A stretch of DNA of 45,711 nt from assembly GCA_943327315.2 (NCBI GenBank), contig CALPWQ020000006.1:1-45711 (forward strand). The letters are read 5' to 3'. The DNA is from Chitinophaga pinensis. Lineage in GTDB: Bacteria > Bacteroidota > Bacteroidia > Flavobacteriales_D > Crocinitomicaceae. A model generated the notes under the pieces. It saw only the letters and a list, made by a program, of their open reading frames with translations, did not search any database and was not told the DNA's origin. A program made the translations under genes and the position numbers. Of this stretch, positions 1 to 45,711 are shown piece by piece; positions within the stretch are counted from its first letter, which is position 1; every line of letters starts with the position of its first letter.

Positions 1-372
1 AATGAGGAATGGATCCATTCGAATCCAAAAAGCCCTTCACACACCATTGGCGCAATAATCCGCGGATTTAAAGGCGCTAGCACAAAAAAGATAAATCTTT
101 TTCTAAATTCTTCCTCCGCCCCAGCCGCCCCCTCTTCCGAATCGCTATTCGCCCCCTCTCCTAGAACGGGCGAATCGCTATTCGCCCCATCTCCTAGAAC
201 GGGCGAATCGCTATTCGCCCCATCTTACAATAAAATCTTTCAGAGAAATTATTACGAGCATATCATTAGAAATCAGAGAGATTATAATCGAATCGAAAAA
301 TACATTATCGATAACCCAGGGAATTGGATGAAGAAAAAGAAGAAAAAATTGAATTTAAAGAGTGAAGATTAG
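1..372 (+). CDS. REP-associated tyrosine transposase (Y1/IS200-like), C-terminal part, truncated by window start
   Basis: Frame 1 is open from base 1 to TAG at 370-372: NEEWIHSNPKSPSHTIGAIIRGFKGASTKKINLF...YNKIFQRNYYEHIIRNQRDYNRIEKYIIDNPGNW. The IIRGFK..TK and 'QRNYYEHIIRN..dynrIekYIidNPgnW' motifs are typical of the C-terminus of Bacteroidota Y1 transposases. Not in the ORF track because the start lies outside the window. Confidence 0.88.
   Translation, partial: NEEWIHSNPKSPSHTIGAIIRGFKGASTKKINLFLNSSSAPAAPSSESLFAPSPRTGESLFAPSPRTGESLFAPSYNKIFQRNYYEHIIRNQRDYNRIEKYIIDNPGNWMKKKKKKLNLKSED
139..220 (+). repeat. 33-bp in-frame tandem repeat (about 2.5 copies) containing REP-like palindrome GGGCGAATCGCTATTCGCCC
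   Basis: gaatcgctattcgcccc(c/a)tctcctagaacgggc repeats at 33-bp spacing. Perfect 8-bp-arm palindromes GGGCGAAT-CGCT-ATTCGCCC lie at 168-187 and 201-220, with a partial copy (CGAAT-CGCT-ATTCG core) at about 138-151. Confidence 0.92.
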
Positions 373-395
373 AAGAGGATAAAAAACGAATTACT

Positions 396-521
396 TCACC
401 TCTGTTTCCCAACCGCACAGCCATCACATTTCGCGTCTTTGCGCATGAATTTCGTGTAGAATTGTCGTGCAAGAAAGGTACTTGCCGCAGCAATAGCGAT
501 AAAGACGAATACTTCTTGCAT
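396..521 (-). CDS. FeoB-associated Cys-rich membrane protein
   Basis: 41 aa MQEVFVFIAIAAASTFLARQFYTKFMRKDAKCDGCAVGKQR: one TM helix plus a CxxC tail. Its ATG overlaps the feoB TGA stop (ATGA). The ORF track extends it upstream to 605 within feoB, but the internal ATG at 521 fits better. Confidence 0.85.
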   Translation of the reverse strand: MQEVFVFIAIAAASTFLARQFYTKFMRKDAKCDGCAVGKQR

Positions 522-2470
522 CAGGAAAGGATATGAAATGTAATCATGGCACCAAAGTAAGCCAAAGCACCCATAAATCCTATTTGAATCAAAGGCCACT
601 TCCAACTGTTTGTTTCTCGCTTAACGACCGCAAGTGTTGCCATACATTGCATTGCAAAGACATAAAACACCATGAGCGACGCCCCAGCGGCAAGAGTATA
701 AACTTTTGTGCCATCTGAACGTTTCTCCGCCCGCATTTTATCGATAAGTCGTTTATTGACATCGTCCGTTTCATTCACCGCATAAATCGTCGACAAGGAA
801 CCTACGAAGACCTCGCGTGCCGCAAATGATGTAATGAGTGAAATCCCAATTTTCCAATCGTATCCAAGCGGTTGAATGGCTGGCTCAATGAAATGTCCGA
901 GTTGTCCAATATAAGAACTTTCCATTTTTGCTGATGCCACGTGCTGCTGTGCCTGTTCTTTGGAAAGATGCAATTCTTTTGATTCCTTTTTTGCTTTAGC
1001 GATGTTCTTTTTCATCGACTCGCTTGGTCCATACGTAGCAAGTGCCCAAAGTAGGATGGAGATCGCTAAAATCACCTTTCCCGCATCAAGAATAAATACT
1101 TTTACTTTTTCCCAAACGGTAATGCCCACATTTCCCCATCGAGGCGATTTGAAGCTGGGTAGCTCGAGCATTAAGAAGCCTTTGTCGCGAGATTTAAGAA
1201 TGAATTTTAGAAGCGCTGCGACCAATAGGGCAGCAACCAATCCCAAGGTGTAAAGTCCAAAGAGCACAAGTCCTTGAAGATTGAAGACCCCAAGAATCCT
1301 TGTCTTGGGAATAACCAAGGCGATGAGCAGGGTATATACAGGAATGCGGGCACTGCAACTCATCAATGGGGCTACCAGAATGGTGATCATTCGTTCTTTC
1401 CAGTCGGCAATGGTCCGTGTCGCCATCACGCCAGGTATGGCACAGGCTACGCTCGACATCAAAGGCACAACGCTTTTTCCATTTAAGCCCAAAGGCCGCA
1501 TGAGCCGGTCCATGATGAATACCACGCGCGACAAATATCCCGTTTCCTCTAAAATAGAAATGAAGAAAAATAAGAGTGCAATTTGAGGCACAAAGACCAA
1601 GACACCTCCAATGCCTGGAATAATTCCTTGACAAATTAAATCGGAAAAGACGCCCTTGGGCATGGAAAGAGATAGCCATCCAGCAAATTCAGCGAATCCT
1701 GTATCAATAAGATCCATCGGTATAACCGCAAAGGCAAAGATGAATTGGAAAACAACAAAAAGTATCGCCGCAAAAATGATGTAACCAAAAACAGGATGAA
1801 CGAAAAGTCGATCGAGGGAACTTACCGCGGCTTTCTTTTCTTTATCAATCCTCAAGACTGATGAATCAATGACCTGATGAATAAATGTATAGCGTGATGC
1901 TGCTTCTTGTTCTTGGCATGTCACATCGTCAATGGGGCATAGTGGAATTGGAGTTCTTCGCTCAGGTGCCGCTTGCGCCATGTCTGCAATGGATGTCATC
2001 AGTCGTTCTTTCCCCATTCCGACGCGTGCATTGGTTGAAACAATATGGGCTGCGGGGAAGAATGTCTTCAATTTGTCTGCATCGACGGAAAGCCCATTGC
2101 GCTGGGCAAGGTCCGTCATGTTGAGGACCAGAATTGTTGGAAGTCCTAGATCGTAAATCTGGGAGAACAGAAATAAATTCCGTTCTAGGTTCGATTGATC
2201 AACGACGACAACAACAACATCTGGATAGTCTTCTGCATCTTCATTGGAAAGAACGGAATAAACAACTTGCTCATCCTTTGATCGTGGATACAGGCTATAG
2301 GTTCCGGGAAAATCAATCAATGTGTGCGTGTTGCCATCGATTTGTAGCGTTCCAGTTTTCTTTTCCACTGTAACACCTGGGAAATTTCCTACTTGCTGCC
2401 GCAGTCCGGTAATGAGGTTAAAAACAGAACTTTTTCCTGTGTTTGGATTTCCGAGTAGCGCAATCTTCAT
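521..2470 (-). CDS. feoB: Ferrous iron transport protein B (FeoB)
   Basis: N-terminal G domain MKIALLGNPNTGKSSVFNLITGLRQQVGNFPGVTVEKK, DFPGTYSL, NMTD; C-terminal Gate/nucleoside-recognition transmembrane segments. Confidence 0.98.
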   Translation of the reverse strand: MKIALLGNPNTGKSSVFNLITGLRQQVGNFPGVTVEKKTGTLQIDGNTHTLIDFPGTYSLYPRSKDEQVVYSVLSNEDAEDYPDVVVVVVDQSNLERNLFLFSQIYDLGLPTILVLNMTDLAQRNGLSVDADKLKTFFPAAHIVSTNARVGMGKERLMTSIADMAQAAPERRTPIPLCPIDDVTCQEQEAASRYTFIHQVIDSSVLRIDKEKKAAVSSLDRLFVHPVFGYIIFAAILFVVFQFIFAFAVIPMDLIDTGFAEFAGWLSLSMPKGVFSDLICQGIIPGIGGVLVFVPQIALLFFFISILEETGYLSRVVFIMDRLMRPLGLNGKSVVPLMSSVACAIPGVMATRTIADWKERMITILVAPLMSCSARIPVYTLLIALVIPKTRILGVFNLQGLVLFGLYTLGLVAALLVAALLKFILKSRDKGFLMLELPSFKSPRWGNVGITVWEKVKVFILDAGKVILAISILLWALATYGPSESMKKNIAKAKKESKELHLSKEQAQQHVASAKMESSYIGQLGHFIEPAIQPLGYDWKIGISLITSFAAREVFVGSLSTIYAVNETDDVNKRLIDKMRAEKRSDGTKVYTLAAGASLMVFYVFAMQCMATLAVVKRETNSWKWPLIQIGFMGALAYFGAMITFHILS

Positions 2471-2480
2471 GGGCTAAGAC

Positions 2481-2723
2481 TTAGGCAATCGCGAGTGAGG
2501 GTTCTTCAACAAGAATCAAAGAGGCTTCATCCAGCCGCAGTGATAAAACAAAGCCATTGACATCAATCGCAATTGGATCACCCAAGGGTGCGCGAAACAA
2601 TACGGTGACTGCTTTACCAGGGAGCAAGCCCATTTCCATCAGCTTCAATCGAATGGACGAATCCTCGATGGAAGTGACTGTTGCGCAGTTGCCATTTTTT
2701 ATTTCTGATAATTTTGCCGACAT
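2481..2723 (-). CDS. feoA: Ferrous iron transport protein A (FeoA)
   Basis: 80-aa SH3-like FeoA protein directly upstream of feoB: 'VTSIEDSSIRLKLMEMGLLPGKAVTVLFRAPLGDPIAIDVNGFVLSLRLDEA'. Confidence 0.95.
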   Translation of the reverse strand: MSAKLSEIKNGNCATVTSIEDSSIRLKLMEMGLLPGKAVTVLFRAPLGDPIAIDVNGFVLSLRLDEASLILVEEPSLAIA

Positions 2724-2739
2724 CGAAACCTATGAACTA

Positions 2740-2747
2740 CAAAAATA
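2740..2747 (-). promoter_or_regulatory. -7 box TATTTTTG of feoAB promoter
   Basis: Matches the Bacteroidota sigma-ABfr -7 consensus TAnnTTTG, 16 nt upstream of the feoA ATG. Confidence 0.55.
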
Positions 2748-2755
2748 ACGCTTAT

Positions 2756-2786
2756 AAGGTGTTTTAAGATACCTTGTTCGAGGTAT
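2756..2786 (-). promoter_or_regulatory. Candidate operator: 20-bp imperfect palindrome plus a third half-site upstream of feoA
   Basis: AAGGTGTTTTAAGATACCTT (2756-2775) matches its own reverse complement at 16/20 positions. A further AGGTAT arm at 2781-2786 forms a second inverted pair with ATACCT at 2769-2774. Confidence 0.45.
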
Positions 2787-2787
2787 T

Positions 2788-4065
2788 TTACGTCGTTTTT
2801 TCCTTGAGCACAAGCCGAGCAGTGTGTCGAGTGCGCTGTTCCACCAAGGTTTCTTTTCCTTCGCTCAACATCGCAAGGGTACGTGCATCGTAATGGCGAA
2901 TGGTGACGAGCTCAAGTCCTTCATTGTAGCGCACCTCATAGTTGTCGGTAAAATGTTCAATGACTTTCTCTGGATCTGTTTTACTGCGGTCGACGAGAAT
3001 GGAAAAATTCAAGGCTGAGTTTTGCATCAAATTGATTTTTACACCTAAACTCGCTAAACGCTTGAAAATGTCGCTCAAGTGCTCTTCAACAATGAAGGAA
3101 AAGTCGCGTCGATTGATGGAAAACAACACTTGATTTTTCATGACAATAAATGAAGGAATCAAATGGTCATTGGCGGTAGAAGCTTGAATGACGGTGCCTG
3201 TCGCTTCGGGTTGAAGGAATGATTTCACATAAAGTGGAATCCCTTTGTTTTGAAGTGGTTTGACAGTTTTTGGGTGGATAACAGAGGCGCCGTAGTACGA
3301 CAATTCAATCGCTTCACGGAATGAAATCTGATCGAGTTTGACCGTGTTTTCGAAGTGCTTCGGGTCGGCATTGAGCATTCCTGGAACATCTTTCCAAATG
3401 GTAACGCTCTCGGCATCGGTACAGTAAGCCAAAATTCCAGCGCTATAGTCCGAACCTTCGCGGCCAAGTGTTGTTGTAAATCCTTCACCTGTTGCGCCAA
3501 TAAATCCTTGAGTAACAAGAATGTCATTGTGCTCAAAAGCAGGAATCAAACGTTCGCGAATGAGCTCTTCTGTTTTTTTCCAATCGACATTTCCCTCGCG
3601 GTAGCGGTTATCAGTACGGATCAATAGGCGTGAATCGGCCCAGCGCGTGGCATGGCCTTGTTCATTCAGGAAGGCAGAAATAATTTGAGTGGATAGCAAT
3701 TCACCCAAGGACACGATTTGATCGTACTCAAAGTCGAAATTTTCAGGAAACGGCTGATTGAACCGGGCGCGTAGGCCTTCAAAAATTTCATCAAGGGCAT
3801 TGTAAGCAGCATAATGTCGTTCTTGAAACAAGTCCGCCATGATGTCGAGATGAAAGGCATAGAGGTCATCCACCAAAGCATCAAAGGTTTTTTTGTCGTG
3901 ACGCTGTTCTGCCGCAACGATTTCCTCCAATTTGTTGGTGGTTTTGCCCATTGCTGAAACGACTACGGTAATTTTTTCGCCATGAAACATGGAGAGAATG
4001 CCGGATACATTGCGCACAGCAGATGAATCTTTGACTGATGCGCCGCCAAATTTGAACACTTTCAT
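2788..4065 (-). CDS. lysC: Aspartate kinase (monofunctional)
   Basis: MKVFKFGGASVKDSSAV...VVSAMGKTTNKLEEIV; 'TTTLGREGSDYSAGILA' and C-terminal ACT-like region. Confidence 0.93.
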   Translation of the reverse strand: MKVFKFGGASVKDSSAVRNVSGILSMFHGEKITVVVSAMGKTTNKLEEIVAAEQRHDKKTFDALVDDLYAFHLDIMADLFQERHYAAYNALDEIFEGLRARFNQPFPENFDFEYDQIVSLGELLSTQIISAFLNEQGHATRWADSRLLIRTDNRYREGNVDWKKTEELIRERLIPAFEHNDILVTQGFIGATGEGFTTTLGREGSDYSAGILAYCTDAESVTIWKDVPGMLNADPKHFENTVKLDQISFREAIELSYYGASVIHPKTVKPLQNKGIPLYVKSFLQPEATGTVIQASTANDHLIPSFIVMKNQVLFSINRRDFSFIVEEHLSDIFKRLASLGVKINLMQNSALNFSILVDRSKTDPEKVIEHFTDNYEVRYNEGLELVTIRHYDARTLAMLSEGKETLVEQRTRHTARLVLKEKTT

Positions 4066-4070
4066 AGGCC

Positions 4071-4078
4071 CAAAACTA
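4071..4078 (-). promoter_or_regulatory. -7 box TAGTTTTG upstream of aspartate kinase
   Basis: Exact TAnnTTTG match ending 5 nt before the ATG. Confidence 0.5.
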
Positions 4079-4141
4079 CTAAAAAAGAGTGGAGTTAATG
4101 GTGCGTGAATGACGGAATCATTGGCGCATTGACCGAAGGCT

Positions 4142-6526
4142 TTATTGGTTGATACCTAGACGTGTATTTGGTCGCGGTCCAAGATGAAACTCGAGGGTTC
4201 CCCCATTGACAAGATCCGCATGGGTGATGAAGAGGCGATGTAAAGGCTTGCCATTGAGATATACTGCCTGAATATATACGTTTTTCGGACCTTGATGACT
4301 TACTTTCACCGTGAAGGTCTTGCCGTTTTCTAAGAGTAATTCCGCCGATTTAATGCTAGGACTTGTCAAGGCATATTCTGTTGAGCCAGGCGCCACGGGG
4401 TAAAAGCCAAGTGAAGCAAACACCATCCAAGCGCTCATCTGTCCGCAGTCGTCGTTGCCTCCTAAACCGTCCGCGGCAGCTTTGTATTGAGATGGAAGAA
4501 TGGCGCGTGTCTGTGCCTGTGTTTTCCAAGGTTGCGAGGTCCAGTTGTAAAGAAAAGGAACATGGTGGGAAGGCTCATTCCCGTGCACGTAGTTGCCGAT
4601 GATTCCAGCACGCATGATGTCTTCAGTGTGCTCGATGTATTTATCAGCCAAAGGCATGGTAAAGAGGGAATCGAGGTGTTCGACGAAACGCTTGTCCCCA
4701 CCCATCAATGAAATCAAGGCTTTCGGGTTATGTGGAACATAGAGGCTATAATTCCACGCATTTCCTTCTATAAATCCTTGTCCGTGCGTATCCAAAGGAT
4801 CAAACGGGGACTTGAAGGTGCCATTCGAAAGGCGTGGTCGCATGAAGCCAATCGTTGAATCAAATACTTCGGTGTATGAATCTGCCCGCATCAAATAATA
4901 CTCTTTCAAATCAATTTCTGATCCATCCGACAATTCTGGATGCAGCGCCAACATCTGCGCAATAGTCCAATCGTCGTAAGCAAATTCTAAGGTTTTTGAC
5001 ACGGAATTTCCACTTTGGTCTTCAGCCACATAGAACGAATTCGACATGTACGACTTTAAGCCATCAAACCATTCATTGTTCGAGGTTTGAACACTCGCTT
5101 TAATCGCACGAATGTGATCGAAACCGCTTAGGCCTTTCACCATCGCATCGGCCAAAACGGAAACCGCGTGATACCCAATCATGCACCAATTGTCATTGGC
5201 GTAATGCGACCATACGGGCAACATCTTATGAACGCTTTGGTCGTAATGAGCGAGCATGGAATTGATCATATCGCTGTTGCGTTTCGGCTGCAGGATAGTG
5301 TATAAGGGATGTAAGGCGCGGTAGGTGTCCCACAAGGAGAAGGTGGTGTAATTGGTAAATCCTTCTGCCGTATGAATGTTCTGATCCAAGCCTTTGTAGG
5401 TGCTGTCATTGTCCATGTAAATGGTCGTTCCGAGGTAACAATGGTAAAGTGCCGTGTAAAAGTTCGTGTATTCTTCAGGAGAGCTTGCCTCAATTTTTAC
5501 TTTCGACAATTCATTTTCCCATGCGGCTTGACCTTGATTTTTAATGGAGTCAAAGTCCCACGATGGTACTTCAATACGCATATTTTCGATGGCGCCTTCT
5601 GTGCTTACAGGTGAGATAGCCACTTTGACCATCACAACTGGATTGTCTTTCAACTCAAAATGGATGTGGCCACGAATGCCTTCGCCAGCCATCTCAGGAA
5701 AATCTTTGGTTTGATTGAATTTTCCCCAAAAGCCATTGTATCCAGATGGACGATTGTTTTCAAATCCATACGTGCTGATGGACTGAGAAAAGGAAATCGC
5801 AAAATAGACAGTTCGTGTGCGCGCCCATCCATTCGTTTGACGATAGCCTGTAATCAAGGTGTCGTTTTCTACGCGCAGAAAGGTCCATGCATTTTTTCCG
5901 TCGTACGTGTAAATGCCATGGATCAAATCCAAGATGAGGTGCGCATTTTCAGCTTGATCAAACGTGTATCGATGCACCCCAACACGGGTTGTCGTTGTCA
6001 TTTCTGCTTTTACTTTTGGGTCCTCAAGATAAACGCTATAATAGTTTGGCGCTGCTTTTTCGGTGGAATGTGCGTAGCGAGAGCGGTATCCTTTGTCGGG
6101 TTGACTTTCCGTTCCTGGGTTCAATTGAACTTTACCTGCCCCTGGCATCAGCAGAATGTCCCCCAAGTCGGAATGACCTGTGCCGCTGAAATGGGTGTGT
6201 GTGAAGCCAACGATCGTAGGATCGTCGTACTGGTACCCCGCGCAGTATTTATACACCTCACCCGTATATTTTCCATTGACTGAAAAAGGTATCGTATCTG
6301 TGTCAGGACTCAATTGAACCGCTCCAAAAGGCATGCTCGCCCCAGGATAGGTATGTCCCGCATTCATAGTACCGATAAACGGATTTACATGATCGATAAG
6401 CCGCTGGCTAAATGAAAAATGAATGGTGAATATTGAAAAATGAAGAATTAAAAATGAAGAATGAAGGATACGCAAAAAAGAGGCATTCAAAATGAATGGA
6501 TGCTGATTAGGGGTATGATTACGCAT
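4142..6526 (-). CDS. GH92 family alpha-mannosidase, secreted
   Basis: 'RLIDHVNPFIGTMNAGHTYPGASMPFGAVQLSPDT' and 'GNDDCGQMSAWMVFASLGFYPVAPGSTEY' are GH92 hallmarks. Hydrophobic N-terminal signal region. Confidence 0.93.
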   Translation of the reverse strand: MRNHTPNQHPFILNASFLRILHSSFLILHFSIFTIHFSFSQRLIDHVNPFIGTMNAGHTYPGASMPFGAVQLSPDTDTIPFSVNGKYTGEVYKYCAGYQYDDPTIVGFTHTHFSGTGHSDLGDILLMPGAGKVQLNPGTESQPDKGYRSRYAHSTEKAAPNYYSVYLEDPKVKAEMTTTTRVGVHRYTFDQAENAHLILDLIHGIYTYDGKNAWTFLRVENDTLITGYRQTNGWARTRTVYFAISFSQSISTYGFENNRPSGYNGFWGKFNQTKDFPEMAGEGIRGHIHFELKDNPVVMVKVAISPVSTEGAIENMRIEVPSWDFDSIKNQGQAAWENELSKVKIEASSPEEYTNFYTALYHCYLGTTIYMDNDSTYKGLDQNIHTAEGFTNYTTFSLWDTYRALHPLYTILQPKRNSDMINSMLAHYDQSVHKMLPVWSHYANDNWCMIGYHAVSVLADAMVKGLSGFDHIRAIKASVQTSNNEWFDGLKSYMSNSFYVAEDQSGNSVSKTLEFAYDDWTIAQMLALHPELSDGSEIDLKEYYLMRADSYTEVFDSTIGFMRPRLSNGTFKSPFDPLDTHGQGFIEGNAWNYSLYVPHNPKALISLMGGDKRFVEHLDSLFTMPLADKYIEHTEDIMRAGIIGNYVHGNEPSHHVPFLYNWTSQPWKTQAQTRAILPSQYKAAADGLGGNDDCGQMSAWMVFASLGFYPVAPGSTEYALTSPSIKSAELLLENGKTFTVKVSHQGPKNVYIQAVYLNGKPLHRLFITHADLVNGGTLEFHLGPRPNTRLGINQ
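6411..6466. repeat. Degenerate 7-bp tandem repeat (8 units), plus-strand consensus AATGAAR
   Basis: AATGAAA AATGAAT GGTGAAT ATTGAAA AATGAAG AATTAAA AATGAAG AATGAAG with no insertions. Lies inside the 5' end of the GH92 CDS. Confidence 0.9.
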
Positions 6527-6530
6527 GAGC

Positions 6531-7529
6531 TTATGATAACTTATCCGACAGTATTCTCATTTCAATGGCAGGAGAAATGCGCTCGTATAGAATGTTGTAA
6601 ACGGCTTCTACAATGGGCATTTCTACTTGGAATTTTTTATTGATTTCCATGACACATTTTGTGGCGTAGTACCCTTCGGCAATCATGTCCATCTCCAATT
6701 GTGCAGTTTTCACAGAATACCCTTTTCCAATCATGTAGCCGAATGTACGATTGCGGGAGAATTTGGAATAGGCGGTAACAAGCAAATCACCAAGGTATGC
6801 GCTGGACTTCACATCGCGGTGAATGGGACTAACCTCGTCGATAAAGTTCTCAATCTCCTGAATGGCATTTGCAATCAAAACAGATTGGAAATTATCGCCG
6901 TAGCCCAAGCCTGAGCAGATTCCTGAAGCCAAGGCATAAACATTTTTCAGTATAGCAGATAGCTCAGTTCCGAAAAGATCGTCTGAAATGGTGGTTTTAA
7001 TGTAGCGGCAAGCGAGCAATTCAGCCACCTCTTCAGCCACTTCATCATCTTGTGCAGCAATGGTCAAATAAGAAAGACGCTCTAGCGCTACCTCTTCTGC
7101 ATGACAAGGACCGCAAATGATTCCTATGTTGTCGTAAGGTGTCCCAAAGGTCTTATGGATGAAGCGTGCAGGAATGGCATTGTATTCTGGAATGATTCCT
7201 TTAACGGCAGAAAAAACAATCTTGTCTTTCATTATTTCCGTTGGGAAATTCTCAAAAATGGAAACGAGAAAAGCGGATGGTGTAGCGATAATAACGATGT
7301 CAGCAGGCCGAATAATTTCTTCCAAATCTGTCGACACATTGATTTTATTGAGATCAAACTCTACAGACTGCAGGTAATTTGGATTGTGCTTGTATTTGAG
7401 AATGTGCGCTACTGCCGTTTCACTGCGCATCCACCAATTCACAGAATTGAGGTTGTTGCACAAAATTTTGACAAGTGCGGTTGCCCAGCTTCCACCTCCA
7501 ATAACTGCTATTTTCTTTTCTGTTTCCAC
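6531..7529 (-). CDS. gpsA: NAD(P)H-dependent glycerol-3-phosphate dehydrogenase
   Basis: KKIAVIGGGSWATALVKIL, 'VIATPSAFL', 'AVKGI', 'GPCHAEEVA', 'LKNVYALASGICSGLGYGDN'. The track start (TTG, 7547) lies in a -7 box; GTG at 7529 is preferred. Confidence 0.93.
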   Translation of the reverse strand: METEKKIAVIGGGSWATALVKILCNNLNSVNWWMRSETAVAHILKYKHNPNYLQSVEFDLNKINVSTDLEEIIRPADIVIIATPSAFLVSIFENFPTEIMKDKIVFSAVKGIIPEYNAIPARFIHKTFGTPYDNIGIICGPCHAEEVALERLSYLTIAAQDDEVAEEVAELLACRYIKTTISDDLFGTELSAILKNVYALASGICSGLGYGDNFQSVLIANAIQEIENFIDEVSPIHRDVKSSAYLGDLLVTAYSKFSRNRTFGYMIGKGYSVKTAQLEMDMIAEGYYATKCVMEINKKFQVEMPIVEAVYNILYERISPAIEMRILSDKLS

Positions 7530-7544
7530 ACGTAATGCTGCGAA

Positions 7545-7552
7545 CAAATGTA
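7545..7552 (-). promoter_or_regulatory. -7 box TACATTTG upstream of gpsA
   Basis: Exact TAnnTTTG match just upstream of the preferred GTG start. Confidence 0.5.
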
Positions 7553-7620
7553 GCTTTTTTTTCGAGAGTCCCGTTCTACCTTTCGTTTAGAATGACAGTG
7601 AAGGAAATCTTAACTTAAGA

Positions 7621-8496
7621 CTAATCCTCTCGATTAGAGAATCCTACACGTAAAACATTTCCAAAATACAGGTCTTTCCCAGTGCTTGTTTTCATCCACA
7701 ACTCCTTTACTTCAAAGGGTCTATTTGTGAAATAAAGTTCAGCGAGGCTTGCTAACATGTTGAGATCAAAGGTTGGGGAATAGGTGTTGACGATGAGAAA
7801 TCCATCTTCGTCGAGTAAGGATTGAGCACAAGCAAGTAGCTCATCAATTTTTTCTTCGAGTTTCCACTTTTCTCCTTTGGCCCCAATACCCCAGGCCGGC
7901 GGATCCATTATGATTCCTGTGTATTTATTCCCGCGTTTGACTTCTCGGTTGGCAAATTTCAGAGCATCTTCAAGCACCCATTTGATGTTGAGCAAACGGC
8001 TTTCTTCCATGTTTGACCGCGCCCAAGAAATGAGTTGTTTCACTGAATCTACATGGTAGGTTTCAGCCCCGGCATTGCGCGCCACACAGGAAGCCGCTCC
8101 GGTATATGCAAAGAGATTGAGGAATTTACTCTCAGAGTTGAGTCGCTGACGAATTAGGTCCCAATTGCTGCGCTGCTCAGGAAATAAACCAACATGTTTG
8201 AATTTGGTCAGTTCGAGCTGAAAATGCAATTGACGGTACGTGATGCTCCATTGTTTGGGAGAGTTTTGTTTTATTGCCCTCCATGAGCCACTGTTTCCAA
8301 CTTTCGCGCGGAATTCCCAGTTGGCCATTTTTTCCCATTCGGTGAATGGGATTTCTGACTTAAAGTAGGCCTGAATTTCTGGGCGAATGGTGATAACCTT
8401 TCCCCAGCGCTCTAATTTTTTTCCGCCCCCAGCGTCGATGAGTTCGTAATCGGCCCAAGGCTGAGAAACGATGCGATTTGAAATGTCTTTGTCCAT
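7621..8496 (-). CDS. Class I SAM-dependent rRNA-type methyltransferase (RlmI/RlmK-like)
   Basis: 'LNLFAYTGAASCVARNAGAETYHVDSVKQLISWARSN' and 'GIIMDPPAWGIG' (DPPxW). Start codon overlaps upstream stop (TAATG). Confidence 0.85.
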   Translation of the reverse strand: MDKDISNRIVSQPWADYELIDAGGGKKLERWGKVITIRPEIQAYFKSEIPFTEWEKMANWEFRAKVGNSGSWRAIKQNSPKQWSITYRQLHFQLELTKFKHVGLFPEQRSNWDLIRQRLNSESKFLNLFAYTGAASCVARNAGAETYHVDSVKQLISWARSNMEESRLLNIKWVLEDALKFANREVKRGNKYTGIIMDPPAWGIGAKGEKWKLEEKIDELLACAQSLLDEDGFLIVNTYSPTFDLNMLASLAELYFTNRPFEVKELWMKTSTGKDLYFGNVLRVGFSNRED

Positions 8497-9077
8497 TAGC
8501 GCATGCGCGGCGTTTTCTTGCGACCACCCATCATCTGGGCCATGCGCATTTGGTTTTTAGACGGCGCCGTCTTCATTTGGTTTTGCATCATCGCGATTTG
8601 CTCCTTCAGCATTCCTGAATTGTCCATTTTTTTTGCTTCGGCCAACAATTTTTCTGCCTCCGTCTTGCGGCTTGTTTGCAAACAAATACCGGCGAGGTGC
8701 ATCCGTGCTACAGCATTGTCTTGACCAGTGCGAAGTCCGAGTCCGATCGCCTTACGCAAGTATTGTTCGCTTTTCGCAAATCCAAATTCTTGGCTGTTCA
8801 TCACAGCTTGAAGAAATAAAACATAGGCATGTTGTTTACGCGGCAAAAAATGTGGTGCAGAGATGCGGTTGATGTATTTTTTCGCTTTGTCGGTATCTCC
8901 CAAGCGCATTTGATTCAAGGCAAGAATCATGTTTTCATTCCTGAAAAAAGAAAGAATAACAAGCCCCAAGGGAAGAATCATGGTAATTCCCCATCCCCAA
9001 TGTCCTGTGAAGAAAAGCCAAACGGTAAAAAATAAGGTTGCTGCGGCAATGAGGCAGCGAAGAATGAATCCTGTCAT
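8496..9077 (-). CDS. Membrane protein with TPR-like C-terminal region
   Basis: Two N-terminal TM segments followed by helical TPR-like repeats; Met/Gln/Arg-rich tail. Confidence 0.6.
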   Translation of the reverse strand: MTGFILRCLIAAATLFFTVWLFFTGHWGWGITMILPLGLVILSFFRNENMILALNQMRLGDTDKAKKYINRISAPHFLPRKQHAYVLFLQAVMNSQEFGFAKSEQYLRKAIGLGLRTGQDNAVARMHLAGICLQTSRKTEAEKLLAEAKKMDNSGMLKEQIAMMQNQMKTAPSKNQMRMAQMMGGRKKTPRMR

Positions 9078-9080
9078 GGT

Positions 9081-9515
9081 TTAATCAATTGTTGCTATAC
9101 ATTTTAATTCAATCGCAATCGGCGTGGGAAGTGAGTTGATTTCAACGGTCGTGCGGCAAGGCAAGTTGTCTTTGAAATATTCCGCATACACCCGATTGTA
9201 GGTGTGAAAATCTCGTTTCATGTGGACTAAAAATACGGTCACATCTACCAGTTGATCCCAGCTAGAGCCTGATTCTTCAAGGATGATGCGCACATTGTCG
9301 AACACGCTGCGGCATTGTGCCTCGAAATCAAATTCGATGAAGTTTCCATTTTTATCCAATACCAAGCCTGGAACAGCTGAATCAGTCGCATCGGAGCCCG
9401 CAACGCGCGGTCCAACACCAGAAAGGAAAAGTAAATTCCCAACCTTGCGGGCATGTGGGTACAATCCAACCGGTTTTGGTGCTTTCGTTGTAGAAATTCT
9501 TGATGGATCCGTCAT
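9081..9515 (-). CDS. RidA family (YjgF/YER057c/UK114) protein
   Basis: 'KPVGLYPHARKVGNLLFLSGVGPR...FDNVRIILEESGSSWDQLVDVTVFLVHMKRDF..YNRVYAEYF...PCRTTVEINSLPTPIAIELKCIA'. ATG at 9515 preferred over the track TTG at 9533. Confidence 0.9.
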   Translation of the reverse strand: MTDPSRISTTKAPKPVGLYPHARKVGNLLFLSGVGPRVAGSDATDSAVPGLVLDKNGNFIEFDFEAQCRSVFDNVRIILEESGSSWDQLVDVTVFLVHMKRDFHTYNRVYAEYFKDNLPCRTTVEINSLPTPIAIELKCIATID

Positions 9516-9530
9516 GTGATGAATTTGATG

Positions 9531-9538
9531 CAAATATA
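9531..9538 (-). promoter_or_regulatory. -7 box TATATTTG upstream of RidA gene
   Basis: Exact TAnnTTTG. Its own TTG is the start codon chosen in the ORF track. Confidence 0.5.
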
Positions 9539-9643
9539 GGGAATTGACAGAAAGTAGGACGGTTGTTTGAGCCTAGAGAAAGAAAAATACACCTTAATTG
9601 AACGTGTTTTTTAAAATTCAAGGGTATAACTTGTGGCTTGCTT

Positions 9644-9672
9644 TTTGCCAAGCGCGGAAATGTTTAAATTTG
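9644..9672 (+). promoter_or_regulatory. Full promoter match TTTG-N17-TAAATTTG
   Basis: TTTG 9644-9647, 17-nt spacer, TAAATTTG 9665-9672; ATG of the lipoprotein at 9677. Confidence 0.7.
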
Positions 9673-9676
9673 TACC

Positions 9677-10354
9677 ATGAAATTCTGGACGTTTTCCTTG
9701 CTTTTCTTTTGTGTTTTGTCGCTCAGCTCGTGCATTGAACTTATTGATGACATAAAAATCAACAATGACGGAAGTGGAACGTTGAAGTACACGGTAAATT
9801 TAAGCTCGAGCAAGGTTAAGGTGACCTCCATTCTTGCCTTGGACAGCGTCAATGGTATCCGTGTTCCTTCCATTTCAGAGTTGAATGAACGAATTGCCGA
9901 TTTTCAGAAAAAGTTAGATACAAAACCGGGCATTTCCAACGTTACTATAGAATCGGATTTTGAGAATTTTGTTTTTAAGTTGCGCTGCGATTTCACCAGT
10001 GTGACGGCACTTCAAACGGCAATCAAGGAGGTAGTGCGCGATGAACTGCGCGATAAAAATGTTCCCGAACTAGATGCCATTTGGTTGAACTGGGATGGCC
10101 AAAAACTTGTGCGCTCAATTCCAGAAATCTCCGTCAAGAAAACAACAGAATTTCAACAAGAAGACATTGTGCTACTCAAACAAGGAACATATACATCAAT
10201 CACGCGCTTTGAGCGTCCTGTAGATCATTACGACAATCCTTCAGCGCAAATTTCTGCAAATAAAATGAACGTGATGATTAAGACAAATCCTCATGCCTTG
10301 TCGCAAAACACATCGCTTTTGGACAACATCATCTATCTTACTCCACTCAAGTAA
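9677..10354 (+). CDS. Uncharacterised lipoprotein
   Basis: Signal peptide and lipobox MKFWTFSLLFFCVLSLSSC; no recognised catalytic motif. Confidence 0.8.
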   Translation: MKFWTFSLLFFCVLSLSSCIELIDDIKINNDGSGTLKYTVNLSSSKVKVTSILALDSVNGIRVPSISELNERIADFQKKLDTKPGISNVTIESDFENFVFKLRCDFTSVTALQTAIKEVVRDELRDKNVPELDAIWLNWDGQKLVRSIPEISVKKTTEFQQEDIVLLKQGTYTSITRFERPVDHYDNPSAQISANKMNVMIKTNPHALSQNTSLLDNIIYLTPLK

Positions 10355-10406
10355 AATTCGAGGTAATTTTCGTAACTTCGCTTCACAATCCGTAGAACCG
10401 TATAAA

Positions 10407-12335
10407 GTGATCCGACGTCCTTATTTTCAATTGATTTTAGCCCTACTTTTTATAAGCAGTGTTATTGATTTACATGGTCAAACCATGACCACATCTACTC
10501 CGTCTGTCAAGTCTGAAACACTCATCCCAAAGGATGCAGTGACTGTTTTCAGTTTGAACAACATTAGTTTATTGCAGAAAATTTCGCTCGACGATCTTGT
10601 GCGCTATGAGTTCATGGAAGAGGTGCAGCAAGAATTGTTTGATGGCTCTACAACAGGAAAAACACTGAAAGATTCAGGGATTGACTTCGATCAAAAATTG
10701 AACGTGTTCTACGGGAAGGGTGAAAATTATGAGGTTTCAGGTTTTACATTAGGCATCAAAGACAAGCAGGATTTATTTGTCGTTTTTGATGATTTTGAAC
10801 AAGAGATAGATCTTTATCCTGGTGTTGAGTTTTATAGCTCCTATTTCAATCATCTCATCATTAAAGGGGATGCGGCGCTGTTGGTGCGTGTTGAACCAAC
10901 GATGGAAAAAATCGATGAAGTCACGGATTCGATTTGGTACTCAAGAGGAAATGAGAATCCCTATTACAACGAGGGCTATGATGACTTCGATGAGGATGGA
11001 GAGTTGCTTGAAGGCGAGTTTGAATTCGAAGAGACTGAAGCACCTGCTGAGGAATCTGAAGAAGAATTATTGGAAGAGGAAGATGTTGAAGGGATTTTAG
11101 AGGAAGAGAACCTACTCGAAAAGAACTACTACGAATTGCGCGACAGTGTCCAAGTGATGCTCGAAATGGAATACCTTTCTGCCCTTTGTGAAGAATTGTT
11201 TATCGGTCAAATCAATCTGGTCAATTCAGATGCTCGTTTTGCAGAGCAATTGACGCATACATCGGAAGGAATTTTCTATTTGGACAATTCACGCAACCTG
11301 CAGAAAGCAGAAGGAATGTGGTATATGCAAACCATGTTTCCATCCTTGCTTGAGGATATGAAGGAGTTGTATACAGGAAATGTAATCCTGGGCGACCTCA
11401 TTCTCAATCAAGAATCTGTTGAGTTTAAAATGGAAGTCTGCTATGGAGAGAAGCTTGGATCCATCTACCAAAAGATGAATGATTCAAAGTTTGACAAAGA
11501 TGTGTTGAAGTACATTCACAAGGACAACACGGCATTTTTCTCCTACAATGTCAATCTTCGCGAGGCCTATGAGCAAGCCTACAAGGTGATTATGCCGATT
11601 TTGTCTTCAGAGAAAAATTCGCGCATGAGTGCAAACGTGTTAACCATTGAATTGCTCAATGAGTTTATCAACAAGGACGCACTGTTTGGCACTTACAAAG
11701 GCAGCATGTTTGGCACCTTTAACGGCATTCAGAAGATTAAAACGACGAAAATCGAATACAGCTACGACGAAGAAACCTATGAATACAGCGAGCGCGAAGT
11801 GGAAGCAGAGGAAGATATGCCCATTTTTACGGTTGGATTCTCCACAGAAAGGGCAGATATTCCAGAAAAGGTGTTAAATCATCTATCACGTTTGACATCT
11901 CGTTTTAAAAATATGGGGACCTACTGGGTGTGTGAAAAGGCCATTCTTGATGCTGCCGATTTGTACATGATCAATGCCAATGGCTTGTTTATTTTCACCA
12001 ATGATGCTGACCTTGCTATGCGTCATGCCAATGGCTACGGCAAAGAAGCATTGGCTAAAAAGTCAGCAAAGCGCGCTAAGAAAAGTGGCTTCATGTATGC
12101 GCACATTGATTGGGCACGTGCCATCGAGCGATTCCCTCGTGATTTCTTCAGTGACCGTGAAAATGAAATTATTGATGCCATGCGTGGCAAAACAGGGACA
12201 ATGGAGTTAACATCCTCCAAGACAAGCAAGGAGAAAACGAATTTGAGTTTGGTGTACAATTATCAAGGGGTGTATGACAATTCCGGAAAATACCTTCTGG
12301 ATTTGTTGAATAGCATTTATGTCATTTCAAAATAA
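10407..12335 (+). CDS. Uncharacterised exported protein with acidic linker (possibly DUF4836-like)
   Basis: In-frame GTG at 10407 gives VIRRPYFQLILALLFISSVIDLHGQ, a good signal peptide; the track start at 10293 lies inside the preceding gene. E/D-rich segment about aa 195-245 of the track ORF. The family name is a guess from general resemblance. Confidence 0.65.
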   Translation: MIRRPYFQLILALLFISSVIDLHGQTMTTSTPSVKSETLIPKDAVTVFSLNNISLLQKISLDDLVRYEFMEEVQQELFDGSTTGKTLKDSGIDFDQKLNVFYGKGENYEVSGFTLGIKDKQDLFVVFDDFEQEIDLYPGVEFYSSYFNHLIIKGDAALLVRVEPTMEKIDEVTDSIWYSRGNENPYYNEGYDDFDEDGELLEGEFEFEETEAPAEESEEELLEEEDVEGILEEENLLEKNYYELRDSVQVMLEMEYLSALCEELFIGQINLVNSDARFAEQLTHTSEGIFYLDNSRNLQKAEGMWYMQTMFPSLLEDMKELYTGNVILGDLILNQESVEFKMEVCYGEKLGSIYQKMNDSKFDKDVLKYIHKDNTAFFSYNVNLREAYEQAYKVIMPILSSEKNSRMSANVLTIELLNEFINKDALFGTYKGSMFGTFNGIQKIKTTKIEYSYDEETYEYSEREVEAEEDMPIFTVGFSTERADIPEKVLNHLSRLTSRFKNMGTYWVCEKAILDAADLYMINANGLFIFTNDADLAMRHANGYGKEALAKKSAKRAKKSGFMYAHIDWARAIERFPRDFFSDRENEIIDAMRGKTGTMELTSSKTSKEKTNLSLVYNYQGVYDNSGKYLLDLLNSIYVISK

Positions 12336-12344
12336 TTCAACTTC

Positions 12345-13673
12345 ATGTTTAAGAAGGTTGTCCTTATTTTAATTCTTTCTGTTGCGCTTGGCGTTTTCCT
12401 TTATTTAAGGCCTCTTTTATTTGGCAAAGCCGACCCTCCTCGAATCGAGGACCGTTTGCCTGAGGCTGATTTTCTGGGTCGTGCCTATTTGCTCGATGTT
12501 GCGCGCGAAACAAGTGGCATGTTGTTTTACCATAAAATTCCCTTCCGCGATTTCTTTTCCTATGAATTCCTGCTTGGTCAAGGAAAGATGTACGGACTCA
12601 ATCTTCAAAATCCTGCCTACTTCTTCGCCTATGAAACAGGACAATGGGGAGCAGTGCTTCATGTGAGTGACAGCAGCAAAATTTTTCAGGGCATAGAACG
12701 CTTGCGGAAGTTTGCAGACATACGCGATACACTCATCAATGAACAAAAAGTATATACCTACCCAGCAGAGAATGGGTATTTATTTTACGGAAAGAATTAT
12801 TTATTGGTGTATAAAGGGAAGAATTTTGAACCAATATTGAAGCAGGTAAGTGAAGCCAAGCGCTTTGGGATTGCCCCATGTTGGAAGGCTTTTTTGCATG
12901 AAAAGCAATTTCGCAAGGAGAAATTGGTGATTTATTCAAATTGGAAGAAACTGAAGGATAATGGAATTAAAACAGCCATTTTTGCGCATGACAGTGATTC
13001 AGTGAGTTTTAGTTTGTTGGCCTACATTCGTAATACAAAGCCATTGAATATTTCCATGAAGGCCCCAGGCATGAATTTCAAAGAAGGGGAATTTGCCAGT
13101 AAAATGCTCAATATTCATTTGGACATTACAAAACTAAGAACGAGTCCAACTGATCCGATTTACATCTGGCTGGTTGAACTAGGACGAAAAATAGGCTTTC
13201 CCACGGCTGAATTTCTCAATGCATGGGATGGTGATTTATCTTTCCGCCAAGGGGGGTTCCAAACGGTACAGGAAAGTTATATAGAATCCGTTCTCGATGA
13301 AGACTTCAACGTAACTGAGGTGGAGAAAAAACGCAATGTAAATGTGCCAGGGTTCTCACTCATTTTATCCATGAATGAAAAAGGTCAACCTTTGTTCAAT
13401 CGCCTTATGGCAAAAGGAATCATCACACAGCGCGACGATAAGTTTCGGTTTTTATTCTCTCCAGAACTGCGCTTTAAAAAGAAGGACAACTACTATATTT
13501 TTCATTCAGGAGCCTACACACCTGCAATTGAAGAACATCGGAGAAATAATGGGGTTTGGACAGAACGAGGAACACGATTGCAGTTTAGCCTAGACTCATT
13601 GAGCAAAAGTGAAGCCTTTGGAACGATTTACATTCCTGTTGATCGCCTCATTCGTAGGAATAAATTCTTTTAA
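12345..13673 (+). CDS. Uncharacterised exported or membrane-anchored protein
   Basis: N-terminal TM/signal MFKKVVLILILSVALGVFLYLRPLLF. Starts 9 bp after the previous stop. Confidence 0.7.
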   Translation: MFKKVVLILILSVALGVFLYLRPLLFGKADPPRIEDRLPEADFLGRAYLLDVARETSGMLFYHKIPFRDFFSYEFLLGQGKMYGLNLQNPAYFFAYETGQWGAVLHVSDSSKIFQGIERLRKFADIRDTLINEQKVYTYPAENGYLFYGKNYLLVYKGKNFEPILKQVSEAKRFGIAPCWKAFLHEKQFRKEKLVIYSNWKKLKDNGIKTAIFAHDSDSVSFSLLAYIRNTKPLNISMKAPGMNFKEGEFASKMLNIHLDITKLRTSPTDPIYIWLVELGRKIGFPTAEFLNAWDGDLSFRQGGFQTVQESYIESVLDEDFNVTEVEKKRNVNVPGFSLILSMNEKGQPLFNRLMAKGIITQRDDKFRFLFSPELRFKKKDNYYIFHSGAYTPAIEEHRRNNGVWTERGTRLQFSLDSLSKSEAFGTIYIPVDRLIRRNKFF

Positions 13674-13675
13674 AC

Positions 13676-14272
13676 TTATTCTTCGTTTTCGAAGCGCAGC
13701 AAGGTTTTGTGAATGTGCGAAATGCTGCAGTTGTATTTTTCTGAAAGCTCTTTTAATGTCATTCCTTTCTCAATACGCAAGTAGTGTATTCGTTTTTTTT
13801 GCGCGTAATCGAGAGGGTCGGGTCGGCCATTGGATGTGTTGCCGCCTTTCGGACCGTATTTTAATCGTCGTTTGAACCAAAGCTGCGAATTGTCGCGTTT
13901 ACCCGATTCAAATCCTTTTTTAATCGATGCACTAAAACTCGTCCATGCGAGATTTTCAATAGAGTTGTTGTTTAGATTTCCGTCGAGGTGAACTACGACC
14001 TTATTTTTTCGAGGTTGTGGATTTTGAATATAGGCTATGGCCACCACCTTGTGCGGATACACCGTGCGGCGCTTGCCTTTGTCATCGACCAAGTCGGTTA
14101 GTAGGAAACCATTTTTCGGATGAATTCGGATTGTCTTTAGACGGCCCTCCAAATGAACCACACGGCCATTGCGCATGGTAGAAATGCGCTCTATAGAACG
14201 TATGCTGCCCGTATTGGACACCTCATAATTTGAAAACCCAGGAACAACTTTCCACTCTTCCATTTTAAGCAT
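13676..14272 (-). CDS. NUMOD4 / HNH-type homing-endonuclease-like protein with C-terminal HTH
   Basis: NUMOD4 'EEWKVVPGFSNYEVSNTGSIRSI'; HNH 'HKVVAIAYIQNPQPRKNKVVVHLDGNLNNNSIENLAWTS'; HTH-like 'GMTLKELSEKYNCSISHIHKTL'. Confidence 0.85.
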   Translation of the reverse strand: MLKMEEWKVVPGFSNYEVSNTGSIRSIERISTMRNGRVVHLEGRLKTIRIHPKNGFLLTDLVDDKGKRRTVYPHKVVAIAYIQNPQPRKNKVVVHLDGNLNNNSIENLAWTSFSASIKKGFESGKRDNSQLWFKRRLKYGPKGGNTSNGRPDPLDYAQKKRIHYLRIEKGMTLKELSEKYNCSISHIHKTLLRFENEE

Positions 14273-14414
14273 TTGTTAAATAAACAAACCGCTTTTTGTT
14301 TTGTTCGCTGTATCCATTGAATTGTATGCTCATCTAACATTGTGGTGTAAATAACTATTGTATGTTTAAAATGACTTTAAAAGAGTGCATCGCTACCTTT
14401 AAATAAAAACAAGC

Positions 14415-15734
14415 ATGGCAAAAAAGCAGAAAATCTTTGTGTTAGACACCTCAGTATTGTTGCACGATCATCAAGCAATCACAAACTTTAAGAAGAACTA
14501 TGTTGCCATACCCATCACGGTTTTGGAAGAGCTGGATAAGTTCAAAATTGGAAACGACATGAAGAATTTTTCTGCTCGGGACGTTATACGGCAAATCGAT
14601 AAACTTTCATCCCACGGAAGTTTACAAGATTGGATAAGTTTGGGTAAAGAGCTAGGTAGCTTCAAAGTAGTGCTTGACAATAATCCCAAGGAAATAAATG
14701 CTGAATACATCTACTCAGCTGGGAAGAATGACCATAAAATTATAAATGCAGCCCTTGTTTTAAAAGAGACAGAGCACAAGATGGAGGTTGTTCTTGTCAC
14801 CAAGGACATTAACCTGCGCATCAAGGCAAAGGCATTAGGGATTAATGCAGAGGACTATGAAACAGGTAAAGTCGAAGTAAAAGAGGAAGGAACATCCAAC
14901 ATGATTGATCATGTTGACTCGGAAATTATACGGCACATCTTCCATGCAGGCAAAGTGGATGAAAATGGAATTCTTGGCAAGAAGAAGATAACAAATGGGT
15001 ATTATATCTTAAAAAATGGGAAATCTTCGTCGCTTGCTTTTTACGACCATTTCACAGACCAATTGGAACGCATTGAAAAAGAATATGTGTATGGCATTAA
15101 ACCGAAGAATGCCGAGCAGGCCTTTGCGTTACATGCCCTGATGAATCCGCATATCAAATTGGTAGCCCTGCAAGGAGTAGCAGGCACAGGAAAAACTTTA
15201 CTCGCATTGGCTTCTGCACTCGAACAAAGCAAGAATTATCATCAAATCATACTAGCACGTCCAATTGTTCCACTTTCCAACAAGGAAATTGGTTTTCTTC
15301 CAGGTGATGCGAATGATAAAATTGGTCCATACATGGAACCACTTTGGGACAATTTGAAATTCATTAAATCCCAGTTTAGTGAAAATGAAAAGAAGTACAA
15401 GTCCATCCTTGAAATGGAAAACTCGGGTCGCATCGTCATTACTCCATTGGCATTCATTCGAGGCCGCAGCTTGTCGAATATTATGTTTATTGTTGATGAA
15501 GCACAAAACCTTACTCCGCATGAAGTGAAAACAATCATCACACGGGCTGGAGAGAACACCAAAATTGTATTTACAGGCGACGTAAACCAGATAGATACCC
15601 CTTATTTGGATGAATATTCGAATGGTTTGGCCTATCTCATTGATCGACTAAAGGGGCAGAAATTGTTTGCTGATGTGGTGCTTGAAAAAGGGGAGAGGTC
15701 CGAGTTGGCGAATTTGGCCAATGATTTATTGTAG
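14415..15734 (+). CDS. PIN domain - PhoH family ATPase fusion
   Basis: N-terminal PIN 'KIFVLDTSVLLHDHQAI'; PhoH Walker A 'LQGVAGTGKTLLALA', Walker B 'IMFIVDEAQNLTPHEVKTIITRAGENTKIVFTGDVNQID'. Confidence 0.95.
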   Translation: MAKKQKIFVLDTSVLLHDHQAITNFKKNYVAIPITVLEELDKFKIGNDMKNFSARDVIRQIDKLSSHGSLQDWISLGKELGSFKVVLDNNPKEINAEYIYSAGKNDHKIINAALVLKETEHKMEVVLVTKDINLRIKAKALGINAEDYETGKVEVKEEGTSNMIDHVDSEIIRHIFHAGKVDENGILGKKKITNGYYILKNGKSSSLAFYDHFTDQLERIEKEYVYGIKPKNAEQAFALHALMNPHIKLVALQGVAGTGKTLLALASALEQSKNYHQIILARPIVPLSNKEIGFLPGDANDKIGPYMEPLWDNLKFIKSQFSENEKKYKSILEMENSGRIVITPLAFIRGRSLSNIMFIVDEAQNLTPHEVKTIITRAGENTKIVFTGDVNQIDTPYLDEYSNGLAYLIDRLKGQKLFADVVLEKGERSELANLANDLL

Positions 15735-15737
15735 CAT

Positions 15738-16634
15738 TTATGAAGATAAAGCACTCTTTAAAGCAGCAGGTAAAGAAGGGTACTTAAAAGAATATCCCGA
15801 ATCAATTATTTTGCGATTGGTTGCGCTTGTTCCTTTCAAAAGTACATCCGCCATTTCTCCGAACATGGCCCGCAAGACAAAGGAGGGAACTGCAGGAAAG
15901 AAGAAGGGTTTTTTGAGTTGTTGGGCTAGCTCCTTCATAAACACTCGATTGGTATCACATTGCGCTACGGCATTGTATGCTCCGTTTAACTTTTGGTCAA
16001 TGGCGTGCATGATAATCCCTACCAAGTCAGTGGCGTGAATCCACGGCATGAATTGTTTCCCTGTTCCAAGTGGCGAACCAGCACCAAGTTTAATTGCGGG
16101 CAACATGCGTTTCAAAGCGCCCCCATCAGGGCCCAAAACGACAGCTATACGCACTTTCATCACTGGACATTTCGCAGTAAAAACATCGGCGCTTTTTTCC
16201 CATTCTTTGACCAAGTTTGAAAGGAAATCACTTCCGAAAGGATCGGTTTCAGCATGTTGGACATCACGGGTGTCAAATCCGTAGGCATTGATTCCGGAGG
16301 CAGAAATGAAGTGTTCGAGGTGAGGCATGTGATCAATCTTGCTGAACAAAAAGGCATTTGTGCCTATTCTAGAAGCCAAAAGTTCTTTTTTTCGTTCTTT
16401 TGTCCACCTTTGGTCAGCGATACCAGATCCACATAAGTTAATGAGCACCTGCACTCCTTCGAATGCGGCAACATCAATTTCTCCTTTATCGGGATTCCAA
16501 GCATAGACATTCGTTGCCTCAGCTTTCCTAGATAAAATGTGTACCTCATGTCCACTTTGACGCAACTCTTGAACGAGCGCTTTACCAATAAAGCCGGTCC
16601 CACCAGCAATCAGTATTTTTTTTGATTCTGCCAT
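15738..16634 (-). CDS. TIGR01777-type NAD-dependent epimerase/SDR family protein
   Basis: 'KKILIAGGTGFIGKALVQELRQSGHEVHILSRK', 'CGSGIADQRWTKERKKELLASRI', 'SASGINAYG'. ATG at 16634 preferred to the track start at 16694, which overlaps the GNAT gene. Confidence 0.9.
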   Translation of the reverse strand: MAESKKILIAGGTGFIGKALVQELRQSGHEVHILSRKAEATNVYAWNPDKGEIDVAAFEGVQVLINLCGSGIADQRWTKERKKELLASRIGTNAFLFSKIDHMPHLEHFISASGINAYGFDTRDVQHAETDPFGSDFLSNLVKEWEKSADVFTAKCPVMKVRIAVVLGPDGGALKRMLPAIKLGAGSPLGTGKQFMPWIHATDLVGIIMHAIDQKLNGAYNAVAQCDTNRVFMKELAQQLKKPFFFPAVPSFVLRAMFGEMADVLLKGTSATNRKIIDSGYSFKYPSLPAALKSALSS

Positions 16635-16668
16635 ATATATGAAACAAGTACAAGTTGAAAAGGTTGAT

Positions 16669-17115
16669 TTATTCGTCAAAAAACAAGCGCCCATTGATCC
16701 ATTCTGAATCTAGGCTTGCATTCTTCTTCGCGTAAAATGAAAGCGCAGGCTCGTTCCATTCCAAAACTTGCCAGTCCATTCGGCGTACATTTCTTGCTTT
16801 GGCTATGTCAACGACTTGGTCAAAAAGCTGTGATCCGATGCCATCGCGACGAAATTCTGGAAGAATGAAGAAGTCTTCGAGGTAAAGACATTTGCCTTTC
16901 CACGTGGAGTAATTCGTGTAAAACAGCGCAAATCCTATGATTTGATCAGCTCCTTCAACGACGAGCGCATCGCAAATTTTCTCTTCAAAAAGATGAATGG
17001 CCAAGTCACTTGCTGTGTTATTAACTTGCTCAGGCGCTTTTTCGTACAAAGCCAAGGCGTGAATGAGCGACATGATCGCATTCTCATCTCCGGGTATTGC
17101 AGCGCGGATTGTCAT
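16669..17115 (-). CDS. GNAT family N-acetyltransferase (diamine acetyltransferase-like)
   Basis: 'LYLEDFFILPEFRRDGIGSQLFDQVVDIAKARNVRRMDWQVLEWNEPALSFYAKKNA'. Confidence 0.93.
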   Translation of the reverse strand: MTIRAAIPGDENAIMSLIHALALYEKAPEQVNNTASDLAIHLFEEKICDALVVEGADQIIGFALFYTNYSTWKGKCLYLEDFFILPEFRRDGIGSQLFDQVVDIAKARNVRRMDWQVLEWNEPALSFYAKKNASLDSEWINGRLFFDE

Positions 17116-17117
17116 GC

Positions 17118-20100
17118 TTATTGTACGCCAGCAAGATTGAAACGTAAACGAATACCGGTGCTCATATTCCCTGTTGGGAAGGCGGTAGCAATCTTCGGTG
17201 TGTTGATCACTTGGTCGTAGTACAACTGAACGGTTAAGTTCTGTGTAAGGTTGTAGTCTGCAGATGTCTTAATGGAAATGACACGCTGACCGGCAGTCGC
17301 TTGGTTTGTATTTTCTACGACTTTACGAATCACTGTCAAATTGTCTCTAAAGGAGAAGTCGAAGCGAATGTTTAAGTCGGCTGCAGGAATTTTCTCAAAC
17401 GGTAGTTTCACTTTGGCAAACTTATATCCTGCACCAATCACCCATTCATCACCAATCACCTCTGTCACCTGGTTGTTGTTCATTGAAAGGGTTGCAGAGC
17501 GGTCTTTTTTGTACTCGAATTTGGTAAGTAGTGATTGACCTTTGATGTTCCATGTCGCATCAAACCCAAAGAGCGGCGAGAAGCGCTGTGTCAAGGTTAG
17601 GTTTTGAATTTGTCGTCCAGCTAGGAAGTTGTTGTTGATGTCCAGTCCAGAAGCATTGCCACCAGCATCAAATTGAGCATTTAAGTTTGTCTGCAAACCG
17701 GTAACACTCACGGTGGAGCTGTAGGCGTGACGAATAACGAAGTTCTTCACGTATTTCTTTGCGAAATCGAATTTTGTCAAACCGTTGTAGTTAATGGACC
17801 AGTTTGGAAGTGGCATATTCTTTATTGGATTGATATTTTTCTCATTTACCGTGCGATCGGTATACGAAGTCAAGAAAGCTCCAATGATCACTTCCTGCTG
17901 AGTTCCGTTGTATCCGCTATAATATCCAGATGTCAAGGCAGATGAATTGGCGTTGTTTGCACCAAGTATCTGTGAAACCAATGGACGATTTGTCAACAGG
18001 TTATCAAACACGGAGGACGAATATTCCTTACCGATTAAAGCAAATGCGGAACCAATTCCGATGGTAGAATAGGTGAGTGTTCCGGTTTCAACGCGGCTTT
18101 GACCTTCGTACTGTTGGGTTGATTCATTCCAACGGAAAAACTCATTTGAATTGTTTCCAAAAGTACGGTTCAGTGAAAGCTCGATGGTCAGGTCCTTCAG
18201 TGGCTCAAGCGATGCGCGCATGGTTAAGTTCTTAGAATGCGTCATGGAGTATTGCTTGTTCAAATCTTGGTTTTGCACCAGCCAACCATTGTTCGCCGCA
18301 GTTTGAGCAATGTTATAGCCCGTTTCTCTTCCCCAAATATCGTAACGTTGTTGTCCGAACACAAATCCACCGAGCGGTGCGTTAAACGACGGGTTAAACC
18401 CAAGTATTCTAGTTTCTTGATTGTAGCCCGGAAGCAATGTTCCATCATTGAGTGCATACGTTGCGGAAACATTTCGAACAGTCATCAATGCGCGGGCAAA
18501 GAAACCAGCTACTGGATGAACCTTTCCACCGCGTTTTTTCTCTTGTTCTTTTCTTTTTTCTTCGCGTTCTTTCTTTCGTTTTGCTTTTGCTTTTTCCTTT
18601 TCGGTCATTTCTGACTCGTCTTTTTCGGGTTCTTGTTCAGCAGCTTTATCCGTTTGTCCTTTGGATCCCCCTTCAGCCCCTGTGTTTCTTCCACCAACAT
18701 CTTTTGATGTAGCAGTACCTCGGCCACCTTTGCCATCTTGAAGCACTTTTTTCAAGTAGGGAACTTTGTTGTAGAGGTTCATGAAATTCAACTGAGCCGT
18801 CATGTTGATACTTCGGTTGTTTTGGATCGTATTTCCAAAAGCACTTTGACCGAGTGGTGCCCGTTGCCAGTTGTAAGTACCTGAATATTTAAAGCTGGCA
18901 CTCATCCAATCGGTTGCAGGGAATTTATCCAGAGGAATGGTATAGTTGATGGAATAGTTGTGTGAGTAATCCATCGTTTTTCCTAAGGTGTTCATCTGGG
19001 AACGAATCGTATCTTGGAATGCTTGGTAAGCAAGAGGATCTGCCTTTCTGTCCACGCGACCATTGCCCTCCTCAAAAATAGCTCTGTTGGCTGCGTTGAA
19101 GGTAACCTTAAGGTTCTTAGTTACATCATACCCTAGTGTGTAGGTTCTGTTCCAATTGAAACGCTTTACATACACGGGTGCGAATTCGTAGTCGGGAACC
19201 ATGTTGTTCCTCACCTGACGCTCATTGTAGGTGCGTAAAAGGTCGTTGCTGAATGAAATGTTTTTTGGCGTGAGGTATAGATTAAAGTCTTTTACCAAGG
19301 AAAGCCATTTCGATTTTTGTACGAAAGGCAATTTTTTGAATGGCTCAAACGGTTTTGCGGTAAATGAATAGTTGTAGTTCAATCCCGTATTCCATGTTTT
19401 TGTGCGGTCGTAATTGGTGTTGAAATCGCGGTGCAAATTTTCTGAGAAGGCGTACGACGTTGACCAGTTGGAAATTCTCCAGAACTGTGCTTTCGCGCCC
19501 GCTTTCATTTCCTTGCGCACATTGGTGAAATTGTAGGATTTTCTTTCCGTGAAGTCTTGCCCTAGTTTAGCGCGTTCACGACGTTCAGCCAAATCGTAAG
19601 CGGAAAGTTTAACATCTGGGTTGAATGGGTCATATTCAGGATTGATCACTCCAACAGAATATCCATAGAAGAAAGGCAAAGACACACGTGCTTTTCGACC
19701 GAAGAACTGTCCCAATTGTACATTGGCATTCATGTCAACACCCATGCGCTCGTTACGTTGACGCTCTTGCACGCGGCTTTCGACACTACCCCAGTTGATC
19801 CCAGAATAATTCCCCGACATGGATACATTGGCAAAGTCCGCCATTTGAAGTTGCATTTGGGCCACAGCGGCTGAACCTCCTTCGCTGACAAAGTCCGTCA
19901 AGCGCAGCTCATTGATCCAAATGATTGCGCATTCGGCTTCGCCATTGTCTGTTGAAAATACGTTGGATGATTTTGATGGGTTTCGCACCCCCACCATGAT
20001 CGTCCGAATGCCTTGAAGGTTCGGACTACCTTTCACTTTTATTCGTTCACCCGTTGATCCTGAAATGAAGTCGGAATATTCGATGACATAAGAAACAGAA

Positions 20101-23100
20101 GTATTGCCAGCATCGATGAGGTTATTTCGTTTCTTTTTGAGGTTCAAGAGGTCATCGAAAACAATTTCAATATCGTTCAACGAAGGCCAAATGTCTTCAG
20201 GAAGTGTTGCTCCCCACTGTGTTTTGTAGAGTGGGATTTCGTATTCGTAATAATTGTCGCTGAAGTCAGTACCCAAACGCACGAAAACGGTCAAATCCTT
20301 ATCGTTCAGTGTCAAGGATGTTTTCACTTCTTCAGCATGCACAAACATTTTCATCTTCTTGTAGGTACGCACATCAAATTGCACATTGCGGTAAGCGGCG
20401 CGGGCATCTCCATCTTGAAGGTTACAGATGTCTAGTACAAGGGATTGTTCGTTGAGCTGACGTTGGTAAGTTTGAGAAGGGTCAATTTCGCGTTGAATTC
20501 CTGGAGGAATTTCATATTTAATTGGGCTGCGTTGATCGTTCTCTTCCACGTTCACAGCTCCGATGTTGAATGATGTAAGGTTCGGATCGACTTGAACACT
20601 CTCTCCTGGAGTAGTTAAGTCTTCTAAATATCTTCTCCATTCACCACGAATCAATTCAAGTCGTGCGAAGCGAATCACAACTTCTTCGTCGAAGTCTTTC
20701 AAGAACATGCGCATAAAACGAATCGAGCGGAAATCGGTGATTCCATTTACTTTGCGTTCGAAGTCGCGAATAGGAATTTTGAATTGGTACCAACGTTCTT
20801 CTTTCGTTCCATTTTGATAGACTTGAACATTCGTTATGTAATTTTTTCCAACAGCCATATCGTTTTGACGCATGCTGACACGGTATTGAAAATAGCTCTC
20901 TGATTCTGCGAGGTTGTTGTCTTGGTTGATGTCCTCCAAGTCGGGCATGTTGGTACCTTGCGTTGGATAGCCATCAACATTGGCAGTATCAGACATTTCG
21001 GTTGTAGGCGAATTGCCTTCCATACCGTTGTATTTTTTGTATCGTTTTAGGATGTTCAATGTGTCCGCATCGTAATTGTCGTCGCGGTAAAAATTATAAT
21101 CATCGCCCGACGGGTCATTGATCATGCGTGATTTCGTGGCAGGGTCTAAATTGGGATTGTTTTGTACCCAGGAAACATAATTTTGAAAAGCAATACGCTC
21201 CTGTGCATTGTTCCATCCATCCAATCCAATGTCTTGATTCAAACGGTTATTTGGATCGGTATCAAAAGCATTGACAACAACCTGCTGTGTTGATACGCGT
21301 GCCCAAGCAGTTGTATCGATGTTGTCGTTCACAGAAACCCCCGTCGGCGGCAAACCATTTTCAAAGCTTTTGCGTGAATCTGCTAGGACATCTTCTGAGA
21401 TGTTACCAAGGTTGAAGTAAAGGTCACCACCTGAATGATTTTGATCAGGATCAGCATCTTCATTGTACGGGTCGAGCACCCAGAATTGGATGAACTCTAC
21501 ATTGGTTAATTCGAAGTCATTTGTCGACAAGGAACGCATGATTCCACCCCAACGGTTTTCTGGGTTGGAGAAGGTACCGTCAGGTAAAATGGCATTGGTA
21601 GTATCGTAGTTGTACATCCCACGCTCTTTCGGGTAATAGGCAAGTTCAAGGATTGGGATGTTGGTAATTGAACCATACTGTTGTTGCAGGTTCGGGAAGA
21701 TGTCTTTTTGATTGACGAGGCGCATACGACTATCCGACAACATAGCAGGGTTGTCTTTAATGTGCTGTGGCGTCAATGAATTGTTTTGGTAGAACAATGG
21801 ATCGATGAGGTACCATGATGTATGCGCGCGCTTGTACCCTGCAGAAAGGTTTTTAGTTTGTCCTTCTGGGAATAGATCAGGTTGCCCTTGAGGTGTTGAG
21901 GCAAGTCTCCAAGCCGTTGATGAACGCAAGTCAATGGCACTTTGGGATCCCTCGAAATCATCAATGTAAGAAGTTCCATCTTTGTTGATGGCCCTTGGCT
22001 GACCAGGAATAAGGTGTGCAAACTCACCGGAAAAAGAAAGTGTAGATTTCTGCGTGGTTGAAATGACTGGCAGAAGGTCAATCATTTTGGTTAAAAATGG
22101 CAGTTCTGTTTTCACTGCCAAATCGATTCCGATGATGTTGTTTTTGAAAGGCTCACTTCCAATATCCACTTTTTGAGTTACCGGACGTTCCATCATCCGC
22201 ATCCAGGTCCCGCCAATGTTGAAATTTTCATTGAACCTGTAGTTGTAGTGCATCCCCATCATCGACCTGGCTTGGAAGCCAAAGACAGAATTGCTTTCAA
22301 TGGAAATTTTAATGGGGGTATTGGATTCAAGAATCCCACTGTTGAGGATTTTTACTCTTCCAAGGTTATAATCAACAGTATAATCAACACCTTCTGTCAA
22401 CTTGATTCCTCCGGCGGTAACTGTAACGGCACCTTGAGGAACATTCAATGTATTTAATGGAATATCCGAAGTCACCGAAGATTGATATTCACCTTTAAAG
22501 GTGAAACGGTTTTTACTCGGAATCTGCTGTGCGGCAGTTTTTGTAGAATCATAGAGTTCAGTGTAAGACACTTTATCTACAATGACTTGAGGAATGTTCG
22601 CGGCTTGAAGTTTTGTCTTTAACGTTGCTCCAAAAGGCTCAATGGTAGAGAAGTACACGCGACCATTCCGCGTATTGATTGTCCCGCCATTGTCAGCTTT
22701 GTTTCCAGAGAAGTTGATCGGCACATAATCGAATACCCCATCGGAGAAGGGTTGCTGGTTTTGGTTCAGCTTATCCATTTCCAAAAGTGTAACCAACTGC
22801 TTGTCATCGACTCCATCCAAGGGGAAGAAGGGCACGAGCAAGGAGGTTTCGGGGTTGTTGTAGAGGAGGTCGATTTTAAATCCTGTTTGATCTACTTGAT
22901 ATGCACCTATGGAGTAGACGTTCTTCATCATCAAGTCCCACACCTTATTGTTTGGATTCGTGATGGTAGGTTTTATCAATTTAAGAATAAGTGCCTGTTG
23001 TCCAGCTACACCATCGGTAGAGAATTCACCCACCTGATAGGTTTCCCCGCGGTACGTATATTCGTAGGCCACAGCCAAAACCTCGTCGTTGTTTAAGGGC

Positions 23101-24437
23101 AGGTTCAAGGAGACATAACCCAATAAGGCGTTGTAGGAGAATTCTTGTTCCGTCAGTTTTCGTGCATTTTCCACTTTTTCAAAGTGAACAGCTTGTTGGA
23201 AAGGCCCAGGGGATGTTACTTGGGAACTGAGTGCTGGAACCGCATTGGAGAAGCTGCGCACCAAGGGCTGATTCGCTGCCCACGCATAAAGTCCGTTCGC
23301 TTCATTGTCAGGAATGTCATTCGGTCCAAATCCACCAGGATTACCTTGGCAATTGCTTTGTTTTCCTTCCCCTAAATCTGCAAAGGCAACCACATTACGG
23401 GTGTTTTCAATGCTATTTGTGCGATTCGTCAACCACACCTCGATCCGGGTAATGGCCATGGTTGAATTGACAATCGGCAAGGTAGACATCGCTTCGTCGT
23501 AGTGGTCGTGGTGGAATAAGTTCACAAAGTAGTGACGATTGGCCTCGTAATTGTCGGCGCTTAGTTCAAACTTCTGAACTTGTGCTTTCCCTGTAATGTT
23601 GATCTCCTGACGTTTCCCTTTGGATGAAGCTGCAATCAAATCGATTGTTGATCGCCCAAATTTCAATTTTGTTTTTGCTCCAAAGAGTGTTTGAGAACCT
23701 TGAATCAATGAAGTAGGCAGCTGCATGGCCACATTTCCCAATTCAATTTTTTGCATGATTTGGTCTTCGTCTCCCGTATATTCTAACTTGGAGATATTGT
23801 CAAAATCGAATGCTGCTTGGGTGTTGTAACTTGTTCCAATCTTTAGTTTTGTTCCAATTTGACCCACTAAATTGAGCTGAATCTGTTGCTGGAAGTCGAA
23901 GCGCGTAATTTTACGCTGCTTCATGGGCAAGATGGGGTTGTCATAGCGTGATGAATTCACTCCAAAAGACAGTTCAACGCTCCCTTGCGGGCGAATGGTA
24001 ATTTGATCTGAACCGAAGAAATTTTCAAAGGCCTTGCTTCCAATTTTGATTGGAAACTCCATGGGCTGACTCTTTGCGGTTTGCTGGTCGATTTTATCCT
24101 TCCAGTTTTCACGAAGTGCTTTTTGACGCTCGTATTCTAGGTATTCCTCCAAGGTCATCATGGATGGATTCCTGTAATTCAAATCACTGCCAATCGTTTC
24201 CTTGAAGATGTATGTCCCCGTTATTGGGTCGTAAACAATGGTTTGTTTCACTGAACTCGGATCGCCAAGGTCAAAACTTTGCGGTGTAGTTTGGGTTGGA
24301 TCGATGTTGTTTTGAATAGGAAACGGCAGGGTATCCTGCGCAAACAGCTTACCCGAAAGCATAAATGCCGCAAAAACCACCAACGAAACCGATGTAGTTG
24401 TGCGGTATTTAACTAGTAAGTGAATCCTCTTTTTCAA
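17118..24437 (-). CDS. sprA: Cell-surface protein SprA (T9SS outer-membrane translocon, gliding-motility associated)
   Basis: 2439-aa signal-peptide beta-barrel protein: 'SQTLFGAKTKLKFGRSTIDLIAASSKGKRQEINI', 'GRVKILNSGILESNTPIKISIESNSVFGFQARSMMG', 'DGTSYIDDFEGSQSAIDLRS', 'MVGVRNP...CAIIWINELRLTDF'. Follows ruvA. Confidence 0.95.
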   Translation of the reverse strand: MKKRIHLLVKYRTTTSVSLVVFAAFMLSGKLFAQDTLPFPIQNNIDPTQTTPQSFDLGDPSSVKQTIVYDPITGTYIFKETIGSDLNYRNPSMMTLEEYLEYERQKALRENWKDKIDQQTAKSQPMEFPIKIGSKAFENFFGSDQITIRPQGSVELSFGVNSSRYDNPILPMKQRKITRFDFQQQIQLNLVGQIGTKLKIGTSYNTQAAFDFDNISKLEYTGDEDQIMQKIELGNVAMQLPTSLIQGSQTLFGAKTKLKFGRSTIDLIAASSKGKRQEINITGKAQVQKFELSADNYEANRHYFVNLFHHDHYDEAMSTLPIVNSTMAITRIEVWLTNRTNSIENTRNVVAFADLGEGKQSNCQGNPGGFGPNDIPDNEANGLYAWAANQPLVRSFSNAVPALSSQVTSPGPFQQAVHFEKVENARKLTEQEFSYNALLGYVSLNLPLNNDEVLAVAYEYTYRGETYQVGEFSTDGVAGQQALILKLIKPTITNPNNKVWDLMMKNVYSIGAYQVDQTGFKIDLLYNNPETSLLVPFFPLDGVDDKQLVTLLEMDKLNQNQQPFSDGVFDYVPINFSGNKADNGGTINTRNGRVYFSTIEPFGATLKTKLQAANIPQVIVDKVSYTELYDSTKTAAQQIPSKNRFTFKGEYQSSVTSDIPLNTLNVPQGAVTVTAGGIKLTEGVDYTVDYNLGRVKILNSGILESNTPIKISIESNSVFGFQARSMMGMHYNYRFNENFNIGGTWMRMMERPVTQKVDIGSEPFKNNIIGIDLAVKTELPFLTKMIDLLPVISTTQKSTLSFSGEFAHLIPGQPRAINKDGTSYIDDFEGSQSAIDLRSSTAWRLASTPQGQPDLFPEGQTKNLSAGYKRAHTSWYLIDPLFYQNNSLTPQHIKDNPAMLSDSRMRLVNQKDIFPNLQQQYGSITNIPILELAYYPKERGMYNYDTTNAILPDGTFSNPENRWGGIMRSLSTNDFELTNVEFIQFWVLDPYNEDADPDQNHSGGDLYFNLGNISEDVLADSRKSFENGLPPTGVSVNDNIDTTAWARVSTQQVVVNAFDTDPNNRLNQDIGLDGWNNAQERIAFQNYVSWVQNNPNLDPATKSRMINDPSGDDYNFYRDDNYDADTLNILKRYKKYNGMEGNSPTTEMSDTANVDGYPTQGTNMPDLEDINQDNNLAESESYFQYRVSMRQNDMAVGKNYITNVQVYQNGTKEERWYQFKIPIRDFERKVNGITDFRSIRFMRMFLKDFDEEVVIRFARLELIRGEWRRYLEDLTTPGESVQVDPNLTSFNIGAVNVEENDQRSPIKYEIPPGIQREIDPSQTYQRQLNEQSLVLDICNLQDGDARAAYRNVQFDVRTYKKMKMFVHAEEVKTSLTLNDKDLTVFVRLGTDFSDNYYEYEIPLYKTQWGATLPEDIWPSLNDIEIVFDDLLNLKKKRNNLIDAGNTSVSYVIEYSDFISGSTGERIKVKGSPNLQGIRTIMVGVRNPSKSSNVFSTDNGEAECAIIWINELRLTDFVSEGGSAAVAQMQLQMADFANVSMSGNYSGINWGSVESRVQERQRNERMGVDMNANVQLGQFFGRKARVSLPFFYGYSVGVINPEYDPFNPDVKLSAYDLAERRERAKLGQDFTERKSYNFTNVRKEMKAGAKAQFWRISNWSTSYAFSENLHRDFNTNYDRTKTWNTGLNYNYSFTAKPFEPFKKLPFVQKSKWLSLVKDFNLYLTPKNISFSNDLLRTYNERQVRNNMVPDYEFAPVYVKRFNWNRTYTLGYDVTKNLKVTFNAANRAIFEEGNGRVDRKADPLAYQAFQDTIRSQMNTLGKTMDYSHNYSINYTIPLDKFPATDWMSASFKYSGTYNWQRAPLGQSAFGNTIQNNRSINMTAQLNFMNLYNKVPYLKKVLQDGKGGRGTATSKDVGGRNTGAEGGSKGQTDKAAEQEPEKDESEMTEKEKAKAKRKKEREEKRKEQEKKRGGKVHPVAGFFARALMTVRNVSATYALNDGTLLPGYNQETRILGFNPSFNAPLGGFVFGQQRYDIWGRETGYNIAQTAANNGWLVQNQDLNKQYSMTHSKNLTMRASLEPLKDLTIELSLNRTFGNNSNEFFRWNESTQQYEGQSRVETGTLTYSTIGIGSAFALIGKEYSSSVFDNLLTNRPLVSQILGANNANSSALTSGYYSGYNGTQQEVIIGAFLTSYTDRTVNEKNINPIKNMPLPNWSINYNGLTKFDFAKKYVKNFVIRHAYSSTVSVTGLQTNLNAQFDAGGNASGLDINNNFLAGRQIQNLTLTQRFSPLFGFDATWNIKGQSLLTKFEYKKDRSATLSMNNNQVTEVIGDEWVIGAGYKFAKVKLPFEKIPAADLNIRFDFSFRDNLTVIRKVVENTNQATAGQRVISIKTSADYNLTQNLTVQLYYDQVINTPKIATAFPTGNMSTGIRLRFNLAGVQ

Positions 24438-24438
24438 C

Positions 24439-25014
24439 TTATAATAATTTCAGTGCTTCTTTGATTAATTGTTCCACAGACTCTGCTCCAGTCGAAAGTT
24501 TATCGAGTACCTTGTCTGCTGCTTTTTTGTCAAAACCCAAAGAAACAAGCGCAGTTAACGCGTCAAATCGGTTTGTATTGCTTTGACTAAACATATTTTC
24601 AGTCGAAAATGTCATTTTTAACATTTTATCCTTGAGGTCAATAATCACCCGTTGGGCTGTTTTTGCTCCAATACCTTTGATTCCTTGAATTGTGCGCACA
24701 TCTTCGGATTGTATGGCATGTGCGATCTCATCGGGCACCATTGACGAAAGCATAATCATTGCAGTGTTCGGACCAATTCCTGAAACCGAAATGAGGTGGT
24801 TGAACATCTCACGTTCTTCTTTTGAAGAAAAACCATACAATATGTGGGCATCTTCACGAACGATGAGCTTTGTAAAAACACGAACGGCCTCATCGGTACC
24901 TAAGTTTGTAAAAGTATTTAGCGAGATTTTTACTTCATACCCAATCCCTCCACAGTCGATCACGAGATCGGTAGGGTTTTTTTCAATGAGACGGCCACTT
25001 ATCTGTCCAATCAT
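24439..25014 (-). CDS. ruvA: Holliday junction branch migration protein RuvA
   Basis: MIGQISGRLIEKNPTDLVIDCGGIGYEVKISLNTF...LISVSGIGPNTAMIMLSS...IKGIGAKTAQRVIIDLKDK. Confidence 0.97.
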   Translation of the reverse strand: MIGQISGRLIEKNPTDLVIDCGGIGYEVKISLNTFTNLGTDEAVRVFTKLIVREDAHILYGFSSKEEREMFNHLISVSGIGPNTAMIMLSSMVPDEIAHAIQSEDVRTIQGIKGIGAKTAQRVIIDLKDKMLKMTFSTENMFSQSNTNRFDALTALVSLGFDKKAADKVLDKLSTGAESVEQLIKEALKLL

Positions 25015-25016
25015 AG

Positions 25017-27281
25017 TTATTTATTTTGAGCGTCAACAACAGCAACCTTCACCATATTGATGATTTCGCGGACACTTGAACCCAGTTGAAGGATGTGCAC
25101 TGATTTTTTCAAGCCAACAAGCACCGGCCCAATGGCATCTCCTTCTATCATTTCTTGCAAGACCTTGTAGGTAATGTTTCCGGATGAAAGATTTGGGAAG
25201 ATCAAGGTATTCACCTGCTTATTTGCCAAGTGCGAGAAGGCAAATTTCTCCATCAATAGGTCATTGTTCAAGGCGAAATTCGCTTGAATTTCACCGTCAA
25301 CAACTAAGCTTGGGTATTTTTCGTGCAAGATCTCTACTGCCTTTGACATTTTTTCCGCATCTGGACCGATGGATGAACCAAAGTTGCTATAGCTCAAAAG
25401 GGCAATACGTGGAGTCACTTTAAACTTGCGAATCGTCTTCGCTACATTGGCTGTAATCTCTGCGATTTGTTCTGCGGTTGGATTCAAGTTAATTGTGGTA
25501 TCCGCCAAGAATAAGGGACCACGCTTCGTGTTCAGTATGTACAATCCGGCAACAGTATTTACATCCTTTTCAAGACCAATGGTTTGAAGTACTGGTCGAA
25601 CGCTGTTTCTGTAGCTGCGTGTCAAACCTGAAATCATGGCATCTGCATCGCCCATTTCGACCATCATTGCCCCGAAGTGGTTGCGCTCACGCATGATTTG
25701 CACTGATTCAAATTCTGTGAATCCTTTGCGTTTGCGCTTTTCAAAGAAAGCATGTCCATAAGCCGTGCGACGTTCATCTTCCTCTTCTGATTTCGGATCG
25801 ATGATCATGACATCTGGCATTTCAATCGCATATTCTTCGATGAGCGCTTCAATTTTACTGCGTTTTCCAAGCAATATCGGAAAGGCAATCCCTTCTTCCA
25901 TAGCCGTTTGTGCCGCTTTAAGTATTTTTATATTGTCTGCTTCAGCAAACACAACCCGCTTGGGATTCTCTTGCGCTTTGGATGTGATGTTGCGAACAAG
26001 TTTGTTGTCAAGGCCTAAGCGGTTTTTGAGCTGCATTTCATACGCATCCCAATCGGCGATAGGATTTCTTGCAACTCCTGAGTCCATGGCCGCTTTAGCC
26101 ACAGCTGGTGCTACGTAGTAAATCAGTCGTGGATCTAATGGTTTAGGGATGATTTGCTCGCGACCGAACATGATGTTCTTTTCGCCATACGCTTCGATCA
26201 CCTCTTCTGGAATGGTTTCCTTTGCAAGTGAGGCAATGGCTTTTACCGCTGCCAATTTCATTTCTTCGTTGATGGTTGTTGCACGAACATCGAGTGCGCC
26301 GCGGAAAATGAAGGGGAACCCGAGCACGTTATTTACTTGGTTCGGATGATCTGAACGCCCAGTGGCCATGATGATGTCTTTGCGAACAGATGTCGCGTCT
26401 TTGTAGGAGATTTCAGGTTCAGGATTCGCCAATGCAAACACTATTGGGTCTTTTGCCATCACCTTGATCATGTCTTTATTCACTAGACCACCGCGAGAAA
26501 GCCCAAGGAATACATCGGCTTTGTTAAATGCCGAAATGAGGTCAATTGATTTTTTGTGAGAAGAGAAAAGAACTTTCGTTTGATCGAGGTCCGTTCGTTC
26601 TTGACAAATTAAACCTTTGGAGTCAAACATAAAGATATTCTCGAGTTTTGCTCCAAGGGAATGGTAAAGCTTCGCACACGAAAGTGCCGATGCGCCTGCA
26701 CCAGACACCACGATTTTAACGTTTTCAATTTTCTTCTTTGCCAATTCAAGGGCATTGAGAAGGGCGGCAGATGAAATAATGGCTGTTCCATGCTGGTCAT
26801 CGTGCATGACTGGAATGTCGAGTTCTTCCTTGAGGCGTCGTTCAATTTCAAACGCTTCGGGCGCTTTGATGTCTTCCAGATTGATTCCACCAAAAGTCGG
26901 TGCAATGGCTTTAACTGTTTGAATGAATAACTCAGGATCACTGGCATCTACTTCGATATCGAACACATCGATGTCGGCAAAAATCTTGAATAACAAGCCT
27001 TTTCCTTCCATCACGGGTTTTGACGCTTCAGGGCCGATATTGCCCAATCCAAGAACGGCTGTTCCGTTTGATATCACGGCTACGAGGTTTCCCTTGCTCG
27101 TGTATTTATAAACATCGTCCTTGTTCTCAGCAATTTTTAGGCATGGCTCAGCAACACCTGGAGAATAGGCCAGTGATAGGTCTCGTTGAGAAGAATATGG
27201 TTTTGTAGGAACTACTTCTATCTTTCCCGGTTTGCCCGATGAATGATAGTCTAGAGCTTCCTGTTTTCGTATTTTCGACAT
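25017..27281 (-). CDS. maeB: NADP-dependent malic enzyme with C-terminal phosphotransacetylase-like domain
   Basis: 'SLAYSPGVAEPCLKI', 'VMHDDQHGTAIISSAALLNALEL', plus PTA-like 'NPKRVVFAEADNIKILKAAQ...'. Confidence 0.96.
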   Translation of the reverse strand: MSKIRKQEALDYHSSGKPGKIEVVPTKPYSSQRDLSLAYSPGVAEPCLKIAENKDDVYKYTSKGNLVAVISNGTAVLGLGNIGPEASKPVMEGKGLLFKIFADIDVFDIEVDASDPELFIQTVKAIAPTFGGINLEDIKAPEAFEIERRLKEELDIPVMHDDQHGTAIISSAALLNALELAKKKIENVKIVVSGAGASALSCAKLYHSLGAKLENIFMFDSKGLICQERTDLDQTKVLFSSHKKSIDLISAFNKADVFLGLSRGGLVNKDMIKVMAKDPIVFALANPEPEISYKDATSVRKDIIMATGRSDHPNQVNNVLGFPFIFRGALDVRATTINEEMKLAAVKAIASLAKETIPEEVIEAYGEKNIMFGREQIIPKPLDPRLIYYVAPAVAKAAMDSGVARNPIADWDAYEMQLKNRLGLDNKLVRNITSKAQENPKRVVFAEADNIKILKAAQTAMEEGIAFPILLGKRSKIEALIEEYAIEMPDVMIIDPKSEEEDERRTAYGHAFFEKRKRKGFTEFESVQIMRERNHFGAMMVEMGDADAMISGLTRSYRNSVRPVLQTIGLEKDVNTVAGLYILNTKRGPLFLADTTINLNPTAEQIAEITANVAKTIRKFKVTPRIALLSYSNFGSSIGPDAEKMSKAVEILHEKYPSLVVDGEIQANFALNNDLLMEKFAFSHLANKQVNTLIFPNLSSGNITYKVLQEMIEGDAIGPVLVGLKKSVHILQLGSSVREIINMVKVAVVDAQNK

Positions 27282-27346
27282 GCATGTTTCTTAGGGGGGT
27301 AAAGATAAGAAAATGCTTCGAAATAAGGCAACGAACTACCGGGCAT

Positions 27347-27374
27347 AAAAAAACCCGGACCTGAGCCCGGGTTT
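27347..27374 (-). terminator. Rho-independent terminator of the T9SS thioredoxin-like gene
   Basis: Minus strand AAACCCGG-GCTCAGGT-CCGGGTTT followed by a T run (plus-strand A run 27347-27353), 20 nt after the stop. Confidence 0.85.
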
Positions 27375-27393
27375 CTCGAAATATTGATTTCAA

Positions 27394-28923
27394 TTATTTG
27401 ATCACCACATTTTTAGTCGTTGTGATTCCGTTAGAAACAACTGATACGATGTAGCTTCCTTTTGCCATGTCAGCAACAGGGAAAGTAACCGTAGAAGTTC
27501 CGTTCAATGATTGAAGTGTTTTCGCTGTAATTACACGTCCTTGAAGGTCAAGGATAGAAACTTGGTAATCAGCGTTTGTCGCTTCGAAAGAAACATTCAA
27601 TTCGTCAGATGCCGGGTTAGGATAAACGGACAATGTTGAAGCAAGTTCTTCGTTGATACCAGCAGCACCAATTTCGAATGCATCCATCATCAATGTTCCA
27701 GAAGGGAAGTTTGTAACCCCTGCAATAGCAGCACCGTTCACAAAGATCTCAACAGATCCATCACCGTATCCGCTGTCAAATCCATCACCGAAAGAATCAT
27801 ATACTTCCAAACGGTAGCAGTCGTTTGCCAAATTGGTAACAACATCAGTTTGAGCGATTGTTCCTGCAGCAGCAGCATCAGCACCGTAAGAAGGGCTAGT
27901 GTAAGCTACCTGTCCGTTGCTACGGAAGATTTTCCAAGAAGTCTCAGACTTGTATTGGTCTGTGCTCACTTTTACCGTTACACTGTTGCTCGCACCTGTG
28001 TTTGCACGAGACAATGTTTTCGTAATCGTGTTGTTCGCTGTGTTTTGGTCAGCAGATGTGATTGAAATAGTGATGTTGTGTGAAGAAGTTGGTGTAAACT
28101 GACCGATTGTTACATCTTGGTATCCGTATGTTGCCAAGTTACCAGACCAGTTGTACTGAGCAACTTGCGTAGCACCTTCAGTTGCAGTAATTGTACATGC
28201 TGTCATTGGAGATGTTCCGTTGTTTTGCAAACGAACGATCAAATCAATCGCAGCACATGCTTTTTCTTTTCCTTGGTAAGAAAGCATTGCAGGGTCATTT
28301 GTTTGTGACGCTGCTGCTGGACAAGAACCTACAGTTGCGTAAAGTGCAGTTGCAGACAACTGACCTACTTCAGTGATTGTTCTGTTTGGACAAATCTTGT
28401 AAACTGTTGGGAAATACCCGATGTTGTAATCGCTGTTAATTTGAGTCGCTGCAGCAGAAGCTGGGTTAGCCATAGGGAATGGAATCTCACCTGCTCCTCC
28501 TGGGTTGATCCAGTTTACAGTACCTGCAAGGCTACCAGCACCAGTTAACATGGTTGCATCCGCCGTTGTTCCGTCACCTTCTACCCAAATAACCATTACA
28601 TTATCTGTAGTTGATGCAGAAACACTTGGGAATCCTGATGGTCCATGCGCCATGTACAAATCATCCAAAGCACCACCATTGTGGTAGTTCCAGCATGGTC
28701 CACACCATGTCGCAGAAACATCCATAAATACAGTATATCCTGCATCTAGGTAGTCATACAATTTGTAAGTACCGTTGTTGTTCAATCCTTGAGAAGCCAA
28801 GGCAGTTTGGTAAGCCGTCACAGTAAAATCAGGAGCGATGCTTCCGTCAGCCAACTGTGCCGTCGATGTGTTCATTGCCGCAATACTTGATAGAGCAAGG
28901 GCGGAGAGTAATAGTTTTTTCAT
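27394..28923 (-). CDS. T9SS type A sorting domain protein with N-terminal thioredoxin-like domain
   Basis: Signal peptide; 'VFMDVSATWCGPCWNYHNGGALDDLY' (CGPC); C-terminal 'LSVYPNPASDELNVSFEATNADYQVSILDLQGRVI...MAKGSYIVSVVSNGITTTKNVVIK'. Confidence 0.92.
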   Translation of the reverse strand: MKKLLLSALALSSIAAMNTSTAQLADGSIAPDFTVTAYQTALASQGLNNNGTYKLYDYLDAGYTVFMDVSATWCGPCWNYHNGGALDDLYMAHGPSGFPSVSASTTDNVMVIWVEGDGTTADATMLTGAGSLAGTVNWINPGGAGEIPFPMANPASAAATQINSDYNIGYFPTVYKICPNRTITEVGQLSATALYATVGSCPAAASQTNDPAMLSYQGKEKACAAIDLIVRLQNNGTSPMTACTITATEGATQVAQYNWSGNLATYGYQDVTIGQFTPTSSHNITISITSADQNTANNTITKTLSRANTGASNSVTVKVSTDQYKSETSWKIFRSNGQVAYTSPSYGADAAAAGTIAQTDVVTNLANDCYRLEVYDSFGDGFDSGYGDGSVEIFVNGAAIAGVTNFPSGTLMMDAFEIGAAGINEELASTLSVYPNPASDELNVSFEATNADYQVSILDLQGRVITAKTLQSLNGTSTVTFPVADMAKGSYIVSVVSNGITTTKNVVIK

Positions 28924-28953
28924 TCTTTTGAAAATTTTATTGGTTTAGACAAT

Positions 28954-28973
28954 GTTAACTTTGTACAGTTAAC
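28954..28973. promoter_or_regulatory. Inverted repeat GTTAACT-N6-AGTTAAC upstream of the T9SS thioredoxin-like gene
   Basis: Perfect 7-bp arms, 6-nt spacer (ttgtac). Overlaps a near-consensus minus-strand -7 box TAACATTG at 28950-28957. Confidence 0.45.
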
Positions 28974-29035
28974 GCGTTCGAATTTACAGCAAATTTTTAT
29001 TCTACACCTATTTTATTCACAATATTTACGTCACA

Positions 29036-29737
29036 ATGCAAAATAATTCAATGAAAAAACTAGTCGTATTTAGTGGGTCAGGCATGAGTGCGGAGAGCGG
29101 TATCAGCACATTTCGCGATAACGGGGGGCTATGGGAGCAGTACCGAATCGAAGAGGTCGCTACTCCACAGGCATGGAAGCGAGACTCTGCTTTGGTGCAA
29201 GAATTTTACAATCTGCGCAGAAAACAAATTATAGAGTGTCAACCCAACAGCGCACATACCTTGATCGCACAGCTGGAAGAAAAATATCTTGTTACGGTTA
29301 TTACTCAAAACATCGATGACCTTCACGAACGCGCTGGATCAACCGAAGTGCTTCATCTGCATGGAAATATTCGACTGTCAAAAAGTTCTGGTCCAAATCA
29401 AGAAAAGGCCTATTATCCCATTGAAGGTTGGGAACTCAAGAATACAGACTTGTGCCCGGATGGCCTTGTGTTGCGGCCTCATGTGGTATGGTTCGGGGAG
29501 GAGGTGCCAATGTATGATGTGGCCATGCAGCACATTGCAGAAGCAGATATTCTTGTGGTGATAGGAACATCACTTCAGGTTTATCCTGCAGCAGGGCTCA
29601 TTCATTACGCGATAAACGCCGAAGCACGTTACCTCATTGATCCAAATGCAGCAGAGCTGAATGTGCCAAACTCATTTGGGGTCATTCCGATGAATGCTGT
29701 CGAGGGAATGATGAAATTGCTGGAAGAATTGCGTTAA
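29036..29737 (+). CDS. cobB: Sir2 family NAD-dependent deacylase
   Basis: 'KLVVFSGSGMSAESGISTFRDNGGLW', 'VITQNIDDLHERAGS', 'LHGNI', 'RPHVVWFGEEVP', 'VVIGTSLQVYPAAGLI'. Confidence 0.96.
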   Translation: MQNNSMKKLVVFSGSGMSAESGISTFRDNGGLWEQYRIEEVATPQAWKRDSALVQEFYNLRRKQIIECQPNSAHTLIAQLEEKYLVTVITQNIDDLHERAGSTEVLHLHGNIRLSKSSGPNQEKAYYPIEGWELKNTDLCPDGLVLRPHVVWFGEEVPMYDVAMQHIAEADILVVIGTSLQVYPAAGLIHYAINAEARYLIDPNAAELNVPNSFGVIPMNAVEGMMKLLEELR

Positions 29738-29741
29738 ATGC

Positions 29742-30491
29742 TTATTTTTTCTTAAGCTGCTCTTTCACGAAAAGTTCGAGTGCTGCAGTCATCGAAGGGG
29801 CATTTGGCATTGGGGCGTGCACATCCAAACGTAAGTTGTGCTTCGCAACTGCGCTTGCTGTGGTTGGGCCAAATGCAGCGATGTTCGTGTTGTTTTGCTT
29901 GAAGTCCGGAAAATTCTTGAATAGGGATTCGATTCCACCAGGGCTAAAAAACACGAGCATGTCGTAGTACACATTTTCTAGGTCAGACAAATCAGAAGCC
30001 ACTGTTCGGTATAAAATAGCCTTGGAGAAATTCATTTTGTGCGCCTCCAAAGTAAGCGGAATGGTGTCGCGCAAAATGTCGGTACACGGCAAGAGAAAAC
30101 GCTCTCCCTTGTGCTTTTTCATGACATCCACAAGCTCTTCAATGGTTTGTTTGCCAAAGAAAATTTTGCGCTTTCGGTAGGTCACATATTTTTGAAGGTA
30201 CAGGGCAACAGCTTCGGAAATGCAAAAATACTTCATGGTGTCAGGCACCTCAAAACGCACCTCTTCGGCGATTCGAAAGAAATGATCAATCGCGTTTTTG
30301 GAGGTGAGAATAATGGCAGTATGCTCAGCAATCGTTACCTTTTGCTGGCGAAATTCCTGTGCTCCGATTCCTTCGACACGAATGAACGGTCGGAAGTCTA
30401 TTTTTAACTTGTATTTCTCGGCCAAATCGAAATAAGGTGACTTATCTCCTTCTGGTTTGGGCTGGGAAACTAGTATCGTCTTAATCGCCAA
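29742..30491 (-). CDS. hemD: Uroporphyrinogen-III synthase
   Basis: 'KTILVSQPKPEGDKSPYFDLAEKYKLKIDFRPFIRVEG', 'IILTSKNAIDHFF', 'DMLVFFSPGGIESLF'. Appears to use TTG: an in-frame TGA lies two codons upstream. Confidence 0.88.
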   Translation of the reverse strand: MAIKTILVSQPKPEGDKSPYFDLAEKYKLKIDFRPFIRVEGIGAQEFRQQKVTIAEHTAIILTSKNAIDHFFRIAEEVRFEVPDTMKYFCISEAVALYLQKYVTYRKRKIFFGKQTIEELVDVMKKHKGERFLLPCTDILRDTIPLTLEAHKMNFSKAILYRTVASDLSDLENVYYDMLVFFSPGGIESLFKNFPDFKQNNTNIAAFGPTTASAVAKHNLRLDVHAPMPNAPSMTAALELFVKEQLKKK

Positions 30492-30513
30492 TGTTCAACA
30501 ACTTAAGTTAGAC

Positions 30514-31221
30514 TCAAATCAATGGTCGAAAATTCAATTGAACGCAGTAGTAAGCTACAATCAAAGGAAGAATTTCGAGGGTGCAAAGATATAAAAATAT
30601 ATAATACCATGCGACACCTCGATTCAATACGAGAATGCTGCTTTTGGTCATGCGTTGAAGGACTCGGGCACCGATGAGGGCACAAAAAATCACCAAGCAA
30701 ATGAAATTCAGCGCAGGATTCATGATCCAAATTAATGCAAGGACAGACAAGGGCAATCCAATGAACTCAAACCCGACCCATGAGGTTTGAAATGCAGGCT
30801 CCATGGTTTTTCCCTCTCCCGTAATGAAACTAGTCATGGCCAAGCCCACTATTTCAAATAGGGTAATTCCAAGTGGAAGGATACTGGCAAAAAGAAAGGA
30901 GGTATTGGAGTCTAATCCAAGTGATCGATTCAGTACTAAAAAAACACAAATGAACGATGCAATCAAATAGTTGAGTAGTAAAAGAATGGAGCTCAGTGAG
31001 ATGATGCGCATATTTTCTTTCAAAAGCTGGTGGATGGAGCCGAGTGAGAAGAAGGCACTGATTACTGTGCCAATGGCCTTGTAGTTTGAAATCCGCGCAA
31101 TGGCAATGAGGATCAGTGAAACGGCAAATAATCCGCTTAAAAACAAGGTGCGATTTTCTGCCCGGGGCACCAAAGTGTCGGGAATCGTTCCTGTGTCGTT
31201 CAAAAGGATCAGTAGGTTCAT
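30514..31221 (-). CDS. DUF4271-type multi-pass membrane protein
   Basis: About 6-7 TM segments; located next to hemD, the usual context for DUF4271 in Bacteroidota. ATG at 31221 preferred over track TTG at 31245. Confidence 0.75.
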   Translation of the reverse strand: MNLLILLNDTGTIPDTLVPRAENRTLFLSGLFAVSLILIAIARISNYKAIGTVISAFFSLGSIHQLLKENMRIISLSSILLLLNYLIASFICVFLVLNRSLGLDSNTSFLFASILPLGITLFEIVGLAMTSFITGEGKTMEPAFQTSWVGFEFIGLPLSVLALIWIMNPALNFICLVIFCALIGARVLQRMTKSSILVLNRGVAWYYIFLYLCTLEILPLIVAYYCVQLNFRPLI

Positions 31222-31242
31222 CTTTTTATCGAGTGAATGGCA

Positions 31243-31250
31243 CAAAGTTA
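31243..31250 (-). promoter_or_regulatory. -7 box TAACTTTG of the DUF4271-hemD transcription unit
   Basis: Exact TAnnTTTG, divergent from the 31293-31300 box. Confidence 0.5.
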
Positions 31251-31292
31251 AGAAGTGGACGATAGTTTCTGCACCTTAAAGTGAATTATAAT

Positions 31293-31300
31293 TAAATTTG
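31293..31300 (+). promoter_or_regulatory. -7 box TAAATTTG upstream of the acyl-CoA dehydrogenase
   Basis: Exact TAnnTTTG. Overlaps the track GTG start at 31300; ATG 24 nt downstream. Confidence 0.55.
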
Positions 31301-31323
31301 TGCCCAAACGAAAAAATAGCCAA

Positions 31324-32523
31324 ATGAGAACAGACCTGTATGTCCACCCGGACTACTATAACATGGATGACCTGTTAACAGATGAACACAAACTTGTGCG
31401 CGATGCGGCAAGAGCTTGGGTAAAGAAGGAGGTTTCGCCCATCATCGATGAGCATTACGAGAAAGCAACATTTCCAAATCATCTCTTGAAAGGTCTTGGA
31501 GAAATTGGTGCCTTTGGCCCATATATTCCTGAAGAGTATGGTGGAGCAGGATTGGATCACATTTCATACGGATTGATCATGCAAGAGCTCGAGCGTTGCG
31601 ATTCTGGACTTCGATCTACGGCTTCTGTGCAATCGTCTCTTGTGATGTATCCGATTTGGAAGTACGGTTCTGAGGAACAACGACAAAAATATTTGCCAAA
31701 ATTGGCGACGGGTGAAATGATGGGTTGCTTCGGATTGTCCGAGCCAGATCATGGATCAAATCCAGGTGGAATGACCACTCATTTCAAAGATGCGGGTGAC
31801 CATGTCATCTTGAATGGTGCAAAAATGTGGATTTCGAACTCTCCTTTCGCAGATATCGCCGTGGTTTGGGCGAAGGACGAGACAGGACGCATTCACGGTT
31901 TGGTCGTTGAACGTGGAATGGAAGGATTTTCTACACCAGAGATACATGGGAAGTTGTCCTTGCGTGCCTCCGCTACAGGGGAGTTAGTTTTTGTAGATGT
32001 GAAAGTACCGAAGGCAAACATCTTGCCTGGTCGTTCGGGTCTTGGCGCTCCATTGAGCTGTTTGGATTCTGCGCGCTTTGGGATTGCGTGGGGTGCCATT
32101 GGTGCAGCGATGGATTGCTACGATCAAGCATTGCGCTACTCAAAAGAACGCACACAATTTGGTGTTCCAATTGGTTCTTTTCAGTTGATTCAAAAGAAGT
32201 TGGCGGAAATGATCACAGAAATCACGAAAGCTCAGTTGTTGACGCTGCGTCTTGGACAATTGAGAAATGAAGGGCGTGCAACATCGGCACAAATCTCCAT
32301 GGCAAAGCGAAACAATGTTGAAATTGCCTTGAACATCGCTCGTGAAGCACGTCAAATTCATGGCGGAATGGGTATCACAAGTGAGTACTCCATCATGCGC
32401 CACATGGCGAATCTCGAGTCTGTGGTGACCTATGAAGGCACACATGACATTCACCTCTTGATTACAGGGATGGATGTGACGGGAATTCCAGCATTTACTC
32501 GTGAAATGCCTGATTTGAAATAA
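31324..32523 (+). CDS. Acyl-CoA dehydrogenase family protein, glutaryl-CoA dehydrogenase-like
   Basis: 'GAFGPYIPEEYGGAGLDHISYGLIMQELERCDSGLRSTASVQSSLVMYPI', 'CFGLSEPDHGSNPGGM', 'YEGTHDIHLLITGMDVTGIPAF'. Confidence 0.93.
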   Translation: MRTDLYVHPDYYNMDDLLTDEHKLVRDAARAWVKKEVSPIIDEHYEKATFPNHLLKGLGEIGAFGPYIPEEYGGAGLDHISYGLIMQELERCDSGLRSTASVQSSLVMYPIWKYGSEEQRQKYLPKLATGEMMGCFGLSEPDHGSNPGGMTTHFKDAGDHVILNGAKMWISNSPFADIAVVWAKDETGRIHGLVVERGMEGFSTPEIHGKLSLRASATGELVFVDVKVPKANILPGRSGLGAPLSCLDSARFGIAWGAIGAAMDCYDQALRYSKERTQFGVPIGSFQLIQKKLAEMITEITKAQLLTLRLGQLRNEGRATSAQISMAKRNNVEIALNIAREARQIHGGMGITSEYSIMRHMANLESVVTYEGTHDIHLLITGMDVTGIPAFTREMPDLK

Positions 32524-32541
32524 TATTTTTTAAATAAATAG

Positions 32542-32567
32542 AAACCACCTTTCGGGGTGGTTTTTTT
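32542..32567 (+). terminator. Rho-independent terminator after acyl-CoA dehydrogenase
   Basis: AAACCACC-tttcgg-GGTGGTTTTTTT. Confidence 0.85.
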
Positions 32568-32587
32568 ATGCAATAGACGTTCAGAAA

Positions 32588-33778
32588 ATGCGTTTAGCGA
32601 ACATGATTAAAATTCAAATCCTTATTCTTTGTTTCATGACATACTCTGTCTTTGGTCAGACGTGGCAACAATTGGAGGATTTTCCGGGTACACCTCGAGA
32701 TGATGGGAGTTGCTTTGTGATCGATTCCTTTGTCTATACAGGCTTGGGGCGTGACAATGGGTTCAGCTGCATGCGCGATTTTTACCGCTACAACGGAGTG
32801 ACAATGGCATGGTCTGATTGTGAGGATCTGCCACTTGGCGAGGAGAGGCAATACGCCGTGGGTGCATCCAACAATGGAATCGGTTATGTTTTTGGCGGTG
32901 TAAAATGTGATGGGACCTATTGCAATGATTTGTGGGAATACAATCCACTTTCGAACAGTTGGTCAGTGCTGGCACCATTGCCTGCTGAGGGAAGAAGCGG
33001 AGCTGTTCACTTTGTCATGAACGACACCATCTATATCGTAGGAGGGAAAAATCAACAAGGAATAGGAACGGATGTTTGGGGCTACGACATCAACAACAAC
33101 CAATGGTCGCAAAAAACCGCGCTTCCAGGCAATGGCATTTGGAGAGGTACGTCCTTCGCGTACAACAATCTTGGCTTTGTGGGCATGGGCCGTAACAACT
33201 TGAACAACCAAACTGATTTGAATACAGAGTTTTATCAGTACAATCCGACAACACAGCAATGGTTTTCCCTTCCGAATCCAGGTCTTTCGCCAAGGTGTTA
33301 CATTGGTACCGCCCAAATCAATCACCTCGTGTCCTTTTTTGGTGGATTGGATGCGTCGAACCTGGTTTTGAATGATCTTCAAGTCCTCGACATCAATACT
33401 TGGGTGCTTACTGGATCGACTTCCTTCATTTCCACCCCTAGAAAAGGAACAATGTCTTTCGCCTTTGGCCCTGACTTTTATTTCACCACAGGAATTTCGA
33501 ACACTGAGCGCTTCAAAGAAACGTGGCGAATTTCCAATGTGTTAGATGTGCCAACTCAAACTTTTTCATGGAGTGCTTATCCAAACCCGTGCGCTGAAAT
33601 CTTGACTGTTCATACAAACATTGGAGTAGCAATCACCATGATTGACCTTTCCGGAAGAATCGTCTATTCATCAATTGCGGAAAATCTAGAAACGAACATT
33701 GATGCAACTGTCCTTTTTAATGGCTCTTACATACTTAAGACCGAAGATCGACATCAAACCATCCAAATCCAACATTAG
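32588..33778 (+). CDS. Secreted Kelch-repeat beta-propeller with T9SS type A C-terminal signal
   Basis: Kelch motifs 'YVFGGVKCDGTYCNDLWEYNPLSNSWSVLAPLP', 'YIVGGKNQQGIGTDVWGYDINNNQWSQKTALP'; C-terminal 'FSWSAYPNPCAEILTVHTN...GSYILKTEDRHQTIQIQH'. Start may instead be ATG at 32603. Confidence 0.88.
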   Translation: MRLANMIKIQILILCFMTYSVFGQTWQQLEDFPGTPRDDGSCFVIDSFVYTGLGRDNGFSCMRDFYRYNGVTMAWSDCEDLPLGEERQYAVGASNNGIGYVFGGVKCDGTYCNDLWEYNPLSNSWSVLAPLPAEGRSGAVHFVMNDTIYIVGGKNQQGIGTDVWGYDINNNQWSQKTALPGNGIWRGTSFAYNNLGFVGMGRNNLNNQTDLNTEFYQYNPTTQQWFSLPNPGLSPRCYIGTAQINHLVSFFGGLDASNLVLNDLQVLDINTWVLTGSTSFISTPRKGTMSFAFGPDFYFTTGISNTERFKETWRISNVLDVPTQTFSWSAYPNPCAEILTVHTNIGVAITMIDLSGRIVYSSIAENLETNIDATVLFNGSYILKTEDRHQTIQIQH

Positions 33779-35490
33779 GCGTGTTGCGCTTCACGAATGT
33801 CTTTGATGTTCAATTGCAATGTTTCCTTGCCATTCCATGCATTGATTTCCAAAGTAAAGGCGATATCGTAGGGCATGCCGTGTGTGATGAGGTCAACTTT
33901 GTCGGCCATGTTGAAGGCAATGGCATCGATGGCTATGTCGTATTGTGGCTGAGTCACTAAGAGCTTGAGGTGAGCATCTTTTAAAATGCGAAAATCTCGG
34001 GAGTATACATTGCGCGCCATAAATATTGGAGTCATATTCCCCGGTCCATGCGGTTCAAATCCCGCCAAATCGCGTTTAAGTTGTGGCACCATCGTTCTGT
34101 TCTCTGTTTTGGAGAAAATTTGATTGAATTCCACCTCCAAGTCGATTTTCACCGTAGGAAATTCATCTTCAGCTGAAATGGTTTGAACCACTACGGACTC
34201 AAACTTTTCCATGAATGGTTTGACATTCTCTAAAGGCATGGTCATCCCTGCTGCATGTCGGTGACCGCCAAATTGTTCAAGGTGTTCAGCACATTGGCAC
34301 AAGGCACCATAGAGATCAAAATCATTCACAGTGCGCGCCGATCCTGTTGCTTTCCCGTTTGATTCCGTCAAAACGATGGTCGGTCGGAATCGTTTTTCAA
34401 TGAGGCGAGAGGCAACGATGCCAACAACACCTTTGTGCCAATCCGGTCGGAAGACAACTGTCGATTTTTTCACATCGTATGCCGGATCGTCTTCCATCAT
34501 GTCAATCGCTTGCGCAGTAATCGCCTTGTCGAGTGCCTTGCGGTTTTGATTGTCTTGGTCAATTTCCCTCGCCAAGGATTGGATTGAGGCCAAATTTTCC
34601 GAGATCATGAGTTCAACCGCAATGCGTCCACTGCGAAGTCGACCTGCGGCGTTGATACGTGGAGCAATAATGAACACCACATCGGTGAGCGTCAGTGGAA
34701 ATTCCTTTTTCGCTACAGCGAGCAATTCGCGAAAGGCCAAGCGCGGACGAGTATTGAGCTGTTTTAGTCCGTGTGCACATAAAATGCGATTCTCACCTGT
34801 AATCGCCACAATGTCGGCGCCAATGCTGATGGCCAATAGATCGAGGTTTTCCAATAAATCGCTCATTGGCCACTCGTTCCGTATGGTTAATCCTTGAAGT
34901 AATTTAAAACCAACCCCACAGCCGGAAAGTTCTTTGTAAGGATAGGGACAATCGATGCGTTTGGGATCGAGAACCAAGCAATTTGGTAGTTCATCCCCGG
35001 GTTGGTGGTGGTCACACACAATGAATTCAACGCCTTTTTCTTTGGCATAAGCCACATGACCGACAGAACGTATTCCGCAGTCTAAAGAAATGATGAGTGA
35101 AAAATCATTCTCAGCGGCGAAGTCAATTCCGATGAAACTCACCCCATATCCTTCGGCATAGCGGTCGGGAATATAAAAATCGACCTTGTCATAGTGTTTT
35201 TTCAGCTGCGTGTACATCAATGCCACGGCTGTTGTACCGTCCACATCGTAATCCCCAAAGAGTAGAATTTTCTCTCCCGTCTCCATCGCTTTATTCACTC
35301 GATCAACCGCTTCACTGAGGTCCTTCATCAGAAAAGGATCATGCAAGCCCTTCAAATCGGGATTAAAGAAGGCATTGGCTTCCACAGGACTTTGAATCCC
35401 ACGCTGCATCAAGAGCTTTGACACCACACAATTTGGTTTGAATGCAGGATTTGGTGCAGGGAGAGGTTTTGTGAGCCAACGCTTATTCAT
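33775..35490 (-). CDS. recJ: Single-stranded-DNA-specific exonuclease RecJ
   Basis: 'ILLFGDYDVDGTTAVALMY', 'LIISLDCGIRS', 'VCDHHQPGDELP', 'APRINAAGRL', 'QFGGHRHAAGMT'. Confidence 0.97.
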   Translation of the reverse strand: MNKRWLTKPLPAPNPAFKPNCVVSKLLMQRGIQSPVEANAFFNPDLKGLHDPFLMKDLSEAVDRVNKAMETGEKILLFGDYDVDGTTAVALMYTQLKKHYDKVDFYIPDRYAEGYGVSFIGIDFAAENDFSLIISLDCGIRSVGHVAYAKEKGVEFIVCDHHQPGDELPNCLVLDPKRIDCPYPYKELSGCGVGFKLLQGLTIRNEWPMSDLLENLDLLAISIGADIVAITGENRILCAHGLKQLNTRPRLAFRELLAVAKKEFPLTLTDVVFIIAPRINAAGRLRSGRIAVELMISENLASIQSLAREIDQDNQNRKALDKAITAQAIDMMEDDPAYDVKKSTVVFRPDWHKGVVGIVASRLIEKRFRPTIVLTESNGKATGSARTVNDFDLYGALCQCAEHLEQFGGHRHAAGMTMPLENVKPFMEKFESVVVQTISAEDEFPTVKIDLEVEFNQIFSKTENRTMVPQLKRDLAGFEPHGPGNMTPIFMARNVYSRDFRILKDAHLKLLVTQPQYDIAIDAIAFNMADKVDLITHGMPYDIAFTLEINAWNGKETLQLNIKDIREAQHA

Positions 35491-35566
35491 GAGTTACGAG
35501 TTACGAGTATGAGTTATGAGTTACGAGTTATGAGATACGAGTTACGGATTACGAATTTGGTAATTT
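35491..35566. repeat. Degenerate 7-bp tandem repeat (about 11 units), plus-strand consensus GAGTTAY
   Basis: GAGTTAC GAGTTAC GAGTAT GAGTTAT GAGTTAC GAGTTAT GAGATAC GAGTTAC GGATTAC GAATTTG GTAATTT, starting immediately upstream of the recJ ATG. Confidence 0.9.
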
Positions 35567-35591
35567 AAAGATGTGTTATCTAAGAATGATT

Positions 35592-35660
35592 GAGTCTATT
35601 GTCATTTGTCTCCTAGGTCCCTTGTCTTAAAATCTTAATATCCTGCTGTCTTAATATCTT
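35592..35660. repeat. Second degenerate 7/8-bp periodic repeat block (TTGTCTT / AATATCTT type)
   Basis: GAGTCTA TTGTCAT TTGTCTC CTAGGTCCC TTGTCTT AAAATCTT AATATCCT GCTGTCTT AATATCTT: TC dinucleotides recur at 7 to 9-bp, mostly 7 or 8-bp, spacing. Confidence 0.75.
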
Positions 35661-35665
35661 GAAGA

Positions 35666-36463
35666 CTAACGTCCATCCCCATCAAGCAAGTTCCCCAATC
35701 CGCCGAGGATACTGCCTTCTTCTTTACGAGGTCCGGTGCCATACGACAAGATCCGAGATGCCAATCGTGAAATCGGCAAGGTCTGTAACCACACTTCTCC
35801 CGGTCCGCGCAAGGTGGCGAAGAACAATCCTTCACCTCCAAAAATGGTGTTTTTGATACCGCCGACAAACTGAATATCGTAGTCAATTTCTTGGGTATAT
35901 GCGACAATACATCCGGTGTCCACACGCAGGACTTCACCCGGTTTTAGTGTGCGTTTCATGATATGTCCTCCCGCATGACAAAAAGCCATTCCGTCGCCTT
36001 CCAATTTTTGCATGATGAATCCTTCACCTCCGAATAATCCAGTACCCAGTTTGCGTTGAAACTCGATTCCAATCGCAACCCCTTTGGCCGCGCACAAGAA
36101 TGAATCTTTCTGGCAGATGAGTTTGCCGTTGTATTGTGATAGGTCAATTGGAATAATTTTTCCCGGATAAGGCGATGCGAAGGCCACACGTGCCTTACCT
36201 GTGCCATTGTGTGTAAACGCGGTCATGAACAAGCTTTCACCCGTGAGCAATCGTTTACCTGCGCCCCACAATTTTCCCATGAATCCTGCACTTTGTTGCT
36301 GTTGTGATCCATCCCCAAAGATTGTTTCCATTGCAATTCCCTCGTCCATATACATGAAGGATCCCGACTCGGCAATGGCTGTTTCTTGCGGATCGAGCTC
36401 GATTTCAACCATTTGCATTTCTTCTCCGTGAATGAAGTAATCGATTTCGTGATTTGTTTTCAT
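35666..36463 (-). CDS. TIGR00266 / AIM24 family protein
   Basis: '[35 protein letters not shown]', '[21 protein letters not shown]', '[18 protein letters not shown]'. Confidence 0.92.
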
Positions 36464-36505
36464 ATTTCTTTGTTTTTACTGTTCGTTTTGTTCAAAATTA
36501 GCGAT

Positions 36506-38800
36506 TCAATCCCTCATTTTTGCGGCTTGCCACAAGCGAAGTTCTTCGTAGCTCACGTCATCACCTAAGCGCTCTTTCAGTGGGGTAAGGGATGTACCGG
36601 AATATTCTCCGATGAGGTCTTCCAGTTCGTCTAGGCGGTCTTGATTCAGCACCTCTTCGATGAACAATTTATCTTCTTTGATCAATACCGCGCAATGGCC
36701 GAGAATTGTTTTAACCGATAGACTTCGCTCCCTTGCCACCTGATCCGGATCAAGCCCCTCATGCAACAGTTCCAAGGTCTGTTCATAGGTGCTTTTCTTC
36801 TCTTTCTTTTCGCTGGTTTTTTTCGATTTGAGGGGTTTGATACTGTCGTCAACAACATCATCGTCCATGTCAAGGAGCGATCGGTTGTTTTGGGCTTCTT
36901 GGCGAACAATGGCCAGTTTGGCGTTCTTATAGTTGCGGATTTCATTGTTCCAAACGACCTCCTTGGTGATGTCTTTTCCCGCATGTAGCGCTTCGGTGAG
37001 TAGCCTGATTTTCTTAATTTTTAACACGGTTGAAGTCAACAATTCATCCAATTCGCCCAGTTCTTCAGCGTACGTTTTTGTTTTACGAACACGTCCCAAT
37101 TCGGCCATCTTTTTCAAATTGCTGAGCAAAACACCATCTAAAATCTTGAAGAAATACGCGTAGGCGGCCTCTGTTCGTTCATGAAGAAAGGCAAGGTCAA
37201 TGTGTTGAGATGTAAAAATTCGATCAATTTGGCTCTGAAATTTTTTAGCAGCATCATTGGCGCTATTTAGTGCTTGAAGTTGTGCAGCCAACCACGATTT
37301 GTTTTTCCCTTTTTCCGTTTTTGATCCGGCATTTCGATAAGTCGCTTCGTGAATGTGCCAAGCAGAGACAAGTCCGTACCAATCGAATGCGGCGTGCATC
37401 GTATCGTGGAGGTATTTCTTGGTGGCGTTTGTGAGGTGCGACTCAAGCATAGATTCGTCTGCTTTGTGCTGTGCAAATGACACTACCGATTGATCACTAG
37501 AAAGCCCATTCATCCGCATGGGACTGAGAAGCACCAATCCTTCGAGTGAGCGAAGGCGTGAAAGGGCAACATAGGCCTGTCCAGGCGCAAAGACATGTGT
37601 AACATCAAGCACGGCTTTGTCAAATGTGAGTCCTTGACTTTTGTGAACGGTGATCGCCCATGCAAGTTTTAGCGGATAATGGACAAAGGTACCTAGTACT
37701 TCTTCTTTGATTTCTCCCGTGCGCTCGTCCATGGCATACCGAATGTTGTTCCACTCGTAATGATCGACGGTGATGGTTTTATTCTCTTCGGGAAAATGAA
37801 CACAGATTTCTTCCTTCGATAAGGACTCAATTTTTCCCATTTTCCCATTGTAGAATTGCTTGTCCATTGCAATGTCATTTTTAATGAACATCACTTGTGC
37901 ACCTACTTTAAGTTCCATCCCCGGATCAATAGGGTACATGTGTGGCGGGAATTCTTTGGTAATTTCAGCTGAATAATGGAAACTTTTTCCTTTCAATGTC
38001 GCCAATGCTTTGGCATTCATCGTATCGGCCTTGGCGTTGTGGGTGGTGAGGGTAATGTATCCTTCTGTTTTGAGTGCGTCGAACGTTGGATTGACGTAGC
38101 GGTTCAATAGGGTTATGTCCGATTCAGTGATGCGGTTGTCGCGCAGATGATTTAGAACATCGATAAAATCTGTGTCCTGCTGACGGAAGATCGTTGAAAG
38201 TTCAATGTATAAAGCAGGTTGTTCTTGAATCACTTTTGAATTGAAGAAGAACATACCCGAATAGTGGTTGCGCAAGACATTCCACTCGTCAGGTTTTACC
38301 ACGGGTGGCAATTGCAGCAAATCACCGATGTAGAGCACTTGTACACCGCCAAAGGGTTGTGACACACGACGAACATTTCTTAAGGTCCAATCCATCGCAT
38401 CAAGTAAGTCTGCACGTAACATACTGACTTCATCAATGATCAACAACTCTAGATTTTGCATGATGGCACGGCGTTGCTTGTTCATCGTGAAATGCCGTGA
38501 CAGTGTTTCCTTGGTTTCAAACTTTACCGTAGGTGTTTCAGGCGGCTTCATAAATTCTGGAATGAATGCGCCAAAAGGCAATTGAAAAAAGGAATGGATG
38601 GTAACCCCACCAGCATTTAGGGCTGCTATACCTGTCGGAGCAACGATGACGGCATTTTTATGCGTGGATTGAATGATTTTTCGAAGAAGTGTGGTTTTTC
38701 CTGTACCCGCTTTACCCGTCAAAAAGACCGATTGATTGGTTTGGTTGATAAAGCGCTCAGTAAACTCCGCAGGATTGGAAGTGGTGTAGGTTGATTTCAT
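36506..38800 (-). CDS. PIF1-like AAA ATPase/helicase with C-terminal helix-turn-helix (RQC-like) region
   Basis: Walker A 'VFLTGKAGTGKTTLLRKII', 'VVAPTGIAALNAGGVTIHSFF', 'LLIIDEVSMLRADLLDAMD', 'AWAITVHKSQGLTFDKAVLDV..VFAPGQAYVALSRLRSLEGLVLL'. ATG at 38800 (MKSTYTTSNPAEF) preferred over 38893. Confidence 0.92.
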   Translation of the reverse strand: MKSTYTTSNPAEFTERFINQTNQSVFLTGKAGTGKTTLLRKIIQSTHKNAVIVAPTGIAALNAGGVTIHSFFQLPFGAFIPEFMKPPETPTVKFETKETLSRHFTMNKQRRAIMQNLELLIIDEVSMLRADLLDAMDWTLRNVRRVSQPFGGVQVLYIGDLLQLPPVVKPDEWNVLRNHYSGMFFFNSKVIQEQPALYIELSTIFRQQDTDFIDVLNHLRDNRITESDITLLNRYVNPTFDALKTEGYITLTTHNAKADTMNAKALATLKGKSFHYSAEITKEFPPHMYPIDPGMELKVGAQVMFIKNDIAMDKQFYNGKMGKIESLSKEEICVHFPEENKTITVDHYEWNNIRYAMDERTGEIKEEVLGTFVHYPLKLAWAITVHKSQGLTFDKAVLDVTHVFAPGQAYVALSRLRSLEGLVLLSPMRMNGLSSDQSVVSFAQHKADESMLESHLTNATKKYLHDTMHAAFDWYGLVSAWHIHEATYRNAGSKTEKGKNKSWLAAQLQALNSANDAAKKFQSQIDRIFTSQHIDLAFLHERTEAAYAYFFKILDGVLLSNLKKMAELGRVRKTKTYAEELGELDELLTSTVLKIKKIRLLTEALHAGKDITKEVVWNNEIRNYKNAKLAIVRQEAQNNRSLLDMDDDVVDDSIKPLKSKKTSEKKEKKSTYEQTLELLHEGLDPDQVARERSLSVKTILGHCAVLIKEDKLFIEEVLNQDRLDELEDLIGEYSGTSLTPLKERLGDDVSYEELRLWQAAKMRD

Positions 38801-38877
38801 TACATTGAAGATACTAAAAAAAGCGCTTGGGTAAAATGATTGTTCAAAGAAAATACGCGCGAACTTCAATTTCATCA

Positions 38878-38905
38878 CTTGACGTGGCAACATGACTTAT
38901 CTTTG
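38878..38905 (+). promoter_or_regulatory. Promoter match cTTG-N16-TATCTTTG upstream of hemW
   Basis: -7 box TATCTTTG at 38898-38905 ends 4 nt before ATG at 38910. Confidence 0.6.
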
Positions 38906-38909
38906 CGCC

Positions 38910-40031
38910 ATGGCAGGCATTTATATCCATGTTCCCTTCTGCAAAAAAAAGTGCTCCTACTGTGATTTTCACTTTAGCACCACCTTCGCCACCTACCGCG
39001 AACGCATGCTGGATACCATGCAATCTGAACTGCTCTTGCGAAAGTCAGAACTCGGAGACAATTCCATTGAAAGCATCTATTTTGGTGGAGGAACACCAAG
39101 CTTACTTTTGTCAAATGAACTAGAAGCTTTTTTGACGCGGATACACACCAATTTTAATGTGTTGGATACGGCCGAAATCACACTTGAGGCCAATCCTGAC
39201 GATGTTACTGAAGCAAATTGTACCGCTTGGAAATCCACAGGAATCAATCGATTGTCCATTGGTTTGCAGTCTTTTCGGGAAAATGATCTCACATGGATGA
39301 ACCGATCGCATTCGGCCTTGGAGGCGGAGCAATGTGTGTCGATTGCCCAAGCAGCAGGATTTTCGAACATCAGTGTCGATCTTATTTATGGCTTGCCTGA
39401 CTTGTCGCTTGAAGAATGGGATGTACACATCGAACGTGTTTTGGGTATGGGCATTCAACACCTTTCGGCCTATTGCTTGACGGTAGAGAAAAAAACGACA
39501 CTGCATAATTTGGTCAGTTCAGGTCAGCTTACTCCGGGTGGAGACGAAGCACAGAGTGCGCAGTTTATGCACTTGACCGATCGACTCACAAGCCATGGAT
39601 TTCACCATTACGAGATTTCCAATTTTGGACTTCCAGGTTTGGAGGCTAAACACAACAGCAATTATTGGAAAGGGGTGAACTATCTCGGTATTGGTCCTTC
39701 AGCGCATTCGTACAATGGCATGGAACGTCGATGGAATGTAGCCAATAATGCCAAATATATGGCGGATTTCGGGCTGAATGAAACGTGGTTCGAACAAGAA
39801 ATGCTCACTTCCAAGGAGCGTTGGAATGAATTACTGATGACAGGATTGCGCACATCATGGGGGGTGAATTTGCAGGACTTGTTTCAAATCGCAGCACCAA
39901 CAAAGGATTTTGAAGACAACCTGAAGGGCTTCGAAGAAAGGAAGTGGTTGGTTAAGACCGACACTCATGTGATTCTAACCCGTGAAGGACGTTTGATGGC
40001 GGATTACATTGCATCCGAACTCTTCATGTAG
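38910..40031 (+). CDS. hemW: Radical SAM heme chaperone HemW (coproporphyrinogen III oxidase-like)
   Basis: MAGIYIHVPFCKKKCSYCDFHF (CxxxCxxC), 'IYFGGGTPSLL', 'TLEANPDD', 'NRLSIGLQSF', 'SVDLIYGLP'. Track start 38892 overlaps the promoter. Confidence 0.95.
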   Translation: MAGIYIHVPFCKKKCSYCDFHFSTTFATYRERMLDTMQSELLLRKSELGDNSIESIYFGGGTPSLLLSNELEAFLTRIHTNFNVLDTAEITLEANPDDVTEANCTAWKSTGINRLSIGLQSFRENDLTWMNRSHSALEAEQCVSIAQAAGFSNISVDLIYGLPDLSLEEWDVHIERVLGMGIQHLSAYCLTVEKKTTLHNLVSSGQLTPGGDEAQSAQFMHLTDRLTSHGFHHYEISNFGLPGLEAKHNSNYWKGVNYLGIGPSAHSYNGMERRWNVANNAKYMADFGLNETWFEQEMLTSKERWNELLMTGLRTSWGVNLQDLFQIAAPTKDFEDNLKGFEERKWLVKTDTHVILTREGRLMADYIASELFM

Positions 40032-40079
40032 TCTGCTTTCCTTCGTTTTCGTATTTTTATCCCCTCAAATCAACTGCGC

Positions 40080-42872
40080 ATGCGTTATTCTCTTCTTTTG
40101 TTGAGCATTCTTTTTACGGGACTGCTATTTGGACAAAAAAAAATCATAGATCACACCGTTTACAACGGCTGGAAGAAAAATGAAAATCAATTGGTTTCGC
40201 CCAACGGAAAGTTCGTGTCTTTCGAAATCAATCCGCACCGTGGCGATGGATTTTTGTATATCTACAACGTTGATTCTGGAAAAACAGACTCCATTCCGCG
40301 AGGAAAAGGGGCGCAGTTTTCAAAGAATTGCGACTACATCGCGTTCCGCATTCTTCCGGGATTTGATACCCTTCGCAATTGTGAGTTGAATAAGGTCGAT
40401 AAGAAAAAATGGCCGAAAGACAGTCTAGGGATTTACCTCTTGGCAAGCGATTCACTCATTAAAATTCCTCTTTTGAAGTCGTTTTCTGTGGGTGAAGACC
40501 ATAATCTCCTTTCTTACATTGTTGACGAAAATGTGATCAAAAATGAGGAAAACAGATCAAAAAAGACCAAAAAGAAATGTTTTTTAGCCAAAAAAGAGAA
40601 AAAAGCCCCAGCGATCAAATCGGACGGAAAATTACTAACGGTGCTTGATCCACTTGCTTTAAGAAAGGACCAGTTCATCAATGTAACGGATTACACGATT
40701 TCACAGAAGGGGGACAATCTTTGCTTCATCTTACATCAAAAAGTGAAGGTAGATTCTAATCAATTGTTTTTGAGACAATTCCCGTCGATGGATTTGAATC
40801 CGATTTCGAAAAAATATACTTCAATCACCTCCTTGACCTTTGACCATTCCGGAAAAAATATTGCCTATTTGGCGAGTAATGACACGACCGATGCGAAAGC
40901 GTATGGCCTTTATTTGTATTCGATTGAAACGAAAACGACACGTTCCGTGGACACTTCAGATGTGCGCATTGGTAGCGGTAATTCAGTGACGGAAAATTTC
41001 GATTTGCTCTTTACGAAAGATGGAAATTACCTTTTCTTCGGGGTGGATGAACATCCAGAGGTGGAGAAGAAAGATACGCTGGTAGAAAAGGAAAAGGTGG
41101 AGCTCGATATTTGGCATTATGCCGACAAGCGTTTGCAGTCGCAACAGTTGGTTGAATTGAAACGGGATGAAAAACGCAGTACATTATTCAGATATCGCAT
41201 GTCGGATGACAACATCGTGAAACTTGCGGAAGACACCTTGAGTGTACGTTTGACCGATAATGTGAAAGGTTCCTATCTTTTTGCTGCGGCTGATGAACGT
41301 TATGCCATTGAAAAACAATGGGAGGTGCCAGGTCGTGAAGATCATTACCGCATTTCAATCGTTGATGGTTCAGCAGAATTGATCAAGGAAGGCGTCGAAT
41401 TCAATGGTTCACTATCGCCGTCAGGAAATTTGTATTCGTGGTTCGATGGCACAGATGGACAGTTTTATAGCAAGAATCTGAGTAGCAATAAGGTGAATTG
41501 CATGACCTGTTCCGTGAAAAATGTCAATTGGCAAACGGATGCGAATGGGATGCCTTTAACACCAGAACCTTATGGGGTGGTGGGGTATTCTTCGGATGAA
41601 CAATTTCTTTTCGTCCATTCGGCCTATGACCTTTGGATGTACAATACCCGTATCGGTGCAATGTTTTGTGTGACGGAAGGAATTGGGCAAGCGTCGAAAA
41701 TTAAAATGGAATTGAATCTGTGGGATATGGATAGTGTGTATATCGATGCTCCAAATGCCTATATCTCTGGGTTTGATGAAAAAACGAAAGGCGCCCATCT
41801 CTATGCCTTGATCGATCACCAAGATCATTTTGATGTGAAGGAATCTTATTATACGGACCACAAAATCAATTTCCTGGCGCGTTCGAAAAATGGTGAATCC
41901 ATCCTCTTCCGAAAAATGTCGATCAGTATGTATCCAGATGTGCGACTAACAACAGATAACTTTAGCAATGAGCGTCAAGTTTCGGTAACGAATGCACAGC
42001 AAGTGGAATACAATTGGGCTCATGTTGAATTGGTAAATTGGAAAAGCTACAGCGGGATTCCACTCGAAGGGCTGCTGTATAAACCAGAGAATTTTGATCC
42101 AAGTAAAAAATACCCACTCATGATTTATTATTATGAGTTGAATTCCGATGAGCTCTTCAACCATTCGGTCCCTAAACCTACAGCGTCGATCATTTATCCA
42201 ACGGAATATGCCTCTGCGGGCTACTTGGTGTTTATTCCAGACATTCGCTACAAAGTTGGTCATCCAGCCCAATCGGCTTACGACTGCATCATGAGTGGTA
42301 CGGATCATGTGCTTAAATTGGTTCCCGCCATCGATTCAACACGCATGGGCTTGCAAGGCCAAAGTTGGGGAGGATACCAAACAGCGCAGTTGATCACGAT
42401 GACAACACGTTACCGCGCAGCAATGGCAGGAGCTCCGGTGTCGAATATGTTTTCAGCCTATGGTGGGATCCGTTGGGGAAGTGGTGTCAATCGCCAGTTT
42501 CAGTACGAACGCACCCAAAGTCGGATCGGGAAAACCATCTGGGAAGCACCTGAACTGTACCGAGAGAATTCGCCCTTGTTCCATTTGCCAAATGTGCAAA
42601 CGCCATTGTTAATTATGGCCAACGACAAAGATGGCGCGGTGCCATGGTACCAAGGGATTGAATTGTTTACAGGCATGCGCCGCCTAGGAAAACCGTGTTG
42701 GTTGCTGAACTACAATGGCGATGACCATAACCTCATGGAAAATGCCAATCGCATTGATTTAAGTATCCGTATGCGGCAGTTTTTTGACCATTATTTACAA
42801 GGAGCACCTGCACCGCTGTGGCTGACGGATGGAATCCCCGCTGTGGATAAAGGCAAAGTTATGGGGTATTGA
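40080..42872 (+). CDS. S9 family serine peptidase (prolyl oligopeptidase-like), exported
   Basis: Signal peptide; C-terminal alpha/beta hydrolase 'RMGLQGQSWGGYQTAQLITMT' (GxSxGG), 'PLLIMANDKDGAVPWYQGIELFTGMRRLGKPCWLLNYNGDDHNL'. Confidence 0.93.
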   Translation: MRYSLLLLSILFTGLLFGQKKIIDHTVYNGWKKNENQLVSPNGKFVSFEINPHRGDGFLYIYNVDSGKTDSIPRGKGAQFSKNCDYIAFRILPGFDTLRNCELNKVDKKKWPKDSLGIYLLASDSLIKIPLLKSFSVGEDHNLLSYIVDENVIKNEENRSKKTKKKCFLAKKEKKAPAIKSDGKLLTVLDPLALRKDQFINVTDYTISQKGDNLCFILHQKVKVDSNQLFLRQFPSMDLNPISKKYTSITSLTFDHSGKNIAYLASNDTTDAKAYGLYLYSIETKTTRSVDTSDVRIGSGNSVTENFDLLFTKDGNYLFFGVDEHPEVEKKDTLVEKEKVELDIWHYADKRLQSQQLVELKRDEKRSTLFRYRMSDDNIVKLAEDTLSVRLTDNVKGSYLFAAADERYAIEKQWEVPGREDHYRISIVDGSAELIKEGVEFNGSLSPSGNLYSWFDGTDGQFYSKNLSSNKVNCMTCSVKNVNWQTDANGMPLTPEPYGVVGYSSDEQFLFVHSAYDLWMYNTRIGAMFCVTEGIGQASKIKMELNLWDMDSVYIDAPNAYISGFDEKTKGAHLYALIDHQDHFDVKESYYTDHKINFLARSKNGESILFRKMSISMYPDVRLTTDNFSNERQVSVTNAQQVEYNWAHVELVNWKSYSGIPLEGLLYKPENFDPSKKYPLMIYYYELNSDELFNHSVPKPTASIIYPTEYASAGYLVFIPDIRYKVGHPAQSAYDCIMSGTDHVLKLVPAIDSTRMGLQGQSWGGYQTAQLITMTTRYRAAMAGAPVSNMFSAYGGIRWGSGVNRQFQYERTQSRIGKTIWEAPELYRENSPLFHLPNVQTPLLIMANDKDGAVPWYQGIELFTGMRRLGKPCWLLNYNGDDHNLMENANRIDLSIRMRQFFDHYLQGAPAPLWLTDGIPAVDKGKVMGY

Positions 42873-42934
42873 TGGATAAACATCACCAACAAAACATCAA
42901 ATTTTCAATGTAAATTCGCCATAGATTTTACCAC

Positions 42935-44377
42935 ATGGAAAAGATACAGAACTTCATCAATGGGGCTTATTGTCCTCCAACGAACGGCCAATACATCGAT
43001 AATGTCGAACCGGCAACGGGTCAAGTGTATTGCTTGATTCCCAATTCGGATGATAGGGATGTGGAGCTGGCGGTTCAAGCGGCTGATGCGGCTTTTCCTG
43101 CGTGGTCAGCCATGTCGATTGAAGAACGTGGGGCCGTCATGATGCGTGTATCAAAAGGAATTGAAGCACGAATGGATGAGTTTGTGGCGGCCGAATCGCG
43201 TGACAATGGAAAACCTGTTTCCTTGGCGGCTCATGTGGATATTCCTCGAGCAGTGTCCAATTTTCACTTTTTTGCCACAGCCATTGAACATTTTGCTTCT
43301 GAATCGCACAATATGGTGGGGGAGGGAATCAACTATACCTTGCGTAAACCCATCGGGATAGTGGGGTGTATTTCACCTTGGAACTTGCCTTTGTACTTGT
43401 TTTCATGGAAAATCGCACCAGCATTGGCAGCAGGAAATTGTGTGGTAGCAAAGCCATCTGAAATCACGCCATATACCGCATATTTACTTGGACAAGTGTG
43501 TAAAGATGCAGGCATGCCGGATGGGGTATTGAATATCCTTCACGGCTTGGGTGGATCGGTAGGTGATGCCATGGTGAAACATCCAAAAATCAAAGCCATA
43601 TCCTTTACGGGAGGCACAAAAACGGGGGAATACATTGCACGAACTGCCGCTCCGATGTTCAAGAAGTTATCGCTCGAATTGGGAGGAAAAAATCCAAACA
43701 TCATCTTTGCTGACTGTGATTTTGATGACATGTTGAGTACCACATTGCGCTCATCATTTGCAAACCAAGGGCAAATCTGTTTGTGTGGATCACGCATCTT
43801 TGTGGAGCGACCAATCTATGAAAAATTCAAGGCTGCTTTTGTGGAGAAGGTCAGTAAAACGGTTGTTTCTTTTCCACAAGATCCTGCAGCACGCATGGGA
43901 GCTTTGGTGTCCAAGCCGCACATGGAAAAAGTGCTTTCCTATATCGAATTGGCAAAAGAAGAAGGCGGAACAGTGCTGACAGGTGGAGAACGTGTGATCT
44001 TACCTGCACCTTATCATGAAGGGTATTATGTTCGTCCAACGGTAATCGAAGGATTGGCCTATGACTGCCGCACCAACCAAGAAGAGATTTTCGGACCAGT
44101 GGTGACGATTATGCCTTTTGACACAGAGGATGAGGTGCTGATGATGGCCAATTCAACAGAATACGGTTTGGCGGCAACACTTTGGACATCCGACTTAAAA
44201 CGTGCTCACCGCATGGCGGATCAGATTGAGTCTGGCATTGTTTGGGTAAATGCTTGGTTGGTACGCGACTTAAGAACGCCATTTGGAGGGGTGAAATCCT
44301 CAGGTGTCGGACGCGAAGGCGGATGGGAAGCCTTGCGTTTCTTCACTGAACCAAAGAATGTGTTTATAAAATACTAA
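42935..44377 (+). CDS. Aldehyde dehydrogenase family protein (2-hydroxymuconic semialdehyde dehydrogenase-like)
   Basis: 'GCISPWNLPLYLFSWKIAPALAAGNCVVAKPSEITP', 'SFTGGTKTGEYIA', 'LSLELGGKNPNIIFADCD', 'NQGQICLCGSRIFV', 'EEIFGPVVTIMPF'. Confidence 0.95.
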   Translation: MEKIQNFINGAYCPPTNGQYIDNVEPATGQVYCLIPNSDDRDVELAVQAADAAFPAWSAMSIEERGAVMMRVSKGIEARMDEFVAAESRDNGKPVSLAAHVDIPRAVSNFHFFATAIEHFASESHNMVGEGINYTLRKPIGIVGCISPWNLPLYLFSWKIAPALAAGNCVVAKPSEITPYTAYLLGQVCKDAGMPDGVLNILHGLGGSVGDAMVKHPKIKAISFTGGTKTGEYIARTAAPMFKKLSLELGGKNPNIIFADCDFDDMLSTTLRSSFANQGQICLCGSRIFVERPIYEKFKAAFVEKVSKTVVSFPQDPAARMGALVSKPHMEKVLSYIELAKEEGGTVLTGGERVILPAPYHEGYYVRPTVIEGLAYDCRTNQEEIFGPVVTIMPFDTEDEVLMMANSTEYGLAATLWTSDLKRAHRMADQIESGIVWVNAWLVRDLRTPFGGVKSSGVGREGGWEALRFFTEPKNVFIKY

Positions 44378-44381
44378 ACAT

Positions 44382-44408
44382 AAAAAAAGTCCACCGAAGT
44401 GGACTTTT
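44382..44408. terminator. Bidirectional rho-independent terminator between convergent genes
   Basis: A-run AAAGTCCAC-cgaa-GTGGACTTTT, flanked by A-run and T-run. Confidence 0.85.
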
Positions 44409-44426
44409 CATTTTATCAAGGTGAGC

Positions 44427-45711
44427 TTATTTCACAATCACTTGCTTCACGACAATTCCTGATTCAGCATAGATTTTCACGAAGTACATGCCTGAAGAAA
44501 CTCCAGCCAATTGTATGTTCGTTGTGTTGTTGTTTACGATTTGAGTGAACATCGTTTGCCCCGCCACATTTACAAATTCGATACGATTCATCTTCATTCC
44601 AGCAGAAATCGTCAATTGATCTTTCGCAGGATTTGGGTAAACGATTACTTGTGTATTGTCTAGTGTTTCCAATCCTGAAGAAGGGTTGATGTTTTTAATG
44701 ACTGTCGTTGCAGATCCACCGAAGTCAGCCGCTGCTACAGCAAAGATCTGAACGCTGGTATTGTTTGAAATAGTCAAATCACCATCCGTTCCGCCCCATT
44801 GCGAAGCAGCAACCCCATCACCGTAGTAATCGTAGATTCCAAAGGTATAGCAGTCAACAGCCGTTAACGGCACGTTCCAGTTGTATTGTGTGTTGTTTAC
44901 TAAAGGATTTGTCGCGTCTGTTGGAGCAGGCGAGTTGTTTGTTGCAAAGTTCCCTGCGACATTTTCATTTCCTTCAGACCACACCAAAGCACCACTTGAG
45001 TTGCGCACTTCAAGGTAAGATTCATCTGCATAATCATCCGTAAGGAGATTGATGGTAATGAAACCAACCGTTTGCGCGATTGGATCGATGGTAAAGCTAT
45101 AGCTCGTGTTGTTATTCACCGTGTTTTCATCCACTCCCGCATTTGGATTGCTTAAAGTAGCATTGAAGGTATGTGCGCCAGGAGCAAGAGCAAGAGAAGG
45201 CAAGGTAATGGTTTGTGTTTGGTATTGCGCCAATGATCCAGACCAGTTGTAGGTTTGTGCTGCCCCACCGTCAATGGTGTACGTAATTGTTGCAGATGTT
45301 AGTGTCGTCGTTCCACCGTTGGAAATGGTCATCGTTGGTTCAAATGTTCCCCCACACAATTGTGTTTCTGTCACGGCAAGATTCGAAAGTCCACCATCAA
45401 GTGCGACTGCTACAGCTCCAGCTGGGTCGTAACCGTTCACAAATCCAGCACCTGAGTTGCTTGGATCAAGCCAGAATTTCAATTGACCACTATTTGCGCT
45501 TCCTGCCGGATTCCAAGACACAGAAACTTTTCCGTATTCATCCGAAAGAGATGCTCCACCACAGGCAGAAGCTCCCCCGTGCAACTGACCGATGATGCGG
45601 TGATTTTGGTCATACAAAGGTGATCCTGACGAACCTCCTTCGGTTACCCCAAGGTCCCAATCCGTTACTCCCCAGTGACTGTTTGCTGGACATGAACCAA
45701 ATGTCGTAGAG
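44427..45711 (-). CDS. Secreted trypsin-like serine protease (lysyl endopeptidase-type) with T9SS type A C-terminal signal, truncated by window end
   Basis: Frame is open past the track TTG start (45617) to the window edge: STTFGSCPANSHWGVTDWDLGVTEGGSSGSPLYDQNHRIIGQLHGGASACGG, with catalytic GxSGSP. C-terminal 'QVIVYPNPAKDQLTISAGMKMNRIEFVNVAGQTMF...SGMYFVKIYAESGIVVKQVIVK'. Confidence 0.93.
   Translation of the reverse strand, partial: STTFGSCPANSHWGVTDWDLGVTEGGSSGSPLYDQNHRIIGQLHGGASACGGASLSDEYGKVSVSWNPAGSANSGQLKFWLDPSNSGAGFVNGYDPAGAVAVALDGGLSNLAVTETQLCGGTFEPTMTISNGGTTTLTSATITYTIDGGAAQTYNWSGSLAQYQTQTITLPSLALAPGAHTFNATLSNPNAGVDENTVNNNTSYSFTIDPIAQTVGFITINLLTDDYADESYLEVRNSSGALVWSEGNENVAGNFATNNSPAPTDATNPLVNNTQYNWNVPLTAVDCYTFGIYDYYGDGVAASQWGGTDGDLTISNNTSVQIFAVAAADFGGSATTVIKNINPSSGLETLDNTQVIVYPNPAKDQLTISAGMKMNRIEFVNVAGQTMFTQIVNNNTTNIQLAGVSSGMYFVKIYAESGIVVKQVIVK

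Follow-up and report, generated by a model that had tools for sequence, protein, structure and literature searches.

How does a tandem repeat with a unit of seven nucleotides come to lie inside a protein-coding gene, and what does it encode there? The question is raised by a heptamer array that falls within codons 1-41 of a complete GH92 open reading frame (4142-6526, minus strand) in the window, by which we mean the whole 45,711-nucleotide stretch of DNA that was analysed (Table 1). A first-pass annotation of the same letters had claimed that a 7-bp tandem repeat encodes the signal peptide of the enzyme and that the repeat was co-opted as, or replaced, a secretion signal. Our results bear out the first claim, with the array encoding the hydrophobic part of the leader, and both support and extend the second. 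Very probably, an intergenic-type TTCATTY array of this clade became part of the 5' end of GH92, where it encodes a Sec/signal-peptidase-I signal peptide.

Table 1. Positions in the window of the GH92 gene, its heptamer array and the neighbouring genes
Feature	Position	Strand	Basis or remark
Signal-peptide coding part, 40 codons, ATG to Ser40	6407..6526	-	predicted cleavage SFS/Q41
Heptamer array, 8 units AATGAAR (TTCATTY on the minus, coding strand)	6411..6466	+	Tandem Repeats Finder and period test
Mature GH92 alpha-mannosidase-family enzyme, Q41 to stop	4142..6406	-	Pfam, TIGR01180
gpsA, NAD-dependent glycerol-3-phosphate dehydrogenase	6531..7547	-	stop 4 nt before the GH92 ATG
Presumed lysC-like aspartate kinase	2788..4065	-	immediately follows gpsA in most congeners lacking GH92

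A heptamer array in the GH92 leader

The letters of the eight heptamers agree exactly with those first described, and Tandem Repeats Finder returned a period of 7 with 8.0 copies and 75% matches. Identity of the leader with itself at a lag of 7 nt was 0.755, a value reached in 0 of 2000 dinucleotide shuffles and in 0 of 2000 synonymous recodings of the identical peptide. The periodic signal thus stands above a shuffled background, and neither base composition nor the encoded peptide accounts for period 7.

The protein itself is a clear family member. Pfam PF17678 (GH92N; residues 46-305, 251 bits) and PF07971 (GH92 catalytic domain; residues 312-783, 553 bits) both score above their curated cut-offs, and TIGR01180 matches with 650 bits against a cut-off of 250. 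The whole mature enzyme, residues 40-792, aligns with known GH92 alpha-mannosidase structures (PDB 6f91, 6f8z, 7zgm, 2wvx); the leader alone is unusual. The N-terminus reads MRNHTPNQHPFILNASFLRILHSSFLILHFSIFTIHFSFS/QRLIDHVNPFIGT, where the slash, here and below, marks the predicted cleavage site, and its h-region, ILHSSFLILHFSIFTIHFSF, is encoded by the array.

Start codon and predicted signal peptide

Between the array and Met54, which is inside the conserved VNPFIGTM motif, there is no ATG, GTG or TTG. Translation of GH92 should therefore start upstream of the array, a start downstream of it being ruled out on sequence grounds. The array might instead be non-coding, as 5' untranslated DNA or as a regulatory heptamer element, and be followed by the true start. 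Most arrays of the genome are indeed intergenic, a separate ATG follows those by hemB and an acyl-CoA transferase/hydrolase-like gene, and TAACTGA heptamers lying between genes near start codons have been suggested as sites for regulators (PMC4679880). We nevertheless consider an untranslated array very unlikely given the missing start codon, the 120 nt free of frame-breaking indels in all five species, as against changes by multiples of 7 nt in intergenic arrays, and the recurrence of repeat-built leaders on unrelated exported proteins.

Less certain is the exact start, for which the ATG at 6526 and the TTG codons 13 and 18 are all candidates, because codons 1-18 show dN > dS (pS 0.11, versus 0.47 in the mature gene) and include an unusually conserved DNA block. 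This block, TTCATTTTGAATGCCTCTTTTTTGCG (window 6470-6500, codons ~10-19), is near-invariant in the five species, third positions included, whereas the codons preceding it are divergent. The block may overlap a DNA or RNA signal. Scans for sigma-70-type promoters and terminators gave background levels.

The maximum 12-residue Kyte-Doolittle value of the leader is 1.8-2.1 across the five species, compared with 1.8-2.65 in the ordinary leaders of relatives. The n-region is long and poorly conserved, with Arg2 present in three of the five; Arg19, just ahead of the array-encoded segment, is present in all. S-F-S/Q, or the same with S-F-G, is likewise found in 5/5 species, and since this places small residues at -3/-1 and Gln at +1, cleavage is predicted at SFS/Q41. 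The leader would accordingly be routed to Sec and cut between Ser40 and Gln41. Glutamine at +1 is the rule for signal peptidase I substrates in Bacteroidetes, accounting for a mean of 71% of predicted substrates per species (PMC5837995).

Coding properties of the repeat

Read in any of the three frames, (TTCATTC)n gives FILHSSF and (TTCATTT)n gives FIFHFSF, merely rotated, with no stop and with mean Kyte-Doolittle values of 1.3 and 1.67, respectively. The opposite strand meets a stop every 21 nt. TTAATTY units produce a stop in one frame when repeated, and single units are tolerated. The TTCATT strand is stop-free and encodes a 7-residue hydrophobic cycle, so that an array can serve as an h-region whatever its phase. 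Both this GH92 and the GH92 of another genome (G055, below) use the phase in which the array ends ...S-F-x/Q, with Ser at -3.

In the history that we propose, the GH92 gene took up at its 5' end a TTCATTY array of the kind dispersed between genes in the clade, and the hydrophobic cycle of this array (FILHSSF or FIFHFSF) would supply the Sec h-region. Its phase in GH92 ends S-F-S/Q and so provides small -3/-1 residues and, at +1, the glutamine that is typical of Bacteroidota. Once captured, the repeat would decay by point substitution, while selection would retain the frame and keep charges and stops out of the h-region.

History of the leader among congeners

GH92 orthologues were found in four congeners and are 92-93% identical. 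In all five species the ATG stands 4 nt beyond gpsA, and the reading frame, the hydrophobic stretch and S-F-(S or G)/Q are retained; the sole indel in their leader alignment is a 6-nt deletion in G004. The array-derived leader is kept in 4/4 close orthologues, none of which has a non-repetitive signal peptide in its place. The repeat is sharpest in the genome of the window (G000) and decayed in G015 and G004. Genome-wide array matches number 64, 117, 66, 9 and 15 in exactly the five GH92-bearing species, the lowest counts (9 and 15) being those of G015 and G004; the remaining 21 congeners have 0-2 each. The five species presumably represent a clade of freshwater bacteria.

Only in this clade is GH92 placed between gpsA and lysC. 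The gene downstream is one that we take, from its sequence and established family knowledge, to encode a lysC-like aspartate kinase, and in most examined congeners without GH92 it follows gpsA after a short spacer. Since the gpsA-lysC order occurs elsewhere without GH92, this order would be ancestral and GH92 would most simply have entered the site in the ancestor of the five. With this placement of GH92 limited to the clade, two origins of the array can be envisaged: the gene may have met it at the insertion site, or the array may later have grown into the old leader. Orthologues from other genera (55-60% identity) carry ordinary leaders (MRFSLLTVGILLFAGSVSA/Q; MRIISYCLALICAFVLNLSHA/Q) or lipoprotein leaders, and a more diverged GH92 homologue in the congener G006 has an ordinary leader ending SIVSA/Q. 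As outside orthologues bear ordinary or lipoprotein signal peptides, the leader was replaced in the five-species clade, and the ordinary leaders of other genera fit the replacement envisaged at first pass.

Selection acts on both parts of the gene, moderately on the array-coded part (dN/dS ~0.40) and strongly, as purifying selection, on the mature enzyme (~0.05). The probability that neutral decay would leave all five species without stops or charges was ~0.024-0.026 in a test of only moderate strength. Had the array destroyed an older signal peptide, the enzyme would now be cytoplasmic or non-functional. That outcome is very unlikely, considering the strong purifying selection on the mature part and the retention in 5/5 species of h-region hydropathy (1.8-2.1) and the cleavage motif.

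Dispersed arrays in the genome

The heptamer pattern gave 128 overlapping matches genome-wide versus 8 for a reversed control. Examination of loci around the matches resolved ~36 array clusters, of which ~34 are intergenic and 2 encode signal peptides. These are the only two in-gene arrays in the TTCATT sense and both are N-terminal, one in GH92 and the other in a LamG-domain protein. The latter is a 967-residue Laminin_G_3 protein (contig C166), unrelated to GH92, with the leader ...RSSFFIFNSSFLIFSSLFFIFHSSFVLS/QVPAYLP, ending FHSSFVLS/Q. Intergenic arrays had no preferred orientation with respect to the genes that flank them. Open frames also run through arrays 5' of hemB, acyl-CoA transferase/hydrolase-like and prenyltransferase-like genes; these candidates were rejected, a plausible start following the array in each.

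Could these leaders be ordinary signal peptides, periodic through chance codon choice? Hydrophobic leaders are thymine-rich, and lag-7 values of the two most diverged GH92 orthologues fall inside the synonymous null. However, for both the GH92 and the LamG leader of G000, none of 2000 synonymous recodings attains the observed lag-7 identity, and repeat-built leaders coincide with array-rich genomes. Chance periodicity thus has next to no probability in our assessment.

Orthologous intergenic arrays differ between species by 182, 21 and 14 nt, all multiples of 7. The largest difference, 26 heptamers (182 nt), separates G024:C86 (L128) from G000:C140 (L085) in two congeners and indicates that the arrays actively change length. 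Such behavior would accord with a phase-variable contingency switch, in which 7-nt slippage would frameshift the enzyme on and off. Since 7 is not a multiple of 3 and the array strand is open in every frame, a change of one unit would indeed frameshift the downstream sequence. At the GH92 array, by contrast, no 7-nt length change occurs among the five species and 5/5 are in frame. Decay of the repeat by substitution would also lower slippage, leaving a switch with very little likelihood compared with capture as a signal peptide.

A CTTCGAC..GCTCAG motif lies just ahead of the heptamers in the LamG leader (L073 695-709, G000:C166) and occurs also in L211 and L265; it resembles a second dispersed repeat family. 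Two repeat families may thus have entered the LamG N-terminus. A further motif, CTTCGAAGCTCAAAGAGCGAAG, recurs beside heptamer arrays in array-rich species (intergenic regions of L068 and L081).

Repeat-built leaders elsewhere in Bacteroidota

A GH92 of a different subtype in G055, from another family of the order, carries MRARNKIYYLGRFFFILHFSFFILHSSFA/Q encoded by TTCATTCTCCATTTTTCATTTTTCATTTTACATTCTTCATTCGCTCAA. Its leader ends ...FFFILHFSFFILHSSFA/Q, in the form ...FILHSSFA/Q. The G055 genome is array-rich (31 matches); G045, of the same family as G055, has 0 array matches and an ordinary leader, and G064 also has an ordinary leader. The FILHSSFA/Q solution arose independently of that in the five-species GH92, and exaptation of this kind is apparently recurrent.

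In a phylum-wide sample, a type IX-like secreted protein bears MIKKIYILSYLIFILNSSFLILNSPC/Q. Scanning the named genomes for arrays abutting a small residue and Gln yielded at least 83 sites in at least 80 loci. Among the matches listed, frames open for at least 100 aa numbered 19 in the Gln frame versus 10 and 7 in the other two. In at least seven cases besides the G024 orthologue, a long ORF has a start codon and a period-7 signal exceeding that of synonymous recodings (p ≤ 0.004, values biased by selection because the search pattern itself contains heptamers and a small residue plus Q). Repeat-built leaders were recorded on an RlpA-like protein (Prevotella), a DUF3256 protein (Prevotellaceae), a 704-residue protein (Flavobacteriales), a PafA alkaline phosphatase (Cytophagaceae), an NHL protein with a type IX sorting domain, an Lcl_C protein (Bacteroidales) and a PorP/SprF protein (Cyclobacteriaceae). 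Further matches to the search pattern, such as L295, L304 and L325, were rejected for lack of a period-7 signal (p 0.5-0.85), and the signal of L292 and L339 was borderline.

These data suggest, with reasonable rather than high probability, that across the phylum Bacteroidota TTCATTY arrays have repeatedly given rise to new signal peptides on unrelated exported proteins. Arrays may have replaced signal peptides repeatedly because the TTCATTY strand is open and hydrophobic in every phase and places Ser at -3 in one.

Relation to known systems

Each element of this system has a known relative. Sec/SPI signal peptides obeying the Q-rule of Bacteroidetes (PMC5837995, PMC10653852) share the n-region, h-region, small -3/-1 residues and +1 Gln, but the h-region of GH92 is encoded by a 7-nt tandem array that is also dispersed as intergenic DNA. 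TAACTGA arrays of Beggiatoaceae, Cyanobacteria and some Bacteroidetes (PMC4679880) and heptameric repeats of Xanthomonas and Nostoc (PMC4692102) are likewise built of 7-nt units, dispersed, mostly intergenic and variable in copy number; here the unit is AATGAAR/TTCATTY and two arrays are translated as signal peptides. Rickettsia palindromic elements (Ogata et al. 2000, reviewed in PMC10969869) also place repetitive DNA in frame in unrelated protein genes. In comparison, the heptamers are neither palindromic nor mobile-element-like and serve one function, as an export signal, at the N-terminus only. Non-genic T-rich DNA pre-adapted for hydrophobic segments is known from T-rich intergenic DNA that gives rise to membrane segments (Vakirlis et al. 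2020, PMC7005711), whereas the present case concerns a specific tandem repeat, in bacteria, replacing the signal peptide of an existing gene. No report of heptamer-encoded signal peptides was found in the literature searched, which takes in few subscription journals; within that literature, a tandem heptamer becoming a signal peptide more than once is a combination without precedent.

The locus offers a concrete route from non-coding repeat DNA to a working protein part, with the before and after states visible in related species. The starting material is a simple repeat, and the newly gained function, export, can readily be assayed. Intergenic heptamer arrays would acquire a consequence for the proteome, and array-rich genomes are predicted to bear repeat-built signal peptides.

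Other tandem repeats in the window

A second heptamer array, of ~9 GAGTTAC copies (window 35491-35554), lies directly upstream of the recJ start codon, and AATTACG/GAGTTAC-type units are found near other arrays of the genome as well. A 33-bp tandem repeat occupies window positions 138-225, with 2.7 copies and 98% matches.
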